A DNA stretch of 64,000 nt from contig JACRNU010000069.1 in NCBI GenBank assembly GCA_016234805.1, positions 1 through 64,000 on the forward strand. The letters run 5' to 3'. The DNA comes from Elusimicrobiota bacterium. Its GTDB lineage: Bacteria > Elusimicrobiota > Elusimicrobia > UBA1565 > UBA9628. The translations under genes were made by a program, and so were the position numbers. Position 1 is the first letter of the stretch; each line of letters begins with the position of its first letter. The notes under the pieces were generated by a model, which was not told where the DNA came from, did not search any database, and worked only from the letters and a program-made list of their open reading frames with translations. Shown here piece by piece: positions 1 to 64,000 of this stretch.

Positions 1-1
1 C

Positions 2-196
2 CAGGGGCACGGGACCTTCACCTACTACTTCCTCAAGGGCTTGAACGGCGGCGCCAAGGACGGCTCGGGGCGGGTCACGACGCAGGCCCTCTACGACTAC
101 CTCAAGCCCAAAGTGCAGGACGCAGCCCGAAGACAGAACCGGGACCAGGAGCCTGTCCTGCACACGCAGGGTGACCGAGAGCTCGTCCGGTTCTGA
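2..196 (+). CDS. C-terminal end of a caspase-like (peptidase C14) protein, partial
   Basis: The window opens inside this gene. The last 64 codons read in frame to a TGA at 194-196. The peptide has the pattern GHGTFTYYFLKGL, then a DGSGRVT turn, then LYDYLKPKVQ and AARRQNRDQEP. This matches the C-terminal end of bacterial caspase-like (C14) domains, where GxFTYxLLxGL is followed by an acidic DGDG-like stretch and the LYDYVxxxV helix. The catalytic His and Cys would lie upstream, outside the window, so activity cannot be judged. The final 24 codons are repeated at 2467-2541. The next gene is an AbiEi antitoxin 65 bases downstream. Family assignment is fairly firm, function unknown. Confidence 0.75.
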   Translation, partial: QGHGTFTYYFLKGLNGGAKDGSGRVTTQALYDYLKPKVQDAARRQNRDQEPVLHTQGDRELVRF

Positions 197-222
197 TAAC
201 GTCACGAGGCTCCTGGGCAATA

Positions 223-251
223 TTGCCGTTAGATTACGAATATCGTAATAT
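223..251 (+). promoter_or_regulatory. Promoter and probable operator of the AbiE module
   Basis: A sigma70-like promoter, TTGCCG (223-228), 17-bp spacer, TAATAT (246-251), stands just before the AbiEi start at 262. A perfect inverted repeat ATTACGA-ATA-TCGTAAT (233-249) fills the spacer and touches the -10 box. AbiEi-type antitoxins are known to repress their own operon by binding inverted repeats at the promoter, so this is the natural operator candidate. The leader is very short. Confidence 0.6.
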
Positions 252-261
252 ATAAGCAATA

Positions 262-921
262 ATGCAAACTCTGACTGAGAGGGTTTTCAAGCTGGCTCCG
301 CCGGGCGGGGTATTCAATGAAACAGTCATCGGCAATCTGTTCCCGGACTGCAGCAACGGCGCGCGCGCGCTGTTGGTGCATCGGGCCTTTAAGGCGGGCG
401 AAATTCTGCGTCTGATCCCAGGGCTTTTTGTGCTCAGCCCGCCTTATCGGAAGTCCGAACCGCATCCGTTCGTGCTGGCCGGAATACTGCATGCCCCGTC
501 CCATATCAGTCTGGAGTCCGCGCTGGCGCATCACGGACTGATTCCTGAGGCGGTCTACCAGGTGAGCAGCGTCATGCTCGGACGCAGCCGGGAATTCTCC
601 ACGCCGCTGGGGGTCTTCGATTTTCGCCGCGTGCCGGCGCGCGCGCCTCGCGCCGGAGTTTCGGCCGTGGAAGTCGCGCGCAACGCCTGGGCGTTCATCG
701 CCGAACCCTTGCGCGCCATCGCCGATGCGGTCTACCTCAACAAGGACATCACGTGGAACCGCGACGGACTTGGGTATCTGACCGAGTCGCTCCGCATCGA
801 GGAGGATGATCTGCGGACGCTTTCCTTCAAGGCGGCGGACGAGATTTCAGACAGCATCCGAAGCCCACGCGTGCGCGCGTACATCTCGGGGCTGAGAGGA
901 ACCGTGAACCATGCTGGATAG
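262..921 (+). CDS. AbiEi-family antitoxin / transcriptional regulator
   Basis: This 219-residue protein looks like a type IV AbiEi antitoxin. The N-terminal ~85 residues form a winged-helix-like region (VFNETVIGNLFP, ARALLVHRAFKAGEILRLIPGLFVL). The C-terminal part carries the family-like pattern in which an ISLESALAHHGLIPE segment follows HAPSHI, then short strands and helices. In known systems AbiEi represses the operon and counteracts the AbiEii nucleotidyltransferase. The AbiEii start lies 11 bases inside this gene, a normal abiEi-abiEii overlap. The toxin downstream is truncated, so the gene may now be an orphan antitoxin. Start chosen because it follows directly on the promoter/operator. 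Its base composition is less GC-rich than the surrounding genes, which suggests acquisition by transfer. Confidence 0.75.
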   Translation: MQTLTERVFKLAPPGGVFNETVIGNLFPDCSNGARALLVHRAFKAGEILRLIPGLFVLSPPYRKSEPHPFVLAGILHAPSHISLESALAHHGLIPEAVYQVSSVMLGRSREFSTPLGVFDFRRVPARAPRAGVSAVEVARNAWAFIAEPLRAIADAVYLNKDITWNRDGLGYLTESLRIEEDDLRTLSFKAADEISDSIRSPRVRAYISGLRGTVNHAG

Positions 922-1240
922 GGTCTTGAACGCGAGAATCCGCGATTATGCGCCGGCGAACCCGGTTGAGCAGGAGAACGTGCTGCAGGAGCTCATGCAG
1001 CACTATGTGCTGTGCAGTCTCTCTCGTGCGGGCATGTTCGCGCAAGCCATGTTCCACGGCGGCACCTGCCTGCGCATCGTGTCCGGGATGAACCGGTTTT
1101 CGGAGGACCTGGATTTCCTGCTCAAACAGCCAGATCCGGATTTCCGCTGGCAGAGCTGCCTGGAGGCCGTGAGGAAGGACTGCGCGCAGGAAGGCATCCC
1201 TTTTGAAGTGCAGGATGGCCGCTACGACAAGATTTCCCCG
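911..1240 (+). pseudogene. Truncated AbiEii-family nucleotidyltransferase toxin
   Basis: About 105 N-terminal residues of an AbiEii/AbiGii-type nucleotidyltransferase are present. The signature is clear: HGGT at residues 49-52, then LRIVSG, then SEDLDF (residues 64-69) with the two metal-binding aspartates D66 and D68. Members of this family are usually near 250-300 residues. Here homology stops at about 1225-1245 and the frame runs on to 1354 only by reading the antisense strand of the opposing ATPase gene. The last residues after roughly YDKIS are therefore not toxin sequence. The catalytic Asp pair survives but the C-terminal domain is gone, so activity is unlikely. Confidence 0.75.
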
Positions 1241-2367
1241 CCCCAAAGCCGTTTCAAAAAATCCTCCCAAGGCAGGATGTCCAACCCGTCCACCTTCCGG
1301 GGCCGGGGGTCCATGGACACCACGATGCCCCGCTTGATCTTGTATTCCTCCTGAAAGGCTCTGATCCCCCTCAAATGATGGGAGAGCACCTGCTCGCTCC
1401 CCTTGATCTCGACGGCGACCTCATGGTCTCCCAGGATAAAATCAACCTCGAACTGGGATGACGTGCGCCAATACGCGATGGGGTAATGAAGCCCCGAATA
1501 GTGGCTGTGGGCGCTCAGTTCCTGGGAGATCAGGTGCTCGAAGGCCTTTCCGAAGGCCTCGCTCCGGGGGGCGATCTCCCCGCGCTTGAGCAGGAAATTG
1601 GCCAGCCCGACGTCGAAGAAATAGAACCTCGGAGATTGAACCACCCTCCGCTTAGGCCGTTTCTGGAACGATTGGATGAAGCGGCCGATCAAGGTGTCTT
1701 CAAGGATTTGGAAGTATTCCCTCGCCGTGGGTCCGCTCACCCCGCATTCGGAGGCGATGTTCTGGAAGCTGATGACCTCCCCGTTGCTGAAAGCCGCGGC
1801 CTCGAGGAAGCGGCTGAACGCCGGGATGCTCCGCGCCAAGGCTTCGGCGGCGATTTCCTCTTTCAGGTACTCGCCGACGTAGGCGCGAATCATATCCCGG
1901 GGATTTTCGGCCCGGTAGTGCCGCGGAAGCATGCCGTTGTTGAGGGCGCGCATCAAGTCGAAATCGGGAACCTCGGGATAGACCAAGGGAAATAGCTCGT
2001 AGCGGAGCGCCCGCCCCCCCAGGAGATTTCCGCCGCCGCGCCGGAGCTTGCGCGCGCTCGAACCGCACAGGATGAACTGGATTTTCTGATTAACGATCAG
2101 CCATTGGACTTCATCCAGCAATGCGGGGATTTTCTGGACCTCATCGATGACGACCGGCCCGCGCCCGGGCGGACGGGCCAGCAATTCCTCCCGGAGGAGG
2201 GAAGGATGGCTCCCCAGGCGCCCGTATTCGTCGGAGAGGAGAAGGTCATACCGGGGCGAATCGGGAAAAAGTTTCCGGAGCAAGGTGCTCTTTCCGGTCT
2301 GGCGCGCCCCCCAAAGGAAGCAAGATTCCTCGCCTAATTTTGATAAACACTGTTTTCTGTTATACAT
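1222..2367 (-). CDS. AAA ATPase with C-terminal DUF4143
   Basis: This complete 381-residue protein has a Walker A motif GARQTGKST (residues 20-28) and Walker B PVVIDEVQ near residue 71. A sensor region LCGSSARKLRRGG follows. The C-terminal DUF4143 part has the typical YFFDVGLANFLL, GKAFEHLISQEL and YWRTSSQFEVDFIL patterns, the last resembling a restriction-endonuclease-like fold. The family is common as mobile accessory genes of unknown role. It has its own promoter (2389-2416) and faces the AbiE genes. Its TAG stop (1222-1224) lies inside the remaining AbiEii reading frame, so this gene's insertion or a deletion next to it probably destroyed the toxin. Confidence 0.85.
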   Translation of the reverse strand: MYNRKQCLSKLGEESCFLWGARQTGKSTLLRKLFPDSPRYDLLLSDEYGRLGSHPSLLREELLARPPGRGPVVIDEVQKIPALLDEVQWLIVNQKIQFILCGSSARKLRRGGGNLLGGRALRYELFPLVYPEVPDFDLMRALNNGMLPRHYRAENPRDMIRAYVGEYLKEEIAAEALARSIPAFSRFLEAAAFSNGEVISFQNIASECGVSGPTAREYFQILEDTLIGRFIQSFQKRPKRRVVQSPRFYFFDVGLANFLLKRGEIAPRSEAFGKAFEHLISQELSAHSHYSGLHYPIAYWRTSSQFEVDFILGDHEVAVEIKGSEQVLSHHLRGIRAFQEEYKIKRGIVVSMDPRPRKVDGLDILPWEDFLKRLWGGEILS

Positions 2368-2388
2368 GTATTATTAAAGTTATAGTTT

Positions 2389-2416
2389 ATTATAGCAGAT
2401 TCCTCCTGTATTTCAA
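2389..2416 (-). promoter_or_regulatory. Promoter of the DUF4143 ATPase gene
   Basis: On the minus strand TTGAAA (2411-2416) and a perfect TATAAT (2389-2394) are separated by 16 bases, about 22 bases before the ATG at 2367. The region is AT-rich, in contrast to the flanking GC-rich DNA. Confidence 0.6.
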
Positions 2417-2466
2417 GCCCTTGATTTTCCCCGCGCTCTTGCGTCCCGCCAATTCGGATGCTTGCA

Positions 2467-2541
2467 GCGGCGCGCAGGCAGAATCGCGACCAGGAACCCG
2501 TCCTGCACGCCCAAGACGACCGGGAAATCGTCCGGTTCTGA
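2467..2541 (+). pseudogene. Remnant of a second caspase-like gene, 3' end only
   Basis: Read in frame to the TGA at 2539-2541, this stretch encodes AARRQNRDQEPVLH followed by QDDREIVRF. It matches the end of the gene at 122-196 at 21 of 24 residues and 59 of 75 bases. Most base differences are at third codon positions, so the two copies diverged as working genes before this one was lost. Nothing upstream in this frame resembles the rest of the domain. Confidence 0.75.
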
Positions 2542-2545
2542 CCGC

Positions 2546-4231
2546 TCAACTGGCCGATGGAGGAGGGAAGTACCGCTTGACTTCAGGAGCCTCTATGGGA
2601 AGAGGCTTGGGAGGCTTGTTGAATTCCATGAAAATCTGCACTATTTCGTCGTAATCCAGCTCTTCCCTGGCCAAAAGCTCCTTGGAAAAGCGCTCCAGGA
2701 TGTGGAATTCAGCCTTGAGGACCTGTTCCACCTCCTTGACGCACTCGTGGAGCAGGGTCTGGGTCGCCATATTCAGCTTTTCTTTGAATGCCTCGGAAAG
2801 CTGTCCAGGCCGGTTCATCCCGCCGGCTGGGATCTGGTTGAAGTCCCCGATAAGGCCGTCTCCGCCCATGCCGTAGACCCAGACCATATCGTGGGCGAGG
2901 GCCATGGCCTTGCCGAAGTCCGAGGACACGCCCGTGGTGGTGACCCCGTACTTGAGCCGCTCCGCCACATAGCCGGCCAGGGAGACCCGGATGTGGGCCT
3001 TCAAGGTGTTGATGTCCGAGGTGTAGAGCTCCTCGCGCGGCACGGAGTGCACCACGCCCAGGCTCCCTCCCCGCTGGACGATGGAGGCCTTGAACACGTC
3101 GTTGGTCGGGTGGGTCAGGTAGGTGATGAGGAGGTGGCCGGCCTCGTGGAAGGCGGTCATCTCCCGCTCGCGCGGGGTGAGGTTGAGGCGGTGGGCCACG
3201 CCGAGCTCGATGCGCTCGATGGCGGCCGAGATGTCCTTGTAGGTCACCCGGTCACGGCGCTCGCGCACCGCGATGAGCGCGGCCTCCTTGAGGATGTTCT
3301 CGATCTCGGCCGGGGTCTTGTACACCGCCTTGCGGGCCAGGCGGCCGAGGTCCACGCCGGGGTCGAGCGCGATGTGGCGCGCGTAAAACTCGAAGATGTC
3401 GCGCCGCTCCTGGAGGTTGGGACGGCCCACCGTGATGGTGCGGTCGAAGCGCCCCGGCCGCAGCAGGGCCGGGTCGAGGACCTCCTCCTGGGCGTTCATG
3501 GCGCCGAGGACCACCACGTTGGTGTCCTGGTCGGTCAGGCCGTCCATCTCCACGAGGAGCTGGTTCAAGGTGCTGTTGGACTCGGACGACCCGCCGAAGG
3601 CGTCCATGAACACCCGGGCCTTGCCCACGACCTCGAGCTCGTCGATGAAGATGATGCAGGAGCCGTAGGCCTTGGCGTACTGCCGGGCCTGCTTGAAGAG
3701 CTTGCGCACGCGGGAGGCGCCCACGCCCACGAAGATCTCCACGAACTCCGAGCCCGCGGTGGAAAGGAAGGGCACCCCGGCCTCGGTCGCGATGGCCTTG
3801 GCGAGCATGGTCTTGCCGCAGCCGGGCGGCCCGACCATGAGCAGGCCGTGCAGGATCTTGCCTCCGACCTTCTTGAGCACGGCCCGGTCCTTGATGAGCT
3901 GGACGACCTCCCACGCCTCCCGCTTGGCTTCCATGAGCCCGATGACGTCCGTGAAACGCACGCTCACCGCGCCTACGGCCACCTTCGACTTCTTGAACGA
4001 GGCGAAGCCTCCGCCGTACTGCAGGAGGTAGAGGAACCCGACGAAGACCAGGGTCTGCAGGATGCCCCAGGGCATGGAGGCCACGTTGATGCCCACGATG
4101 TACTTGCGGACGCTCTCCTCCATCCCCTGCATGTACCAGACCGGGACGACGATGGAGACGATGAGCAGCAGGCCGATGGCGAACCAGATCCAGTTCCGTT
4201 GGAGGAAGAGTCGTAGGCGGGCCCAGAGCAT
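2546..4231 (-). CDS. ftsH: FtsH-type membrane AAA+ zinc metalloprotease
   Basis: This 561-residue protein has two N-terminal membrane segments (about 15-36 and 56-72). The AAA+ domain has Walker A GPPGCGKT (about 134), the pore motif FVGVGASRVR, Walker B IIFIDELE and the second-region-of-homology arginines in LLRPGRFDR. The zinc protease motif HEAGH lies near residue 361. It should degrade membrane and some cytosolic proteins by ATP-driven threading. It is slightly shorter than E. coli FtsH (644) because the periplasmic loop and C-terminal tail are short. The start is only three bases past the stop of the TadE-like gene, suggesting cotranscription with pilus genes. The Walker B stretch reads IDELEVVGKAR instead of the usual IDEIDAVGRxR. 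It may be a specialised paralog and not the main housekeeping copy. Confidence 0.9.
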   Translation of the reverse strand: MLWARLRLFLQRNWIWFAIGLLLIVSIVVPVWYMQGMEESVRKYIVGINVASMPWGILQTLVFVGFLYLLQYGGGFASFKKSKVAVGAVSVRFTDVIGLMEAKREAWEVVQLIKDRAVLKKVGGKILHGLLMVGPPGCGKTMLAKAIATEAGVPFLSTAGSEFVEIFVGVGASRVRKLFKQARQYAKAYGSCIIFIDELEVVGKARVFMDAFGGSSESNSTLNQLLVEMDGLTDQDTNVVVLGAMNAQEEVLDPALLRPGRFDRTITVGRPNLQERRDIFEFYARHIALDPGVDLGRLARKAVYKTPAEIENILKEAALIAVRERRDRVTYKDISAAIERIELGVAHRLNLTPREREMTAFHEAGHLLITYLTHPTNDVFKASIVQRGGSLGVVHSVPREELYTSDINTLKAHIRVSLAGYVAERLKYGVTTTGVSSDFGKAMALAHDMVWVYGMGGDGLIGDFNQIPAGGMNRPGQLSEAFKEKLNMATQTLLHECVKEVEQVLKAEFHILERFSKELLAREELDYDEIVQIFMEFNKPPKPLPIEAPEVKRYFPPPSAS

Positions 4232-4234
4232 ATG

Positions 4235-4702
4235 CTACTTCATCCCCGGCAGCTCGAACGCGATGGGACGGTCGCGGTTGGGGACGTATTTCGTGATCTC
4301 GAACTCATAGCCCTTGGACTTGTACATCCACGAGACCACGACCGGCTTGGTGACCACTTTGAGGTAGACGACCTGCCAGACCTGGGTGCGCTCGATGGTG
4401 AGCACCGGAGCCCCGCCCTCGAGGTCGAGAAACCTGCCGATCGCGGTCTGGTACCCGAGGTACTCGGCGACCCTTTTCTTGATGTCCGCCGCGAGCACCC
4501 CGTCGTCATGGGCCACATATTGATAGTTTCGGTGTGATTCGAGCTGCCAGCGCCGCGCCGCGTAGTACGACGCGATCTCCATCTTCTGGATGAGTACCAG
4601 CGCCGCGAATATCTTAGCAAAAGCGTAGAGGAAGAACACGAACATCGGCAGGAGGAGCACGGTTTCCGTCGTGGCCTGTCCCTTATTGTTCGGGCGGGTC
4701 AC
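4235..4702 (-). CDS. TadE-like minor pilin / pilus assembly protein
   Basis: The protein has 155 residues. It begins at a GTG that overlaps the previous stop (GTGA). The N-terminus has the TadE pattern: a short basic/polar head, then GQATTETVLLLPMFVFFLYAF as a single membrane segment with the conserved Gln and the Glu at the position expected for pseudopilin-like processing. The remainder should be extracytoplasmic. TadE-like proteins are minor pilins of Tad pili, but the main tad operon is 8 kb away (13014-24772). This pair with the TadG-like gene may be an auxiliary unit of the same machine. The FtsH gene follows after three bases. Confidence 0.7.
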   Translation of the reverse strand: MTRPNNKGQATTETVLLLPMFVFFLYAFAKIFAALVLIQKMEIASYYAARRWQLESHRNYQYVAHDDGVLAADIKKRVAEYLGYQTAIGRFLDLEGGAPVLTIERTQVWQVVYLKVVTKPVVVSWMYKSKGYEFEITKYVPNRDRPIAFELPGMK

Positions 4703-5970
4703 GGATAGAGCCTCACCTGGAATTTGGGCGTGGGGTTGGGCCAGACCTCGGCCTTGGAGCCCTCGCCGCAGGAGGCCGTGGCGTGCACCTTGGGCCGGTC
4801 GCCCGCGACCGTGTTCGAATCGTAATTGTTCCCGTCCACGAAATTCCCGGACTCGGAGAACCTCCTGTTGAAGTTGACGTTGAAGTAGTTGCCGGGCGCG
4901 GTCCACGGCTGGGTGACGGGGTAGCCCGCGTAGGCGCCCAGCGAGGGCTTGCGCATCTTGTTGAGCTCGCTGGGCTTGACCCATAGGATCTGGAACAGCC
5001 CCGCCCCTCCCTCGCACTTGTCGAGGAAAGGGGTCCCGACCGGGCTGGTGGGCGCCTGCTCGATGTAGGGAGGGATGAGCTGCCCGGTCGGGACGCTCCC
5101 GTAATAGGTGATCTTCTGATGGCAGAAGAACTTGATGCCGCCGCCGCCGTCGCTCGAATGCAGGAAGCCGGACGCCGAAGCGTGGAAGGAATCCGCTCCC
5201 AGGGCAGCGTCGGCCATCGAGTCCCCGGTGTTGAGCCAGTAGGCCTTCTTGTAGAAGTTGTGCGCCTTGACCAGGCGGGAGAGCACCGAGTACTGGGCTT
5301 CTTCCACCGAGCCCAAGAGCTGCCAGATCTGGACATAGAGGGTGGCCATCTGCTGCGCGTCCTCCCAGTTGAGCCACCAATCGTGGGCGTCCTCCTGGTC
5401 GAAGATCACGAACACGTCCCCGTGGTACTCGGAAGCGTCGAGGTTCGGGGTGATCTCGTTCTTCTGCCCCGGCTCGACCGTCTCGCTCTGGTTGACCTTG
5501 TTGGGCCCGCTGGCGTACTGGATCGGCCAGGAGTCTTTGTCGTTGAGGGTGTCCGGCAGGGGGTTCGGCGGCTTGTAGCCCGGAGGATAGCCCGCGGACG
5601 GCCAGTCAGCGTAGGGGAACACCCCGTTGCGGTAGAGGACCTCGCCCAGGTACACGAAGCAGGACGAGGAGCCCGAGCATTTCCTCTTGCGGTCGCCCTT
5701 GATGTCGATGTCCCCGAAGCCCTCCGCGAAGATGCGCATGGGGAAGGCGCCGTTGACGTAGGCGGAGCGGTTCAAGAAGTCGGAGTAGTTCGTCATCTCC
5801 ACGAAGGCCGCGGCATCCAACGCGAACTGGTGGCGGATCTTCTCGCGCGAGAGCTTGGCCGTGTCGTAGATGAGGAAGATGAACAGGAAGAAAGACGGGA
5901 AGATGAAGATGGTGGGCAGAAGGAACTGCCCCCGTTGGGAAGCCAGCCGCGCCAGGGGACGCCAAGTCAC
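4699..5970 (-). CDS. TadG-like pilus-associated membrane-anchored protein
   Basis: The protein has 423 residues from a GTG start. The N-terminus reads RGQFLLPTIFIFPSFFLFIF, one membrane segment at about 14-37 directly after an RGQ motif, followed by a helical region rich in Ala (FALDAAAFVEMTNYSD). This is the layout of TadG-like proteins, which carry a TadE-type N-terminus and a larger extracellular part. The rest is rich in aromatic residues, Pro and Gly, with a CSGSSSC pair that could form a disulfide. I do not recognise a domain in it. It is translationally coupled (GTGA overlap) to the TadE-like gene. Confidence 0.6.
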   Translation of the reverse strand: MTWRPLARLASQRGQFLLPTIFIFPSFFLFIFLIYDTAKLSREKIRHQFALDAAAFVEMTNYSDFLNRSAYVNGAFPMRIFAEGFGDIDIKGDRKRKCSGSSSCFVYLGEVLYRNGVFPYADWPSAGYPPGYKPPNPLPDTLNDKDSWPIQYASGPNKVNQSETVEPGQKNEITPNLDASEYHGDVFVIFDQEDAHDWWLNWEDAQQMATLYVQIWQLLGSVEEAQYSVLSRLVKAHNFYKKAYWLNTGDSMADAALGADSFHASASGFLHSSDGGGGIKFFCHQKITYYGSVPTGQLIPPYIEQAPTSPVGTPFLDKCEGGAGLFQILWVKPSELNKMRKPSLGAYAGYPVTQPWTAPGNYFNVNFNRRFSESGNFVDGNNYDSNTVAGDRPKVHATASCGEGSKAEVWPNPTPKFQVRLYP

Positions 5971-6025
5971 AAGATAAGGGTAGCCCCGGCGCCATTAAAA
6001 ATCAAGTACTTTACTGTTAAATTAC

Positions 6026-7087
6026 TTATTTCTTCTTGGCGGGCGGCTTGGGGAAGGACAGGAACTCCGAGACCCCGGGGTGGTCCAGGATCTTCCCGGA
6101 AGACAGGTCGATGCTCGCCATGACCATGGTAGCCAGGCCGGCGCCCTTGATCCGATGGAGCCTGAGCTGGCAGGTCGTGGAGTAGAGCTCGCCCCGCACG
6201 GCCTCGACCTCGATCCAAAGGCCCCGGTCTCCCCAGGGGGCGAGGGTCTCGGCCACGGACCGCGAGAAATCCGCGTACCCCGCGTCGCTCATCCTGCAGG
6301 TCACGCCCATGTTCATGAAGAGGATCCCGACCTCCGGGTCGTCCGCAGGGATGTTCTTGGCGATGAACCGCATGGCCTTGGATGAAGGGCACGGCACGAG
6401 TTGGAGGAAGGAGGGGTCGTCCTTCACCGTCGCCATGACGAACTCCACGGCCTTGTCGAGCTCCCCGGTGATGCCCTTCAGGTTGTCCGGCAGCAGCCCC
6501 GCCGTGATCCAACGGCGGTGGTAGATGTCGTGCATCTCGAGGGGCTTGGTGTCGAGCCCGATGCGCGCGGAAATGAAGCTCGAATCGAACTTCTTGGGGG
6601 GATAGAGGAGGTCGGCCACGAGGTGGAGGCCTGCTCCGGCATCGGTCTCGACGAGGTAGAAGGAAAGCCCCCGGCGCAGGAAGAACAGCGCTGCCGGGGC
6701 GGTCCAGAGGACGGAGCGCAAGGGCACGAAAGCCCGGCGCGCGCCGCTCTGGAGGTTTTCGAAAAAGGTCGACGGCGGGTCCGCGAGGAACTTGGACAGG
6801 CCCACCGAAGGGTCGGCCTCGTCGGTCCCCCCGCAGGACGGGAAGTAGGGCACCAGGGGGTTATCCGCGTTGTTGAGAGCCTCGAAATGCAGGCAGGTGA
6901 GGAACAGGGTCCAGGCCTCGTCCCAGGCCACGAAGCTCCGCTTCTCCCACGCCTTGGCGGTGCTCACCCACCAGGGAGGATCCCCCTTCTTGAGCTCCTT
7001 GGAAAGGTGCCCGAGCACGGCGGCGTTCAAGGGCGTCGTGATGGACGCCGCGCGGTCGAGCTGGGCGATGAAGTCAGGCTTTTGCAT
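6026..7087 (-). CDS. DUF2332-like protein of unknown function
   Basis: This is a 353-residue soluble protein. The middle part has a series of motifs I associate with DUF2332: VPYFPSCGG (near residue 80), a long helix, the stretch SVLWTAPAALFFL, and then YLVETDAGAGLHLVADLLY near residue 155. The last resembles the E-x-G-A-S-A-G-L-N-L motif of that family, which looks like an AdoMet-type loop. The function of the family is unknown. The C-terminal end is Lys-rich. The gene lies between the LuxR-type regulator (22 bases upstream) and the TadG-like gene. Assignment rests on motif resemblance only. Confidence 0.5.
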   Translation of the reverse strand: MQKPDFIAQLDRAASITTPLNAAVLGHLSKELKKGDPPWWVSTAKAWEKRSFVAWDEAWTLFLTCLHFEALNNADNPLVPYFPSCGGTDEADPSVGLSKFLADPPSTFFENLQSGARRAFVPLRSVLWTAPAALFFLRRGLSFYLVETDAGAGLHLVADLLYPPKKFDSSFISARIGLDTKPLEMHDIYHRRWITAGLLPDNLKGITGELDKAVEFVMATVKDDPSFLQLVPCPSSKAMRFIAKNIPADDPEVGILFMNMGVTCRMSDAGYADFSRSVAETLAPWGDRGLWIEVEAVRGELYSTTCQLRLHRIKGAGLATMVMASIDLSSGKILDHPGVSEFLSFPKPPAKKK

Positions 7088-7109
7088 GAACCTGGGCCTT
7101 CGGCTCAGG

Positions 7110-7784
7110 TCAGCGGGACTCCTCCGGGGAGATGAGGCCCATCTCGATGCCCTTGACCACGGCTTCGGTCCGGTTCGAGACGCCGAGCTTCTGGAAGATG
7201 GCGTTGAGGTGGTTCTTGATGGTCTTGACCGAGCAGTCCATCTTCGCCGCGATCTCCTTGTTGGCCAGGCCGGTGCCCAGCAGGACGAGCACCCGGATCT
7301 CGGTCTTGGTGAGCGCCACGGGCGAGCCCTCGCCCTGGGAGTTCGCCATCTGGCGCAGACCCTGGATGAGCTTGCCCATGACCGGCTGGGGGATCATCAC
7401 CCCGTCGTTGGCGAAGGTCTTGAGCGCGTTGACGAGCTCGGTCGCGGGCAGCATCTTGGAGAGGTACCCGTTCGCTCCGGCCTGGATGGACTCCATCACA
7501 TGCGCCTCGTCCTCGTAGCCCGAGAGGATCAGGACGTTCGTGTCGGGACATTCCTTGCGGATGACCCGGGTGGCGGCGATGCCGTCCACGTGCGGAAGCT
7601 TGATGTCCATGAGGATGACGTCGGGCTTGAGTTTCTTGGCCAGGCGGATGACTTCCTGCCCGTCGGCGGCCTCGCCCACGACCTCGACCATGCGTTCGTT
7701 CTCGAGGAGGTCCTTGATGCCCTCCCGGAACAGCGTCTGGTCGTCGGCGATCAGGACCCTCACTTTCTTCTTCGAAGATGCCAT
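7110..7784 (-). CDS. NarL/FixJ-type response regulator
   Basis: The protein has 224 residues: a receiver domain (1-125) with acidic pair D14/D15, phosphoacceptor D60 in DVILMDIKLP, and a conserved Lys in YLSKML. A LuxR-type helix-turn-helix (about 158-222) follows with the signature LTKTEIRVL, LANKEIAAKMDCSVKTIKNHL. It should bind DNA when phosphorylated. The ATG at 7784 was chosen over the one at 7796 because GGAGG lies five bases before it. The likely partner kinases are the two encoded just upstream (7885-11087). The 100-bp gap before it contains a long inverted repeat. Confidence 0.9.
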   Translation of the reverse strand: MASSKKKVRVLIADDQTLFREGIKDLLENERMVEVVGEAADGQEVIRLAKKLKPDVILMDIKLPHVDGIAATRVIRKECPDTNVLILSGYEDEAHVMESIQAGANGYLSKMLPATELVNALKTFANDGVMIPQPVMGKLIQGLRQMANSQGEGSPVALTKTEIRVLVLLGTGLANKEIAAKMDCSVKTIKNHLNAIFQKLGVSNRTEAVVKGIEMGLISPEESR

Positions 7785-7801
7785 GCGATCCTCCATACAC
7801 T

Positions 7802-7850
7802 GGTGTCAGAAGTTAAAAAACGAAGACTTCACAGCTTAACGTCTGACACC
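7802..7850 (-). terminator. Long inverted repeat between kinase and LuxR regulator genes
   Basis: Two 15-base arms (7802-7816 and 7836-7850) are complementary at 14 of 15 positions around a 19-base loop; the outer nine bases GGTGTCAGA / TCTGACACC pair perfectly. It lies downstream of the hybrid kinase stop (7885) and just before the LuxR gene. It could end transcription of the kinase gene or be a mobile palindromic repeat. Strand is nominal, since the structure is symmetrical. Confidence 0.45.
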
Positions 7851-7884
7851 TTTTGTTGAAACCCTGCGTGAGTATACTAAATAT

Positions 7885-9048
7885 TCAGGTCTTTTCCCCT
7901 GCCGGCAAGGTGAAGGAGAAGGTCGCCCCCTTCCCCGGCCCGGGGCTCTCCACCCGGATGGCGCCGCCGTGGCTCTCCACGATCTCCTTGGAGATGGACA
8001 GCCCCAGGCCCAGCCGGCCCCGCTCCTTCTGTCCGGAGCCCTGGCAGAAGCTCTGGAAGATCTTCTCGTGCTCCTCCGGGGCGATGCCCTCCCCGGTGTC
8101 CCGGACCGCGAACAAGGCATCCCGGCTCTTGGCCTCGACCGAGAGCGTCACGGAGCCTCCCCTCATGGTGTGGCGGATGGCGTTCTCGAGGAGGTTGTTG
8201 ATCACCTGGCTGACCCGGCGCCGGTCCGCGAGCACCATGGGCAGGGTCCCCGTGACCTGGGCTTTGAGCCCGATGCCGCGCGCCGCGGCCCGCGCCTGGG
8301 GCCCGATGACGATCTCCTCGACGAGGGCCCCCGGCGAGAACCAGTCCTTCTCGAGGCGGAACTTGCCCTGCTCGATGGACGCCCAGTCCACGAGGTCCTC
8401 GACCAGCCGGCGGATCTGGTTGATGCCCGAGGAGATGTAGGCCATGCGCTTCTTCTGGTCCGCGTCCGGCGTAAGCGTGCCGGAGAGCATCTCGAAGCTC
8501 ACCTGCAGGGTCATCAGCGCGTTCGACAGGTCGTGGGAAGCCATGGACATGAACTTCGACTTCATGTCGTTGAGCGAGGAGAGCTCGGCGTTCTTCTGCC
8601 TGAGCTCCTCGAAAAGGCGCCTGTTCTCCCTCTGGAGCCGGAGCTTGTCCGTGGCCTGGCCGATGCGGCGCTTGAGATAAGCGAAGTCCACCGGCTTCTG
8701 GATGAAGTCGTAGACCGACTCCTGGATGGACTGGACCGCGATGTCGAGGGAGGCGTGGCCCGTGAGCATGAGGATCTGGCTCTCAGTGTCCCTGGCGCGG
8801 ATCTGCTTGATGGCCTCGATCCCGGTCATGGACTCCTTGCCCGAGGAGTCGGTCAGCTTGTAGTCCATGAGGATCACGTCGAAGGATTCCTTGAGGGCCG
8901 CGGCCACGGCCGCCGGGCCCGTGGATGCCTCGATCACCGAATAGCCGTCGTCCTCGAGGTTGTCGCGGATGGTGTCGCGCATGTTCTTATCATCGTCGCA
9001 GACAAGGACCTTCGTTTTGATGTCGTCCATGGGTTTACCCAGCCACAT
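7885..9048 (-). CDS. Hybrid response regulator-histidine kinase (REC-HisKA-HATPase)
   Basis: The protein has 387 residues and no membrane segment. The receiver comes first, with acidic residues in LVCDDDKN and phosphoacceptor D62 in VILMDYKL; six extra residues follow D62 (TDSSGKES). A coiled linker leads to the kinase: H-box SMASHDLSNAL with H172, N-box NNLLENAIRH, G1 DTGEGI and G2 GLGLSI. A receiver placed before a kinase means it probably receives phosphate or signal from another kinase, such as the membrane kinase encoded directly upstream. The ATG at 9048 is preferred over 9030 because GGAG lies nine bases before it. That site is partly inside a hairpin (9060-9087). Confidence 0.88.
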   Translation of the reverse strand: MWLGKPMDDIKTKVLVCDDDKNMRDTIRDNLEDDGYSVIEASTGPAAVAAALKESFDVILMDYKLTDSSGKESMTGIEAIKQIRARDTESQILMLTGHASLDIAVQSIQESVYDFIQKPVDFAYLKRRIGQATDKLRLQRENRRLFEELRQKNAELSSLNDMKSKFMSMASHDLSNALMTLQVSFEMLSGTLTPDADQKKRMAYISSGINQIRRLVEDLVDWASIEQGKFRLEKDWFSPGALVEEIVIGPQARAAARGIGLKAQVTGTLPMVLADRRRVSQVINNLLENAIRHTMRGGSVTLSVEAKSRDALFAVRDTGEGIAPEEHEKIFQSFCQGSGQKERGRLGLGLSISKEIVESHGGAIRVESPGPGKGATFSFTLPAGEKT

Positions 9049-9059
9049 TATGGATAACT

Positions 9060-9087
9060 CCAGGTCTGCGCGCAAGCGCAGACCTGG
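9060..9087 (-). promoter_or_regulatory. Perfect 12-bp hairpin overlapping a ribosome-binding site
   Basis: The arms CCAGGTCTGCGC and GCGCAGACCTGG pair perfectly around a four-base loop. On the minus strand the last two G of the 3' arm form the first half of the GGAG that precedes the ATG at 9048. The hairpin could hide this site or stabilise the downstream message. It lies in the 113-bp gap between the two kinase genes, which also holds fragments of the dispersed GGTGCCAGGCTCC-type repeat. Confidence 0.5.
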
Positions 9088-9161
9088 GGGCGCCTGGTTC
9101 CAGGCCCGATGATGATGTCCCGGATCAGGAACCTGGCACCCGGCGTCCCGGACGCGCAGGC

Positions 9162-11087
9162 CTAGACTCTTCCCGTGGGGGAGCCTTGGCTCGGAGGGGG
9201 CGCGGCGCCCGGCCGGGGCTCGGTCTGGACGGGAAGATAGAGCCGGAAGACGGTGCCCTTGCCCAGGGCGCTCTCTACCTTGACGTCGCCCTTGTGCCGG
9301 TCCATGACCTTCTTGACCACGGCCAGGCCTAAACCGGTGCCGCGGGCCTTGGTGGTGTAGAAGGCCGCGAAGATCTTGTCCAGCACGTCGGGCGGCATGC
9401 CTGGGCCGGAGTCCGCGACCTCGATGACGGCCCACTCGCCTTGGGTGTAGGTCTGGATCCCCAGGGAGCCCGCGCTGGGCATGACCTCGATGGCGTTGCC
9501 CACGATGTTGCGCACGGCCTGGCGCATCTCCGTGATGTCGATGGCGACGTTCGGGCTGGACGCGTCGAGACGCTTGACGAGGCTGATGTGTCCCGGGAAG
9601 GGATAGACGGACAGGAGCTCCTCGATGAAGGCGTTGAGGGGCATCTTGGTGGGCTGGAGGTCCCTGGTCCGCGAGAAGTCCAGGATCTCGTCGATGATGT
9701 CGCTCGCCTGCTGGATCTCGGACTCGATGATCTTGAGGTGCTTGGCGATCATGGGGTCGACCACGGCGCCGAGCTTCTTCCTGACGAAATAGGTCGCGTT
9801 CCGGATGACCGCCAGCGGGTTGCGGACCTCGTGGGCCACGACGTTGGCCATCGCGCCCATGGCCGCGAGGCGCTCCTTCTGGATGAGGAGCTCCTGGGCG
9901 GCCTTGAGCTCGCGGGTCCGGGCGTCGACGCGCCGTTCCAGGAAGTGGGTGAACTCCTCGAGCTTCTCCTTGGCGCCCACGAGCTCGTCGGTCTTCTCCT
10001 TGAGCGCCTCGCGCATGGCGTCGAACCGCTCGGCCAGCTGGCCGACCTCGTTGCTGACGTCCAGCGGGAGGAGCTCCCGGGCCTCGTCGAACTGCCCCTT
10101 GGCGATGCGGTCCGCGGCGTCGCGCAGGTCCCGGATGGGCTGGGTGATGTTGCCCGCCACGAGCCACGCCAGGGGGATGACGCAGATCGCGACCACGAGC
10201 ACGATGGAGGCGGTCCTCTTGAGCATGGCGGCAGAGGTCCGCTCGGCGTAGTCCATGGGCTGCTGGATGAAGACGACCCATTCGAGCATCTTGTTCGGGA
10301 CGAAGGCGAAGGCGCCGAAGAGGCGGTTGCCGTCCGAGAGCAGCAGCGGCCCGCCGCCCTTCTCCTCGTTCTGCGTGGTGATGATCTTGACGAGCTCCGG
10401 ACCCATCCGCGCCTCGGGCTTGAAGGCCTCCTTCGGGTTGGAGTGGGCGATGAGGAACCCGTCCCCCGCGATGACCGAGGCCTGGGACCGGCCGCTGGAC
10501 GGGAATTCCATGCCGAGCATCTGGGTGAGGCCGTTCAAGCTCACCTTGCCCAGCAGCACGCCCACGGGACCGGCGGCCTTGGGGTCCGCGATGGGGACCG
10601 CGATGGTCATCGTGGGGTAGAGGCCCTGGAAGCGCTCGAGACGGCCCATGTAGAGGCCGCGCTTCAAGGCCGTGTTGAAGAAGTCCTCCCCGGCGAAGTT
10701 GCGCATCTCGGGGTTGGGCTTGAGGAACCTCCCGGTCTGCATGAGCTCGACCCCCGCCGGGGAGACCACGGAGAGCTCGATGAACGCGAGGTGCACCTGC
10801 ATGATGCGGTTGAGGAATTGCTGCTGCTTGACGGAGTTCATCCCCGCGAACTCCTCGATGCCGGCGGTCTCGATGAGGACGTTCTTGAAGGTCGAGACGT
10901 ACTTGCCGACGGTGTCCGCGAACCCGGCGGCCAGGGCCTGCTGGGTCGAGAGGATCTCGTTGCTCAGGGACTCATGGGCGATGCCGATGAGGAACCACGC
11001 CACCGACCCCAACGGCAGAAGCGACAGGGTCAGGAACCACAACAGCAGGCGGACGGAGAGTCTGCCTCTCCTTTTGGGCGGTGCCAT
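9162..11087 (-). CDS. Membrane sensor histidine kinase (Cache-like, HAMP, HisKA, HATPase)
   Basis: The protein has 641 residues. One membrane segment lies at about 12-33. A long extracytoplasmic sensor region (35-290) has a Cache-like layout, including DFFNTALKRGLYMGR and an FIQQP ending. A second membrane segment (about 293-312), a HAMP linker (NITQPIRDL onwards), a coiled coil and the kinase follow. Kinase motifs are H-box VVAHEVRNPL (His near 418), N-box NIVGNAIEVM, G1 DSGPGM and G2 GTGLGLAVV. It senses an unknown external ligand. The neighbouring receivers (11136-12336 and 7110-9048) are probable partners. The Pro-rich tail after the ATPase domain is probably unstructured. Confidence 0.92.
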   Translation of the reverse strand: MAPPKRRGRLSVRLLLWFLTLSLLPLGSVAWFLIGIAHESLSNEILSTQQALAAGFADTVGKYVSTFKNVLIETAGIEEFAGMNSVKQQQFLNRIMQVHLAFIELSVVSPAGVELMQTGRFLKPNPEMRNFAGEDFFNTALKRGLYMGRLERFQGLYPTMTIAVPIADPKAAGPVGVLLGKVSLNGLTQMLGMEFPSSGRSQASVIAGDGFLIAHSNPKEAFKPEARMGPELVKIITTQNEEKGGGPLLLSDGNRLFGAFAFVPNKMLEWVVFIQQPMDYAERTSAAMLKRTASIVLVVAICVIPLAWLVAGNITQPIRDLRDAADRIAKGQFDEARELLPLDVSNEVGQLAERFDAMREALKEKTDELVGAKEKLEEFTHFLERRVDARTRELKAAQELLIQKERLAAMGAMANVVAHEVRNPLAVIRNATYFVRKKLGAVVDPMIAKHLKIIESEIQQASDIIDEILDFSRTRDLQPTKMPLNAFIEELLSVYPFPGHISLVKRLDASSPNVAIDITEMRQAVRNIVGNAIEVMPSAGSLGIQTYTQGEWAVIEVADSGPGMPPDVLDKIFAAFYTTKARGTGLGLAVVKKVMDRHKGDVKVESALGKGTVFRLYLPVQTEPRPGAAPPPSQGSPTGRV

Positions 11088-11135
11088 AGTCGAGACCTGA
11101 CCCCATTGTGAGGGAAAGATGTTGAGGAAATATTA

Positions 11136-11522
11136 CTAGGCCCCGGGGCGGGGCCTGGAGAGCAGCTGCCGCAGGCGCGCTGTGAGCTCCGTGAGGTCGA
11201 AGGGCTTGGTGATGTACTCGTCGGCGCCGAGCTCGAAGCCCTGCTTCTTCTCCTCCGAGGAGAGGAACCGGCCGGTCATCATGATGAGGATCGTCGACTT
11301 GGAGCGCTTGCGCAGGGTGGAGCAGATCTGGAACCCCGAGGAGTCGGGGAGCTGGATGTCCATGATCACCGCGTCGGGGTTGAGCTTGATGGCGGCGTCG
11401 ATGCCGCTCTGGGCGGTGCCGGCTTGGTGGCACTCGAAGCCCTCGAGCTCGAGGACCTCGGCGAGGCTCTCCCGGAGATGCGCGTCGTCGTCGATGATCA
11501 AAAGCTTGTTGGGGTCGGCCAT
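11136..11522 (-). CDS. Single-domain response regulator (receiver only)
   Basis: The protein has 128 residues and is a complete receiver with nothing after it. It has acidic residues in LLIIDDDAHL, phosphoacceptor Asp in AVIMDIQLPDSSG, Thr in MMTGRF and Lys in YITKPFD. Such stand-alone receivers act by protein contact or in phosphorelays. It starts four bases after the stop of the winged-helix protein gene and precedes the membrane kinase, so the cluster is likely one operon. Confidence 0.88.
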   Translation of the reverse strand: MADPNKLLIIDDDAHLRESLAEVLELEGFECHQAGTAQSGIDAAIKLNPDAVIMDIQLPDSSGFQICSTLRKRSKSTILIMMTGRFLSSEEKKQGFELGADEYITKPFDLTELTARLRQLLSRPRPGA

Positions 11523-11526
11523 CGTG

Positions 11527-12336
11527 CTACCTCCTCATGTCTGCGCCCGGCGGGACGAGCTTGTAGCCCACGCACGGGATGGTCGTGATGAATCGTGACG
11601 CCTTCCCCAGCTTCTCCCGGAGGCGCCTGACGTGCACGTCCACCGTGCGGGGCGAGCCGAAGTAGTTGTAGCCCCACACCCGCTCGATGAGGTAGGGGCG
11701 GCTCAGGACCCGGTTGGCGGAGCTCAAGAAGACGTACAGCAGGTCCAGCTCCTTGGAGGTCAAAGACACCTGCTTGCCGGCCACGTGGACGGTGTAGCTC
11801 GTGAGATTGAGCTCGACCTCGCCCATCTTGATGATCTCTTCCGATGGGTTGATCTGGATGCGCCGCAGGACCGCCTTGATGCGGGCCACGCACTCGGCCA
11901 CGTCCCAGTTGAGGGACAGGCACTCGTCCGCGCCCGCCTGGAAGAACGCGAGCCTCAGGCTCACCTTCTCCTTGGGAGCCGCGGCGGCCGGAGCCCCGGC
12001 AGACCCGGGAGCCGGGGCGGTCGTGTAGAAGCCGGCATACGGGGTCTTGGGACGGAGATCGGCCTGGGCCGCCAGGTCCGCATGCTCCACGAGCGCGATG
12101 ATCGGGAGCGTCCGCGTCGGCCCGCGGGCGCGCAGGTTCTTGACGACGGTGACGCCGTCCTCGTCGGCGAGCTTCTGGCCCACGAGCAGGAGGTCGCAGG
12201 AGCGGTTGGCCAGGAGCCCCAGCACTTCCTTCGACCTCTGGGCGATCGTCACCGCGATGTTGTTGGCCCCCATCGCCTCCAGGACGACGCCGGCGCGATT
12301 GGGGTCCCGCGAAGCGTAGACCGCGTTGATCCTCAT
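11527..12336 (-). CDS. OmpR-type winged-helix regulator with degenerate receiver
   Basis: The protein has 269 residues. The C-terminal third is a clear OmpR/PhoB DNA-binding domain: VSLTSKELDLLYVFLSS, RPYLIERVWGYNYFG, SPRTVDVHVRRLREKL and a final VGYKLV. The N-terminal part keeps the receiver fold pattern but not its chemistry. The phosphoacceptor position is Gly53 (CDLLLVGQKL), the N-terminal acidic pair is absent, and the conserved Lys is replaced (GADECLSLNWD). About 30 Ala/Pro-rich residues interrupt the domain before its last helix. It should act without phosphorylation, as in other atypical receivers. Its target is unknown, with its own cluster or the tad operon as candidates. Confidence 0.85.
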   Translation of the reverse strand: MRINAVYASRDPNRAGVVLEAMGANNIAVTIAQRSKEVLGLLANRSCDLLLVGQKLADEDGVTVVKNLRARGPTRTLPIIALVEHADLAAQADLRPKTPYAGFYTTAPAPGSAGAPAAAAPKEKVSLRLAFFQAGADECLSLNWDVAECVARIKAVLRRIQINPSEEIIKMGEVELNLTSYTVHVAGKQVSLTSKELDLLYVFLSSANRVLSRPYLIERVWGYNYFGSPRTVDVHVRRLREKLGKASRFITTIPCVGYKLVPPGADMRR

Positions 12337-12352
12337 GGTTCGTCCGCCCCGG

Positions 12353-12799
12353 TCAGCCCGCCTCTCCCGAAGTCTCGTCGGACTCCAGGTCGAGCTTGAC
12401 CCCGCCCAGGCCCACGGTGTCGCTGAAGAAGTTGTAGAGGGCGACCGCCACGAGCGCGAGGGAGTCCCACAAGATGGTGTAGAAGAAGACGAAGAGCGCT
12501 GTGGAGAGGAACTTCTGCCACAGGACCATGCTTGCGGCGTAGGGGGAACCGGGCCTCAGGAACACGAACAACCCGCCGATAAGCCCGAGAGTGGCGAAGA
12601 AGGCCGACAGCACCGGCCTAGCCATCGCCAGCACGGAGGAGCCGGCCATGAGGCACCCGAGCGCCACGACCAGGCCGCGCATGAAGGAAGCCTCGATCCT
12701 GATGCCGATCACCCCGACGATGACTCCGAGGGCGATGGCCCCCAGGAGAAGGGGATTGGAATGCCAATAAGGGTTGATGCGCCTGATCTGATAAGTCAC
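12353..12799 (-). CDS. Small multi-pass membrane protein of unknown function
   Basis: The protein has 148 residues with about four hydrophobic segments (roughly 18-36, 42-58, 65-82 and 93-120), and an acidic soluble tail ending in SDETSGEAG. I recognise no family. It is the first gene of the two-component cluster reading leftward: the winged-helix gene starts 16 bases after its stop. The 213-bp gap upstream of it carries the dispersed repeat cluster, so its promoter is probably at about 12800-12870. Confidence 0.55.
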   Translation of the reverse strand: MTYQIRRINPYWHSNPLLLGAIALGVIVGVIGIRIEASFMRGLVVALGCLMAGSSVLAMARPVLSAFFATLGLIGGLFVFLRPGSPYAASMVLWQKFLSTALFVFFYTILWDSLALVAVALYNFFSDTVGLGGVKLDLESDETSGEAG

Positions 12800-12868
12800 G
12801 CTGCCTCCTGTGCGGCTCAGGGGTAAAGATTAACAGACTTAAGGGAAAGATGCAAGAGGAATACCGGA

Positions 12869-13040
12869 GTCGCAGGTGCCTGGCTCCTAAACCGGAGCAG
12901 CACCGCTCGGCCTGGAGCCTGGCACCTCCAGCGCGAGGCCGCGGGTGCCAGGTTCCCCTGCTGGTGCCAGGCTCCTAAACCGGAGCCACACTACTGGGAC
13001 TGGAGCCAGGCACCTACTTGGGTGTGGAACCAGGCACCCC
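12869..13040. repeat. Cluster of GGTGCCAGGCTCC-type palindromic repeats
   Basis: About six copies of a 13-15-base unit (GGTGCCAGGCTCC or its complement GGAGCCTGGCACC, with small changes) lie here in alternating orientation, so several can pair into hairpins. The cluster fills most of the gap between the kinase gene and the small membrane protein gene and runs into the last codons of the kinase. Related copies lie at 9088-9140, 33801-33890 and 58530-58542. It is a REP-like family; function unknown. Confidence 0.7.
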
Positions 13041-14915
13041 CAACGCCAACAGGCGTTGGAGGAACTCCATGGCCTCGGGGATGCGCTTGGCTGGATCGGG
13101 CGCCAGGGCTCCGGCGACCAAAGCGTCCATCCCCGCGGGCAGCCCTCCGACGAGGCTGGAGAGGGGCTTGTAGCGGAGGCGCTCCTTCTGCGCCAGGTAG
13201 TCCGGCCCCTTGAAAGGGACCTCGCCGGAAAGGCACTCGTAGAGGCAGACCCCCAGGGAGAAGACGTCCGAGGCCCGCGTCGCGGTCCCGAGGTGCTGCT
13301 CGGGAGCCATGTAGACCGGGGTGCCGGAAGCGTCTTGCCGGGCGAGGTGGGTGACCGTGCCCTTGGCCTCGCGCGCCACGCCGAAATCCATGACTCGGGC
13401 CAGCCCGTGGATGTCCACCATGATGTTGGAGGGCTTGATGTCCCGGTGCAGAATCTTCGCCCGGTGGGCATGGTCCACGGCCTGGCACACGGAACGGAAC
13501 ACTTCGCGGCATTCGCCGAAACCCAGGCGCCCCCTCTCCTCAAGGATAAGGGACAGGGGCCGCCCCTCTACGAAATCGAACACGAGGTAGATCTCCCCTC
13601 CTTCCTGCACGATCTCGTGGATCGAGACGATGAAAGGGTGCGAGAGGTGCGAGACGATTTTGGCTTCCTGCAGGAACTTCTCCCTCAGCTTCGGGGAGTC
13701 CTTGATCTCCGCGGCCATCTTCTTGATCGCCACCCGGCGCTCGAGAGTGTGGTCCCAAGCCTCGAAGACCTGGCCCATGCCGCCCTTGCCGATCTGCTGC
13801 CGAAGCTCGTATTTCCCGCCGACCCGGCCGGGCGCGGCCGGTCTCCCTTCGCCCGTCCCCGGAGGCGCTGGGAAGCCGGAGGGGGCGGGCGCGGCCGGTC
13901 TCCCTTCGCCCGGGACCGGAGGCGGCGCCGAAGGCGCGGGGCCGGAGGCCGGCGCCAGGCCCTTGAGCCGCTCCCATCGCAGCATGGCGTCCTTGAACTC
14001 CACCCCGTCCGAGTAGAACCGGGAGAACGCCTCGAGCGCGACGCGGGTCTCGCCGACAGCCTCCAGGAAGACCCCGCACTCGTAGTACACGTCCGGCGCG
14101 GAATGGACGGAGATGCTCTTGCGCAGCCTCAAGGACGCGAAGATGTCCTTGGCCTTGACCACGTCCCGCAGGGCGACGCAGCACCGGAAGGCCAGGATGA
14201 TGTCCGCGTCGCTCCAGTCCGGCCGCCCGATCCCGGAGAGCATCTCGAAGGCGGCAGCCGCGGCTCCCTGGGAGAACAGGACGCACGCCTTGAGCCTCAT
14301 GGTGCGCGGGTCCTGGGGGATGGTCCGCTCGAAGATGATAAGGGCCTGGTCTGGCCGGCCCTGGCGCTCCAGGGCGCGGCCGAAGGCGAGGCAGAACTCC
14401 GGCACACGCCCCTCGCACCGCGGCCCGACGAGGGAGCCGACCGCCCGCAGCCTGATGAAGACCGCGGCCGCCGCGTCCGCGTTCCGGTCGGTCCGGGCGG
14501 CCCGGGCAAGCAGGTCGTCGGTGAGCAGGAGCTGGGCCGCCTCGAACTTCCCCTTCTCCGCCAGGGCCGCGGCCGCATCGAGGACATAGCCCGCGCCCGC
14601 GTCCCCTTCGAGGCCTGAGAGGACACGCAGGAGCTCGTCCTCGTGCGCGGGGGCCAGCAGGTTCACGAGGCCGGACGCCGGGATCGCGGTCGCGTCGCCC
14701 CCTTCCGCCACGAACCTCTTGAAGAGGGCGAAGGCCTCCTCGGGACGCGACGACGCCCATTCGCGGATCTGCAAGGCAGCGTCCTTGGCCTTGCCCCGCC
14801 GGCCCAGCTTGAAAAGATGCAAGGAGGCGGCGGCGGCCGCGGCCAGGAGCGCCGCCGCGGCGTAGGCGGGGTTCGCCTTCAGGAAAGCGGCCAGCCGGGC
14901 CCCTTCCCGCAGCAA
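13014..14915 (-). CDS. Membrane-linked Ser/Thr protein kinase with helical-repeat N-terminus
   Basis: The protein has about 633 residues. Near the N-terminus lies a hydrophobic Ala-rich segment (YAAAALLAAAAAASLHLF), then about 300 residues of helical repeat resembling TPR. A Pro/Ala-rich linker and a complete Hanks-type kinase domain (about 365-633) follow. Motifs are GKGGMG (about 376), AIKKM with the catalytic Lys, ILHRDIKPSN (about 490), MDFGVA and MAPEQ. It should phosphorylate Ser/Thr on cytosolic targets, perhaps parts of the Tad machine. There is no ATG or GTG between the upstream gene's stop and the domain, so a TTG at 14915 is the best start. The linker has a duplicated 25-base block, and the last codons (GVPGSTPK) lie in a dispersed repeat. 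Confidence 0.85.
   Translation of the reverse strand: MLREGARLAAFLKANPAYAAAALLAAAAAASLHLFKLGRRGKAKDAALQIREWASSRPEEAFALFKRFVAEGGDATAIPASGLVNLLAPAHEDELLRVLSGLEGDAGAGYVLDAAAALAEKGKFEAAQLLLTDDLLARAARTDRNADAAAAVFIRLRAVGSLVGPRCEGRVPEFCLAFGRALERQGRPDQALIIFERTIPQDPRTMRLKACVLFSQGAAAAAFEMLSGIGRPDWSDADIILAFRCCVALRDVVKAKDIFASLRLRKSISVHSAPDVYYECGVFLEAVGETRVALEAFSRFYSDGVEFKDAMLRWERLKGLAPASGPAPSAPPPVPGEGRPAAPAPSGFPAPPGTGEGRPAAPGRVGGKYELRQQIGKGGMGQVFEAWDHTLERRVAIKKMAAEIKDSPKLREKFLQEAKIVSHLSHPFIVSIHEIVQEGGEIYLVFDFVEGRPLSLILEERGRLGFGECREVFRSVCQAVDHAHRAKILHRDIKPSNIMVDIHGLARVMDFGVAREAKGTVTHLARQDASGTPVYMAPEQHLGTATRASDVFSLGVCLYECLSGEVPFKGPDYLAQKERLRYKPLSSLVGGLPAGMDALVAGALAPDPAKRIPEAMEFLQRLLALGVPGSTPK
13830..13911 (-). 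repeat. 57-bp-period duplication in the kinase linker
   Basis: An identical 25-base block occurs at 13830-13854 and 13887-13911, encoding GEGRPAAP twice. Its GC-rich core resembles the palindromic elements found in trpS and gcvP (a GGCGA..GGAGA..GGCC..GCGCC pattern). It falls in the unstructured linker, where insertion would be tolerated. Confidence 0.55.
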
Positions 14916-14940
14916 GTCGTCGAGGTAGAGGATCTCTATA

Positions 14941-16062
14941 TCAAACTCGGGGAACGCCGCCCTTGGGCTCGAAGATGATGAGGGTGCGCCGGAGCTCGCC
15001 CTCCTCCTCGAGGTGGACCGCTCGCACGTGGCAGGGGTCGGAGCGGAACATCGTGTCCGCCTCGACCACCTGGTTGGGGCGGTCGAGGGCCACGCCGACG
15101 AGCCGCAGGACGTCCTGCTGCTGGGTGTCGATGACGTCGAGGAGGTGCATCTTGCCTTCGGCCGCGACCGTTCCCGTGAGCTGGAAGTTCGTGTAGAGGA
15201 CGGAGTTGTCCTCGTCAACCACGATGGCGCGGTGGTTCTTGGACACGATCGCCGCGAGGATCGTCTTCCACCAGCGCGACTCGGCCGCCCCCCGCTGCTT
15301 CTCGCGGACCATGGTGTTGGCCATCTCGCGGCTGACCTTGCCCAGGAAGTTGGCCAGCGTGACCGCGAGGTCTCCGATCTCGTCCTGCCGGGGCGGGAAC
15401 TTGATCTCCAGGCTCTTGAGCGAGATGCCCTCCACGGTGTCGCGCAGGTGCAGGAGCGGGTTGATGACGAAGTGGTGCATGAAGAAGTACAGGGGGATGC
15501 CCATGAGGAGCAGCACCCCGATGGCGCCGACCACGTATTTTCGCATCGCGGCGTTGATGTGCTTGACGACCCCCTCGCGGCTGACCTGCATGTTGATGAC
15601 GCCCATGACCTCCCCGCGCGTGGAGAGCGGGATGGCGATGTCGTAGAGCGGCATGTTCGGGATGGCCCGGATCATGTAGGACTTGGAAAGCCAGCACTGC
15701 TCGATGGCGTCCGTCGGGATGGTGACCTCCTTCGAGAACTGGTCGAAGCTCATCGTGATCTTGGAGGGGTCCTTGAACCAGCGCACCTCGCCGTACTTGT
15801 TGAGGTAGAGGAGCGAGGCCACGCGCTCGTCCTTGGCGAGCTGGGTGATCGTGTCGAGCTCGTCCATGGTGATCGCGCCCTGATTGCGCGAGAGCCCCGA
15901 GATGAGCTTGGCCGCGTGCACGCGCACGAGGTCCAGGATCTCGAGCTTCAGGCGCTCGTCGAAGTTCCATTTGAAGAGGTTGAAGTAGAAGATCCCCCCC
16001 AGGAACAGCACGTAGATACCGATCCCCAGGAACCAGAGGGCCCACTTCGCGGTCAGCCTCAT
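14941..16062 (-). CDS. Membrane sensor protein with HAMP and PAS-like domain, no output domain
   Basis: The protein has 373 residues. It has membrane segments at about 7-28 and 179-197, with an extracytoplasmic sensor between them that resembles a single Cache/CHASE-like domain. A HAMP linker (HHFVINPLLHLRDTV) and a coil follow. The last ~110 residues (AIVVDEDNSVLYTN onwards) have the strand pattern of a PAS domain. No kinase, cyclase or methyl-accepting region is present. It probably passes a signal by contact with the Ser/Thr kinase encoded next. Its stop at 14941 is just upstream of the kinase start, and it starts one base after the TPR gene's stop. Confidence 0.7.
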   Translation of the reverse strand: MRLTAKWALWFLGIGIYVLFLGGIFYFNLFKWNFDERLKLEILDLVRVHAAKLISGLSRNQGAITMDELDTITQLAKDERVASLLYLNKYGEVRWFKDPSKITMSFDQFSKEVTIPTDAIEQCWLSKSYMIRAIPNMPLYDIAIPLSTRGEVMGVINMQVSREGVVKHINAAMRKYVVGAIGVLLLMGIPLYFFMHHFVINPLLHLRDTVEGISLKSLEIKFPPRQDEIGDLAVTLANFLGKVSREMANTMVREKQRGAAESRWWKTILAAIVSKNHRAIVVDEDNSVLYTNFQLTGTVAAEGKMHLLDVIDTQQQDVLRLVGVALDRPNQVVEADTMFRSDPCHVRAVHLEEEGELRRTLIIFEPKGGVPRV

Positions 16063-16063
16063 C

Positions 16064-17434
16064 TCATTTCCCGCCGTAGAGCTTCTCGATCCTCTCGAGC
16101 CCCGCCTTCGCGTCGGAGTTGCCCGGGTCGAGCTGCAGGGCCAGCGTCCACTCGTCGCGGGCCTTGACGTAGTCTCCCTTCTGGAAGTAGATCACGCCGG
16201 AAAGGTAGTGCTGCTGGGAGGACCGGCGGGCGTCCTCGGAGATGGTCCCGGCCGCGGGGCCCGCCCCAGCCGTGCCGGCCGCCGGGGTCGGCCCCGACGC
16301 TCCCGAGGTCGCGGCCGCGGTTTTGGCCGCGGCCGCCGCCTTCGACGCCTCCTCCTCCTCCTTGGCCTTGGCCTCCGCCGCCGCCTTCGACGCCTCCTCC
16401 TCGCGCCTCTTGGCGAGCTCGACCTCCTTGACCTTGCGGGCATCCTCGCGGCGCATCGCCTCCTTGGCCCGGGCGATGAGCTGGTCCGCGGCGCGCGAGT
16501 CGTAGCCGAAGGTCACGGCCTTCTTCCACTCCGCGATGGCGCGCTCGAACTTCTTGCCCTCGTAGTACTGCCGTCCCTGGGTCACGTGCTGGCCCGCGAT
16601 CTCGGCGCGGATCTCGGCCATGAGCTTGATGGCCTTGGTGTTGCCCGGCCCGGTCTCCAGGATGGTGTCGAGGATGCGCAGGGCGTCCTCGGTCTGGCCC
16701 TGGCTGTAGAGGTTGAGGGCCTCCTGGAGCTTCTCGTTGGCGTCCGCGTCGCGGGTCTCCGACTCCGCGCGCGCGATGAGGCCGGAAAGCCTGGGGTAGC
16801 GTGGGTTGAGAACCAGGGCCGAATACCACTGGTCGAGGGCCTCCCGGAGGCGGTGCTGGCGGTAGGCGCGCTCCCCCCGGCGGAAGTGCTCCTCCGCCAT
16901 CTCCTTGCGGGCCTTCTTGAGCCAGTAGCGCGCCTTGAGGTTCGTGGGGGAGAGCTTGACCGCCTCCTCCCAGCGTCCCGTGGCCTCGACGAGCCTCCCC
17001 TGGCGATAGAGGGCCATGCCCTCCTCGAACTTGCTCTCGATGAGCTTCTTCTCCGAGAAGCGGGGCTTCTGCGAGCCGTGCAGCTCCTCCGAGGCGCGCC
17101 GCAGGATGGCCGCGTCCTCGTAGCCCGGGTCGATGGCGATGATGCGGCCCGCGAGCTCCTTGGCCGCGTCGAACTCGCCCTTGCGGTAGAGGTCGAAGGC
17201 GTTCTCGTAGACCCCCTTGAGGGTCTTTCGAGTGATGCGCGCCTTTTCGAGCTGGATCGTGTAGATGTACCGCTGCTTGTCATCATCGGAGGTGATGGTC
17301 CCGAGGTTCACCTTCGACATGTCCAGGAACAGGCCCTCCGTGTCCTTGACCGCCGGCACGGCCTGTCCCGCCGCTAAACCCGGCAGGAGGAGGACCCAGA
17401 GGATGAGGAAGGGTTCCGCGGCGGGATGTTTCAT
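16064..17434 (-). CDS. Secreted or periplasmic TPR-repeat protein
   Basis: The protein has 456 residues with a signal peptide (hydrophobic FLILWVLLLPGLAAG, likely cleaved after AAG). About seven TPR-like units follow (for example FDLYRKGEFDAAKELAG, ALYRQGRLVEATGRWEEA, LNLYSQGQTEDALRIL), then a highly charged Lys/Glu/Ala coiled stretch (about 325-370), an Ala/Gly/Thr-rich linker and one last TPR (YFQKGDYVKARDEW). TPR proteins such as TadD scaffold Tad pilus assembly, and this gene follows tadC in the same direction, so it may fill that role. It is longer than TadD, and its charged segment is unusual. Confidence 0.75.
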   Translation of the reverse strand: MKHPAAEPFLILWVLLLPGLAAGQAVPAVKDTEGLFLDMSKVNLGTITSDDDKQRYIYTIQLEKARITRKTLKGVYENAFDLYRKGEFDAAKELAGRIIAIDPGYEDAAILRRASEELHGSQKPRFSEKKLIESKFEEGMALYRQGRLVEATGRWEEAVKLSPTNLKARYWLKKARKEMAEEHFRRGERAYRQHRLREALDQWYSALVLNPRYPRLSGLIARAESETRDADANEKLQEALNLYSQGQTEDALRILDTILETGPGNTKAIKLMAEIRAEIAGQHVTQGRQYYEGKKFERAIAEWKKAVTFGYDSRAADQLIARAKEAMRREDARKVKEVELAKRREEEASKAAAEAKAKEEEEASKAAAAAKTAAATSGASGPTPAAGTAGAGPAAGTISEDARRSSQQHYLSGVIYFQKGDYVKARDEWTLALQLDPGNSDAKAGLERIEKLYGGK

Positions 17435-17465
17435 GGTTGTCCTCTTCGTTGTCGAGCAATCGCCG

Positions 17466-18362
17466 TCAGAAGCCGATCCCTCCCGCCATCAGGTTCTTGA
17501 GCATCGGCGCCAGCATCATGATGAAGACCGTCGGGAAGATGAAGACCATCAGAGGGATGAGCATCTTCGTGGCCGCCTGGGCCGCGAGCTTCTCGGCCTT
17601 GTTGAGCCGGCGGAAGCGCATGTCGGCCGCGTAGTTGCGCAGCAGTTCCACGAGGCTCGTGCCGAGCTCGTCCGACTGGGTGATCAGGCCCACGAAGGAC
17701 CGGATCTCCTGGATGCCCGTGCGCATCGAGAAGCGTTTCAAGGCGTCCCGGCGCGAGTAGCCGAGCTGGATCTCGCCGAGCATCTTTCCGACCTCGGCCT
17801 CGAGCTCGGACTTGTCCTTGGAGATCCTCACGATGCGGTCGAAGGCGGTCATATAGTCGAGGCCGGCCTCGATGGTCAGCGCCGCCAGGTCCACGAACGT
17901 GGGGAAGCTGCGCATGATCGCGGTCTGGCGGGCCCGGATCCTGCCGTTGAAGATGGAGTCCGGGATGAGGAACCCGACGAGGCCGAAGATGAGCAGCACC
18001 GGGGAGCCGGAAAGCCAGGCGAAGCCGCCGCCCATGACCGCGGCCAGGACCTCCTTCATGTGCAGCATCTCCAGAGGGGTGGGCTTCTCGGGCCGGCCCA
18101 AGAGCATGTGCATCTCCTCGATCTTGACGTCGAGGCGCAGCGCCTTGAGCAGGAACAGGTCGAGGCGGTCCCAGAGGCTGCCGTGCGGGTTGAGCTGGGC
18201 GAAGCCGGAACTCATGCCGACCTCGCGCTTGGCCAACTGGGAGAGGTCGGTCTCGGAAGGCGGCGGAGGAGGCGTCAGGAGCCGGGAGACCGCGGTGTAG
18301 GCGGCCATGGAGCCCAGGATGCCCACGGCGAGCATGACCCACTTCAGGATGGAGTCGCTCAT
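17466..18362 (-). CDS. tadC: TadC-like inner-membrane platform protein (T2SF domain)
   Basis: The protein has 298 residues. A membrane segment near the N-terminus, a cytosolic stretch, two adjacent membrane segments (about 110-150) and a T2SF domain follow, with FPTFVDLAALTIEAGLDY, a DELGTSLVELLR motif and a final membrane segment ending in MLAPML. With TadB it forms the platform on which the TadA ATPase works. The ATG at 18362 is preferred over an upstream TTG (18371) because GGAGG lies ten bases before it. That site is inside a hairpin (18372-18390). The N-terminal linker has a run of Pro (TPPPPPSE). Confidence 0.88.
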   Translation of the reverse strand: MSDSILKWVMLAVGILGSMAAYTAVSRLLTPPPPPSETDLSQLAKREVGMSSGFAQLNPHGSLWDRLDLFLLKALRLDVKIEEMHMLLGRPEKPTPLEMLHMKEVLAAVMGGGFAWLSGSPVLLIFGLVGFLIPDSIFNGRIRARQTAIMRSFPTFVDLAALTIEAGLDYMTAFDRIVRISKDKSELEAEVGKMLGEIQLGYSRRDALKRFSMRTGIQEIRSFVGLITQSDELGTSLVELLRNYAADMRFRRLNKAEKLAAQAATKMLIPLMVFIFPTVFIMMLAPMLKNLMAGGIGF

Positions 18363-18371
18363 ATGCCGCAA

Positions 18372-18390
18372 GCCTCCCCTGCGGGGAGGC
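18372..18390 (-). promoter_or_regulatory. Hairpin covering the tadC ribosome-binding site
   Basis: GCCTCCCC (18372-18379) and GGGGAGGC (18383-18390) pair perfectly around three bases. On the minus strand the 3' arm carries the GGGGAGG that serves the ATG at 18362. Folding would lower tadC translation relative to tadB. Confidence 0.5.
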
Positions 18391-18423
18391 GCGCAGCTGT
18401 GGGGGCATGGAGCCGTTCGTTCT

Positions 18424-19929
18424 TCATACCTGAATGTCCCCCAGCTTATCCACCACCTTCATCCCGATGGAAATCCAGACCGTGCAGAAGACGAGCACCA
18501 TCACCCCGATGGCGCTGAAGTAGAAGTCGCTCATGACCTTGGGCTGGAACATCCACATGACGGCGAGCATCACCCACGGCATCAGCCCGACCACGATGGC
18601 CTGGATGCGCTGCTGGGCGGTCATGGCCGCGGTCTTCTCCACGAGCTTGGCCTCCTCGCGGATGTTCTCCACGATGCGGTCGAAGATCTTGGTGAGGTTG
18701 CCGCCGACGGAGCGCTGGATGATGATGGCCTTGATCATATAGGAGAGCAGGCGGCTGGGCACGCGGTCGAGGATGCCTTCCATGGCTTTCTCAAGGCTGG
18801 TGCCGAGCTGGTAGTTCTTGATGCAGAGCCCGAACTCCTCCGAGATGGGCGGCTGGAGGTCGCGCTGGACGAGCTCGAAGCACTGCACGATGTCCACGCC
18901 CGATTTGAGGCCGTTCGACATGAGGATCATGCCGTCCATAAGCTGGGCCTCGCACTTGAGCGCGCGCCGGAACTTGATGTTCTTGAGCAGCCACCCCGGC
19001 AGGATGAGGCCGCCGTAGAGGCCGAACCCGCTGAAGATCACGAACCCGAAGATGTTGAAGGTCAGCGAACCGACGATGACCCCCAGGAGGGCAGGGCCGC
19101 CGACGAGATAGTTGATCTTCACGGTCATGAACTGCCGCTCGTACTCGTGGGCCCACTCCTTGGCCTTGACCTTATAGTCTTCCCATGCCTGAAGGATCTT
19201 GCCCTCCTGTCCCGTGCCCAGGGCCCAGCCCGCGAAGAAGATCAGGCCCACGCCCACGAGCTTGAGCAGGTAGGGCATGGTCTTGGAGCCCTCCTTGTCC
19301 GGGGCCGGAGGGGCGTAGCCCCTGGGCGGAGCGTTGAGGATGGCGTGGGTGCTGTTGGAGAGCGCGGCGATGGCGATCACCGCGGCCTTGTACCGCTCCG
19401 TGCTGTTGGCGGTGAGCCCCCCCATGAGGGAGTCCATCTCCTTGAGGATGAGCTCGAGGTTGCCGAGCACGGCCCGGCCCCGGCCGCCGAGAGAGTTCCC
19501 GACCCGCGCGCGGTAGAGCCGGTCGACGGCCATCTGGAAGCGGATCCGGTTGTCCTCATAGTCGCGGATGAGGGAGCCTGGCTGGACGAGCTGGCCGCCG
19601 TCGGCGGGCGGGAAGGACTTGCGGGCCAGCTCGAAGAACTCATAGAGGACCGCGGACGGCGCCTGCCACAGCTGTGCCTCGTTGAGGATGCCCTCCTCAG
19701 GGTCCTGCCAGACGGGCTTCTTGAGCATGGCGTCGAGGGTCTGGTCCACCCACGCGGGGGGCTGGAGGGTCGCGTCGCGGTCCTTCTTGAAATAGTGGTA
19801 GACGATCTGGGCCTTGGCCTCGGCCCCATCGTTCTTGTCCACGAGGAGCTTGATCTCAACCGGGGTGAAGATCTGCGCCCGCGCCGGCGCGGCGCACAGC
19901 AGGACCAGGACGATGGCGGCGGCGTTCAT
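18424..19929 (-). CDS. tadB: TadB-like platform protein with extra N-terminal periplasmic region
   Basis: The protein has 501 residues. The C-terminal ~300 residues are a standard TadB: two membrane segments near 280-315, a T2SF domain with MDGMILMSNGLKSGVDIVQCF and LGTSLEKAMEGIL, and terminal membrane segments. Before this lie an N-terminal signal-like peptide (IVLVLLCAAPARAQ) and about 180 extra residues with charged helices, then a membrane segment near 215-232. TadB proteins are usually about 300-320 residues, so the added part is unusual and presumably faces the periplasm. The start overlaps the stop of the TadZ-TadA gene by one base (TGATG), so the two are translationally coupled. Confidence 0.85.
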   Translation of the reverse strand: MNAAAIVLVLLCAAPARAQIFTPVEIKLLVDKNDGAEAKAQIVYHYFKKDRDATLQPPAWVDQTLDAMLKKPVWQDPEEGILNEAQLWQAPSAVLYEFFELARKSFPPADGGQLVQPGSLIRDYEDNRIRFQMAVDRLYRARVGNSLGGRGRAVLGNLELILKEMDSLMGGLTANSTERYKAAVIAIAALSNSTHAILNAPPRGYAPPAPDKEGSKTMPYLLKLVGVGLIFFAGWALGTGQEGKILQAWEDYKVKAKEWAHEYERQFMTVKINYLVGGPALLGVIVGSLTFNIFGFVIFSGFGLYGGLILPGWLLKNIKFRRALKCEAQLMDGMILMSNGLKSGVDIVQCFELVQRDLQPPISEEFGLCIKNYQLGTSLEKAMEGILDRVPSRLLSYMIKAIIIQRSVGGNLTKIFDRIVENIREEAKLVEKTAAMTAQQRIQAIVVGLMPWVMLAVMWMFQPKVMSDFYFSAIGVMVLVFCTVWISIGMKVVDKLGDIQV

Positions 19930-22217
19930 CAGCCCACCGCCCCCGCGTGGAACTCCGGAGCCTTGGGCATGATGCCCTTGGCCTTCTGCTCCGGGCTCTG
20001 GAACAAAGACAGCGGGATGTCCATGCCCTTGTGCTTGAACTCGGCGTAGAAAGTCGGGACGTTGCCGCACGCCACGAAATCGCCCATCGTCTTGCCCTCT
20101 GGCGTGACAGTCTGCAGGTTGAAGCGGAAGAGGTCCTGGACCTTGAAGGACACCCCGTCCTTGCCGAAGATCTCGGTGATGTAGGTCACGCGGCGCTTGC
20201 CGTCCGAGAAGCGCGTAAGCTGGACGATCATGTGCACGGCGCTCGAGATCATGTCCACCAGCACGGAGATCGGCAGGTCGGTGCCGGCCATGAGGCACAT
20301 GGCCGAAAGGCGCGCGAGGGAGTCCTTGGGGGTGTTGGCGTGGATGGTGGCCAAGGAGCCTTCGTGGCCGGTATTCATGGCCTGGAGCATGTCGAGGGCC
20401 TCGGCGCCGCGGCACTCGCCGACCACGATGCGGTCGGGCCTCATGCGCAGGCAGTTCTTGATGAGGTCCCGGATGGTCACCTCGCCCTTGCCCTCGATGT
20501 TGGGGGGCCGCGACTCCAGGCGGACCCAGTGGTCCTGCATGAGCCGGAGCTCGGCGGTGTCCTCGACCGTGATGATGCGCTCGTCCTCGGGGATGAAGGA
20601 CGAGCACATGTTGAGGAAGACCGTCTTGCCGGTGCCGGTGCCGCCCGCGATGATGATATTCTTGCGCACGATCACGGCAGCCCTGATGAACTCGATCATC
20701 GCGGGCGTGACCGAGCCGAAGCCGATGAGCTGCTCGTGGGTGAAGGGCTTGGCCGAGAACCGCCGGATGGTCAGGGTCGGCCCGGAGACCGCCAGGGGGT
20801 TGATGATGGCGTTGACGCGGGAGCCGTCCTTCAAGCGCGCGTCCACCAGGGGCACGGACTCGTCGATGCGCCGGCCGACCGGGGCCACGATGCGCTTGAT
20901 GACCTGGATGACCTGCTCGTCGTCGCGGAACCGCATGGGCAGGAGGACCAGCTTGCCCTTCTGCTCGATGTAGATCTTGTCGAAGGCGTTGACCATGATC
21001 TCGTTGACGGACGGGTCCCGGAGCAGGGCCTGGAGGGGCCCGAGGCCCAGGATCTCGTCCACCAGTTCCGTCACGAACTGCTCGCGCAGGGTGCGGGTGA
21101 GCGCGAGGTTCGGCTCGCGCTGCAGGAGGTTCTCGATGATGCTGCTCACCCGGTGCCGGTTATCCTCGTTCTGGCTGGGGTCCTCGGAGATGCGGATGTG
21201 CTCCGTCTCCATGGCCGTGACCACGTTCTTGTGCATCTTGGTCTTGAGCTCGTTCCAGAAGGCCGGCACGGCTTCGCCCGCAGTCGTGACCACGGCCTTG
21301 CCCTGCTCCCCTCCCCCGCCCCCGCCCCCGCCTCCGCCCTGCGGGGCCGCCCCCGTGGACTTCCAGAGGAAGTCCGCTCCCTGGCCGATCTCCTCGTAGT
21401 CGGAGGACGTGTCCCAGGTCTTGACCGTGGGCTTGACCTCGTAGGTCCTGCCCAGGAGGATGCGCAGGGTCTTGACCCACTCCGACTGCATGTTCTCGAC
21501 GAGCAGGATCTTCTGGGTGTTGGCGTACTCCGGGAGGAGGTCCTCCCAGGGCATGTAGGCCAGCACCTTCTTGCCCATGTTCTCGAAGAAGCGGTTGACC
21601 TCCTTGGGCGCGATGGCGCCGGGGAGGTTGGCCTGGTTGACCACGACCTCGAACTTCTCGAGCGGGAAGTGCAGGGCCTTGTACTCCTGGAAGAGGGCAT
21701 AGGTGGCCTCGAAGTGGGAGCGCTGGGGCAGGCAGGTCCAGAAAATGAGGTCCGCCAGGTCGAAGGAGAAGACCTGCATGGGGAAGAAGGGGTCCACGTC
21801 CAGGAACAGATCGTAGGATTCGGCGAGGCTCCTGAGGACGGCGACCACGGAAGCCGACGGCAGGTTGCGGATGTCCGAGAGCTTCTCGCCCAGGGGCAGC
21901 AGGCCCACCCCGTAGGAGCTGATGGGGATGCGGCCGCGCAGGAGCCTGCCGATGCCCGTGCTCGTGTCGCCCAGGAGCGGGACGAGGCTCGCCAGGGTCG
22001 GCGGCCGGCCCACGGAGAGCAGGAAGGCCAGGTCGTTGCGGCAGAGCGCGTCCATCTGCACGATGATGACCTTGCGGTTCTGGCTCCCGGCCCACGCCAG
22101 GGCCAGGTTGAGCGCGATGGTGCTCTTGCCGGCCCCCTCCTTGGGGCCGCTCAGAACGACGACGCGGCAAGGCTCCCGAGCCTTGCCGGTCTCAGTCTCC
22201 GGATTCTGATCAGCCAT
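19929..22217 (-). CDS. TadZ-TadA fusion: ParA/MinD-like ATPase joined to pilus secretion ATPase
   Basis: The protein has 762 residues and two ATPase halves. Residues 1 to ~285 are TadZ/CpaE-like, with a deviant Walker A KEGAGKST near 26 and FDLADLIFWTCLP in place of the usual Walker B region. TadZ proteins place the pilus at a pole. A linker with ten glycines follows at about 294-303. Residues ~330-762 are TadA/CpaF, with MVNAFDKIYIEQKGKL, a LKDGSRVNAI loop, Walker A GGTGTGKT (about 527), VEDTAELR (Asp box), RPDRIVVGECRG (Walker B) and HANTPKDSL (His box). TadA powers pilus assembly. The two are separate genes in the Tad systems I know. The reading frame is open throughout. Confidence 0.92.
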   Translation of the reverse strand: MADQNPETETGKAREPCRVVVLSGPKEGAGKSTIALNLALAWAGSQNRKVIIVQMDALCRNDLAFLLSVGRPPTLASLVPLLGDTSTGIGRLLRGRIPISSYGVGLLPLGEKLSDIRNLPSASVVAVLRSLAESYDLFLDVDPFFPMQVFSFDLADLIFWTCLPQRSHFEATYALFQEYKALHFPLEKFEVVVNQANLPGAIAPKEVNRFFENMGKKVLAYMPWEDLLPEYANTQKILLVENMQSEWVKTLRILLGRTYEVKPTVKTWDTSSDYEEIGQGADFLWKSTGAAPQGGGGGGGGGGEQGKAVVTTAGEAVPAFWNELKTKMHKNVVTAMETEHIRISEDPSQNEDNRHRVSSIIENLLQREPNLALTRTLREQFVTELVDEILGLGPLQALLRDPSVNEIMVNAFDKIYIEQKGKLVLLPMRFRDDEQVIQVIKRIVAPVGRRIDESVPLVDARLKDGSRVNAIINPLAVSGPTLTIRRFSAKPFTHEQLIGFGSVTPAMIEFIRAAVIVRKNIIIAGGTGTGKTVFLNMCSSFIPEDERIITVEDTAELRLMQDHWVRLESRPPNIEGKGEVTIRDLIKNCLRMRPDRIVVGECRGAEALDMLQAMNTGHEGSLATIHANTPKDSLARLSAMCLMAGTDLPISVLVDMISSAVHMIVQLTRFSDGKRRVTYITEIFGKDGVSFKVQDLFRFNLQTVTPEGKTMGDFVACGNVPTFYAEFKHKGMDIPLSLFQSPEQKAKGIMPKAPEFHAGAVG

Positions 22218-22235
22218 GAGACTCCGTCATCTCCG

Positions 22236-22982
22236 TCACTTGACGATCTCCATCGTGATGAACAGGAAGAGGGACTTCTGCTCCTCGATGATGTTCGTGT
22301 TGGTGAAGAGCAGGCCGAGGAGCGGGATCCTCCCGATGAAGGGGATCCGGGTCTTGGTGATGTTCTTCGAGCTCATCTTGAGCCCCCCGATGACGAGGGT
22401 CTCGCCGCTCTTGAGCTCCACCGAGGTCTGGACCTGTCTCGTGGTGATGGAGGGCACCGAGGTGTTGCCCACCGTGACGGGCTTCGAGAAGTCCGGATTG
22501 GAGACCTCGAGCTGGGCCTCCGCGCGGATGGTGTCCTTCTTGTTGGGGTTGATCACCGGCAGGACGTTGAGGATCACGCCGAACTTCTTGAACTCCACGC
22601 CCACGCCCTGGTTGTTCGTGACGGGGTAGGGCTGGTCGCCGCCCACCACGAAGTTCGCCTGGTTGCCGGCGGTCACGATGACTTTCGGGTTGGACAGGAG
22701 CTGGGCCTTGCCCTCGGTCTCGAGCAGCTTCAAGGAGGTCTGGAGCTGGGTCTTGCGGGCGAAGTCGCCGAGCGTATAGATGCCGGGGATGGTCTCCTCC
22801 GCGAAGGCGATCCCGGTCTGGAAGGGACCCCACGCGAAGCCCGTGTCCTTGGACACGGACCCCGAGATCTCCACGATGTCCGCCGAGATCGCGATCAGCG
22901 AGTCCTCCGGTTGCGCCCAGGCGGCGGTCGACAGCGTCCACAACCACACGCTCCACAGCGCGCCTTTCCACAGGTGTCTCAT
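22236..22982 (-). CDS. Short secretin (CpaC/RcpA-like outer-membrane channel)
   Basis: The protein has 248 residues with a signal peptide (WSVWLWTLSTAAWAQ). The remainder is the conserved secretin domain: LKLLETEGKAQLLSNPKVIVTAGNQANFVVGG, then the closing motif SGETLVIGGL, TRIPFIGRIPLLGLLF. This should oligomerise as the outer-membrane ring for the pilus. CpaC/RcpA secretins usually exceed 400 residues. This one lacks the N-terminal pilus-assembly and BON-like ring domains that contact the inner-membrane parts. Another protein, perhaps the extra region of TadB or the TPR protein, would have to bridge the periplasm. The gene lies between cpaB and the tadZA fusion. Confidence 0.85.
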   Translation of the reverse strand: MRHLWKGALWSVWLWTLSTAAWAQPEDSLIAISADIVEISGSVSKDTGFAWGPFQTGIAFAEETIPGIYTLGDFARKTQLQTSLKLLETEGKAQLLSNPKVIVTAGNQANFVVGGDQPYPVTNNQGVGVEFKKFGVILNVLPVINPNKKDTIRAEAQLEVSNPDFSKPVTVGNTSVPSITTRQVQTSVELKSGETLVIGGLKMSSKNITKTRIPFIGRIPLLGLLFTNTNIIEEQKSLFLFITMEIVK

Positions 22983-23025
22983 CTTGGTGCCTTACTGCTT
23001 AGCGCGACTTTTTATACGCCTTTGA

Positions 23026-23790
23026 TTACGGCCCCTGCTTGAAAAGCTTTCTGAAACTCGCCATCTCCATGGGGTGCATCTCGACGTCCCCCAGGCCCCG
23101 CAGGATCACGGTCGGCTCCCCCTGTTTGGCGGCCAGGGCGAGGTACTGCGCCTCGTTCGGATTCAAAGCCAGGCTGATGACGGCCTTCTCGGAGAAGGCG
23201 GCGGTCTTGTCCTCCTTCTCCTTGACGCCCTTGAGCTGCTTGGCGCTCATGCCCATCCCCATGTCCATGCCCACCGCGATCACGAGCACGTTCTGGAGGA
23301 TGGTGGCGGTCACCTTTTCCTTGCGGTTCTCTCCCATGGACGCGTCGAAGGTCACGAGGACGTCCACCCGGTCGCCGGGCTTGACGAGGGCCTTGAGCTC
23401 CGCGTCGATGCCCAGGATGGTGCCGCGATAGCCGGGAGGGATCTTGACGCTCAGGCCCGCCTCGGGGGACATGGGGATGAGGGCCGCGGTCGTGACCTGA
23501 TTGCCCTTGGGGATGCGGATGCGGGTGACCAGATTGGAGATCAGCTTGATGTCGGACGGAGACTTCACCTCGAACCCGTCCTGCTCCATGAACTTGCGGG
23601 GGATCTGCATGGCTTCCACCATCTGTTCGTTGACCACGGTGCGCTCCGGGATGTCGACCCGCGCCACGAGGACGTTGCCCATGTCGTAGGCCTGGCTCAG
23701 CGCCCGCTCCTTGGAGCTGAGCACCATCAGGTAGAAGACCGCGGCGAGCATCGCCAGGACCATCGGGATCAGCACGCCTTTCTTTTCCAT
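23026..23790 (-). CDS. cpaB: CpaB/RcpC-like pilus assembly protein (SAF domain)
   Basis: The protein has 254 residues with one N-terminal membrane segment (about 5-24). A SAF domain (about 40-100: VLVARVDIPERTVVNEQM) and the RcpC part follow, with PPGYRGTILGIDAELKALVKPGDRVDVLVTF, typical of CpaB. A short Met/Gly-rich loop (GMDMGMGMS) sits in the periplasmic part. CpaB acts with the secretin in Tad pilus assembly. It is 43 bases upstream of the secretin gene and 13 bases after the TadE gene in the same operon. Confidence 0.9.
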   Translation of the reverse strand: MEKKGVLIPMVLAMLAAVFYLMVLSSKERALSQAYDMGNVLVARVDIPERTVVNEQMVEAMQIPRKFMEQDGFEVKSPSDIKLISNLVTRIRIPKGNQVTTAALIPMSPEAGLSVKIPPGYRGTILGIDAELKALVKPGDRVDVLVTFDASMGENRKEKVTATILQNVLVIAVGMDMGMGMSAKQLKGVKEKEDKTAAFSEKAVISLALNPNEAQYLALAAKQGEPTVILRGLGDVEMHPMEMASFRKLFKQGP

Positions 23791-23803
23791 TACCGTGCCC
23801 CCT

Positions 23804-24265
23804 TTATTTCAGAAGCGGCTGCTCGATCGGCATGCGCAGCGTGATCTCCACCGTGCGCTTGCCGGCGCCCGGAGGCTTCGACAGCGCGAGGTTGCTGATC
23901 GGAAAGATCAGAGGGATCGGATACTCGGTCGTCAGCACCAGGTCGTAGCAGTTGACCCCGGCCTGAGGGTCCGCGATGGTCATGTCCGGGAAGGCAGCCT
24001 TGACCGTCGCCGCGGGAACGATGCGCTGCAGGAAGGTCTGCAGCTTGGCCTTGCTCACGTTCGGCCCGGTCTTGCCGCCGGCCGGCACCGCGGTCATCGC
24101 GCCGTAGCGCGCCGTCTCCCAGGTCGCGTGCTGGATGATGATGAGATTGTAAGCGATGTTGCCCATCTCGAGAATCGTGAAGACGATGGCCAGGAAGAGC
24201 GGCAGGATCAGGATCACCTCCACGATGACCTGACCCAAGGAACGACGCCGCCCTTTCTTCATCAT
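23804..24265 (-). CDS. TadE-like pseudopilin
   Basis: The protein has 153 residues. A basic head (MMKKGRRRSLG) is followed by QVIVEVILILPLFLAIVF with the Glu expected after the prepilin cleavage site, one membrane segment and an extracytoplasmic domain. This is a TadE-type minor pilin, probably processed by a TadV/CpaA peptidase that is not in this window. The ATG is preceded by a good GAGGAGG site. The 117-bp gap before the gene is GC-rich and can fold. Confidence 0.8.
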   Translation of the reverse strand: MMKKGRRRSLGQVIVEVILILPLFLAIVFTILEMGNIAYNLIIIQHATWETARYGAMTAVPAGGKTGPNVSKAKLQTFLQRIVPAATVKAAFPDMTIADPQAGVNCYDLVLTTEYPIPLIFPISNLALSKPPGAGKRTVEITLRMPIEQPLLK

Positions 24266-24382
24266 CCCTGGAACCCTCCTCGTGGAAGCGGCGGCGCGCC
24301 CCCTGGCCGCGCAGACCTCCCTCTGCCGCGGGAAGCGGCAGGCAGGAGGCGCGGTGTGACGACGCGGGGTGCGGACCGGCGG
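24266..24382 (-). other. Structured intercistronic region between flp pilin and tadE
   Basis: No gene is seen here. It contains CTGCCGC-GGGAA-GCGGCAG and other short GC-rich inverted repeats. Such structures after a pilin gene often protect the pilin message and reduce read-through, giving far more pilin than assembly proteins. This role is inferred from position. Confidence 0.4.
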
Positions 24383-24589
24383 TTACTGGCCGAGACTGCC
24401 CGCGGCCTTGCCGATCATCCCCTGGATCTGCTCGAAGAGCTGCGGCATGTACTTCTTGAGGGCCACGCCGGCCACGAGCACCACGCCCACGACCACGGTC
24501 AGCATCAGGAGATACTCGACCGTGTTCTGGCCCTTGTTCTCCCCGATCCACCGGTTCAACCTGTTCTGCGCCGCGACGAATCTCTCCAT
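24383..24589 (-). CDS. flp: Flp-type major pilin
   Basis: The protein has 68 residues. A short head ends in GENKGQNTVEYLLMLTVVVGVVLVAG, the class III prepilin pattern: Gly-Gln cleavage region, Glu and Tyr (VEY) right after it, and one long hydrophobic helix. The short C-terminal tail (QGMIGKAAGSLGQ) fits Flp pilins, which form the Tad pilus fibre. It is the second gene of the operon reading leftward. The structured gap after it suggests high pilin dosage. Confidence 0.85.
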   Translation of the reverse strand: MERFVAAQNRLNRWIGENKGQNTVEYLLMLTVVVGVVLVAGVALKKYMPQLFEQIQGMIGKAAGSLGQ

Positions 24590-24604
24590 TTTGAGATCTC
24601 CTTG

Positions 24605-24772
24605 CTATTGATACGTCATCAATATCTTGGTCCCGCCCCTGATGAACATCTTGCGCACCTGCTGATGGAGGAACCCGTAAAGCCCGACGAAGAAGGTCAC
24701 CAGCATCAGGGTCGTCAGCAGGTACTCCACCGCAGTCTGACCCCTCCGCCCGAGCCCAGGCCCGCGTCTCAT
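24605..24772 (-). CDS. Very small Flp/TadE-like prepilin
   Basis: This 55-residue gene lies directly behind the operon promoter. It begins MRRGPGLGRRGQTAVEYLLT, so it has a basic head, a Gly-Gln site, the VEY motif and a hydrophobic helix (TLMLVTFFVGLYGFL), and ends KILMTYQ. It is a second Flp-type pilin or a minor initiating pilin. Automated callers with a length cut-off would miss it. The reading frame closes with TAG at 24605-24607, 16 bases before the next pilin's start. Confidence 0.75.
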   Translation of the reverse strand: MRRGPGLGRRGQTAVEYLLTTLMLVTFFVGLYGFLHQQVRKMFIRGGTKILMTYQ

Positions 24773-24780
24773 CTAGTGTG

Positions 24781-24809
24781 AGTTTAACACCCGGGCCGCG
24801 CGTTGTCAA
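24781..24809 (-). promoter_or_regulatory. sigma70 promoter of the tad operon
   Basis: On the minus strand a perfect TTGACA (24804-24809) is separated by 17 bases from TAAACT (24781-24786). The first pilin ATG is at 24772, so the leader is almost absent. Nothing else in the 70-bp gap looks like a gene. Confidence 0.65.
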
Positions 24810-24842
24810 GGCTTCGTCGGTTAAAAACATATAATTTGTCGG

Positions 24843-25859
24843 CTAAAACTTGACCTTGGCCGAGATCTGGGTGATCGACCCGAGCGCGCCGGCAGGGACG
24901 AACGCCCAGTCCAGGCCGAGCCCGTAGCCGAAGATGCGGGACGTGAAGACCCCCAACCCGAAGCTGACCCCCGTGGACCGGTCGAGGTTGAGGTTCTGGA
25001 GCGTCGGGTTGTAGCTGAAGCCCGTGTGGTCGGCGTTGTAGTAGCCCACCCGCACCGCGACCTGGCCGACCTCGAGGTACTCTTCGGGGAGCTGGAACTC
25101 TCCGCCCACCCCGATGCGCGCCGTGTCGTCGGAAGCCTTGTTGACCTCGAAAGCCAGGGTCACGAAATCCCCGAGCCTCATCCCCGCGCCGACCCGGCCG
25201 ACGGTCGCCACGTTGGTCTTGTTCGACCCGAAATTCTGGACGGACCCTCCCAGCGAGAGCACGCTGTTGGGCTTGAGCAGGACCCCGAAGTCCCCCACCA
25301 CCACGTCGCGCGCCACGCCCGCGATGTCCTCGTGGATGAAGCGCAGCCCGCCGCCGAGGAAGAGCTTCTCGTACCAGAACGAGCGGCCGACGCCCACGGT
25401 CCCGAAGGCGTTGCGCACCACGAGCTCCTGGTTGTTCAGCGGCACGCCGTTGGCGTCGCGAGCGTCGATGGAGGCGTCCGGGCCCTCCACGCTCAGGTAG
25501 CCGATGTTGGCCCCCCACACGCTGCGGCCTACGGGATGGGCGTAGGCGAAGTAGAGCGGGGACCCGATGTTCTCGACGTACGCCAGGTAGGAGTAGGAGA
25601 GTTCCTTCTGCTGGGTCAGCGCGAGGCCCGCCTGGTTCCAGACCAGCGCGTCGGTCCCCTCCGCCAGCGCCACATAGGCCCGGCCGATGCCCATGGCCCG
25701 GGCCGAGCCCTGGCCGATCTTCATGAAGGAGGCGCCGCTGGTCCCCGCGGTCTCGTTGTTGAGGCACCACGCGGGCGAGCCCGCCAGGACCAGGAGGAGC
25801 GCGAGCCCTAAAGGGCTCTCCTTCGGGTGCCGCAGGGAGATGTTCATAGTCGTTGTCAT
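24843..25859 (-). CDS. PorV/PorQ-type outer-membrane beta-barrel protein
   Basis: The protein has 338 residues with a signal peptide (LGLALLLVLAGSPAWC). The mature N-terminus has the PorV/UPF0164 pattern SFMKIGQGSARAMGIGRAYVALAEGTDALVWNQAGLA, where NPAG-like residues follow the first strand. Alternating-strand beta-barrel sequence follows to a terminal Phe. In Bacteroidota PorV takes type IX secretion substrates to the cell surface. Its start overlaps the stop of the 1187-residue FlgD-repeat gene (ATGA), so the pair is coupled. The ATG at 25859 follows this coupling; a second ATG is at 25847. Confidence 0.8.
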   Translation of the reverse strand: MTTTMNISLRHPKESPLGLALLLVLAGSPAWCLNNETAGTSGASFMKIGQGSARAMGIGRAYVALAEGTDALVWNQAGLALTQQKELSYSYLAYVENIGSPLYFAYAHPVGRSVWGANIGYLSVEGPDASIDARDANGVPLNNQELVVRNAFGTVGVGRSFWYEKLFLGGGLRFIHEDIAGVARDVVVGDFGVLLKPNSVLSLGGSVQNFGSNKTNVATVGRVGAGMRLGDFVTLAFEVNKASDDTARIGVGGEFQLPEEYLEVGQVAVRVGYYNADHTGFSYNPTLQNLNLDRSTGVSFGLGVFTSRIFGYGLGLDWAFVPAGALGSITQISAKVKF

Positions 25860-28800
25860 GGGATCAGGATCTTCTTGACCACCTGGAGCACGTTGCGGCC
25901 CCCGAGGGTCTCCTCCACCCGGAAGACCGCCCAATACATGCCGCGGGCCACGGCACGGCCGGAGAGGTTGGTCTTGTTCCAGTCGTATTCGACGTAGGAG
26001 TCGAGCGCCTGTTCGCCGAAATTCTTCTCCCACGCCATGCCGCCCGCTATGGTGTACAACCGCACCTTCACGATGCCCTGGACGGGGACGTAGACGCGGA
26101 TGTGCCCGACCGAGCCGGTGACGGGGTTCGGATAGATGTAGGTGTTCGTCTCGAAATCCGCGAAGGGATCCGCCGACCCGAGGCGCGCCACCGGGATCTC
26201 GTCGATGGGACGGTCCGAGGCCAGGGCCGCGGAGTTGAGCACGTTGCCGGTCAGGTCGTCGATGGCGGCCGGGTCCGTGGAGGCCACGAGCTTGAACTTG
26301 TAGTTGCCGTCGCGGACCAGGGCCTGCTTCAAATCCGTGCCGTTCCAGGATTCCTCGATGAGCGTGCGGGCCGGCCGGATGCCGACGATGCGCTTGACCA
26401 GGGAGACCGACTCGGCGGGGGACGGGTTGCCCGCGGCGTCGAAGGTCGTGCCGGGCTTGAAGATCTTCAGGGAGATCTTCATGGCCTCCGAGACCTGGTA
26501 CGAGACGATGCCGGCCGGGCTGTCCGCCCGCAGCGGCGCCACCGCCAAGTCGTAGATGCGCAGGGGATCGTAGGTGATCGTCAGTTGGGCGGTGGACCCC
26601 GAAGCCAGCACCGAGGCCATGTCCTCGGCCACCACGCGGATGTTGTAGAAGCCATACCTCGGAAAATTGCCCCGGTCGTCGCGGCCGTCCCAGGTGTCCT
26701 GGAGCAGGATGCCCCCGTCGCGCACCTGCCCCGCGATCACCGTGCGGACCACGGTCGCGGGGCTCTGCGCGGTGAGGACCTGGATGGTGACCGAGGACTG
26801 GCGCGTCAGGCCGTACTCGATCGTGTAGGGATGGAGCTGGATCGTGTTCGAGGAGTTGTGAAGGTCCGGGATCTCCGGCTTGACCGCGAAGCTCGTGAAC
26901 ACGATCTGGCCCCGGGCCACCGCGACCGTGCCGATGATCCGGTCTATGGCGAAGTACTTCGGGGTCGTGGAGGACTCGGCCGTGAGGGTGAAGACATAGG
27001 AGCCGTCGGGAACGTAGAGGCCGTTGGCGTCCCTGCCGTCCCAGGTCTCGGTGTACTTCTGGCGGCCCACCCGAAGGCCCTTCATGGTGAGGATGGGCGA
27101 GGCCGCGAAGCCGTCCTTCATGATCTGGGTGCAGCCCGTGGCCGGCTCGATGGCGCCGCAGGGCGGCCAGGTCGCGGTGCTCCGAGTGATGATCGTGCCC
27201 GGGCTGTAGATGTTCCACGCCAGGTGCATGGTCTGGCTGAGCTGGTAGGTCAGGGTCACGACGTCGGAGGCGCCGCTCAGCAGCGGCGTGGTCATGACGT
27301 CGGTGATGCGGAAGAGGTTCACCGGGAACAGGGCCGTGGTGGTGGAGACCTTGGCCGGGAACATGGGGTCGGCCGCGGTCAGCTGGACGAGGTAGGTCCC
27401 GGAGGCCACGATCGTGCCCGCGTTGTTCGCGGCGTCGGACCACACCTCCTGGTTGGAGAACAGGCCGGGCCGCTGGTCCCTGTCCACCAGGGTCTTGACC
27501 AAAGTCTGGCCGCCGGCGTCGTAGATCTTCATGGAAACGATCGCTTCGCGCGACAGGGTGTACCTGAAGTAGAAGGGGTTGACGCCGGCCACCGCCGGGC
27601 TCGACCCGACGACGGTCGAGGCCGGGGTCACCTGCGTGATGCCCACGAGGCTGCGGACCACGGGCAGGTTGCCCACCTTCGCGACCGAGCTCCAGATGCG
27701 GCGGTCCCAGGCCGTGGCGGTCGCGCAATTGCCCGCCGCCGCCGGACAGAAGCTCGGCCCGTTCTGCGAGGGCAGGGAGGCGTAGAGCACGAAGATGTAG
27801 TCCCCGTCCGGCAGGGCGTTGCCGTACCGGTCGGTCCCGTCCCAGAAGCTCACCACGTCCATCCGGGACATCTTGGCCTCGACGATGCGCCTGAGGGGCT
27901 CGACCAGGGACACCGGCACGATGGCCCCGTTGCAGGCCCCGAGCGTGGGCCAGAAATCCTTGGGCGGCTTGCTCAGGTCCGCGTTCTGGTCCAGGGCGTT
28001 GTTGTTGACGTTGTTCAACCTGTTGTTGCAGAACTGGGTGTTGGGGGGATAGATGTCGATGTAGACCGTGGCCGGCTCGGTCAGCACGTAGGTGAGCGTG
28101 GCCAGGCTGGTCGAGCCCGCCATCAGGGGCAGGGTCCTCAGGTCCGTGATGTGCAGGGGATCGAGCCCGATCTCCCGGGTCGTCTGATAGGAGAGGTCCG
28201 TGCCGAACTGGTCCTGGGAGTACGCCTCGAAGGTCACGAGGTAGTTCCCGGGGGGCATGATGTCCCCGTTGTCCGCCCGGCCGTTCCAGGAGTCGCCGTT
28301 GAGCACCGTGCCCGCGGGGGTGCCCTCCCCCATGCGGGGAAGGCCCGGGACCACGCGCCGGATCGGGGTCACGGTGGCCAGCATGCCCACATCGGCGGCG
28401 TTGTAGATGTTAAGGTACATCGTCGCGTCCTTGGTCAGCCGGTAGGCGAAATTGTAGGGTTCGGCCTGGACCCCGGTGATCCTTCCCACGACCGTGGGCG
28501 AGGCGCTGATCACGTGCAGGTTCGTCACGTCCACGGCGACGGGCTTCTGCGGAGTGAAGTTGTTGTTGGAGTCGACGGCGGTGCCCGAGGGATAGGTCCG
28601 CTCGGCCGTGATCGTGATCTGCCCAGCGTTGGGGTCCTGGGTCTGGACCTTGGCCTTCACGCGGAAGCCGTAGGTGCCGTTGGTCTTGCCGAGCTCTCCC
28701 TGGATGTTCTGCACCCCGTCCCAGACCACGCACACAGGGGGCATGACCGCGGTCGTTCCGTTGAGCATCGTGCCCGGGTTGTCGATGAAGTAGGACTTGA

Positions 28801-29419
28801 CCGGCGGCGCTTCCTGGGCGTTGTTCTGGTTCTGGCCCGCGACGAACTTGAAGACCTCCACGATGAGCTCGTTGACCAGGATATCCTCCGCCTCGGTGTT
28901 CGTGTACTTGAGCGCGGTGCACAGGAACACCTGGGCGTTGCACACGTTCCACCCGATGGTGCCGTACTGGCTGGCCTGCGAGCGGAACCCCTGGGCGCCG
29001 CCGGAGAAGTTGCAGGTCGCCCTGTAGCCGCTCTCGAACTCGATGCGGGGATCATTGGAGATGTTGCCGCACCCGGGCTGGAACCGGTCAGCGAAGCCGT
29101 CTCCTCCGGCGCCGCTGATGTTGTAGCCGTCACCGGTCGCGGAGCAGCCGGTCAGGGATGCATGGGTCGGCGCCGCAACGGGACAAAGGAACTTGAACCC
29201 GTAGCTGCCGGAGGTCTCGCCGGGGTCAGTGGTGTCTCCGTCGCAGTTGTTGTCGCCCGCGGTGCAAGCCTGGCAGTTGGGCCCGACCTCGACGTACACG
29301 CTGTCGATGCTCATGTCGGTCGCGGCGCCGGGTACGGGCAGGACCGCGGAGACGAGCGCGGCAGAGAAAAGGATGGCTGCGAGCCGCCGACGATGTCTGG
29401 TCACGGGGTTCATCTCCAT
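25856..29419 (-). CDS. Giant secreted protein with about six FlgD-like Ig modules and YPNP-type C-terminal domain
   Basis: The protein has 1187 residues with a signal peptide (LAAILFSAALVSAVLPVPGAA). The N-terminal ~250 residues are Cys-rich (paired Cys near 48-60 and 80-150). Six FlgD-like Ig modules follow, each marked by a W(D/N)GxDxxGxxxPDGxYxF-type turn at about 376, 526, 659, 793, 910 and 1025; the third (WSDAANNAG) is degenerate. The end has NTYIYPNPVTGS, then strands and RGMYWAVFRV, resembling both FlgD Ig and type IX sorting domains. It is probably surface-displayed or released, perhaps an adhesin or stalk. Its coupling to a PorV-like gene supports export to the surface. Function unknown. 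Confidence 0.75.
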   Translation of the reverse strand: MEMNPVTRHRRRLAAILFSAALVSAVLPVPGAATDMSIDSVYVEVGPNCQACTAGDNNCDGDTTDPGETSGSYGFKFLCPVAAPTHASLTGCSATGDGYNISGAGGDGFADRFQPGCGNISNDPRIEFESGYRATCNFSGGAQGFRSQASQYGTIGWNVCNAQVFLCTALKYTNTEAEDILVNELIVEVFKFVAGQNQNNAQEAPPVKSYFIDNPGTMLNGTTAVMPPVCVVWDGVQNIQGELGKTNGTYGFRVKAKVQTQDPNAGQITITAERTYPSGTAVDSNNNFTPQKPVAVDVTNLHVISASPTVVGRITGVQAEPYNFAYRLTKDATMYLNIYNAADVGMLATVTPIRRVVPGLPRMGEGTPAGTVLNGDSWNGRADNGDIMPPGNYLVTFEAYSQDQFGTDLSYQTTREIGLDPLHITDLRTLPLMAGSTSLATLTYVLTEPATVYIDIYPPNTQFCNNRLNNVNNNALDQNADLSKPPKDFWPTLGACNGAIVPVSLVEPLRRIVEAKMSRMDVVSFWDGTDRYGNALPDGDYIFVLYASLPSQNGPSFCPAAAGNCATATAWDRRIWSSVAKVGNLPVVRSLVGITQVTPASTVVGSSPAVAGVNPFYFRYTLSREAIVSMKIYDAGGQTLVKTLVDRDQRPGLFSNQEVWSDAANNAGTIVASGTYLVQLTAADPMFPAKVSTTTALFPVNLFRITDVMTTPLLSGASDVVTLTYQLSQTMHLAWNIYSPGTIITRSTATWPPCGAIEPATGCTQIMKDGFAASPILTMKGLRVGRQKYTETWDGRDANGLYVPDGSYVFTLTAESSTTPKYFAIDRIIGTVAVARGQIVFTSFAVKPEIPDLHNSSNTIQLHPYTIEYGLTRQSSVTIQVLTAQSPATVVRTVIAGQVRDGGILLQDTWDGRDDRGNFPRYGFYNIRVVAEDMASVLASGSTAQLTITYDPLRIYDLAVAPLRADSPAGIVSYQVSEAMKISLKIFKPGTTFDAAGNPSPAESVSLVKRIVGIRPARTLIEESWNGTDLKQALVRDGNYKFKLVASTDPAAIDDLTGNVLNSAALASDRPIDEIPVARLGSADPFADFETNTYIYPNPVTGSVGHIRVYVPVQGIVKVRLYTIAGGMAWEKNFGEQALDSYVEYDWNKTNLSGRAVARGMYWAVFRVEETLGGRNVLQVVKKILIP

Positions 29420-29462
29420 GTTGGCGTTCCAGTAAATCTACTCAAATCCTGTTGCCTATTTA

Positions 29463-31199
29463 TTAAGGAAGATACTTGACCAGGGCATTCCCGGGCCTCT
29501 CCATGTTCGGACCCGCCAGGGCCCAGATTTCCTTGCCTGCCACGGCTACCGCCAGGACGGACTCGGAAAGCGCGGACTTAGACCAGACCCTGAGCTTGTC
29601 TTCCTTGAGCTCCAGGATGACGAGCTCCTTGGACCGCGAATCGAACACCCACAGGCGGCCGTCCACGAACGCCATGGCCGCGGGAACGAGCTCTGTCTCG
29701 GCCGGGACCGGCAGGAACTCCTCAGCCGAGCCCTTCTGACGGTAGATGGCCTGGGTGGCCGCGTCGTAGAGCCAGAGCGAAGAGCCGTCATAGGCCAGGG
29801 CCGCGGGAGCGGGGCCAGGGGCGCGCAGGGACCCGAGGACCTCTTCGGGCTTGCCTCCCCGGTGCTTGATGACCCGCGCCTGGGCTGAGTCCACGGACCA
29901 GAGGACTCCGGAGCCCGAGGCCAGGGCCGTGGGATGATAAGAGCCGAGCCCCTTGGCCGCGGACCGGGAGGACGGGGCCCGCAGGTCCTTGGGGTCGAAG
30001 GAGACCAGGTCCCCACCCCACTGGGAGAACCAGAGCTTAGACCCGTCGAAAGTCATGCCCGTTGGATTCTCAAGGGTGACCGCCTCCACTGAGAGCGCCT
30101 TGAGCCGCGGCCTGCTGAAATGCCGCCAGAGGGGGAAGATTGCCAGGACCAGGCCCAGCCCCAAGGCCGCGGCCAGGCCCTTGCGGGCCCGCCGGCCGAT
30201 GTCCGCCCGCTTGCCGGGCAGGTCGAGGGCGCCGATGCGGTCCAGGACGCCGACCACGGAGGCCAACCGAGCAGAAGTCTCGGAAGACTCGCGCAAAGAA
30301 GTGTTGATCTGGGACACGAACGCGACGTGCTTGGACTCCTGGGCCTGCAGTTCGGCCTGCCACGACTCCCGCTCCCGTCGCAGGCTCGTCTCCCAGGACT
30401 CGACCTCCTTGCGCTGGCCCTCCCAGGTGGAGCGCTCCCGGTCCCAGAGCTCGCGCCACTGGGTCCGCTCCTCCTCCCAGATGAGGCTGAGTTCCTTGAA
30501 ATGGGTCTCGAGGTCCGCGACCTTCTTGAGCGCGGCCGCGCGTTCCTTCTCGATCTCCTCGCGCACCTGGCGCTCCAAGAGGAGCTCGGCCAGGGTCTTT
30601 TCCAGGGCGTTCTTCGCCTCTTTGAGGCTGCCGGAGAGCTTGCCCGCCTCGGCCTCGGCCCCGCTCCGGGCCTCGTCCACGCGCTCCGCCCGGACCTGCG
30701 CCTCCTTGAGGTCCAGCAAATACTGAGACTCGCGGCGATGCGCCTCCTCCTGGATCTTCAGGGCCCTGAAGGACTCGGCCGCGAGGCGCTGGCGCGTGGC
30801 TTCGAGGATGGCGTCGAGGCTGCGCCTCTCCTCCTCGAACTTGGCGCGCTCCGACTCGAGTCCCTTCATCCCGGCCTCGAGCTTGGCCCGGGCCTCGAGG
30901 ACCTCTCCGACCACGATGCCCTCCTCCCTCTCGAGGCGGCGGCTCAAGCGGACCGTCTCGGCCTCCAGGGACTCGAGCCTGGCCCGGCAGGCTTCCAGGG
31001 ACCGCTCCTTGGCCTCGAGGAGGTCCGACCAGGACTGCTCCTTCTGGCGCTGTTGGCGCTTGAGCAGGGTCAGCGAGTCGAGCTTGAGGTCGTCGATGGC
31101 GGAAGCGTCGATGGGGATGCGGGGGAGCTCGGGGGACGAGCCGGCCCCGACCTTGGCCCAAAGACCGTCGAGCTCCCGCTGAAGATCCTCAGGATTCAT
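29463..31199 (-). CDS. Cytoplasmic coiled-coil protein with one membrane segment and periplasmic beta-propeller-like domain
   Basis: The protein has 578 residues. Residues ~35-325 are a nearly unbroken coiled coil rich in Glu, Arg, Leu and Ala. A single membrane segment (GLAAALGLGLVLAIFPLW, about 343-360) follows. The C-terminal ~210 residues have repeated short beta units with Trp (GSKLWFSQWGGDLVSF, SGVLWSVDS, GSSLWLYDA, DGRLWVFDS, GKEIWALAG), like a small beta-propeller. With no signal peptide, the coil should be inside and the propeller outside. No known family is recognised. A promoter candidate lies at 31281-31308. It may link an inner scaffold to the envelope. Confidence 0.6.
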   Translation of the reverse strand: MNPEDLQRELDGLWAKVGAGSSPELPRIPIDASAIDDLKLDSLTLLKRQQRQKEQSWSDLLEAKERSLEACRARLESLEAETVRLSRRLEREEGIVVGEVLEARAKLEAGMKGLESERAKFEEERRSLDAILEATRQRLAAESFRALKIQEEAHRRESQYLLDLKEAQVRAERVDEARSGAEAEAGKLSGSLKEAKNALEKTLAELLLERQVREEIEKERAAALKKVADLETHFKELSLIWEEERTQWRELWDRERSTWEGQRKEVESWETSLRRERESWQAELQAQESKHVAFVSQINTSLRESSETSARLASVVGVLDRIGALDLPGKRADIGRRARKGLAAALGLGLVLAIFPLWRHFSRPRLKALSVEAVTLENPTGMTFDGSKLWFSQWGGDLVSFDPKDLRAPSSRSAAKGLGSYHPTALASGSGVLWSVDSAQARVIKHRGGKPEEVLGSLRAPGPAPAALAYDGSSLWLYDAATQAIYRQKGSAEEFLPVPAETELVPAAMAFVDGRLWVFDSRSKELVILELKEDKLRVWSKSALSESVLAVAVAGKEIWALAGPNMERPGNALVKYLP

Positions 31200-31280
31200 G
31201 TGTCACTTTCCTCCCCCTTCCCGTGGGGAGGACTCTTCGGCGGCAAGCTGTTGTCGTACAGGTTCCATCAAGCTACCCGA

Positions 31281-31308
31281 AGTGTAGCAGGGAAAACCCC
31301 GGATTCAA
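31281..31308 (-). promoter_or_regulatory. Promoter of the coiled-coil/propeller gene
   Basis: On the minus strand TTGAAT (31303-31308) and TACACT (31281-31286) are 16 bases apart, about 80 bases before the ATG at 31199. The same TACACT -10 occurs in the promoter at 58913-58941. Confidence 0.5.
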
Positions 31309-31333
31309 TATCCTAATTGTTACGGCGGAGAGG

Positions 31334-32671
31334 CTACCGCGACCGCAGGAGCCGCAGCAGCTCCTGGTTGGCGGGGCTCAAGTCCGCGCCGCGGTCCTTG
31401 TACTCGCGCAGGAGCAAGCGCACCCGCTCGGTGAGCACCGGGACCGGGGCCCCGCCGGCCTTGAGGGCCTCGTAGACGCCCCACTCCTCTTCGAACTTCT
31501 CCTGCGGGGTCCGCTCGACCGACTTCTTGAGCTTCTGGTAGGAGTCGCTGGCCTTCTGGTGGCGGACCCCCATGTCCTGCAGCTTGCCTTTGAGCTCGGC
31601 TTCGGAGGCCGACTTCTCCGAGACCTGGCGCCGCAGGTCGTCGATCTGCCGGCGCTGGTCGTCGAGCTCGGCCTCGAACTTCCACCGCTTGACCTCGCCG
31701 GCCTCGAGCGCCCCGGTCAGCTCGTCGCGGATGCGGGACTCCTCCTTGAGCAGCCTCTCGTACTGCAGCTCGGGCGACGGCTCGCCGAAGCGGAACATCA
31801 GCGAGAGGGCGTGGTTGAGGTCCGGGCTCGGGTCGTTGAACGGGATGGTCATGGCGTAGTCGAACTGCGCGCCGAAGATCCTCCAGCCGAGACCGCCGTT
31901 CCACGACCGCATGCGGTTCCCGAGGCTCAGGCCCGTGCGCGCGGCAAACGACCCCCACCGGGCGGTCGAGGTCCAGTACTCGATCCCGCCCCCGAGGCTC
32001 GTGGAGGGCCGGTGGGTGGCCGAGGGCTCCCTCTTGGTGAAATCCAGGGCCCAGACGAAGTTCCGGACCGTCTCCGCCACGCCGAATTTGAAGGTGAAGG
32101 GCACGCGGTCGCCGGAGACCTTCGGGCCGTTGACGTTGAGGAACGACAGGCCGAAGGAGAGCCGGTCCTTGAACTTCTGGTGGAACCCCACGTCGAAGGA
32201 CGGCGTCAGCTCCCCCCCGCCCGATTCGAGGGTGCGGGTGAGGAACTTAACGCTCGCGCCCATGTTGAACTGGCTCTCCTCCCATTCCACGAACCCCCGG
32301 GTGCCGTAGCCGAAGTGGAAGACGCGGTCGAGGGCGTATTTCTCGTGGTCCGTGTACACCCACGCGAAGCCGAAGGTGCCGTTGGCCAGCTCCCTCCGGA
32401 TGGGGAAGGCTCCCGCGAGGCTGATCTGGTCGAGGTCCACGCTCCCGGCCGGGATGTACATCTGCCGCAGGTAGTTGACCCCGACCTGGTGGACCCGCAG
32501 CTGCCCGAGGGCCGCGGGGTTGTACTCGATGGCGGAAAGGTCGTCGTTGACCGCGGTGAAGGCGCTCCCCATGGAGATGGCGCGGGCGGAGAAGCCGCTC
32601 TCCTCGAAGGCGGCGAAGGCGGCCGAAGGCAAGGCCGCGGCCAGGGCCACGAGCAGGTGCCGGGTGTTCAC
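31334..32671 (-). CDS. PorV/PorQ-like outer-membrane barrel with C-terminal coiled coil
   Basis: The protein has 445 residues with a signal peptide (LVALAAALPSAAFA). The mature N-terminus FSARAISMGSAFTAVNDDLSAIEYNPAAL is the PorV-type motif, with NPA after the first strand. Barrel-like strands run to about residue 310 (ending LSLMFRFG). The last ~130 residues are charged coiled coil (QRRQIDDLRRQVSEKSASEAEL), which would extend into the periplasm. PorV proteins do not usually carry this tail. It precedes the coiled-coil/propeller gene, so both may build a trans-envelope contact. Confidence 0.7.
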   Translation of the reverse strand: MNTRHLLVALAAALPSAAFAAFEESGFSARAISMGSAFTAVNDDLSAIEYNPAALGQLRVHQVGVNYLRQMYIPAGSVDLDQISLAGAFPIRRELANGTFGFAWVYTDHEKYALDRVFHFGYGTRGFVEWEESQFNMGASVKFLTRTLESGGGELTPSFDVGFHQKFKDRLSFGLSFLNVNGPKVSGDRVPFTFKFGVAETVRNFVWALDFTKREPSATHRPSTSLGGGIEYWTSTARWGSFAARTGLSLGNRMRSWNGGLGWRIFGAQFDYAMTIPFNDPSPDLNHALSLMFRFGEPSPELQYERLLKEESRIRDELTGALEAGEVKRWKFEAELDDQRRQIDDLRRQVSEKSASEAELKGKLQDMGVRHQKASDSYQKLKKSVERTPQEKFEEEWGVYEALKAGGAPVPVLTERVRLLLREYKDRGADLSPANQELLRLLRSR

Positions 32672-32710
32672 GGTCCCCAGAGTGTAGAAAAACCTTGTTG
32701 CGAAAAGAAT

Positions 32711-33784
32711 TCAGCCCCAGCAGCCCCAGCTTCGCAGGGGCAGGGAGGGGTCAACCGCGAGCAGGGAGCGCCTCCGGGGACGGCGGCTCCTGGCCGCCAG
32801 CATCCGTCCCGCGGCGTGCGCGATCATGGCGCCGTTGTCCGTGCACAGGGACAGGGGAGGGAGGGCCACGCGAAACCCCTCGGACTCCAGGGCCAGGAAT
32901 CCCCGGCGCAGCACGCTGTTGGCCGCGACTCCGCCGCCGAGGATGAGGTCGCGGACCCCGAAGCGCCGGGCCGCGGCCGCGGTCTTGCGCACCAGGGTGT
33001 CCGCCACGGCCTCGGAGAGGCCAGCGCACAGGTCCGCCACGCGCCGCGGCCCGGGCCTGGGCTCGTCGCGCAGGCGGTAGAACACCGCGGTCTTCAAGCC
33101 CGAGAAGGAGAAATCCCAGGAACCCGGCAGGAGCGGCCTTGGGAAGACCGCCGCGGCCGGGTCGCCGGACGCGGCGAGGCGGTCGATCGCCGGCCCTCCC
33201 GGATAGCCCAGACCCAGCATCCGGGCGACCTTGTCGAAAGCCTCGCCGGCCGCGTCATCCCGGGTGCGGCCCAGCACCCGGTAGCGGCCGGGCCGGCTCG
33301 AGAGGATCAGGTCCGTGTGCCCCCCCGAGACGATGAGCGCGATGAAGGGGTGCCTGAGGCGACGCCCTCCGGGGACCTGCCCCCCTTGGGGCAGGATTTC
33401 CGCGGCCACGATGTGGCCCTCCAGGTGGTTGACGCCGATGAGGGGGCAGCGCCAGAGCCTGGCCAGGGTCTCGGCCGCGACCTTACCGACGAGAAGCGAA
33501 CCCACCAGGCCGGGACCGCGGGTGAACGCCACGACATCCGTCCGGCTCAGGCCGGCCTCCTCCAGAGCCCGTCCCACCACCGGGGCGATCTTCTGCAGGT
33601 GGGCCCGGGAAGCCAGCTCGGGCACCACGCCGTGGAAGCGCCGGTGCAGCCGGACCTGGGAACTCACCACCGAGGACAAGACGGTCCCGCCCGCCACCAC
33701 GGCCGCGGCGGTCTCGTCGCAGGAGGTCTCGATGCCCAGCACCGTCGGTGCGTTCCGACGGGATTCCGACGGCGGTTTCTTCAT
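32711..33784 (-). CDS. tsaD: tRNA N6-adenosine threonylcarbamoyltransferase TsaD
   Basis: The protein has 357 residues. TsaD transfers the threonylcarbamoyl group to A37 of ANN-reading tRNAs, working with TsaB and TsaE, which are not in this window. It has LGIETSCDET at the N-terminus, the metal-binding HLEGH (about 119), SGGHT, GEAFDKVARMLGLGYPGGP, DFSFSGLKTAV and GGGVAANSVLR. The start at 33784 is chosen because GGAGG lies four bases before it; a longer frame to 33829 would translate a dispersed repeat. The Arg-rich C-terminal tail after AGRMLAARS contains a copy of the in-frame palindromic element (32769-32801). Confidence 0.95.
   Translation of the reverse strand: MKKPPSESRRNAPTVLGIETSCDETAAAVVAGGTVLSSVVSSQVRLHRRFHGVVPELASRAHLQKIAPVVGRALEEAGLSRTDVVAFTRGPGLVGSLLVGKVAAETLARLWRCPLIGVNHLEGHIVAAEILPQGGQVPGGRRLRHPFIALIVSGGHTDLILSSRPGRYRVLGRTRDDAAGEAFDKVARMLGLGYPGGPAIDRLAASGDPAAAVFPRPLLPGSWDFSFSGLKTAVFYRLRDEPRPGPRRVADLCAGLSEAVADTLVRKTAAAARRFGVRDLILGGGVAANSVLRRGFLALESEGFRVALPPLSLCTDNGAMIAHAAGRMLAARSRRPRRRSLLAVDPSLPLRSWGCWG
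32769..32801 (-). repeat. Part of palindromic element A in the tsaD tail
   Basis: This 33-base block is nearly identical (about 31 of 33) to part of the element in the gcvP tail (61296-61356). It includes the hairpin GGCGGC-TCCTG-GCCGCC. It encodes part of the basic C-terminal tail of TsaD. Confidence 0.6.
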
Positions 33785-33800
33785 GGGTCCTCCTTCGCGG

Positions 33801-33890
33801 CCCAGGTGCCAGGCTTGGTAGAGGGTCAAGCTGCAAGGTTCAAGCCTGGCACCTCCCAGCGCTTCGCGCTGGGGCCTGGCACCTCCTCAA
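33801..33890. repeat. GGTGCCAGGCTCC-type repeats between tsaD and ctpA
   Basis: Three copies of the dispersed unit (AGGTGCCAGGCTT, AAGCCTGGCACCT, GGCCTGGCACCT) lie here, with a further hairpin CCCAGCGC-TTC-GCGCTGGG between them. They fill the gap between the ctpA-like stop and the tsaD start. Confidence 0.65.
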
Positions 33891-33917
33891 AAGCCTGTAG
33901 CGAAGCTACAGGCTTTT
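33889..33917 (-). terminator. Hairpin terminator that includes the ctpA stop codon
   Basis: AAAAGCCTGTAGC and GCTACAGGCTTTT pair perfectly around TTC (minus strand), ending in a short T run. The TAG stop of the S41 protease gene (33906-33908) is part of the 5' arm. It looks like an intrinsic terminator and could work on both strands. Confidence 0.6.
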
Positions 33918-35258
33918 GAGGGCCTCCCTGGCCTTGAGCAGCTCCACCGCGCGCTCCAAGGCCTCGTCCCGCACCATCTCCTCCTTGCGGACGATGGAGC
34001 GGGGCTTGCGGTCCTTGGCATAGACCATGTCCCACTGGGCGTAGAGCCGGCTTTCGGTCTCCCTCGAGACCGGGACCACGATGTCCGGCATGATGCCGCC
34101 TGTCTTCTTCTTCTCGTCGCGATGGATCATGCGGCCGGCCGGGGTATAGTAGCGGGCCACGGTCAGCCTCAGGCCGGAGCCGTCAGCCAGCGGGATGACG
34201 GATTGGACGCTGGCCTTGCCGAAGGTCCGGGCGCCCATGATGAGCGCGCGCCGGTGGTCCTGGAAGGCGCCGGCCACGATCTCAGAGCCGGAGGCCGAAC
34301 CCTCGTTGACGAGGACGATGAGGGGAAGCTCCGGGTAGGGAGCCTCGGCGCCGGTCCGGTACTCCTGGGGCTTGTCGAGCTTGCGCCCCCGGGTGGACAC
34401 GATGACCTTGTTGCCGCCGATGAAGCTCGAGGCCACGTCGATCGCGGAAGAGAGCAGCCCTCCCGGATTGTTGCGCAGGTCCAGGATGAGGCTTCCCGAC
34501 CCCGCCTTCTTGAGCGCGGCCAGGGCTGCCGCCACGTCTTCCGAGGTGCGGGCGTTGAAGTCCGTGATGCGCAGGTAGCCGACTCCCCCCTCGATGGGCC
34601 AGGACTGGACGCTCTCGATCTTGATGGTCTCCCTTGTGAGGTTGAAGACATGGGACATCCACGGGCCGTCCTTCTTGGCGTCCTCCGGAGGGCCGCGCAT
34701 CACGAGGAGCTTCACCTTGGTGCCGGGGCGGCCGCGGAGCCTCTTGAGGGCGTCGGAGATGGTGATGTCCCTGGTGGGCTCCTCGTCGATCTCCGTCACG
34801 CGGTCGTTGGGGAGCATCCCCGCCCGATAGGCCGGAGACCCGGGGAGAGGCGTCACCACGGTCAGCCAGTCGTCCTTCATGCCCAGCCTCAGCCCCAGCC
34901 CGCCGAACTCCCCCTCCGTATCGGATTTCAGCTCGCGGTGCAGCTCGGGGTCGAGGAACTGGGAGAAGGGGTCGAGTGTCGCGATCATGCCCTCGGCCGC
35001 GCCGTAGACCAGCTTCTGGACCTCGGGCTCGTCCACGTAGTTCTGCTGGATGTAGTCGAGCACGTCCACGAGGAGCTTCATCTTCTCGTAGGTGTCGTCG
35101 GGCGCGGCAGCCTTGGCCTTGGCCGCGGGGGCGGCGGCAGCGGGGAGAGCGGCCAGGCCGCCCCCCATGTCAAGAGGAGGCGGCACGCCCGCGCCAAAAA
35201 CGCAGGGCGCGGTCAGCGCGCTCGCCGCGACCCATGCCGTCAACGCGATCTTCTTCAT
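33906..35258 (-). CDS. C-terminal processing protease (S41 family, CtpA-like)
   Basis: The protein has 450 residues with a signal peptide (ALTAWVAASALTAPCVFGA), an Ala-rich spacer, a PDZ domain (about 115-200; FGGLGLRLGMKDDWLTVVTPLPGSPA) and an S41 protease domain. The catalytic Ser is in NEGSASGSEI (about 322) and the Lys in ARTFGKASVQ (about 347), the usual spacing. It cleaves periplasmic proteins near their C-termini, often acting on peptidoglycan hydrolases. It is encoded just downstream of the EnvC-like and FtsX genes, which fits a role in cell-wall splitting. The GGGAGG site and start codon lie in the 54-bp repeat (35257-35310). Confidence 0.92.
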   Translation of the reverse strand: MKKIALTAWVAASALTAPCVFGAGVPPPLDMGGGLAALPAAAAPAAKAKAAAPDDTYEKMKLLVDVLDYIQQNYVDEPEVQKLVYGAAEGMIATLDPFSQFLDPELHRELKSDTEGEFGGLGLRLGMKDDWLTVVTPLPGSPAYRAGMLPNDRVTEIDEEPTRDITISDALKRLRGRPGTKVKLLVMRGPPEDAKKDGPWMSHVFNLTRETIKIESVQSWPIEGGVGYLRITDFNARTSEDVAAALAALKKAGSGSLILDLRNNPGGLLSSAIDVASSFIGGNKVIVSTRGRKLDKPQEYRTGAEAPYPELPLIVLVNEGSASGSEIVAGAFQDHRRALIMGARTFGKASVQSVIPLADGSGLRLTVARYYTPAGRMIHRDEKKKTGGIMPDIVVPVSRETESRLYAQWDMVYAKDRKPRSIVRKEEMVRDEALERAVELLKAREALKSL

Positions 35259-35310
35259 GGTCGCCTCCCACGGCTATCGACGCGACCATTTCCTCGCTTA
35301 TGCTCGGTCA
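35257..35310 (-). repeat. 54-bp structured repeat, copy 1, at the ctpA start
   Basis: It matches 58543-58596 at 46 of 54 positions. It holds an 8-base inverted repeat (ATGGTCGC ... GCGACCAT); in the other copy both arms change together (ATGGTTGC ... GCAACCAT). The loop carries GGGAGG, and here the stem ends in the ATG of the protease gene. Paired changes point to a conserved RNA or DNA hairpin. Confidence 0.7.
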
Positions 35311-35324
35311 TCGGGATCATCTCC

Positions 35325-36428
35325 TTATCGCTCGACGAGCCACAGCAGGGGGTCCGAAGCCCCGAGACCGCTGCGGATCTCGAAATAGAACTTGCCGGGG
35401 GCGGCCGTGGCGATCGCCTCGCCGGCAACGACCTGGGCCCCCTTCTTCTTCAGGATCTCCCCCAGCTCCCCATAGACGCTGAAGAAGTCCCCGTGGTTGA
35501 CGATGAGCACGCGGCCGTAGGAACGGAACGGTCCAGCGAAGATCACGGAGCCCGAGGCCACGGCGCGGACGCCCGCGCCCCCGGCCGTCTCAAGGCGCAC
35601 TCCCTGATTGATCATCCAAGAGCCGGTCTTGGGGTCCTTCTGTTTGCCGAACCGGCTCACCACCCGACCCTCCGCGGGCCATGGCAGGGAATGCCTGGTG
35701 AGATTGAGGGTCCCCGACGGGGAGGCGACCCGTGAGAGCCGCGTGATGGATTCGATCATGCGCTGGAGCTCGCGCGCGGATTCCGAGAGCTCAACCGCAT
35801 GGCTGATGGCGGCCTGCGTCTTCTCCTTGAGCCCCTCCGCCTCGGCCTTCTTGCCCTGGAACTCGACCTCTTTGCGCAGCTTTTCCGCCGCGGCCAAGGC
35901 CTTGGCGTCCCCCAGCCGACGCTGGACGGCCTGCTCGACCGCGTCGAGATGGGAGGTCTTCGATGCCGCCCCGCCCAGGGCCGCCAGCAGGACGGCCTTC
36001 TCGATGATGGCCCCCCGAAGCAGGCGCGCGCGCCAAAGGCCGGAGGGCCCGAAGCCGTCCTCCCCGGACGCGCGCTCCATCACGAACTCCGCCGCTTCCG
36101 CGGCGAGGAGAGGACGCCAAAGGCTTTCCGCGTTCTTGAGCGCCCCGATCCGCGTGCGCAGGTCCTTGCGACGGCTCTCGGTGCGGCCCAAGTCGCCCTG
36201 GATGGAGGAGAGCTTCCGGCGCGCGCGCTCCGCGTCATCCTCGAGACGGTCCGCCTCCTGCCTCAGGGACTGTTCCTGCTTGCGGAACCGCTCGATGCTC
36301 TGCCGCGTTTCCTGCAGCTCCCGTTGGATGCGGCCGAGCTCCTTGCGCTTGGATTCCCCGGGCTGGCCCGCCCAAGCCCCCGCGCCGCCGGCCAAGAGCG
36401 CCGCCAATCCCCCAGCGAGCAGGGTCAT
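35325..36428 (-). CDS. EnvC-like murein hydrolase activator (degenerate LytM/M23)
   Basis: The protein has 367 residues: an N-terminal signal/membrane segment (LLAGGLAALLAGGAGAWA), a long coiled coil (about 25-245) and a C-terminal LytM fold (about 255-367). The metal ligands of active M23 enzymes are lost: NQGVRLE replaces the HxGxD-type motif, YGELG replaces the second His region and KFYFEI replaces HxHFE. This is as in EnvC, which activates amidases without cutting itself. The start overlaps the FtsX stop by one base (TGATG). The FtsX-EnvC pair would couple cell division to septal wall splitting. Confidence 0.85.
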   Translation of the reverse strand: MTLLAGGLAALLAGGAGAWAGQPGESKRKELGRIQRELQETRQSIERFRKQEQSLRQEADRLEDDAERARRKLSSIQGDLGRTESRRKDLRTRIGALKNAESLWRPLLAAEAAEFVMERASGEDGFGPSGLWRARLLRGAIIEKAVLLAALGGAASKTSHLDAVEQAVQRRLGDAKALAAAEKLRKEVEFQGKKAEAEGLKEKTQAAISHAVELSESARELQRMIESITRLSRVASPSGTLNLTRHSLPWPAEGRVVSRFGKQKDPKTGSWMINQGVRLETAGGAGVRAVASGSVIFAGPFRSYGRVLIVNHGDFFSVYGELGEILKKKGAQVVAGEAIATAAPGKFYFEIRSGLGASDPLLWLVER

Positions 36429-37219
36429 CAGGCGCTCACGGCTGTTCCGGCCGGCTCCGAATCCCGGATTCCGGGTCGGGCCCACCGGGGACGGGAGGCA
36501 ACGAGCGCCCAGGCCGCTCCGGCGCAGGCCGCCCCCCACAGGAACATCTGCCACCCGCCCGGCGTGTCCCACCAGAGGGCGTGCTTCTTCATGGGGAAAG
36601 CCAAGAGCAGGGCCGCGCCCTGCCCGCTGACGGCTCCGACTCCGGTCCAGAGGGTCTCGGCCCAGGCCGCGCTCCGGCCGAACCAGATCGCTCCGAGGAT
36701 GGCGATGGCGGCGGCGGTGAGCGCCGAATTGACGGCCAGTCCGATGAAGAACCCGTAGAAGCGGACGTGCAGGATGGCCGAGGCTCCCGAGACAGGATAT
36801 CGGACGTCGGCGACGGTCTCCGACGAGTAGGCTTCGGCCACGACTTGGGGGACCCGCGCGACCCCCTCCGCGTTGAGACGGAGCTCCACCGCGGAAGGAA
36901 GGGGGTTGTCGCCCACGAGAGCGATCGAATCGAAGAGCTCCGGGTCCTCGCGCTTGAGGGCCGCGAGGGACTCATCAGGGCTCACGAAACGGGCATCCTC
37001 GACGCCGGCGAGGGCCCGGAGGCGCTCCTCCTCCACCTTCGACTCCCCGGCGCCGGCGCCGCGCTTGAGGAACGCGACCACGCGGAAATCCCCCAGGGCG
37101 CCGCGCTCGAACGCGCGGCAATGAGCCTCGAGCAGGAGTAGAGCGCCGCCCGTGAATCCCAGGACCAGCCCCAGGGCAAAGAACGCGGCGAGACGCTGTC
37201 GCGGGGACGGGGCAGGCAC
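36428..37219 (-). CDS. ftsX: FtsX-like cell division permease protein
   Basis: The protein has 263 residues with about four membrane segments (roughly 12-30, 152-178, 185-205 and 217-240). A periplasmic domain between the first two contains the typical VVAFLKRG strand and VEDARFVSPDESLAALKRE, as in FtsX. The start is GTG, overlapping the previous TAG by one base (TAGTG). FtsX normally works with the ATPase FtsE, which is not adjacent here. The C-terminal tail is basic. Divergence from standard FtsX is considerable, but the EnvC neighbour supports the call. Confidence 0.75.
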   Translation of the reverse strand: MPAPSPRQRLAAFFALGLVLGFTGGALLLLEAHCRAFERGALGDFRVVAFLKRGAGAGESKVEEERLRALAGVEDARFVSPDESLAALKREDPELFDSIALVGDNPLPSAVELRLNAEGVARVPQVVAEAYSSETVADVRYPVSGASAILHVRFYGFFIGLAVNSALTAAAIAILGAIWFGRSAAWAETLWTGVGAVSGQGAALLLAFPMKKHALWWDTPGGWQMFLWGAACAGAAWALVASRPRWARPGIRDSEPAGTAVSA

Positions 37220-38658
37220 TAGGTCTTTCTGTAAGGCACGAGGAACTGCAGGAAGCGGAACAGCCCCAGGCTCAGCGGAGAGAGCAGCACGATCAGGGTG
37301 GCCGCCACAAGCAGCGGGGAGCGCGCGAAGGCGAAGCTCAAGAACCCACGGCGCGACGCCTGGTCCGTCGAAGGAACGGGCGCGCTTGCGTCAGGCGACG
37401 ACGCGATCTTGATGATGCCGTTGAGCGCGAGCGCCTTGGAGATGGAGCGCACCGGGATGCGGCCGGAGACCACGACCACGGAGTCCTTGCCGCCCGGGAC
37501 CTCTTGGTAGCCGATCGTCTTTTTGAGTTCGAACCCCGTCTCGGACTGGAGGCGGTTGAGGACGCCGGCGTAGTCGCTGCCGCTGCCGAGACCAGCGGGG
37601 GCGCCCCGGCCCTTGGCCACACGGATGCCCACGAGGATGTCGGTCACGGCCTGCGGGCCGTAGGAAGGCCGGGCGGCCGGCGGCTCGATCTCGAGCATCG
37701 CGACGCCCGGAAGGCGCATGGCGGCCGCGATCCGGTCCGAAGGCATCCACCCGCGGACGCTGACGCGGTCCGCGACCGCGTCCCGCATCGTCTCTTCGGA
37801 CCGCGCGTCCGCGCGGAACCCAGCGACGCGGCCCAGTTCCGCGACCGCATTCTTCGCCTCAGCGGACTGCCCGGCCTTGGAAAGGTCGATCTCGAACCTC
37901 ACGAAGATCTCTCCGATCTTACCCTCGGAGCCCTTGACCGCGAACGGCTCGACGAGGAATCGGCCCTGCTCTCCCGTGGGGGACACCGCGGCCTGCGGCG
38001 CGCTGTTCTGGATAGCCCCTGGGGCCGCCTCGGAATCCTTGGCGGCCTGGTCGGCCTCCTTGATCTTGGGATCCGGCAGGTCAGCGGGGCCGGTGAGCCC
38101 ATCCCAGAGAGAATAGCGGGAGCGGTCCTCAGGCTGCTGCGAGACCTCCTTGGCAGCGGCAGAAACGGAGACGCCCGTGGGGCGGACACCCGGGGCGGGA
38201 GCCTCGACCGCGTCCCTCGGGGCGGAGGGTTTGGGGACCGGGGCCTCCTGCGGCCGCTTCCCGACGGAATCCGGAGGCGGCACTTCCTCGCGATAGCGCT
38301 CGGTCGGCCTCTCCCCTACGGAGTTCGGAGGCGGCACTTCCTCGCGATAGCGCTCGGTCGGCCTCTCCCCTACGGAGTTCGGAGGCGGCACTTCCTCGCG
38401 ATAGCGCTCGGTCGCGGGCTTGCCGTCGGAACCGACCGGCCCGAAGGTGCCCTGCCCTCCCTCCTGCCGGGAAGCGGTCTCATAGACGTCCGCCGCGGAC
38501 CCAGACGGCTGGGAATAGCTGGAGCCGGGTTCGCCGATGTACTTGACGCCGAAGGCGCCTTTGCCTTGGCCGCTCTTGGCCGCGGGCCCAGGAGCCGCGC
38601 CAGCGGTCAAGGACAAGGAAAGGATGGGAAATAGAAGGGAATAGAGAGGGGAACGCAT
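37219..38658 (-). CDS. Membrane-anchored protein of unknown function with tandem repeats
   Basis: The protein has 479 residues with a signal peptide (LLFPILSLSLTAGAA), then about 200 residues of low-complexity, Pro/Glu-rich sequence. Part of this is an 18-residue tandem repeat (TERYREEVPPPNSVGERP). A folded region follows (about 235-440), including FEIDLSKAGQSAEAKNAVAEL and repeated VRGWMPSDRIAAAMRLPGV / VSGRIPVRSISKALALNGI pairs. One membrane segment (LLVAATLIVLLSPLSLGLF) lies near the C-terminus. The periplasmic part may hold two related subdomains. It precedes ftsX and overlaps it by one base, so a role in cell division or the envelope is plausible. Confidence 0.6.
   Translation of the reverse strand: MRSPLYSLLFPILSLSLTAGAAPGPAAKSGQGKGAFGVKYIGEPGSSYSQPSGSAADVYETASRQEGGQGTFGPVGSDGKPATERYREEVPPPNSVGERPTERYREEVPPPNSVGERPTERYREEVPPPDSVGKRPQEAPVPKPSAPRDAVEAPAPGVRPTGVSVSAAAKEVSQQPEDRSRYSLWDGLTGPADLPDPKIKEADQAAKDSEAAPGAIQNSAPQAAVSPTGEQGRFLVEPFAVKGSEGKIGEIFVRFEIDLSKAGQSAEAKNAVAELGRVAGFRADARSEETMRDAVADRVSVRGWMPSDRIAAAMRLPGVAMLEIEPPAARPSYGPQAVTDILVGIRVAKGRGAPAGLGSGSDYAGVLNRLQSETGFELKKTIGYQEVPGGKDSVVVVSGRIPVRSISKALALNGIIKIASSPDASAPVPSTDQASRRGFLSFAFARSPLLVAATLIVLLSPLSLGLFRFLQFLVPYRKT
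38273..38413 (-). repeat. 54-bp tandem repeat inside a coding region
   Basis: Two complete 54-base units (38273-38326 and 38327-38380) and a 33-base partial unit (38381-38413) are nearly identical. They encode the 18-residue Pro/Glu-rich repeat of the 479-residue protein. The period is a multiple of three, so copy number can vary without a frameshift. Confidence 0.85.
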
Positions 38659-38661
38659 ACT

Positions 38662-40206
38662 TTATTGTACCACACTTTTTCCGCCGCCCAACACCCGCAT
38701 GGCCGCGGCAAAAGCGGCCCCGAGGGCCAGCGCGGCCAGCGACCGCGCCGCCGCGGTCCACAGGGGCACCCCGAGATCGCAGAAGGCCAGGACGAGGCCG
38801 GCGGGCGCGAGCAGCCCGGCCAGGAGCCAGGGCCTCGGGTCCGCGGCCGGCTCTTCAGCCGCGGGCTCGGGCAAGTGCCGCGACCAGCCGCGGCCCACGC
38901 GAACGAGCGCTGCCAGCAGGCACGGCCAGCCCACCAGCATCTCCCGCCACCGCTCCGGCGCCCACCACCAGGAAGCCCCGGCCCCGCCGGGCAGGACGTC
39001 GAGGACCCGTTCGATGACAGCGGCCGTGGAGTCGGATCCGGCATTCAGGCATAGGTATGCGGCTGCGGCCAGCAGGGAGACCTTCAGCAGGGAGACCGGG
39101 GTCAGCGGCGCTTGCCACGACCGTCCCAGGGCAGTCCACGGAGGAGGGAACAGGCTCGCTGCCCCGAGCGCCAAAGGCCCCGCGAGCGCCCAGGCCCGCA
39201 AGTCGGCGCCCAGGGACTCTCCGGCGCCATGGGCCGCGACGCGCGCCGCGAGCCCGGCCAGGAGCGCCACTCCCCAGCAGGCCGTCAGAGCCGCGGCGAA
39301 TTCGAGCACGGGCGAGCCCAGGGGAGCAGCCTTGCGCACGAAAGGCCGCGCGCCCTTGAGCGCGGCCAGGGCGGCGCGCGCGGAAAGGATGGGCCCGGCC
39401 AGGACGATCAGGCCGAAGACCAGCTTGGCGGGCCACTCCCAGGAAGCGTCCGGCCGCGGCATGCTCGGCGGCCGGCCGGGATTCGGGCGGCGCAGGACCT
39501 TGAGCGCGTCCCTCAGCGCGGAGACGTTCCCATCCACTCCCCTATCCTGCGCCAGCCGCCAGACCACGAGCGCGTGCGGCCCGGCATGGACCGCGCGCAG
39601 GATCCTCCAAGGCGGGGCATCGACGGACGCCGAGACGCGCTTCATCCTGCGTCCGGCCACGACCACGGAGCCGCCCCCCTCCTCGAGCACGGGCATGAGC
39701 CCGGCCCCGAAGAGGGCCTTGGCGGCATCCGGGGCGAGGCCCGCGGGAAGCGCGGGCCAGTCGAAGGACTCCGGGAACTCGATGAAGAAGAACCCTCCAG
39801 CGGAAGAAGTGGAGAAGACCGCTCCGGAGGCCCGGGCGCACGCCGCCACCCTGAGCATGACCGCCCCGTCGCGGATCCAGACCGTGCCGGGCCGCAGCTT
39901 GGCCCCGGGCGCTAGCAGCCCCATCGCGCCCCACTTCTCCCACTCAGCCCTTGAGAAGCTCAGGATCCTGCCGTCCCGGGCCAGATCAACGAGCCGCTCC
40001 TCCGGCAGGAGGACCGCGGAGACTCCCAAGGCCCGCAGGCGCTTCCAGAGGTCCTCGACGGGATATCCGGCTCGGCCGCACAAGGCAGAGACCTCGGCAG
40101 CCGGGACCGCCATCACCGCTTCCCCCGGACGGTCGAGCGCGGCGTTCCAGTATCCCAAGCCCAGCGCCAGTACCGCCCAGGCAATGGCGGGGCCGGCGAC
40201 GGTCAC
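38662..40206 (-). CDS. DUF5693-like multi-pass membrane protein
   Basis: The protein has 514 residues from a GTG that overlaps the glgA stop (GTGA). After one membrane segment comes a soluble part with VSALCGRAGYPVEDLWKRLRALGVSAVLLPEE and DLARDGRI, the pattern I associate with DUF5693. About nine hydrophobic segments follow from residue ~260 on. DUF5693 proteins are found beside polysaccharide export or synthesis genes in other bacteria; their biochemistry is unknown. Here it is coupled to glycogen synthase, which suggests a role in a glucan or cell-surface polymer. Assignment is from motif resemblance. Confidence 0.55.
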   Translation of the reverse strand: MTVAGPAIAWAVLALGLGYWNAALDRPGEAVMAVPAAEVSALCGRAGYPVEDLWKRLRALGVSAVLLPEERLVDLARDGRILSFSRAEWEKWGAMGLLAPGAKLRPGTVWIRDGAVMLRVAACARASGAVFSTSSAGGFFFIEFPESFDWPALPAGLAPDAAKALFGAGLMPVLEEGGGSVVVAGRRMKRVSASVDAPPWRILRAVHAGPHALVVWRLAQDRGVDGNVSALRDALKVLRRPNPGRPPSMPRPDASWEWPAKLVFGLIVLAGPILSARAALAALKGARPFVRKAAPLGSPVLEFAAALTACWGVALLAGLAARVAAHGAGESLGADLRAWALAGPLALGAASLFPPPWTALGRSWQAPLTPVSLLKVSLLAAAAYLCLNAGSDSTAAVIERVLDVLPGGAGASWWWAPERWREMLVGWPCLLAALVRVGRGWSRHLPEPAAEEPAADPRPWLLAGLLAPAGLVLAFCDLGVPLWTAAARSLAALALGAAFAAAMRVLGGGKSVVQ

Positions 40207-41684
40207 TTCGAACTCGAGGCGGCCAGCCTGCGGCTGCGCTGGTAGAGATCCTCGTAGATCGACGCGGACCGGTCCCAGGAGCAATCCGATTCCATGCCCG
40301 CCAGTGCCCGGGCGCGCCACGAGTCACGGGCCGAGTAAGCGGCCAGCGCCCGATCGATGGCCCGTCCGAGGTCTTCGCCGTCCTCGGGCGCGGCGAGGAA
40401 CCCGTTGGCCGCCCTTCCCCCCCGGCCTCCCGGAGAGGCGGGGACCTCCTCTTCGAAGACCGTGTCCGCCAATCCGCCGGTGCTGCTGGCCACCGGTACG
40501 GCGCCGTAGCGCATCGCGATCATCTGCCCTAGGCCGCAGGGCTCGAAGCGCGACGGCATCAGGAAGATGTCCGCCCCGGCGTAGACCAGATGCGCGAGGG
40601 GCTCGTCGAACTCCGGCTTGAAGAAGACCTCCTTCGGGTGTTTCCCGGCAAACCCGGCGAGGAGCCCCGCCAGCTCGGCGTCCCCCACGCCCAGGATGAC
40701 GATCTGGGCGCGCCCGGTCCGGTCCTTGAGGGCCGAGGCCGCGAGGTCGAGCCCCTTCTGCCGGTCGAGACGGGACACGACGCCGATCAGCGGGACTTCA
40801 GGATCGGGCTCCAGGCCGCAGCGCCGCTGGAGCTCGGCCTTGCACGCGGCCTTGCCCTGGACGAAGCTGTTCGCGGAATACCGCTTGGGGAGATAGTGGT
40901 CGTGCTGCGGGTCCCACAGGTCGTAGTCCACGCCGTTGAGCACGCCGAAGAGCGTGTCGGTGCGGCCGGCCAGGATCCCCTCGAGGCCGAAGCCCCGCTC
41001 CGCGCTCTGGATCTCACGGGCGTAGGTGGGGCTCACGGTGGTGACCACGTCGGCGTGCGTCAGCCCCGCCTTCAGGAACCCGAAGTTCCCGTAGTATTCC
41101 ATCAGCTCGGGCGTGAAATCGGATTGGGGCAAGCCCGTCAAGCCGAAGGCCTCGGCCGGGAAGACTCCCTGGTAGGCCAGGTTGTGGATGGTCAGCATGG
41201 TGGACGCCCCGCCGAGCCCGGGCGTGTCGCTGTAGAGACGCTTGAGGAACGGGGCGACGAGCGCGGCCTGCCAGTCGTGCAGGTGGATGACCTCGGGCCT
41301 GAAACCCAGGACCTTGACCCCCTCGAGCACCGCACGGCAGAACAGGATGAACCGGCGCGCGTTGTCGGGGTAGTCCTTCCCGCCGGCCCCATAGAGCTCC
41401 GAACGGTCGAAGGACTCGGGGTGGTCGACGAGGTAGACCGAGACGGACTTCCACTGCGCGTAGCGCAGGTGCACGGTCACCGTCTCTCCGCCGAGGGTGA
41501 AGGTGACGGGCCGGGCCATGCCGCCGGTGATCAGGCCGGACTCCACGCACCGGTACTTCGGGAGGAACAGGCAGACATCGTGGCCGTCCATGCCCATCCT
41601 CTGCGACAGGGCGCCGACGACGTCGGCGAGGCCTCCGGTCTTGCAGAAGGGGACGGCCTCGCTAGCGACTTGGAGTATCTTCAT
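40203..41684 (-). CDS. glgA: Glycogen synthase (ADP-glucose type, GT5)
   Basis: The protein has 493 residues. GlgA adds glucose from ADP-glucose to a growing alpha-1,4-glucan. It has the N-terminal KTGGLADV motif (ADP-glucose binding), HLHDWQAAL, LTIHNLAYQG, then in the second domain GVVSRLDRQKGLD, PSRFEPCGLGQMIAMRYG and STGGLADTV. Length is normal. The start at 41684 matches where GlgA proteins begin (MKILQVASE) and overlaps the 3' end of scpB by 23 bases; a longer frame to 41810 is scpB sequence in another frame. Confidence 0.95.
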   Translation of the reverse strand: MKILQVASEAVPFCKTGGLADVVGALSQRMGMDGHDVCLFLPKYRCVESGLITGGMARPVTFTLGGETVTVHLRYAQWKSVSVYLVDHPESFDRSELYGAGGKDYPDNARRFILFCRAVLEGVKVLGFRPEVIHLHDWQAALVAPFLKRLYSDTPGLGGASTMLTIHNLAYQGVFPAEAFGLTGLPQSDFTPELMEYYGNFGFLKAGLTHADVVTTVSPTYAREIQSAERGFGLEGILAGRTDTLFGVLNGVDYDLWDPQHDHYLPKRYSANSFVQGKAACKAELQRRCGLEPDPEVPLIGVVSRLDRQKGLDLAASALKDRTGRAQIVILGVGDAELAGLLAGFAGKHPKEVFFKPEFDEPLAHLVYAGADIFLMPSRFEPCGLGQMIAMRYGAVPVASSTGGLADTVFEEEVPASPGGRGGRAANGFLAAPEDGEDLGRAIDRALAAYSARDSWRARALAGMESDCSWDRSASIYEDLYQRSRRLAASSSK

Positions 41685-42381
41685 CCAGGGAGGGAGGCCA
41701 AATCGGCAGACGCGTTTCGGAGGGGGCATCGCGCAAGGGCGCGTCGTCCCCGGAGGGGGCCTGCGCTCCGGCCTCCGGAGCCGGCGTGGGAGCCTGCGGA
41801 AAGGAGTCACTCCCTACCGCAGGTCCCTGCGGCGATATCGCCGCAGGGGTTTTGGACGCGAAGCTCTCGAGGGAGGGGAGCTCCGAGATGTCCCTGAGGC
41901 CGAAGCGCCTCATGAAATCCGGGGTCGTGCCGTACTCGAGGGGACGGCCCACGGTCTCCTTGCGGCCGACCACGTGCACGAGCCCCCGCTCCATGAGCGT
42001 CTCAAGGGCCGCGATGACCTCGACCCCGCGCACGTCCTCGATCTCGGCGCGCGTGATGGGCTGCTTGTAGGCGATGATGGCCAGGGTCTCGAGGCTGGCT
42101 GTCGAAAATTTAAGGGTCATGCGCTCCGTGAAAAGCCTCCGCACGAACGGAGCGAAGCGCGCGCGGGTCGCCATCTGGAACCCCTGGGCGACCTCCATGA
42201 CCTGCACCGCGGAAGACCGCTCCTCGAGCTGGCGGCGGATCTCCCCCACCAGGGCTTCCACCCGGGGGGCGTCCTTGACCTGCGCCAGGGAGCAGAGCTC
42301 CTTGACCGAAAGGGGCCGGTCCGTGATGAAGAGGAGCGCCTCCAGCGCGGCTTTCAGCTCGGCGTCTTCCATCTGGGCCAT
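41662..42381 (-). CDS. scpB: Segregation and condensation protein B
   Basis: The protein has 239 residues. Two winged-helix domains (about 5-160) carry LKAALEALLFITDRPLSVKEL and SLETLAIIAYKQPITRAEIEDVRGV, the ScpB signatures. ScpB binds ScpA in the SMC condensin complex that organises chromosomes. The start overlaps the scpA stop by one base (TAATG). After residue ~188 the tail is Pro/Ala-rich and includes a palindromic element read in frame (41792-41849). Confidence 0.93.
   Translation of the reverse strand: MAQMEDAELKAALEALLFITDRPLSVKELCSLAQVKDAPRVEALVGEIRRQLEERSSAVQVMEVAQGFQMATRARFAPFVRRLFTERMTLKFSTASLETLAIIAYKQPITRAEIEDVRGVEVIAALETLMERGLVHVVGRKETVGRPLEYGTTPDFMRRFGLRDISELPSLESFASKTPAAISPQGPAVGSDSFPQAPTPAPEAGAQAPSGDDAPLRDAPSETRLPIWPPSLDEDTPSR
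41792..41849 (-). repeat. Palindromic element B, copy 1, in frame in scpB
   Basis: This 58-base element has two hairpins. The outer one is CCCTGCGGCGATATCGCCGCAGGG-like and perfect; the other pairs CCTGCGG with CCGCAGG. It matches 46562-46619 at 52 of 58 positions. In scpB its C-rich start is on the coding strand and encodes PAAISPQGPAVGSDSFPQA. Confidence 0.8.
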
Positions 42382-43085
42382 TATAGCACAGCCGTCCTCT
42401 TGAAGACGACGATGCGGCCGAAGGCCCTCTCCTGCCGGGCGCGGATCTTCTCGAGCTTGATGAGCTCGAGCAGGGCGAGGAAGCAGCTGATGATCCCGCG
42501 GCGCTTCCTCTCGCCGGCGAAGATCTCCTCCCAGCTCACCTGGAGGCGGGTCTCGAGCAGGGCTAGGATCTTGGCGATCTTGTCCTCGATGGGGAACTCC
42601 TCGCCGATGAACTCCTGGCGCGTGTCCTCGCACCTCGAGAGGACTTCCTGCAGGGCGCCGAGGAGCTCCAGGAAGCCGATGTTCAGGGTCTTCTCGGAAT
42701 CGTCGAAGGTGGGCTCGCCGCGGTAGTGGATGTCCCGGAACTCGGCCGCCCGGGCCTCGAGAGCCTTGGCCGCCTCCTTGAACTTCTGGTACTCGAGGAG
42801 CCGGGACACCAGATCGGCCTGCGGGTCGGGGCCCTCCGGGGCCTCCTCGTCCTGGCTCGGCAGGAGCGCCCGGGACTTGATGGCCAGCAGGGTGGCTGCC
42901 ATGACGAGGAACTCCCCGGCCAGGTCCAGGTTGATCTCCTTCATCAGGTCCAGGTAGTCGAGATACTCCTGGGTGATGTGCGCGATGGGGATGTGGTAGA
43001 TGTCGAGGTCGTCTTTCTTAATAAGGAAGAGCAGGAGGTCGAGGGGGCCCTCGAACATGTCCAGGTGGACTTCGTAGGAAGCCAT
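42381..43085 (-). CDS. scpA: Segregation and condensation protein A
   Basis: The protein has 234 residues. It has the ScpA/kleisin N-terminus VHLDMFEGPLDLLLFLIKK, then DIYHIPIAHITQEYLDYL, LAGEFLVMAATLLAIKSRALLP and a C-terminal winged helix ending near GRIVVFKR. It bridges SMC heads and binds ScpB. It lies seven bases after the trpS stop and is coupled to scpB. Confidence 0.95.
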   Translation of the reverse strand: MASYEVHLDMFEGPLDLLLFLIKKDDLDIYHIPIAHITQEYLDYLDLMKEINLDLAGEFLVMAATLLAIKSRALLPSQDEEAPEGPDPQADLVSRLLEYQKFKEAAKALEARAAEFRDIHYRGEPTFDDSEKTLNIGFLELLGALQEVLSRCEDTRQEFIGEEFPIEDKIAKILALLETRLQVSWEEIFAGERKRRGIISCFLALLELIKLEKIRARQERAFGRIVVFKRTAVL

Positions 43086-43092
43086 TAGCGCA

Positions 43093-44265
43093 CTACACCA
43101 GCCTCATGGCCCGGCGCACGCGGTCGAGCGTGGCAGCGGCCTTGAGGCGCGCCCGGCCGGTGCCCTCCTCGAGGATGCCGTCCACGGCCTTGGCGTCGTA
43201 CGCGGCCCGCCTGGCCCGGAACTCCGAAAAGGGCGGCTCGAGCCGGGCGAGCAGGTCACCCTTGCACGCCACGCACCCGATGCGGCCCTCGCGGCATTCG
43301 ACGCCTCGGGCCTCCCAGCCCTGGTTGTAGAGCTTGTGCAGGGCGTACACGGAGCACCCCGGCGGATTCTCCGGGCAGGGCTCCGGGTGACCCGGGTCCG
43401 TGGCCCGGGCGCGGGTCGGGTCCGTGTACATCCCCCCGACCTTGGCCTTGAGCCCCGCGGGCTCCTCGAAGATGTCGATCGTGTTCCCGTAGGACTTGGA
43501 CATCTTGCGGCCGTCCGTGCCGAGGAGCTTCGGGGTCTCGGTGGGCATGGCACGGGGCTCGACGAGGACCGCTCCACCCTTGCCCCCTCCGGCGAGCGGA
43601 GAAGGCCCCCCGCCTCCGGGGACCTGGCGCCCTGGCGCCAGGCCGAAGAGGCTATTGAAGCGCCGCGCGATCTCTCGGCTGAGCTCGAGGTGGGGCAGCT
43701 GGTCCTGCCCGACCGGGACCAGGTCCGCGTCGTAGATAAGGATGTCCGCGGCCTGCAGGACCGGATACCCGAGGAACCCGTGGGTACGCAGGCCTTCATC
43801 CGCCTCGCCGCCCGAGGAAGCGTCCGGCGCCTGCCCCCCTTCGGCGATTGGAGAACGGCCCGCGCCTCCGAGGGCCTCGCGTCCCAGCGCGAGGCCGTGT
43901 TTTGTCTTGGAGAGCTCCTGGAGCTGCTCCTTCCAGGTGGGGTTGTTCTCCAGCCACGACAGGGGCGTGACCATCGAAAGCAGCAGGAAGAGCTCCGCGT
44001 GCTCCGGCACCCGCGACTGCCGGAAGATCACGCACCGGGCCGGGTCGAGGCCCGCTGCCAGCCAGTCCAGGACCATCTCCCGGACGCTGGCGTCGAGCTC
44101 CTCGGTCCGGTCGTAGGCCGTGGTGAGCATGTGCCAGTCCGCCACGGCGAAGTAGCATTCATGCTCGTCCTGGATCGCGACCCACTTGCGCAGCGCGCCC
44201 CACAGGTTGCCCAGGTGGAGCCTTCCCGTGGGCCGCATCCCCGACATCACGATCTTGCGCTTCAT
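43093..44265 (-). CDS. trpS: Tryptophanyl-tRNA synthetase with two in-frame insertions
   Basis: The protein has 390 residues. It has the class I HIGH-like motif TGRLHLGNLWGAL and KMSKS in DGRKMSKSYGNTI, plus GYPVLQAADILIYDADLVPVGQDQ. Bacterial TrpRS is usually about 330-350 residues. The excess comes from two Gly/Pro/Ala-rich stretches, about 123-155 and 207-228, encoded by copies of a palindromic element. Both sit where other TrpRS have surface loops, so the enzyme is presumably active. The start at 44265 overlaps the M50 protease stop (ATGA); a longer frame to 44406 reads that gene's DNA. Confidence 0.93.
   Translation of the reverse strand: MKRKIVMSGMRPTGRLHLGNLWGALRKWVAIQDEHECYFAVADWHMLTTAYDRTEELDASVREMVLDWLAAGLDPARCVIFRQSRVPEHAELFLLLSMVTPLSWLENNPTWKEQLQELSKTKHGLALGREALGGAGRSPIAEGGQAPDASSGGEADEGLRTHGFLGYPVLQAADILIYDADLVPVGQDQLPHLELSREIARRFNSLFGLAPGRQVPGGGGPSPLAGGGKGGAVLVEPRAMPTETPKLLGTDGRKMSKSYGNTIDIFEEPAGLKAKVGGMYTDPTRARATDPGHPEPCPENPPGCSVYALHKLYNQGWEARGVECREGRIGCVACKGDLLARLEPPFSEFRARRAAYDAKAVDGILEEGTGRARLKAAATLDRVRRAMRLV
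43581..43645 (-). repeat. Palindromic element A, copy 1, in frame in trpS
   Basis: This 65-base element has hairpins CTCCG-GCGAG-CGGAG and CCTGGCGCC-CT-GGCGCCAGG. It is about 80% identical to 43831-43896, and related copies are in gcvP and tsaD. It encodes a Gly/Ala-rich loop of TrpRS. Confidence 0.75.
43831..43896 (-). repeat. Palindromic element A, copy 2, in frame in trpS
   Basis: This 66-base element is related to 43581-43645. Its second hairpin is CCTCGCG-TCCCAG-CGCGAGG: some of the bases that differ from copy 1 change in both arms, keeping the stem. Confidence 0.75.
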
Positions 44266-44897
44266 GCCATCCCCAGGACCTTGAGCAGCAGCAGCTGGAA
44301 CACGCCGGCAGGCACCGACACCAAGGGCCCGAGGACCCTCAGGAAGATCAGGGCCAGGATGATGCCCACGCCGTACGGCGCGTGGCTCTCGTAGACCAAG
44401 CTCCACTTCAGGGGCAGGAGTCCCGAGAGGATCTTGCTCCCGTCGAGCGGATGGACCGGGACGAGGTTGAAGAACGCCAGCGCCAGGTTGATGTTCATCG
44501 CGTACCAGAGCGCGCCCCGCAGCGTCCTCATGGAAAACTGGAGATCCCCCGGCAGGACCAGGGTGAGGCGCAGCACCACGGCCGCGGCCACGCAGAGCAG
44601 GAGGTTGGACAGGGGTCCCGCGGCAGCCACCTGCACAAGCCCCTTCCTCGGTCGGTGGAAGCTGAAGGGGTCCACCGGGACCGGCTTGGCCCAGCCGAAC
44701 ATCGGCCAGCCGCCCCAGAAGCAGATGAGCGGCAGGATGACGGTCCCGACCGGGTCGATGTGCGCCGCGGGGTTGAAGGTCAGCCTGCCGTGCCTGAGAG
44801 CCGTGTCGTCTCCATGGAGCAGGGCCATCCTGCCATGAGCCACCTCGTGGAAGATGATGGAGAAGAGCAGGATGGGCAGCTGGAGGATCAGTTCCAA
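44262..44897 (-). CDS. Site-2-protease-like membrane metalloprotease (M50)
   Basis: The protein has 211 residues with about five membrane segments. The zinc motif is FHEVAHG (about 16-22) in the first segment. The third ligand is in the motif LVPVHPLDGSKIL (about 142-154), equivalent to NPDG-type. This short form lacks PDZ or CBS domains, like the compact M50 proteins often found beside trpS and scpA in bacterial genomes. It should cut membrane-embedded substrates, which are unknown here. Its stop overlaps the trpS start by four bases. Confidence 0.88.
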   Translation of the reverse strand: MELILQLPILLFSIIFHEVAHGRMALLHGDDTALRHGRLTFNPAAHIDPVGTVILPLICFWGGWPMFGWAKPVPVDPFSFHRPRKGLVQVAAAGPLSNLLLCVAAAVVLRLTLVLPGDLQFSMRTLRGALWYAMNINLALAFFNLVPVHPLDGSKILSGLLPLKWSLVYESHAPYGVGIILALIFLRVLGPLVSVPAGVFQLLLLKVLGMA

Positions 44898-44921
44898 AGG
44901 TCAGCGCTCCGAACGCGACGC

Positions 44922-45323
44922 TCAGCCACCGGATGGCTGCCTGAGATCGGCGATCACGTCGGCCAGGGCGTTCAGCAGCCTCTTGGGGTCGAAAGGCTTG
45001 TGAAGGAAGGCCTTCACGTTCTTGAACTTCTGGAAAGCGTCCCTGAGCTCCGTGTACCCGGTCAGGAGGATCACGGGAAGGTCCTTGGCGTGCGGAGCGT
45101 CGTGCATCCTCTGCAGGACCTGATACCCGTTGACGCTCGGAAGCATCACGTCCAGGAGGATGATCTCGGGGACGGCGGCGGCCGACCCTCCCTCGAGCCC
45201 GAGGAGCTTGAGCACCTCGCTGCCGTCGCCCGCGGTCAGGACCGTATGCCCTGACTTGGTCAGCAGCGCTGCGATGTTCTTAAGAAGGAGAGGTTCGTCC
45301 TCGACGACTAGGATGGTTGCCAT
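44922..45323 (-). CDS. Single-domain response regulator (receiver only)
   Basis: The protein has 133 residues, a complete receiver: acidic residues in ILVVEDEP, phosphoacceptor D58 in IILLDVMLP, Thr in LLTGYT and Lys in FLHKPFD. A short insertion (GLEGGSAAAV) precedes the phosphoacceptor strand. No output domain or adjacent kinase gene is present. It lies 24 bases after the DUF4175-like gene. Confidence 0.88.
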   Translation of the reverse strand: MATILVVEDEPLLLKNIAALLTKSGHTVLTAGDGSEVLKLLGLEGGSAAAVPEIILLDVMLPSVNGYQVLQRMHDAPHAKDLPVILLTGYTELRDAFQKFKNVKAFLHKPFDPKRLLNALADVIADLRQPSGG

Positions 45324-45347
45324 GCCGACATTCTACAAAAAAACACT

Positions 45348-48300
45348 TCACTGGGCGATGCGCTTGAAGTATTCCTTGACGGCCCCGTCCACGGATTTGG
45401 GCCTCCTCTCCTTGAGGGACTTCTCGAGCTCGTCGCGGATCGCCCGGGGAGGAACGTAGTCCCTGGCCCTGGGCAGGGGCACGAACCCCGTGTCGGAGCC
45501 GGTCCTGCCCCCCCGGCCCTGGCGCATCGTGGAAGACTGGCTCCCGAAGCTCTCGGTCAGGACGGCCTGGTTCCGGCGCTGGGACTCGATGGCCCGGTCG
45601 AGATCCGTGAGGCCCTGCTCGAGGAGCCTGAGAGCCTCCTCTTGCGGCGCCTGGGCCGCGGCCGAGTCCCCGCGCCCCAGGGCGGCCTCGGCAGCCTCCT
45701 GCTCTCCCTGCGCAGCCTCCACCCTCTCTATGGACCCGGAAGGGAGCCTCGCCATGGCCGGCAGAGCTTCGAGCTCGTCCTGGAGACGCCGGGCCTTGGA
45801 CCGGGCACCGGCTTGGCGGGACGCGGCTGAACGGCATTGGGCGTTTCCCGGCCTGGCCGGAGGCGTCTTCGGGGCAGACTCGAGACGGCGTCTGATGGAG
45901 TCCTCCGCGGCAGCGAAGGCCTCGAGCCCCGAGGCGTCCGCTCCTGATCCGCGGGCCGAGGACCTAAGGATGCCGGACGCGGCGGACAGGCGGGATGGCG
46001 TGCTCTCGGCCCGGGCAGCCTCGAGGTCGGCGAGCACGACCTTCATGTGGCCGAGCGCCGCGGCCGGGAAGGCCCGAAGATCGGGGCGGACGCCCCACGC
46101 CGACGCGGAGATCACGAGGACCTTCTGCTCTCCTGCGAGCTCGGCCAACAGGCTCTTCTGGTCCCGCCTCAAGCCTTCCATGGCCTCGCGCAAGGCCTCC
46201 CGGCCCGCCTCCAGGCTCTTGGACTGCTCGTCGACCGCTTCGGACCAGAGGCCGCGCGCCTTATCGAGGGCGGCGGAGCCTCCGGAAGAGGCTATGGCGC
46301 CGGCCGCGGCTTCGCCGATCTCACCCTGCATCCTGGCGAGGTCGTCCGCGAGCCTGCGCGCGAGTGCCGCGGCCTTCTCGAAATCCCCGGCCGCGATGGC
46401 GGCCTCGATGGCCGATGAGGCGGCCGCGGCGCTCATGAAGGGCGCGGTGATGTCCCGGCCCGAGCCCGAACCCTTGGACACGGGGAGGCGGGCGAGGTCC
46501 TTGGCGAATTGGGCCATGAGGCCCTGAAGGCGGTCCAGGGATTCCCTCAATTCGCGCACGGCCCCTGCGGCGATAACGCCGCAGGGGCCTGCGGCAGGGT
46601 TTGACGCCTTTCCGCAGGCCTCGGCGGCGCGCCGCGCCGCTTCGATCCGGGCCGAAAGCCCCTCCGCGGACTTGGCCATGCGGCCACTGAACGAATGGAA
46701 ATCCTGGAAGCTCTGGAGCGACCTTGCGGACTCGAACGTCTCCAGGGCGGACTCGAGGCGCGCCGCGAGCCTCTCGTGCAGCCGGCGGGCCTTGGCCCAG
46801 TCGCGGCCACGGGAGGCTTCGACCGCGGAGGGCAGGGCGGACATCTGCGCGGCAGCCAGGTCCTCCGCGAGCGAGCGCATGGATTCGGAGAGCCCGGGGT
46901 TGGAGTAGACGTCCGAAGCCATGGAGGACGCGAGGTCCGCCACGCTCGCGGCCGTGATCCGCCAGGCGCCCGGCAGGCCCGAGAGGCTCCGGTCGAACTC
47001 CGCCAAGGCGGCCGTAGAGGACGCGACTCTTTCCATGAGGTCGCGGATCCCGGCGTGGGCCCGGGCGAGGCTCAGGAGGTTGTTCTCCGCGCTCATGCCG
47101 CGGCGGACCGTCTCCAGATGCGCTGACTCGAAGTCCACTATCTCGACCGAGCCTTTCGAAGACGCCGCCTTCTGGGGCCGGGGCGCATCGTCTTGGGCCT
47201 CGAACCAGAACTCGGCCTTGGCGCCATGCGGCAGGCCCTCCAGGGCCCAGACATGTTCGCCGAAGGCCTCCTTCGTGCCCGCGTTTCCGACCCCGAACTC
47301 GCGCAGGACCACCGTCGTCTCCTTAGCGGATGCCCCCTCCACCCGGACATGGAACGAGACCCGGCCGAGCCCCACGTCGTCGGTCGCGGAGTATGCGACC
47401 GGGATCACATCCTGCATGCTCGCCTGGAGAGGGATGGTCGGAGAAAGCAGCTCGACTTTCGGGGGCGCATCCGTGAGCGCCCGGAGCCGGTACTCCTCGG
47501 GAGACTGGTCGGTCCGGCCGTCCGCGGAAGCCAGCTCGAAATGAAAGACCGCGTCCTCGGTCACGATGAACCCGCACTCAAGGCCCGGGGCCTTGTCCGC
47601 CGGCTTCATGCGCACCGGAGGGACTCCCCCCGAGAACCGCAGGCTCGCCGAGGCCAGGCTCTCGGAGGGCTCCCCCGTGACCGTGACATGGCTGCCGCGA
47701 TAGGCGGCCAATCCCTCCGCGGGAGAGAGAGGCCTGACCGTCACCGTTCCCTGCGGCGAACGGATCCGGGCGGAGAGCGCTTTCCAGCCCGGGGCGCGGT
47801 CGGGCGTGAGCCGGTAGACGCGGCTGGACAAGTCCTTCCAGGTCACCCGGTATTCCAGGGCCGAGACGAGTTCTTCGACCACGAAGCTGCCCCGTCCCGG
47901 GCCGAGCGAGTCCCAGCCCGCGCGTCTCCAGGGCAGGCCCTGTCCCCTGAGCCAGAGCCTCAGGTCGTCCCCAGGCCTGGGTCTGCCGGTCCAGCGTGCC
48001 GAGATATCCACGGGCTTGCCCCATTCGCAGACGCGGTCGCCCGGGGACACGGCCACGAAGCTCTCCAGCGGAGGGTCGTTCCAGGGCGCCAGTACCCGCT
48101 GCCAGGCAGCGGGCTCGGACAGGGACGCGAGAACGGCCCCTCCAAGCAGGGCCGCGGCCGCGCCGGTCCTGACCCAGACCGAAGGCCTCCATGGGAAGAG
48201 GTTCTCGGCTGGAAGCCCGGACAGCCGGGCAACCGCCTCCGCGAGATGCGCCTGCCGCAGGTCCTCGGAGGTGTGGGGGCTCGGTCTCCCGCGAAGGTCC

Positions 48301-48596
48301 CAGGCGCTCTTGAGATACGGCCGGATTGCCGGGTACCGGGCCTCGGCCGCTGAGAGGACGACCCCCCAATCCAGGCGCAGCAAGGGAGCGACGACGAGGA
48401 CCGCGGCAGCGAAAGCCCAGCACGCGGCAGCCAGGACCAGCAGGGCCAGCCGCCACGCCATGGGCAGGGCCAAGAGCCGGTCCAGGGCGAGCACGGCCGC
48501 GGCCGCGGCCACGGGCCAGCACGCCAGCCTCGCGCAGCCCTCGAGGAGCAGCCGGCGGACGAATTCCCTGCGCCAGCGAGCCATGGGTTCCCTCAT
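45348..48596 (-). CDS. DUF4175-like large membrane protein with long coiled coils
   Basis: The protein has 1082 residues. Two membrane segments lie near the N-terminus (about 28-46 and 50-72) and another near 147-165. A periplasmic beta-rich region follows (about 175-490: VYRLTPDRAPGWKAL, VSFHVRVEGAS), then long helices to the end, rich in Ala, Glu and Arg. The layout (paired membrane segments, Ig-like strands with PVAYSATDDVGL, then coiled coils) resembles DUF4175 proteins, of unknown function. The ATG overlaps the upstream glycosyltransferase stop (ATGA). A palindromic element is read in frame near residue 665. Confidence 0.6.
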   Translation of the reverse strand: MREPMARWRREFVRRLLLEGCARLACWPVAAAAAVLALDRLLALPMAWRLALLVLAAACWAFAAAVLVVAPLLRLDWGVVLSAAEARYPAIRPYLKSAWDLRGRPSPHTSEDLRQAHLAEAVARLSGLPAENLFPWRPSVWVRTGAAAALLGGAVLASLSEPAAWQRVLAPWNDPPLESFVAVSPGDRVCEWGKPVDISARWTGRPRPGDDLRLWLRGQGLPWRRAGWDSLGPGRGSFVVEELVSALEYRVTWKDLSSRVYRLTPDRAPGWKALSARIRSPQGTVTVRPLSPAEGLAAYRGSHVTVTGEPSESLASASLRFSGGVPPVRMKPADKAPGLECGFIVTEDAVFHFELASADGRTDQSPEEYRLRALTDAPPKVELLSPTIPLQASMQDVIPVAYSATDDVGLGRVSFHVRVEGASAKETTVVLREFGVGNAGTKEAFGEHVWALEGLPHGAKAEFWFEAQDDAPRPQKAASSKGSVEIVDFESAHLETVRRGMSAENNLLSLARAHAGIRDLMERVASSTAALAEFDRSLSGLPGAWRITAASVADLASSMASDVYSNPGLSESMRSLAEDLAAAQMSALPSAVEASRGRDWAKARRLHERLAARLESALETFESARSLQSFQDFHSFSGRMAKSAEGLSARIEAARRAAEACGKASNPAAGPCGVIAAGAVRELRESLDRLQGLMAQFAKDLARLPVSKGSGSGRDITAPFMSAAAASSAIEAAIAAGDFEKAAALARRLADDLARMQGEIGEAAAGAIASSGGSAALDKARGLWSEAVDEQSKSLEAGREALREAMEGLRRDQKSLLAELAGEQKVLVISASAWGVRPDLRAFPAAALGHMKVVLADLEAARAESTPSRLSAASGILRSSARGSGADASGLEAFAAAEDSIRRRLESAPKTPPARPGNAQCRSAASRQAGARSKARRLQDELEALPAMARLPSGSIERVEAAQGEQEAAEAALGRGDSAAAQAPQEEALRLLEQGLTDLDRAIESQRRNQAVLTESFGSQSSTMRQGRGGRTGSDTGFVPLPRARDYVPPRAIRDELEKSLKERRPKSVDGAVKEYFKRIAQ
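46562..46619 (+). repeat. Palindromic element B, copy 2, in frame in the DUF4175-like gene
   Basis: It matches the scpB copy at 52 of 58 bases, but its orientation relative to the host gene is opposite. The gene's coding strand is the complement and reads ACGKASNPAAGPCGVIAAG. Both orientations are free of stop codons in the frame used. Confidence 0.8.
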
Positions 48597-50311
48597 CGTG
48601 GCTGGGCTCGTGACAGGAGACGCTGGCCCGCGTCATGCGCGCCCGAAGCCGCGAGCAGGGAGGAGAGCCTTTGGATCCCATCGGCGTCGCGGGTCAGATC
48701 GTAGAGGAAGATCGAATGGCCCGCGATCGCCGCGGGCTCGCGGGATCCCAACCAGGCGAAGAGATCCTTGCGGGAGTAGTAGGTCGCCCGCAGGTTGGTG
48801 GCGGATACGGCCAGCAGCACCGGATCCCCTTTTCCTGGCTCCGCGAGCCCCTCCCGCCGCTCCACGTTGTCGATGAAGGCCAGCGGCGTGTAGCGGATGC
48901 CGTAGTAGGAAGGGTCCGCCACCCCGAAATAGCACAGATACACGGGCGGCCGTCCCCTGGACTCGAGGATCCTGCCGAGTTCCTTGAGTCCCTGCCCCCA
49001 ATCCAGGTTGGAGTCCACGAACCAGCGGTGGCCGGCAGAGGGCCCTCCCACGGCCTCGTTGAAGTACGCCAGGTGGTGCGGGTGGCCGCGGCCCACTGAG
49101 ACCGCGAGCCAGACAGCCAGTACCAGGACCGCGCCCCGCTTCACCATCTGAACCCAGGGCGCCGCGGTCCGGCAGGTCCACAACCAGGCAACGGCATCGG
49201 CTCCCATGAGGATGAGGAACGGGAAGACCGGCAGGATGTGGCGGATGCCGATCTGCGTCTTGGACAATAGGGCAGCGAGGAAATAGGCCGCGGCCGGACC
49301 AGCGACCCAAAGCCGGCCCAGGTCGGGCGCCCTGAGCCAGAGCCCCAGCCCCAGGCCGGCAAAGGCCAGCAGGGGGATCGGGGTCTTGACCAGGAGCGCG
49401 GCCGGGAAATACGCCAGCCAGCCCGAGTTCGAATGACGGCCATGGAAGAACGAGGAACGGCCTTCATCGATCCTCGTCAGTGTCGCCCTGAGCCCGTCCG
49501 CGTAGAGCCCCACGCTCTCGAACCGGTACACCAGGGCCAGGGCGAGGAAGGCTCCCAAGGCCATGACCGCGATGCCAAGCCACGGCACCCCTGAAGCCGC
49601 GGCAGGGGCCGCCCTCTTCGATCCCAACCGATGCTCCGCGGCCAGCATGGCGCAGGCCACGACCGGGAGGACGAACATGCTGAACTTGGAAGCCATGGCC
49701 AGGCCCATGGCGGCGCCGGCCCCTGCCCAGCGCCAGAGAGTCCTCCCTCCTCCGGCCTTGACCACGCCCCGGCCGGAGAGGAGCCAGAAGGTGATGAAGA
49801 AGAAGACCGCGGAAGCCGCGTCCGTGGTGACCACGGCCGAATTCGAGATCAGCACGGGACAGAAGGCGTAGAGGCTCCCGGCCGCGGCCATGCCCACTGG
49901 GCCTGAGAGCCGCAACGCCCAGGCCATCACGGCCCAGCCGAGCAGCGTGCCCCAGGTGACCAGGCACCAGAGCCGGGCCGTGTCGAGCATCTTCTCCGCG
50001 CCTAGGCGGTTCTTGTAGAGGAACGCGTCCGAGAAGTTGTAGACCCGCCTGGCCTGCAGGTACGGATGCTGGAACATGGCCGAGGGCCGAAGCCAGAGCA
50101 GGGGAAGCGCTCCCCACATCTCGGCGAACGGCGGGTGGTCCTGGCTGTTGAGCCTGTAGGAACCGGACACGAGGTCCTGGTACCCGGAGGCCAAGTGCAC
50201 CGGCTCGTCGAAGGTCGGGGCCGAGGCCCGGATCATGCCCCAGCCCAGCCAGAGGTGCACAGCGATGGCCGCAGCAGCCGCCAGCAGCGTCATGGGCGTG
50301 TGTCTTGTCAC
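48593..50311 (-). CDS. PMT/ArnT-like membrane glycosyltransferase 1
   Basis: The protein has about 572 residues with some 11 membrane segments in the first 430 and a C-terminal soluble part. The first periplasmic loop has APTFDEPVHLASGY, with the Asp-Glu expected at the active site of lipid-linked sugar transferases (GT39/GT83). A further motif is DSNLDWGQGLKEL, seen in several PMT-like families. It should move a sugar from an undecaprenyl-type carrier to a periplasmic acceptor. Start: GTG at 50311 overlaps the next gene's stop (GTGA); an ATG at 50293 is the alternative. It is the most divergent of the four in this window. Confidence 0.8.
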   Translation of the reverse strand: MTRHTPMTLLAAAAAIAVHLWLGWGMIRASAPTFDEPVHLASGYQDLVSGSYRLNSQDHPPFAEMWGALPLLWLRPSAMFQHPYLQARRVYNFSDAFLYKNRLGAEKMLDTARLWCLVTWGTLLGWAVMAWALRLSGPVGMAAAGSLYAFCPVLISNSAVVTTDAASAVFFFITFWLLSGRGVVKAGGGRTLWRWAGAGAAMGLAMASKFSMFVLPVVACAMLAAEHRLGSKRAAPAAASGVPWLGIAVMALGAFLALALVYRFESVGLYADGLRATLTRIDEGRSSFFHGRHSNSGWLAYFPAALLVKTPIPLLAFAGLGLGLWLRAPDLGRLWVAGPAAAYFLAALLSKTQIGIRHILPVFPFLILMGADAVAWLWTCRTAAPWVQMVKRGAVLVLAVWLAVSVGRGHPHHLAYFNEAVGGPSAGHRWFVDSNLDWGQGLKELGRILESRGRPPVYLCYFGVADPSYYGIRYTPLAFIDNVERREGLAEPGKGDPVLLAVSATNLRATYYSRKDLFAWLGSREPAAIAGHSIFLYDLTRDADGIQRLSSLLAASGAHDAGQRLLSRAQPR

Positions 50312-52023
50312 AGCGCCTCCACGATCTCGTGGGTGTCCACCGGCTCCGCGCTCAGGGAGAAGGGAAGGAAGCCCATCACGTTGGAGTAGAACCCGGCCTC
50401 GCAGCCGGAGGCGCACATGAGACGCGCCGGGATGGACGAGGAGACCTCGGCGCGGGTCACGTTCGCCAGGACCTTCCGATGAGGCCGGATGATGTTGGTG
50501 TTGACCGAGGGTACGACCACCACGTCTCCGGCCCGGACCGAATCCCAGCCGCCGGCCGAGACATCGAGGCCCTTGGCACCGGCTCTCTCCAGGTAATACT
50601 GCAGGCCCCAGTGGCCGGTGAACCAGACGCGCCTGCCCGCGCCCGGCGGTTCTGGCGCGGGCGTGCCGCCTCCGCCGACCATGGGAAGCGGCCGGCCCGC
50701 GTCGAGATAGCGCTCGGATATCTCCCGGGCCAGGGTCCTCTGGCTGTCGGCGTAGCGGGCGTCCACCGCGGACAGGGCCAGGCCGACGGAGAAGACCGCG
50801 GCCAGGCTCGCGAGACACAGGGCGGCGTATCTCCTGGCCGGCATCCGGGACTCGAGCAGGACGGCCAGGCAGAACACGGCAGGCGGGATCGCGAGGAGCA
50901 CGGTCCTGGCCATGACCGACCAGTAGGAGAATGCCGCGGCCAGGCCCAAGCCGAGCCACGGCAGCCAGAGCTCCCACCCAGGGACCTTTCCCCAGGCAAG
51001 GGCGGCCCGTGCCAGGAGGAGCAGTGCTCCTGCTGAGAGCAGGATGCCGGTCAGCCGGTCCACGGCCCGCACCGGCCCGAGGTCCAGGAACGGGGAGAAC
51101 AGGCACAACAGCAACGCTGCGGCCAGGACCAGGCCCTTCCCCGTGGGACGCCAGACGAAGAAAGGCCATGCCGCGGTCACGAGGCCGCCGCCTCCGAGGA
51201 AGGCCAGGATCGACCTGAGCCTGTGGCTCAGGGCCGAAGTGGGCATGTCCGAAGCCTGCCGCGTGACCAGCCATGCCGCTCCGGGGGCCGCTCCTCCGGA
51301 GAAGGCGTCGAGGGCGAGGTACGCGGCCAGGCCCGAGCAAGCCAAGCCGCCCCATGCCGCGACCCTGCGCCATGGCGCCCCGCGGAGCACGGCATAGCCT
51401 GCCCCGGCCCCGACCAGGACCACGGCATTGTACTTGGAGAGCACGGCCAGGGCCATGAGGCCCGCGGAGGACCAGAACCAGGCCCCGAATGCTCCATGGC
51501 CCTGCTCCGCGTCCCGGCCGTCCGACCAGCGGATGATCCCGTAGAGCCCCCACAAGCCGAACGCGAGAACGAGCTTCTCGGGCATGAGGTGCGCCATGTT
51601 GATCCAGTACGCCGGGCACGCGAGCACGATGAGCACGGGCAGGAGCGGCCGGAACAGGAACCTACCAGCGAGCAGATAGAGGCCGGCCGCGGCAGCCAGG
51701 TCGAAGGGAAGGAAGAAGAGCCTCATGGCCCGCTCCCCGCCCCCGGTCAGCTTGAGCCCCAGGGCCAGGAGATACATGATGACGGGCGGGGTGTTGTTGA
51801 TCTCCCGGTAGGGGAGGCTCCGGCCGTAGTAGTTGAACTCGAAGGAGAAGGGATGGAGCGGGTCCTTCAGGATGTGCCAGGCCGCGGGCAGATACAAAGG
51901 CTCATCCATGTGATAGGCTTTGCCGAGGAAGATCAGGACCGTCAGGGCCGTGAACCCCAGGACCACGGCCAGCTCCCAGGCAGGCCGCTTGCCGGCAGCA
52001 GGCGGGAAGGGGCGGCCTGTCAT
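50308..52023 (-). CDS. PMT/ArnT-like membrane glycosyltransferase 2
   Basis: The protein has 571 residues with about 11 membrane segments. The catalytic-type loop is YHMDEPLYLPAAWH. Other features are LPFDLAAAAGLYLLAGRF, AHLMPEKLVLAFG, VKALSKYN-like ALAVLSKYNAVV and the C-terminal FTGHWGLQYYLERAG. The final GFYSNVMGFLPFSLSAEP tail is shared with the enzymes at 52020 and 56885. The start overlaps the previous stop (ATGA). Substrates are unknown; neighbours suggest surface glycan or protein glycosylation. Confidence 0.8.
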   Translation of the reverse strand: MTGRPFPPAAGKRPAWELAVVLGFTALTVLIFLGKAYHMDEPLYLPAAWHILKDPLHPFSFEFNYYGRSLPYREINNTPPVIMYLLALGLKLTGGGERAMRLFFLPFDLAAAAGLYLLAGRFLFRPLLPVLIVLACPAYWINMAHLMPEKLVLAFGLWGLYGIIRWSDGRDAEQGHGAFGAWFWSSAGLMALAVLSKYNAVVLVGAGAGYAVLRGAPWRRVAAWGGLACSGLAAYLALDAFSGGAAPGAAWLVTRQASDMPTSALSHRLRSILAFLGGGGLVTAAWPFFVWRPTGKGLVLAAALLLCLFSPFLDLGPVRAVDRLTGILLSAGALLLLARAALAWGKVPGWELWLPWLGLGLAAAFSYWSVMARTVLLAIPPAVFCLAVLLESRMPARRYAALCLASLAAVFSVGLALSAVDARYADSQRTLAREISERYLDAGRPLPMVGGGGTPAPEPPGAGRRVWFTGHWGLQYYLERAGAKGLDVSAGGWDSVRAGDVVVVPSVNTNIIRPHRKVLANVTRAEVSSSIPARLMCASGCEAGFYSNVMGFLPFSLSAEPVDTHEIVEAL

Positions 52024-53651
52024 CGCATCTCCACCACGGAGAACTCCTCGAGGGCTTCCCCGCTCAGGGAGTACGGGAGGAAACCGGAGAGGTTCGAGTA
52101 GAACCCTCCGTCTCCCTCGTAGCCGCTCATGAGCCTCAGCGGGATGGGGTGGCCCAGGGTCCTGGCCCTGACGTCCGTCAGGCGCGGACGCGAAGGCCCT
52201 GACCGCACGGAGTTGATCCTCAGGACCACCACGGCCTCCCCGGGCAGCACGCGGTCCCAGCCTCCCTTGGTGACCTCGAGTCCGCGGCCGCCCGCGGGCT
52301 CGAGGTAGTGCTGCAGGCCCATGGCTCCGGTGAAGTACACGACCTGACCCTTGGCCAGCCGGGTCCGGGACACCTCCTCGGCAAAGGACTTCGAGGCCGC
52401 GGCGTAGGAGAAATCCACCCACCCGAGGCACAGGCTCAAGGCCGTCACGCAGGCCAGGCTGGCCAGGGCCAGATGTTTGAATCTCCGGCTGCCCAAAAGG
52501 GACTCTGTCCCTGCGGACAGGGCGAACACCAGGGGCGGCAGCATGTGCAGGACCGTCCTGGCCATCACGGACCAGTAGAGAAAGGCCTGGAACACGACAG
52601 CGCACCCCAGCCAGGGAAGCCAGAGCTCCCAGCCCGCGACCTTGCCCGCTGACAGGAACACCCGCGTCAGGCCGAACACAGCGCCTGATGAAAGAACGAT
52701 GCCGGTCAGGCGGTCCACGGACCGGACCGGAGCCAGGTCCCAAACCGGCAGGAAGAGCGCCACCACGCCCGCTGCAGCAGCGAGATGCCAGGGAGCCCAG
52801 CCCCTGCGATGTTCCGCCCAGTAGGGCCACAACCCGGTCACCAGCCCGCACCCGCCCGTGAACGCCAGCAGGGAGCGCGCCTTGTGGGATAGAGACGACC
52901 ACCAACCCGAGGCTGATTGGCTGGTGACTTCCCAGGCCCGGGCCGCGAAAGCCCGGTCACCGAGCAGGTCCCAACCCAGGTAGAGCACGGCCGGCGCGCA
53001 AGCCAGGCACGCGAAGGCAGCCAGCTTGGGACGGGAGGCTCCCCGCAGCGCGGCAAATCCGAGCGCCGCTGGGATGAGCAGGGCAGCGTTGTACTTGAAC
53101 AGCACGGAAGCGCCGAGCAGGGCGGCTCCCCCCAGCCAGTCGCGGTCCCGTCCTTTGTCCGCGCCCTTCACGGCCAGCCACAGCCCGGGCAGGCCCAGGC
53201 CCAGGGAGGGCGCCTCGGGCATGAGATGCCCCATGTTGATGAGGAAGGCCGGGCACGCGATGACGATGAGGCTGGGCAAGAGCGGCCGCTCGAGGAACCG
53301 CCCTGCGATCGCGTAGAGCGCCCAGGCCGCGGCCAGGGAAAACGGCAGGAAGAGGAGCCTCATCACCCACTCCCGGTCCCCGGCAAGACCCTGGTCTAAG
53401 GCCATGAGGTAGTGGAACGCCGGAGGAGTGGTGTTGATCTTCTTCATCGGCAGGGTCTGGCCGAACCAGTAGTAGTCGAATCCCAAGGGGTGGAGCGGGT
53501 CAACCAGGATGCGGCGGCCGATGGCCGCGAACACCGGCTCGTCGTTATGCAGGGGCTTGGACAGGAAGGGCAGGAACAGCGCCAGGGAGAACCCCAGCAC
53601 CACCAAGCCCCCTGAGCGAGCGCGGTCCAGGCCGGCAGGGGAAGGGCTCAT
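52020..53651 (-). CDS. PMT/ArnT-like membrane glycosyltransferase 3
   Basis: The protein has 543 residues with about 11 membrane segments. The active-site-type loop is LHNDEPVFAAIGR, so His-Asn-Asp-Glu replaces His-Met-Asp-Glu of its paralogs. Shared elements include MGHLMPEAPSLGLG, LLGASVLFKYNAAL, FTGAMGLQHYLEPAG and the tail GFYSNLSGFLPYSLSGE. It is clearly a paralog of the genes at 50308 and 56885. The ATG at 53651 overlaps the upstream stop (ATGA); an in-frame ATG at 53663 is less likely. Confidence 0.8.
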   Translation of the reverse strand: MSPSPAGLDRARSGGLVVLGFSLALFLPFLSKPLHNDEPVFAAIGRRILVDPLHPLGFDYYWFGQTLPMKKINTTPPAFHYLMALDQGLAGDREWVMRLLFLPFSLAAAWALYAIAGRFLERPLLPSLIVIACPAFLINMGHLMPEAPSLGLGLPGLWLAVKGADKGRDRDWLGGAALLGASVLFKYNAALLIPAALGFAALRGASRPKLAAFACLACAPAVLYLGWDLLGDRAFAARAWEVTSQSASGWWSSLSHKARSLLAFTGGCGLVTGLWPYWAEHRRGWAPWHLAAAAGVVALFLPVWDLAPVRSVDRLTGIVLSSGAVFGLTRVFLSAGKVAGWELWLPWLGCAVVFQAFLYWSVMARTVLHMLPPLVFALSAGTESLLGSRRFKHLALASLACVTALSLCLGWVDFSYAAASKSFAEEVSRTRLAKGQVVYFTGAMGLQHYLEPAGGRGLEVTKGGWDRVLPGEAVVVLRINSVRSGPSRPRLTDVRARTLGHPIPLRLMSGYEGDGGFYSNLSGFLPYSLSGEALEEFSVVEMR

Positions 53652-54355
53652 GTCTTGACCCATGCCAGCCACAGGTCCCTGCCGCCCCGAACGAGCCACG
53701 CCCAGAAGCCCGCGGACTCGTCCAGGGCCCTTCCCAGGGTCCCGGCAAGGTCCAGGTGCTTGGGGAACAGGGTCTTCTGCACCAACAGGAACACCAGCCC
53801 GTTGAACAGGGTGATGACCACCAGGGAGAAGACCACCCCGCCCCCAGCGTCCAGGTCCGGCTGCTTCTCCGTCCAGATGCACTCTAAAGTGGCCAGGAGA
53901 TGGAAGGCTATGGTCAGCCCCATCAGGAACAGAAAGACGGATTCCCCGCCGGACGCCCCCCGCAGCCACACCCAGGCGCGGTAGCCCAGCACGACGCAGG
54001 CCGTGGGCAGGGGCACGCAGTAGGGGGCGAGCGACGCGAAGGTGCTGACGTGCGAGACATCCACGTGCCCGCCGTCCGCGCCGGCCTTGATGCCGTAGAC
54101 CTTGCCTCCCCCCATCCAGGTCGCGATCGCGTGCGTCATCTCATGCGTGAGGACGTAGAAGCCCGTCACCAGCCTCCCGAACCAGGAGGAGCGCATGTCC
54201 AGGACGAGACGAGCCGCCACGGGCAGGGCGAAGCCTCCTAGGAATGGGTAGACGGAAGGAGAGGCTCCGGGCAGGGAGCCTAGGCAGCGCAGGGACGCGG
54301 CGAACACGATCACGGCCAATGGCGCCAGGGCGATCCCAAGGAGCAGGCGGATCAT
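53648..54355 (-). CDS. Membrane protein with HExxH motif (M50-like)
   Basis: The protein has 235 residues with about six membrane segments. A THEMTHAIATWMGG motif (near residue 75) gives the HExxH of zinc metalloproteases in a membrane helix, followed by GGKVYGIKAG, as in M50B-like proteins. No NPDG motif is obvious, so activity is uncertain. A good GGAG site is found before the ATG at 54355. It is coupled to the third glycosyltransferase gene. Confidence 0.65.
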   Translation of the reverse strand: MIRLLLGIALAPLAVIVFAASLRCLGSLPGASPSVYPFLGGFALPVAARLVLDMRSSWFGRLVTGFYVLTHEMTHAIATWMGGGKVYGIKAGADGGHVDVSHVSTFASLAPYCVPLPTACVVLGYRAWVWLRGASGGESVFLFLMGLTIAFHLLATLECIWTEKQPDLDAGGGVVFSLVVITLFNGLVFLLVQKTLFPKHLDLAGTLGRALDESAGFWAWLVRGGRDLWLAWVKT

Positions 54356-54359
54356 TCCG

Positions 54360-54827
54360 CTACTCCAGCATGTAGTCCGAGTAGCCGATCTTCCTCGCGT
54401 CGAGTTCCTTCTTCCACAACTCCCGAGTCTCGGCCATCCGGACGCGCGCGAGCTTGACCCACCTGCTCTCCGGAGGCGAGAACAGCTCCACCGCGGTCTG
54501 GAACCAGGCGTGGGCGTACTTGAGCGAGCTCTCCCCCACCCGGAAATCCCGCTCGGATTTGAGGAGCTTGATGCGGGCCTCGTACGCGGCCTCATCCACG
54601 CGGCCGGAGCGACGCTCCGCGAGCAGGGCCTCGGACCGGGCCGCGAGCAGCCCGTCGAAATGGGCGGCCTTCAGGGCCGGGTCCCGGTGCCAGGACAGGT
54701 ACTTCTCCCCCTCGAAACAGGCCGAGCGCGCCCTCAGCCAGAGGTCGCCCGCGGCAGCCCCGTACACCGCGGCGCAGCACGCGAGCAGTCCCAGCGCTGC
54801 GCCGCGCCAGGACGCGGTCCGGGACAT
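54360..54827 (-). CDS. Small exported or membrane-anchored protein of unknown function
   Basis: The protein has 155 residues. An N-terminal hydrophobic segment (GAALGLLACCAAVYGAAAG) could be a signal peptide or anchor. The rest is helical and charged (RIKLLKSERDFRVGESSLKYAHAWFQTAVELF). I recognise no family. The start overlaps the upstream receiver gene's stop by one base (TGATG). Confidence 0.55.
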   Translation of the reverse strand: MSRTASWRGAALGLLACCAAVYGAAAGDLWLRARSACFEGEKYLSWHRDPALKAAHFDGLLAARSEALLAERRSGRVDEAAYEARIKLLKSERDFRVGESSLKYAHAWFQTAVELFSPPESRWVKLARVRMAETRELWKKELDARKIGYSDYMLE

Positions 54828-55300
54828 CAAAGGGAGGGGCCGCTCCAGGGTCCGCGTTCCGCCCCGCGGTTGATCTCCGGGGGCCGCGTCTGGAGGATGC
54901 TGTGGATGGTGGCCGCGAGAGCCGCGGGCCGAAGAGGCTTCTGCAGGAACTCCCGCACGTTGGGCTCGCCCCGGACCATGTCGATGTTCTTGCGGTCGAT
55001 GTAGCGTCCGGTGATGACGATGACCGGGATGCGGGCCGCGTCGGACGCCTGGAGGTCGCGGATGACCTCGTAGCCGCCCTTGCCGGGGAGCATCATGTCC
55101 AGCAGGATGAGGTCCGGGGCATGGGCTTCGATCTTCTTGAGGGCCTCGTTGCCGTCGGTCGCGCGCTCGGTGCGGAAGCCCTCGCGCTTGATGATGTGCT
55201 CCATCAGGTCGAGGAGGCTCTCGTCGTCGTCCACCAGGAGGATGAGCTTCTCGGCCGGGTCGGCGAGAGGGTGCTCGGAGAAGATGCCTTCTTCCTGCAT
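54827..55300 (-). CDS. Single-domain response regulator (tandem copy 1)
   Basis: The protein has 157 residues: a ~17-residue head, then a receiver with LILLVDDDESLLDLM, phosphoacceptor in LILLDMMLPGKGG, Thr in VITGRY and Lys in FLQKPLRP, then a polar tail. It is a close paralog of the next gene (for example VIVITGRYxDxxNxDM and LxKPxRP), so the pair arose by tandem duplication. No output domain. Confidence 0.88.
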   Translation of the reverse strand: MQEEGIFSEHPLADPAEKLILLVDDDESLLDLMEHIIKREGFRTERATDGNEALKKIEAHAPDLILLDMMLPGKGGYEVIRDLQASDAARIPVIVITGRYIDRKNIDMVRGEPNVREFLQKPLRPAALAATIHSILQTRPPEINRGAERGPWSGPSL

Positions 55301-55301
55301 C

Positions 55302-55763
55302 CTACCAGCCTCCCACCGCAGACTGTCCCTGAGGCTTGGTGTTCAGGAGCTTGTGCAGCAGCATGGCCAGGAACTGGGGCCGGACGGGCTTCTCCAGGAA
55401 CTCCTTGACGTTGGACTCCGCCTTGATCATGTTCTTGGTGCTCTGATCGGAATACCTGCCCGTGATGATGACGATGGGCACGCCCGAGGCCTCGCCGTTC
55501 TGGAGCTCGCGCAGGATCTCGAACCCGCCGTAGCGAGGCAGCATCATGTCGAGGATCACCAGGTCGGGCTTGAGCTCGGGGATCTTCCGGAGGGCCTGTT
55601 CCCCGTCGGAGGCGGTATCCACCCGGAACCCCTCCTTCTTGACCACGAATTCGAGCAGCTCGCGCACGGAGTCGTCATCGTCCACGATGACGATGAGTTT
55701 GTCTCCGGGCTTATCGTGCGCTTCAGGAGCCTGTTCTTGGGATTCTTCCGTCATGGGTGGCAT
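55302..55763 (-). CDS. Single-domain response regulator (tandem copy 2)
   Basis: The protein has 153 residues: a polar, Glu/Gln-rich head of ~20 residues and a receiver with LIVIVDDDDSVREL, phosphoacceptor in LVILDMMLPRYGG, Thr in IIITGRYSD and Lys in FLEKPVRP. Closely related to the neighbour one base downstream. ATG codons at 55763 and 55754 are both possible; neither has a clear ribosome-binding site. Confidence 0.86.
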   Translation of the reverse strand: MPPMTEESQEQAPEAHDKPGDKLIVIVDDDDSVRELLEFVVKKEGFRVDTASDGEQALRKIPELKPDLVILDMMLPRYGGFEILRELQNGEASGVPIVIITGRYSDQSTKNMIKAESNVKEFLEKPVRPQFLAMLLHKLLNTKPQGQSAVGGW

Positions 55764-55791
55764 CAATTAAACAATATGGGACCCGGTCTTG

Positions 55792-56817
55792 TCACCCCTT
55801 CACCTTGCCCCTCAGCAAGGCCAGGCGGGGCGCCTCCCCCAGCATGACCAGGGCGTCCCCGGCCTTGATGGGCCGCCGGCAGTCCGGGTTGATCTCGTAC
55901 TTCTTGCTCTCCTGATCGAGGACCGCCACCAGGAGCGAGCCGTCCCCGCCAGCCTCCTTGAGCTCGGAGAGGCAGCGGCCCACGAAGGGCGACTCCTTGG
56001 GCACGTCGATCTCCTCGAACCGGAAGGAAGAGCCCTTGTCGCGCATCATGGAGTCCAGGAAGCCCACGGTCGCGGGCCGGACCATCTCCGAAGCCATGCG
56101 CAGGCCGCCGATGTAGGAGGGGTTGACCACGTTGTCCGCCCCGCTTCGGAAGAGCTTCTCCCGCACGCCCAGTTCCTTCTGCCTGGACACGACGCGCAAA
56201 GAGGTGTTCAAGCCCTTGGCGCTCAGGGCCACGAAGGCGTTGTCCTGGTCCGTGGACAGCACCGCGAACACGCCCGAGGCGCGCTCGACGCCCGCGGCCT
56301 TGAGGGAGTCGTCGCTGGTGGCGTCGCCGATGATATGGAGCAGGTCCGGGTCGGCCAGCCGATCCATGAGCTTCTGCACGGCCTCCGGACTGCGCTCGAT
56401 GACGACGAAAGGCCTGCCGGTCCGGTGGAGCTCGGCCGCGATCACGCCGCCCGAGTGGTCCGCCCCGCACACGATGAAGTGCCCCTTGAGCTTGGCGATC
56501 TGCTTTTCCATGCGCCTCCTTTTGAGCGCCACCGAGAGTTGCCCCTCCACGAGGATCGAGGTGACCGTGGAGAAGGCGTACGTCATGACGCCGATGCCGC
56601 CCATGATGAGCAGGACCGTGAAGACCCGGCCGGAGTGGTCGAGGGGGATGGTCTCCCCGTAGCCCACCGTGGCCAGGGTGATGACCGTCATGTAGAAACA
56701 GTCGAAGACCGGGGCCTTGGAGATCCAGACATAGCCGGCCGTGCCGGTCAGGAGCACCGCGGCCATGAGCCCGACGACCTCGAGCAGCCGCTGGCGCATC
56801 TCCGCGATCTCTTTCAC
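55792..56817 (-). CDS. Potassium channel with RCK (TrkA-N/TrkA-C) domains
   Basis: The protein has 341 residues: two membrane segments (about 15-30 and 67-88) flank a pore with selectivity filter TVGYGE (50-55). A Rossmann RCK domain (about 112-235: FIVCGADHSGGVIAAEL) and a TrkA-C domain (about 265-338) follow. The usual GxGxxG nucleotide loop is altered (CGADHSG), which may change ligand use. The architecture is that of MthK/Kch-type channels that gate K+ flow on ligand binding. Confidence 0.92.
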   Translation of the reverse strand: MKEIAEMRQRLLEVVGLMAAVLLTGTAGYVWISKAPVFDCFYMTVITLATVGYGETIPLDHSGRVFTVLLIMGGIGVMTYAFSTVTSILVEGQLSVALKRRRMEKQIAKLKGHFIVCGADHSGGVIAAELHRTGRPFVVIERSPEAVQKLMDRLADPDLLHIIGDATSDDSLKAAGVERASGVFAVLSTDQDNAFVALSAKGLNTSLRVVSRQKELGVREKLFRSGADNVVNPSYIGGLRMASEMVRPATVGFLDSMMRDKGSSFRFEEIDVPKESPFVGRCLSELKEAGGDGSLLVAVLDQESKKYEINPDCRRPIKAGDALVMLGEAPRLALLRGKVKG

Positions 56818-56884
56818 GGTCGTATTATATGAAAGATGGCCCTGGCCGCGCCCGCAGGCAGCGCTCGGTCGCCTTGAACGGCTG

Positions 56885-58540
56885 TCACTGGTGCTCTCCC
56901 AGGGCGAATTCCTCGACCGGCTCCGTGCTGAAGGAGTACGGGAGGAACCCCCAGGAGTCCGCGTAGAACCCGGCCTGGCCGGTCCACCCGCTGATGAGCC
57001 GCAGGGGTACGCTGGAGCGCACCTGGATCTCGCGGTCGTGCCGGATGACGTGCCCTTGGGAGAGCCTTGGCTCGCCCAAGAGGCTGTTATTGGAATTGAC
57101 CCGGGAGAGCGCGAAGAGATCCCCCTTCTTCATGGCCTCGTACCCTCCCTTGGATTCATCGAGAGGGATGGCTCCCGCCTTCTCCATGTAATATTGCAGC
57201 CCCCAATGGCCCGCGAAGAAGACCTTCTTGCCGGCTGCCACGACCGGCCCCGCGACCTCGGAAGCGAACCTCTTCTGGCTGTCCGCGTACCTGCGGTCCA
57301 CCCAGGCTGAACCCAAGCCCACTGCCAGGGTGAGGGCCAGACTCGCGGCGTAGACCACGGCCAGGATCCGGGGCTTGAGGGATCCCTCCAATCTCCCGGC
57401 CAGCAGGAACACGAACGGCGGGGTCAAAAACAGCACGATCCTAGCGAGCACGCCCCAATACAGGCATAGCTGGAGTGCCGCGGCAGCGCAGATCCACGCT
57501 GTCCAAAGGATCCAGCCAGGGGAGCGCCGCGTCTCAGGCAGGCCCAGGGACAGGAACCCGGCCATGGCCGAGGCCGCGGACACGAATCCAAAGACCCGGT
57601 CCGGGAGAGCCACGGCGCGGAGGTCGAAAGCAGGCAGGAGGAGCAACCCGGCAGCCGCGCCGGCAACCGCGAGCAGTCCCGGCCTGCGTCGGAGCACCCA
57701 GAAAGGCCAGGCCGCTGTCGCCACCCCGCAGGCTCCTGCAAACGCGAAGAAGGCCCTCAGCTTGTACGGCCATGAGGTCAGCCCGTAGCTGCGGCGCAGG
57801 ACCCCGAGAGTCGGGCCCATCCCGCCAAGACCGGCAAGGTCCTGCCAGAGCGCCACCCCCAGGGCAGGAAGCAGGGTCCAGCCGCAGAACCCCATGGCCC
57901 CCTCCACGCCGCGTCCCCGTTGGAGGAGCAGGGCCGCGGCAGGAACGAGGAACAAGACCGCCCCGGTCTTCGAGAGCACTGCCAAGGCAAGCAGAGCCAT
58001 GCCGGCGCGTTCCCACCGCTGCCTGCCGTCTTCGACCCCGCGGACGAGAGCGTAGAGCCCGGAGACCCCGAAAGCGAACGCGGGCTTTTCCGCCATAAGG
58101 TGCCCCATGTTCACCAGATAGGCCGGCCCAGCCAGCACGATGAGCACCGGCAGGAGCGGCCTGGCCAAAAACCGCGCCGCCAGAAGGTAGAGCGCCCCTG
58201 CCGCGAGCATGTCGAAGGGCAGGAAGGCCAGCCGCGTCACCCACTCCCTGCCGCCCGTCAGCGACAGCACCGGCGCGAGCAGGTAGGACAAGAGCGGCGG
58301 GTTGTTGTTGACCCGCGCCATGGTCTCAGAAACCCCGTACCAGTTGAAGGCAAAGCCTCCCGGCCTGAAAGGGTCCGCGAGCAGATGTTCGGCCGTGAAC
58401 AGGAAGAGCGGCTCGTCCATGTGGAACGCCTTGCCCAGGAAAGGCAGGGCGAGGAGCACGCTGAAGGCGACCGCGGTCGAGAGCGGAGCCCAGGCGCCGG
58501 GCTTAGACCCCGGAACGGGACAGCGGTCCGAGCCAGGCAC
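56885..58540 (-). CDS. PMT/ArnT-like membrane glycosyltransferase 4
   Basis: The protein has 551 residues with about 11 membrane segments. The catalytic-type loop is FHMDEPLFLFTAEHLL. It shares LPFDMLAAGALYLLAARF, MGHLMAEKPAFAFG, FFAGHWGLQYYMEKAG and the tail GFYADSWGFLPYSFSTEPVEEF with the genes at 50308 and 52020. The start is GTG at 58540, nine bases after GGGAGG. This GTG is inside a GGTGCCTGGCTC-type repeat, so the first residues (PGSDRCPVPGS) are repeat-encoded. Confidence 0.8.
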   Translation of the reverse strand: MPGSDRCPVPGSKPGAWAPLSTAVAFSVLLALPFLGKAFHMDEPLFLFTAEHLLADPFRPGGFAFNWYGVSETMARVNNNPPLLSYLLAPVLSLTGGREWVTRLAFLPFDMLAAGALYLLAARFLARPLLPVLIVLAGPAYLVNMGHLMAEKPAFAFGVSGLYALVRGVEDGRQRWERAGMALLALAVLSKTGAVLFLVPAAALLLQRGRGVEGAMGFCGWTLLPALGVALWQDLAGLGGMGPTLGVLRRSYGLTSWPYKLRAFFAFAGACGVATAAWPFWVLRRRPGLLAVAGAAAGLLLLPAFDLRAVALPDRVFGFVSAASAMAGFLSLGLPETRRSPGWILWTAWICAAAALQLCLYWGVLARIVLFLTPPFVFLLAGRLEGSLKPRILAVVYAASLALTLAVGLGSAWVDRRYADSQKRFASEVAGPVVAAGKKVFFAGHWGLQYYMEKAGAIPLDESKGGYEAMKKGDLFALSRVNSNNSLLGEPRLSQGHVIRHDREIQVRSSVPLRLISGWTGQAGFYADSWGFLPYSFSTEPVEEFALGEHQ

Positions 58541-58542
58541 CT

Positions 58543-58596
58543 ATGGTTGCCTCCCACAACGATGGACGCAACCATTCCCTCGCTTAGGCTCGGTCA
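58543..58596 (-). repeat. 54-bp structured repeat, copy 2, before glycosyltransferase 4
   Basis: It matches 35257-35310 at 46 of 54 bases, with stem ATGGTTGC / GCAACCAT and GGGAGG in the loop. It lies between the stop of the RAM-domain gene and the GTG start of the glycosyltransferase gene and supplies that gene's ribosome-binding site. Confidence 0.7.
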
Positions 58597-58824
58597 AAGG
58601 TTCGTCGTGACCAGGGTCTCGGTCGCGGAAACCCCGGGGATGCCGCGGATCTGCGCCGTGATCAGGTGGCTGAGCTTGTCGATGGTGTCCGACTCGATGC
58701 TCAGGATGGCGTCCCAGCCGCCGAACACCATGTAGACCTCGGTGACGCCCTCCACGGAGCGGAACTTCTTGATCGCGTCGGACTCCAGCCCGGGCGCGAT
58801 GCGGCACAACACAAAGGCTTTCAT
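58594..58824 (-). CDS. Stand-alone Lrp/AsnC ligand-binding (RAM) domain protein
   Basis: The protein has 76 residues, covering only the RAM domain: MKAFVLCRIAPGLES, VEGVTEVYMVFGGWDAILSIES and a final IPGVSATETLVTTNL. The DNA-binding half of Lrp is absent. Such proteins form ring-shaped assemblies that bind amino acids; their target here is unknown. Its stop lies in the 54-bp repeat. Confidence 0.85.
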   Translation of the reverse strand: MKAFVLCRIAPGLESDAIKKFRSVEGVTEVYMVFGGWDAILSIESDTIDKLSHLITAQIRGIPGVSATETLVTTNL

Positions 58825-58912
58825 GAAGGAAGTTATATCAAACTATCCCGCGCTCTTCCACGCCCGGCCCCTCTTCCCGACCAACGGCGCGGCAGGAAAA
58901 TCCAATCCCGCC

Positions 58913-58941
58913 TTGACAAGTTTTGGAAGCGGGGCTACACT
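58913..58941 (+). promoter_or_regulatory. sigma70 promoter of the plus-strand orphan gene
   Basis: TTGACA (58913-58918), a 17-base spacer and TACACT (58936-58941) form a strong promoter about 90 bases before the start at 59031. The remainder of the 206-bp gap from 58825 shows no gene. Confidence 0.65.
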
Positions 58942-59030
58942 TCTTGAGCAGACCGCAGCCTCCCGAAAGTCATCATTTCCAGGCGCCGATCCTGCATCGA
59001 CAAGAAAGCCTGATGACGCGAGAATGAATC

Positions 59031-60563
59031 ATGCCTGACGACATCCCCGATTTCTCCAAAGAGAAGGCCGGGCCGTCCAGGCTCGCGGTCCTTGGGCTGA
59101 GCCTCGCCGTGGGAGGCACCGGCGTCTTCTTCTGTTACAGGCAGTTCGGGCCTGAAAAAAACAAGAAGCCGGCCCGAGCTGGATCCCCAGCGCCCTCCCT
59201 GGATGGCCTCCGGTCGAACCTCAAAGTCGACCGACAGGCCGCCACAGCCATGCTGCTGGCCGCGGATGGCGCCCCGGCTGACGACAAAGCCGGGGACAGG
59301 TTCCCGACGGGCGAGCACATGCTCCAGACGTATTACGGCGATGACGCCGCGGGCGCCGGCCGCAGGCGCGCTCCGCTCACGAGGGACCAGGTGCGCGACA
59401 TGAGGAACGGCCCGATCGTGGCCGCGACGGCCGACACCAGCGACGCCGCGATGGGCACCATCAGAATGGGAGTCACCAAGAAGGACGTGCGGTCCATGGC
59501 CATGTCGAAGCTGCGCGGCCTGCGCAGCATCGTCAATGACGCATTGAAGCAATTCACCTGGACCCATGAAAACCTGTGGGATGCCGGCACCTCCCAGTAC
59601 GACTCCGGCGAACCAGTCGGGACCGCGCCGCCGCCCGTTGCCATGGTGGATTCCGCCGGACCGATCACCCCTCCGCCGACTCCCCTATCCATCGGCGCCC
59701 CGCAATGCGCCGCGACTCATTTCTTCGACTCGAGGCTTGGCAGCTGCATGCCGCTGAAGGAATCGCCCCTGAAAAACACGCGCTGGAGGGACCGGTTCTC
59801 CCGGGTGGAGCAATTGCTCGGGAGGGATCCGGAGAATGGGCTGATCCGATTGGAGTTGGAACATGGACGGAAAGTCAGCTGCCCTCCAGGAGAGAATGGG
59901 ATCGCTCATCCCTGCAGGGTCGGCGATTTGCGGAGGAATTCCATCCGCGACGCGTTGATCCTGTCCAAGGAGCTCCACGAAATCGCCCGGGAGATCAGGG
60001 GGATCGACTCCGACGGCGCCGGCAGGATCTCCGCCTATGGACAGCGTCTCATGAATGGCGCCGCGGCGCTGGCGAAGAAGCTGGCTGCGGGGGGCGACCC
60101 CTTGAACGTCTTGACCTCGGGCGCGGCGTCCATCCCCGCCTGGGAGGGGGTGGCGGTCCCGACGGAGAACGACAGCAGATGCTTCCTCGACCCGGTCTAT
60201 GCGGCTTCACCGCTGTGCCCGCAGGCTTCCGTCGCTTCGTCCGAGCCGCAGGCGCCATTCACCGGCGGCGCCGCTTCCGGGTCCGGAGGCAAGACAGCGT
60301 ATGCCACCGACCTCCTGATCACGGATCTCGCCACGGGGATGACCTACATCCCCACCCAAGAGCAAGCCGATGAATGGAGAAGGAACGGAGACAAGTCGAT
60401 CTATTACTTGCCCTCCCGAAAACCCTACAGCGGACCCTGGCCGACCGGATTGGGGGCTCGCCCCGCGACCGATGGGCGCTTCAACTACGCGAAGCTGCTG
60501 GAAGGCGGGGCGAAAGCGTATGCCAAGAAGTCGTGGCCGGAATCTCCGGGGCAGGACAAGTAA
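59031..60563 (+). CDS. Membrane-anchored protein of unknown function
   Basis: The protein has 510 residues and is the only long plus-strand gene after 2541. One membrane segment (LAVLGLSLAVGGTGVFFCY, about 18-36) comes near the N-terminus after a short acidic head, so most of the protein should lie outside the inner membrane. It has no repeats or coiled coil that I can see. Four to six Cys (for example CAATHFFDSRLGSC near 225-238, then CPPG...CRVG) could form disulfides. A short EF-hand-like DSDGAGRIS stretch (near 322) is too isolated to call. The ribosome-binding site is weak. Promoter at 58913-58941. I recognise no family. Confidence 0.55.
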   Translation: MPDDIPDFSKEKAGPSRLAVLGLSLAVGGTGVFFCYRQFGPEKNKKPARAGSPAPSLDGLRSNLKVDRQAATAMLLAADGAPADDKAGDRFPTGEHMLQTYYGDDAAGAGRRRAPLTRDQVRDMRNGPIVAATADTSDAAMGTIRMGVTKKDVRSMAMSKLRGLRSIVNDALKQFTWTHENLWDAGTSQYDSGEPVGTAPPPVAMVDSAGPITPPPTPLSIGAPQCAATHFFDSRLGSCMPLKESPLKNTRWRDRFSRVEQLLGRDPENGLIRLELEHGRKVSCPPGENGIAHPCRVGDLRRNSIRDALILSKELHEIAREIRGIDSDGAGRISAYGQRLMNGAAALAKKLAAGGDPLNVLTSGAASIPAWEGVAVPTENDSRCFLDPVYAASPLCPQASVASSEPQAPFTGGAASGSGGKTAYATDLLITDLATGMTYIPTQEQADEWRRNGDKSIYYLPSRKPYSGPWPTGLGARPATDGRFNYAKLLEGGAKAYAKKSWPESPGQDK

Positions 60564-60579
60564 GGGACCGTCTGGACCG

Positions 60580-61274
60580 TCAGCGCCTGCGGTTCCACTC
60601 GTCCGAGCGGTACTTCTCCGTAAGCCTGCCTGCCTCAGCCAGCCATGAGGCCTCAGGGGCCTCGAGCCAAGCGCAGGGCCAGGCAGCCCTGACTCCCTCG
60701 GCGACAGCTTTGCGGAGGGCATCGGTCCCCAGGCCGCTGAGTTCCGGGCGCAGGGAGCCCTGGTAGAGCCCTCTGCCAGGCTTGCGGCGCAGGGCGCCGC
60801 CGAGGAGCTTCTTGCCGCCGGAAGTCAGGAGGTCGAAGGGGCTCGGTTCCGCGAAGCAGGCGTTTAGCTCGCCACCCCCCGCGGGGGGGGCGAGCAGCGG
60901 GGGGGGCACCGCGAAGCCAGCCACTGCGGTCTCCAAACCGCGCGAAGCGAGCGCTTCTCCGATGGCCCGGTGCATGCGCTCGTAGACGCCGAGCGCGGAG
61001 CTCAGGCGCTCCCACGGGAAGACCACGGAGAAGGTGAGGTCCCCGTCGTGGAACACGATGCCTCCGCCCGTGGGCCTGCGCACGATGGGCATGCCGGCCA
61101 TGCCTTTGGCTTGGGCCGCGCCTTGAGCCATGGCAAAGGGCTGTGCCAGACCGAAGGTCACGGCTTGGCCGGCCCAATCGTAAATGCGCAGAAACCCGGC
61201 ACCATCAGGAGCGAGGCCCAGCACTGCCTCGTCGAGAGCCATCTGGCCCGCAGCGTCGAGGGTGATGCCGCGGC

Positions 61275-61284
<10 letters not shown>
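60580..61284 (-). CDS. Lipoate-protein ligase A family enzyme
   Basis: The protein has 234 residues with the LplA/LipB/BPL fold motifs [21 protein letters not shown] and [24 protein letters not shown], where the second contains the conserved lipoate-binding Lys. It attaches lipoate or octanoate to a carrier domain. Its gene overlaps gcvP by ten bases, so the glycine-cleavage H protein is the likely acceptor. The GTG at 61284 is chosen because the family N-terminus (LLSRG...MALDEAVL) begins there. A hairpin-forming G/C run (60867-60895) encodes a Pro/Gly-rich loop. Confidence 0.85.
60867..60895 (-). repeat. GC-rich palindrome in frame in the lipoate ligase gene
   Basis: GCTCGCC and GGCGAGC flank a run of C followed by a run of G, forming a long GC hairpin. 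It encodes [10 protein letters not shown] in a variable loop of the enzyme. It may be a further in-frame palindromic insertion, but I see no second copy. Confidence 0.45.

Positions 61285-64000
<2,716 letters not shown>

Follow-up and report, generated by a model that had tools for sequence, protein, structure and literature searches.

TadZ-type ATPase domain and TadA secretion motor are joined in one protein in Elusimicrobiota and in other phyla

The tad operon of an Elusimicrobiota bacterium carries a single gene in which an ATPase domain homologous to that of TadZ precedes a complete TadA secretion motor. The fusion extends across the phylum, and it occurs again in Bdellovibrionota and Omnitrophota. 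The gene occupies 19929..22217 on the minus strand of the window, the 64,000-nucleotide stretch of DNA that we analysed, and runs in one frame of 762 codons (762 aa) from ATG to TGA. The parts are ordinary ones; their arrangement is widespread and testable, and our searches of the openly readable literature turned up no description of a TadZ-TadA fusion, although an earlier mention is possible. The best explanation of the fusion, to which we give a probability of about 60%, would be that the first domain is a scaffold tethered to the motor, or a ring that regulates it.

Domain search of both halves, one of the checks proposed by the sequence-only reading of this DNA, gave Pfam CbiA (ParA/MinD) at residues 21-235 (28.7 bits, over the cut-off) and Pfam T2SSE at residues 391-670 (214.5 bits, E 2.4e-63). 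Structure prediction, likewise proposed, was run with AF2 on the monomer using 40 fused homologues, and gave two folded halves with a disordered linker between them. The ParA/MinD-type domain, a homologue of the ATPase domain of TadZ, covers residues 18-262 (21432..22166, minus strand; Pfam CbiA, hhalign, AF2 and Foldseek) and is well predicted, with pLDDT mostly above 85; modelled alone, it has a pLDDT of 84.8 and a pTM of 0.85. The linker covers residues 279-318 (21264..21383, minus strand), with pLDDT below 50 at 279-315. It is followed by the three-helix bundle of the motor, NTD1, at residues 321-390 (21048..21257, minus strand; AF2 helices 321-338, 347-367 and 375-390), and by the CpaF NTD2 and RecA-like ATPase domain (CTD) at about residues 404-716 (20070..21008, minus strand; Pfam T2SSE, Foldseek and phmmer). 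The whole-chain model has a mean pLDDT of 80.9 and a pTM of 0.50, so that it does not predict the placement of the two halves relative to each other.

The motor half resembles Caulobacter CpaF (PDB 8rjf, 9e24), matching 8rjf at E 2.7e-110 by phmmer and E 3e-45 by Foldseek, with 42% identity by structure alignment. Both have the NTD1 bundle, NTD2 and the RecA-like CTD, with tadB and tadC downstream; ahead of the linker the fusion adds a MinD-type domain about 260 residues long, whereas Caulobacter CpaF has only a disordered N-terminus of 79 residues. The fusion thus shows the TadA/CpaF traits of a secretion ATPase core with an intact Walker A (GGTGTGKT at residues 525-532, conserved in our alignment) and a hexamer-type NTD2/CTD, of an NTD1 bundle and of a tad operon setting, and a hexameric state driving pilus extension and retraction is predicted for this half. 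NCBIfam TIGR03819 scores under its own cut-off on the fusion, and is uninformative since many related models score as well.

The surrounding genes, all on the minus strand, form a tad operon. The proposed coupling to tadB by a TGATG overlap is present in the DNA, where the tadA stop and the tadB start are combined at 19927-19931. The tadB gene (T2SSF, with a long N-terminal extension) lies at 18424..19929 and tadC (T2SSF, Pfam) at 17466..18371. On the other side of the fusion are a short secretin of rcpA/cpaC type (248 aa, 22236..22982, Pfam Secretin at 86-248), cpaB/rcpC (23026..23790, NCBIfam TIGR03177 over the cut-off), a tadE-like pseudopilin (23804..24265, Pfam TadE), a Flp-type pilin of 68 aa (24383..24589), which has a weak Class III signal peptide/Flp1-like match and is conserved in the operon, and a second Flp-like pilin of 55 aa with the motif GQTAVEYLL (24605..24772). 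Read along the minus strand, the order is FlgD-type repeat protein, PorV-like outer-membrane protein, the two Flp-like pilins, TadE-like protein, CpaB and secretin, and from the fusion on TadB, TadC, a TPR protein and a HAMP-type membrane protein, the FlgD, PorV and HAMP labels being putative ones given by reading the sequences. This gene order is preserved across the class Elusimicrobia.

Stand-alone tadZ genes have about 385-530 codons, encode a receiver followed by an ATPase domain, and lie directly upstream of tadA, an order that we saw in Bacillota, Chloroflexota, Actinomycetota and others. When a profile of the fused domain was compared with TadZ proteins encoded next to tadA (hhalign), the two aligned with 100% probability and E 2.7e-47 over TadZ columns 139-384 only; the fused domain begins at residue 18 and leaves the receiver columns unaligned, which means that the receiver domain is absent. 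The fused domain occupies the tadZ slot of the operon, but as part of tadA rather than as a separate gene. On profile comparison, then, the first domain is a TadZ-derived ATPase domain without the receiver domain. With TadZ/CpaE (E. rectale TadZ, PDB 3fkq) it has in common the ParA/MinD ATPase domain and the operon position directly before tadA; unlike TadZ/CpaE it has no receiver and is not a separate protein, being held covalently on the motor. The Pfam matches, the hhalign result and the single frame together bear out the initial claim of a TadZ-type domain and a complete TadA in one chain. An independent recruitment of a FleN/MinD-type ATPase not derived from TadZ would fit the single-sequence search of solved structures, in which FleN (E 5.7e-4) stands above TadZ 3fkq (E 0.8), and the fused-domain profile, which also places the ParA-family ATPase 3ea0 and FleN above 3fkq; but the full-domain alignment to tadZ genes adjoining tadA and the exact position in the tadZ slot argue against such an origin, which we consider very improbable. 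No other receiver-plus-ATPase protein was found in the host with the whole-TadZ profile (assembly 92% complete). The TadZ_N family (PF16968) had no match in the host but none in control genomes either, and was replaced by the TadZ profile built here.

The first reading had also described a ten-glycine hinge. The run is present in the assembly (residues 294-303; 21309..21338, minus strand), but it is not a conserved hinge: within the alignment ten glycines occur only in the window genome, one relative is comparable with eight, and no other aligned relative exceeds four. The linker between the folded domain and NTD1 is rich in Ala, Gly, Pro and Ser and varies from 41 to 61 residues. We computed dN/dS per domain for nine pairs of related genomes, and found values of 0.007-0.27 for the first domain, lower than those of the motor (0.02-0.32) in eight of the nine pairs, and of 0.6-1.06 for the linker in six of the nine. 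By these estimates purifying selection acts on the first domain as strongly as on the motor, and the linker is nearly free to change. The relatives' alignment and the linker dN/dS rule out the poly-glycine as a conserved functional hinge; as far as sequence comparison goes, it is a local linker variant.

A G/C-rich run in a draft assembly of 128 contigs would suit an assembly or sequencing artefact in the linker. The ten glycine codons are mixed (GGC GGA GGC GGG GGC GGG GGC GGG GGA GGG), and the longest homopolymer within the gene is 6. Against an artefact, hundreds of independent genomes, some of them in a single contig, have differing linkers and the same single frame; a frameshift or assembly artefact is thereby refuted for the family, and its likelihood here is negligible. 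Among the assemblies compared, neither a linker frameshift nor separate tadZ and tadA genes in all close relatives was found, the two outcomes that would have spoken against a natural fusion: close relatives of 70-74% identity also carry the fusion in a single frame, and their linkers differ widely from this one. In one genome of the same genus the first domain lacks 73 bp, possibly through an assembly fault. The protein might also be made as a fusion and then separated, by proteolysis or by internal initiation in the linker or NTD1, into ordinary TadZ-like and TadA proteins. Such a fate would be helped by the unstructured linker and by in-frame ATG and GTG codons at residues 309-336, with a purine-rich stretch upstream of GTG 309, but the ATGs lack a strong ribosome-binding site and the linker is unconserved as a start or cleavage site, and we think separation improbable.

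The search for the same domain pair in related genomes found it in most of the sampled Elusimicrobiota and Bdellovibrionota. All 57 genomes of a first sample had a match, mostly a full-length single-frame fusion. Across the phylum 228 of 295 genomes match at E<=1e-100, and among the matches listed all but four cover both halves and about 150 Elusimicrobiota genomes have the single-frame fusion; the other classes of the phylum also have frames, of about 690-745 residues, in which a profile picks out the first domain. Matches occur in 109 of 114 Bdellovibrionota genomes, across both halves in 100 of them, and in Omnitrophota both halves occur in 34 of 117 genomes, others having unfused motors of about 450 aa. 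Single fused loci were also found in WOR-3, Acidobacteria and Eremiobacterota. Separate TadZ and TadA proteins, initially taken as the rule, are indeed found in several phyla, but the fusion is no isolated oddity.

In a motor-domain tree built by a quick method, one supported clade (SH-aLRT 95) unites all fused forms but one with the motors from Pseudomonadota and Myxococcota that carry FHA; the motors with stand-alone tadZ fall outside it. The fused label requires at least four changes on this tree, in one direction or the other. Class III FHA-CpaF (Achromobacter; Myxococcus KilF) likewise has its regulatory module N-terminal on the same motor, within the same supported TadA clade; its module is an FHA phospho-peptide reader, whereas that of the fusion is the TadZ ATPase domain. 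A survey of 292 CpaF orthologues distinguished three architectures, without N-terminal IDR (I), with IDR (II) and with FHA plus IDR (III) (PMC12019362). By its domain layout, a MinD-type domain with a disordered linker fits none of classes I-III and is a fourth architecture.

TadZ/CpaE has been called a localisation factor (PMC6668835), and a recent model arranges it as six dimers surrounding CpaF (PMC13170226). The fused domain might be mainly a positioning ATPase, which sets the pilus machine at a particular place in the cell, such as the pole, and locks placement to the motor. This role for TadZ/CpaE in the literature (PMC6668835; PMC13170226) speaks for it, as do the ParA/MinD fold, the deviant Walker A that is intact in the window's class, and the nearest solved folds (Foldseek matches FlhG, 3ea0, MinD and FleN), which include the positioning factors FlhG/FleN/MinD. 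An ATP-dependent dimer and a polar focus would be predicted, by analogy with TadZ, for the first domain. Several observations point the other way. The receiver, the proposed polar-localisation module of TadZ, is absent; Xu et al. reportedly proposed in 2012 that this domain places TadZ at the pole. A membrane-targeting helix like that of MinD is not clearly recognisable: at residues 272-286 the C-terminal helix is acidic (net charge -3) and its hydrophobic moment is modest (0.33). Furthermore, P-loop and Walker B are lost in sister classes where the domain is still fused, a loss that would abolish a positioning cycle. We consider positioning as the main function unlikely; of the label "localisation ATPase", the TadZ ATPase domain stands and localisation is the weakest part.

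The window protein has the deviant Walker A GPKEGAGKS, with both lysines kept, at residues 24-32 (22122..22148, minus strand), and nearly all aligned rows of its class have GPKEG[VA]GK[ST]. The P-loop lysine is gone from 12 fused domains sampled in the phylum's other classes: four have a P-loop of the form KGG[VC]GQT and eight have lost the glycine pattern, and the Walker B aspartate is kept in only one; nucleotide binding has probably been lost in these 12, to judge from the motifs, though the fold stays attached. This suggests that the sister classes, which keep fold and tether, can do without ATP turnover in the first domain. In the window's class ATP cycling probably still matters, because the apparently intact P-loop is under strong selection. 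In lineages with the fused fold but a lost P-loop, structure and ATP turnover come apart.

The proposed scaffold or ring could be built as follows. In the CpaF hexamer, NTD1 juts out at the top and is preceded by a disordered N-terminus, flexibility of hinge 1 is essential, and the Caulobacter motor and platform are modelled as 6:3:3 (PMC11300603). Fusion subunits would assemble as a CpaF-like hexamer with six tethered first domains on its membrane-facing side, at the site where Caulobacter has a separate CpaE ring; the model fitted to in situ Caulobacter maps has six CpaE dimers surrounding CpaF, and ascribes inter-dimer contacts to the receivers (PMC13170226). Adjacent first domains might form ATP-dependent sandwich dimers, three at most, fitting the predicted 6:3:3 symmetry, and the covalent tether may take over the recruitment ascribed to receiver contacts. 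So placed, the first domains could clamp or gate the motor, coupling it to the inner-membrane platform and regulating its engagement.

A 1:1 ratio of TadZ to TadA, as first proposed, follows by construction from a single chain, and six TadZ domains per motor is sound arithmetic if TadA is hexameric; that the fusion only locks an existing ratio does not hold, as the Caulobacter model has twelve CpaE, and its 12:6 does not predict 1:1. That the two are joined covalently in nature, and widely so, argues independently for TadZ and TadA being direct, stoichiometric partners. We suggest, tentatively and at somewhat less than even odds, an ancient fourth Tad motor class in which the TadZ ATPase domain is a built-in motor ring, the tether replaces receiver-mediated recruitment, and the domain later became a pseudo-ATPase scaffold in several lineages. 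If so, the core job of TadZ would be to support the motor structurally, and not to place pili.

These questions can be tested directly because the same architecture is present in a tractable predator, B. bacteriovorus HD100 (bd0111). Published RT-PCR primers for bd0111 (tadA) and bd0110 (PMC3818213) have their sites in the fusion and in the next tadB gene, respectively, of a genome in a single contig of 3,782,950 bases, and on these grounds Bd0111 is such a fusion. Bd0111 (739 aa) has the same domain order in a tad operon, a canonical P-loop (GGKGGVGKS) and about 35% identity to the window protein. It has been detected by mass spectrometry, and the Flp pilins of B. bacteriovorus are required for predation (PMC5430801); the Bdellovibrio papers that we consulted name it TadA or TadA/TadB-like only. 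In Bdellovibrio-type genomes the best match of the whole-TadZ profile is the fusion itself, with no second receiver-plus-ATPase protein among the matches listed in four such genomes. Such systems could be scored as incomplete by annotation pipelines, and by system-finding models, in which tadZ is expected as a gene of its own. The Elusimicrobiota host has, in addition, a second TadA-like ATPase of 356 aa without a TadZ domain, near which lie an FHA-kinase and a phosphatase-like gene.

The first domain of the fusion, the ParA/MinD-type domain homologous to the TadZ ATPase domain, varies among fused proteins of other genomes. Both the P-loop and Walker B are decayed in the fused TadZ domains of loci L160, L162-L167, L168-L170 and L174, which belong to other classes of the phylum than that of the window, and in family f15 the fused TadZ domain is detectable by iterated profile only. 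The fused forms at L199 and L200, in small genomes of the Bdellovibrionota phylum, are shorter (663-670 aa), and their first domain opens with GTPSSGKTS, a conventional P-loop and not a deviant one. At the same-genus locus L137 (G001:C58), the sequence as assembled has a clean 73-bp deletion within the first domain (at about 5758) that disrupts the frame; this may be either a real mutation or an assembly error.

A 1037-aa protein is encoded on the minus strand of L127 (G041:C7, 5401-8511), with the fused-type ParA/MinD domain present twice in tandem, a remnant similar to the start of TadA and, at the C-terminal end, a Ser/Thr kinase; no intact fusion was found in this genome, which is 85% complete. 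The L127 kinase is 48% identical to a window Ser/Thr kinase with TPR-like repeats (13014-15218), located immediately downstream of the tad operon, whose long frame overlaps the HAMP-type gene. Among the loci tested, only the same-genus genome has a full-length match to the window kinase adjoining the operon.

Within the operon, the secretin (22236-22982) has just 248 aa and lacks most periplasmic N-domains; in this it is like Myxococcus KilC, likewise a short secretin (PMC8460266). TadB (18424-19929) carries a long N-terminal extension, opening with a signal-peptide-like stretch, ahead of its T2SSF domain (336-458).

The host genome also encodes a second VirB11/TadA-like ATPase, unfused and of 356 aa (L126, G000:C24, 5959-9485). 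It has a phosphatase-like gene and an FHA-Ser/Thr kinase beside it, and relatives also carry a comparable unfused copy.
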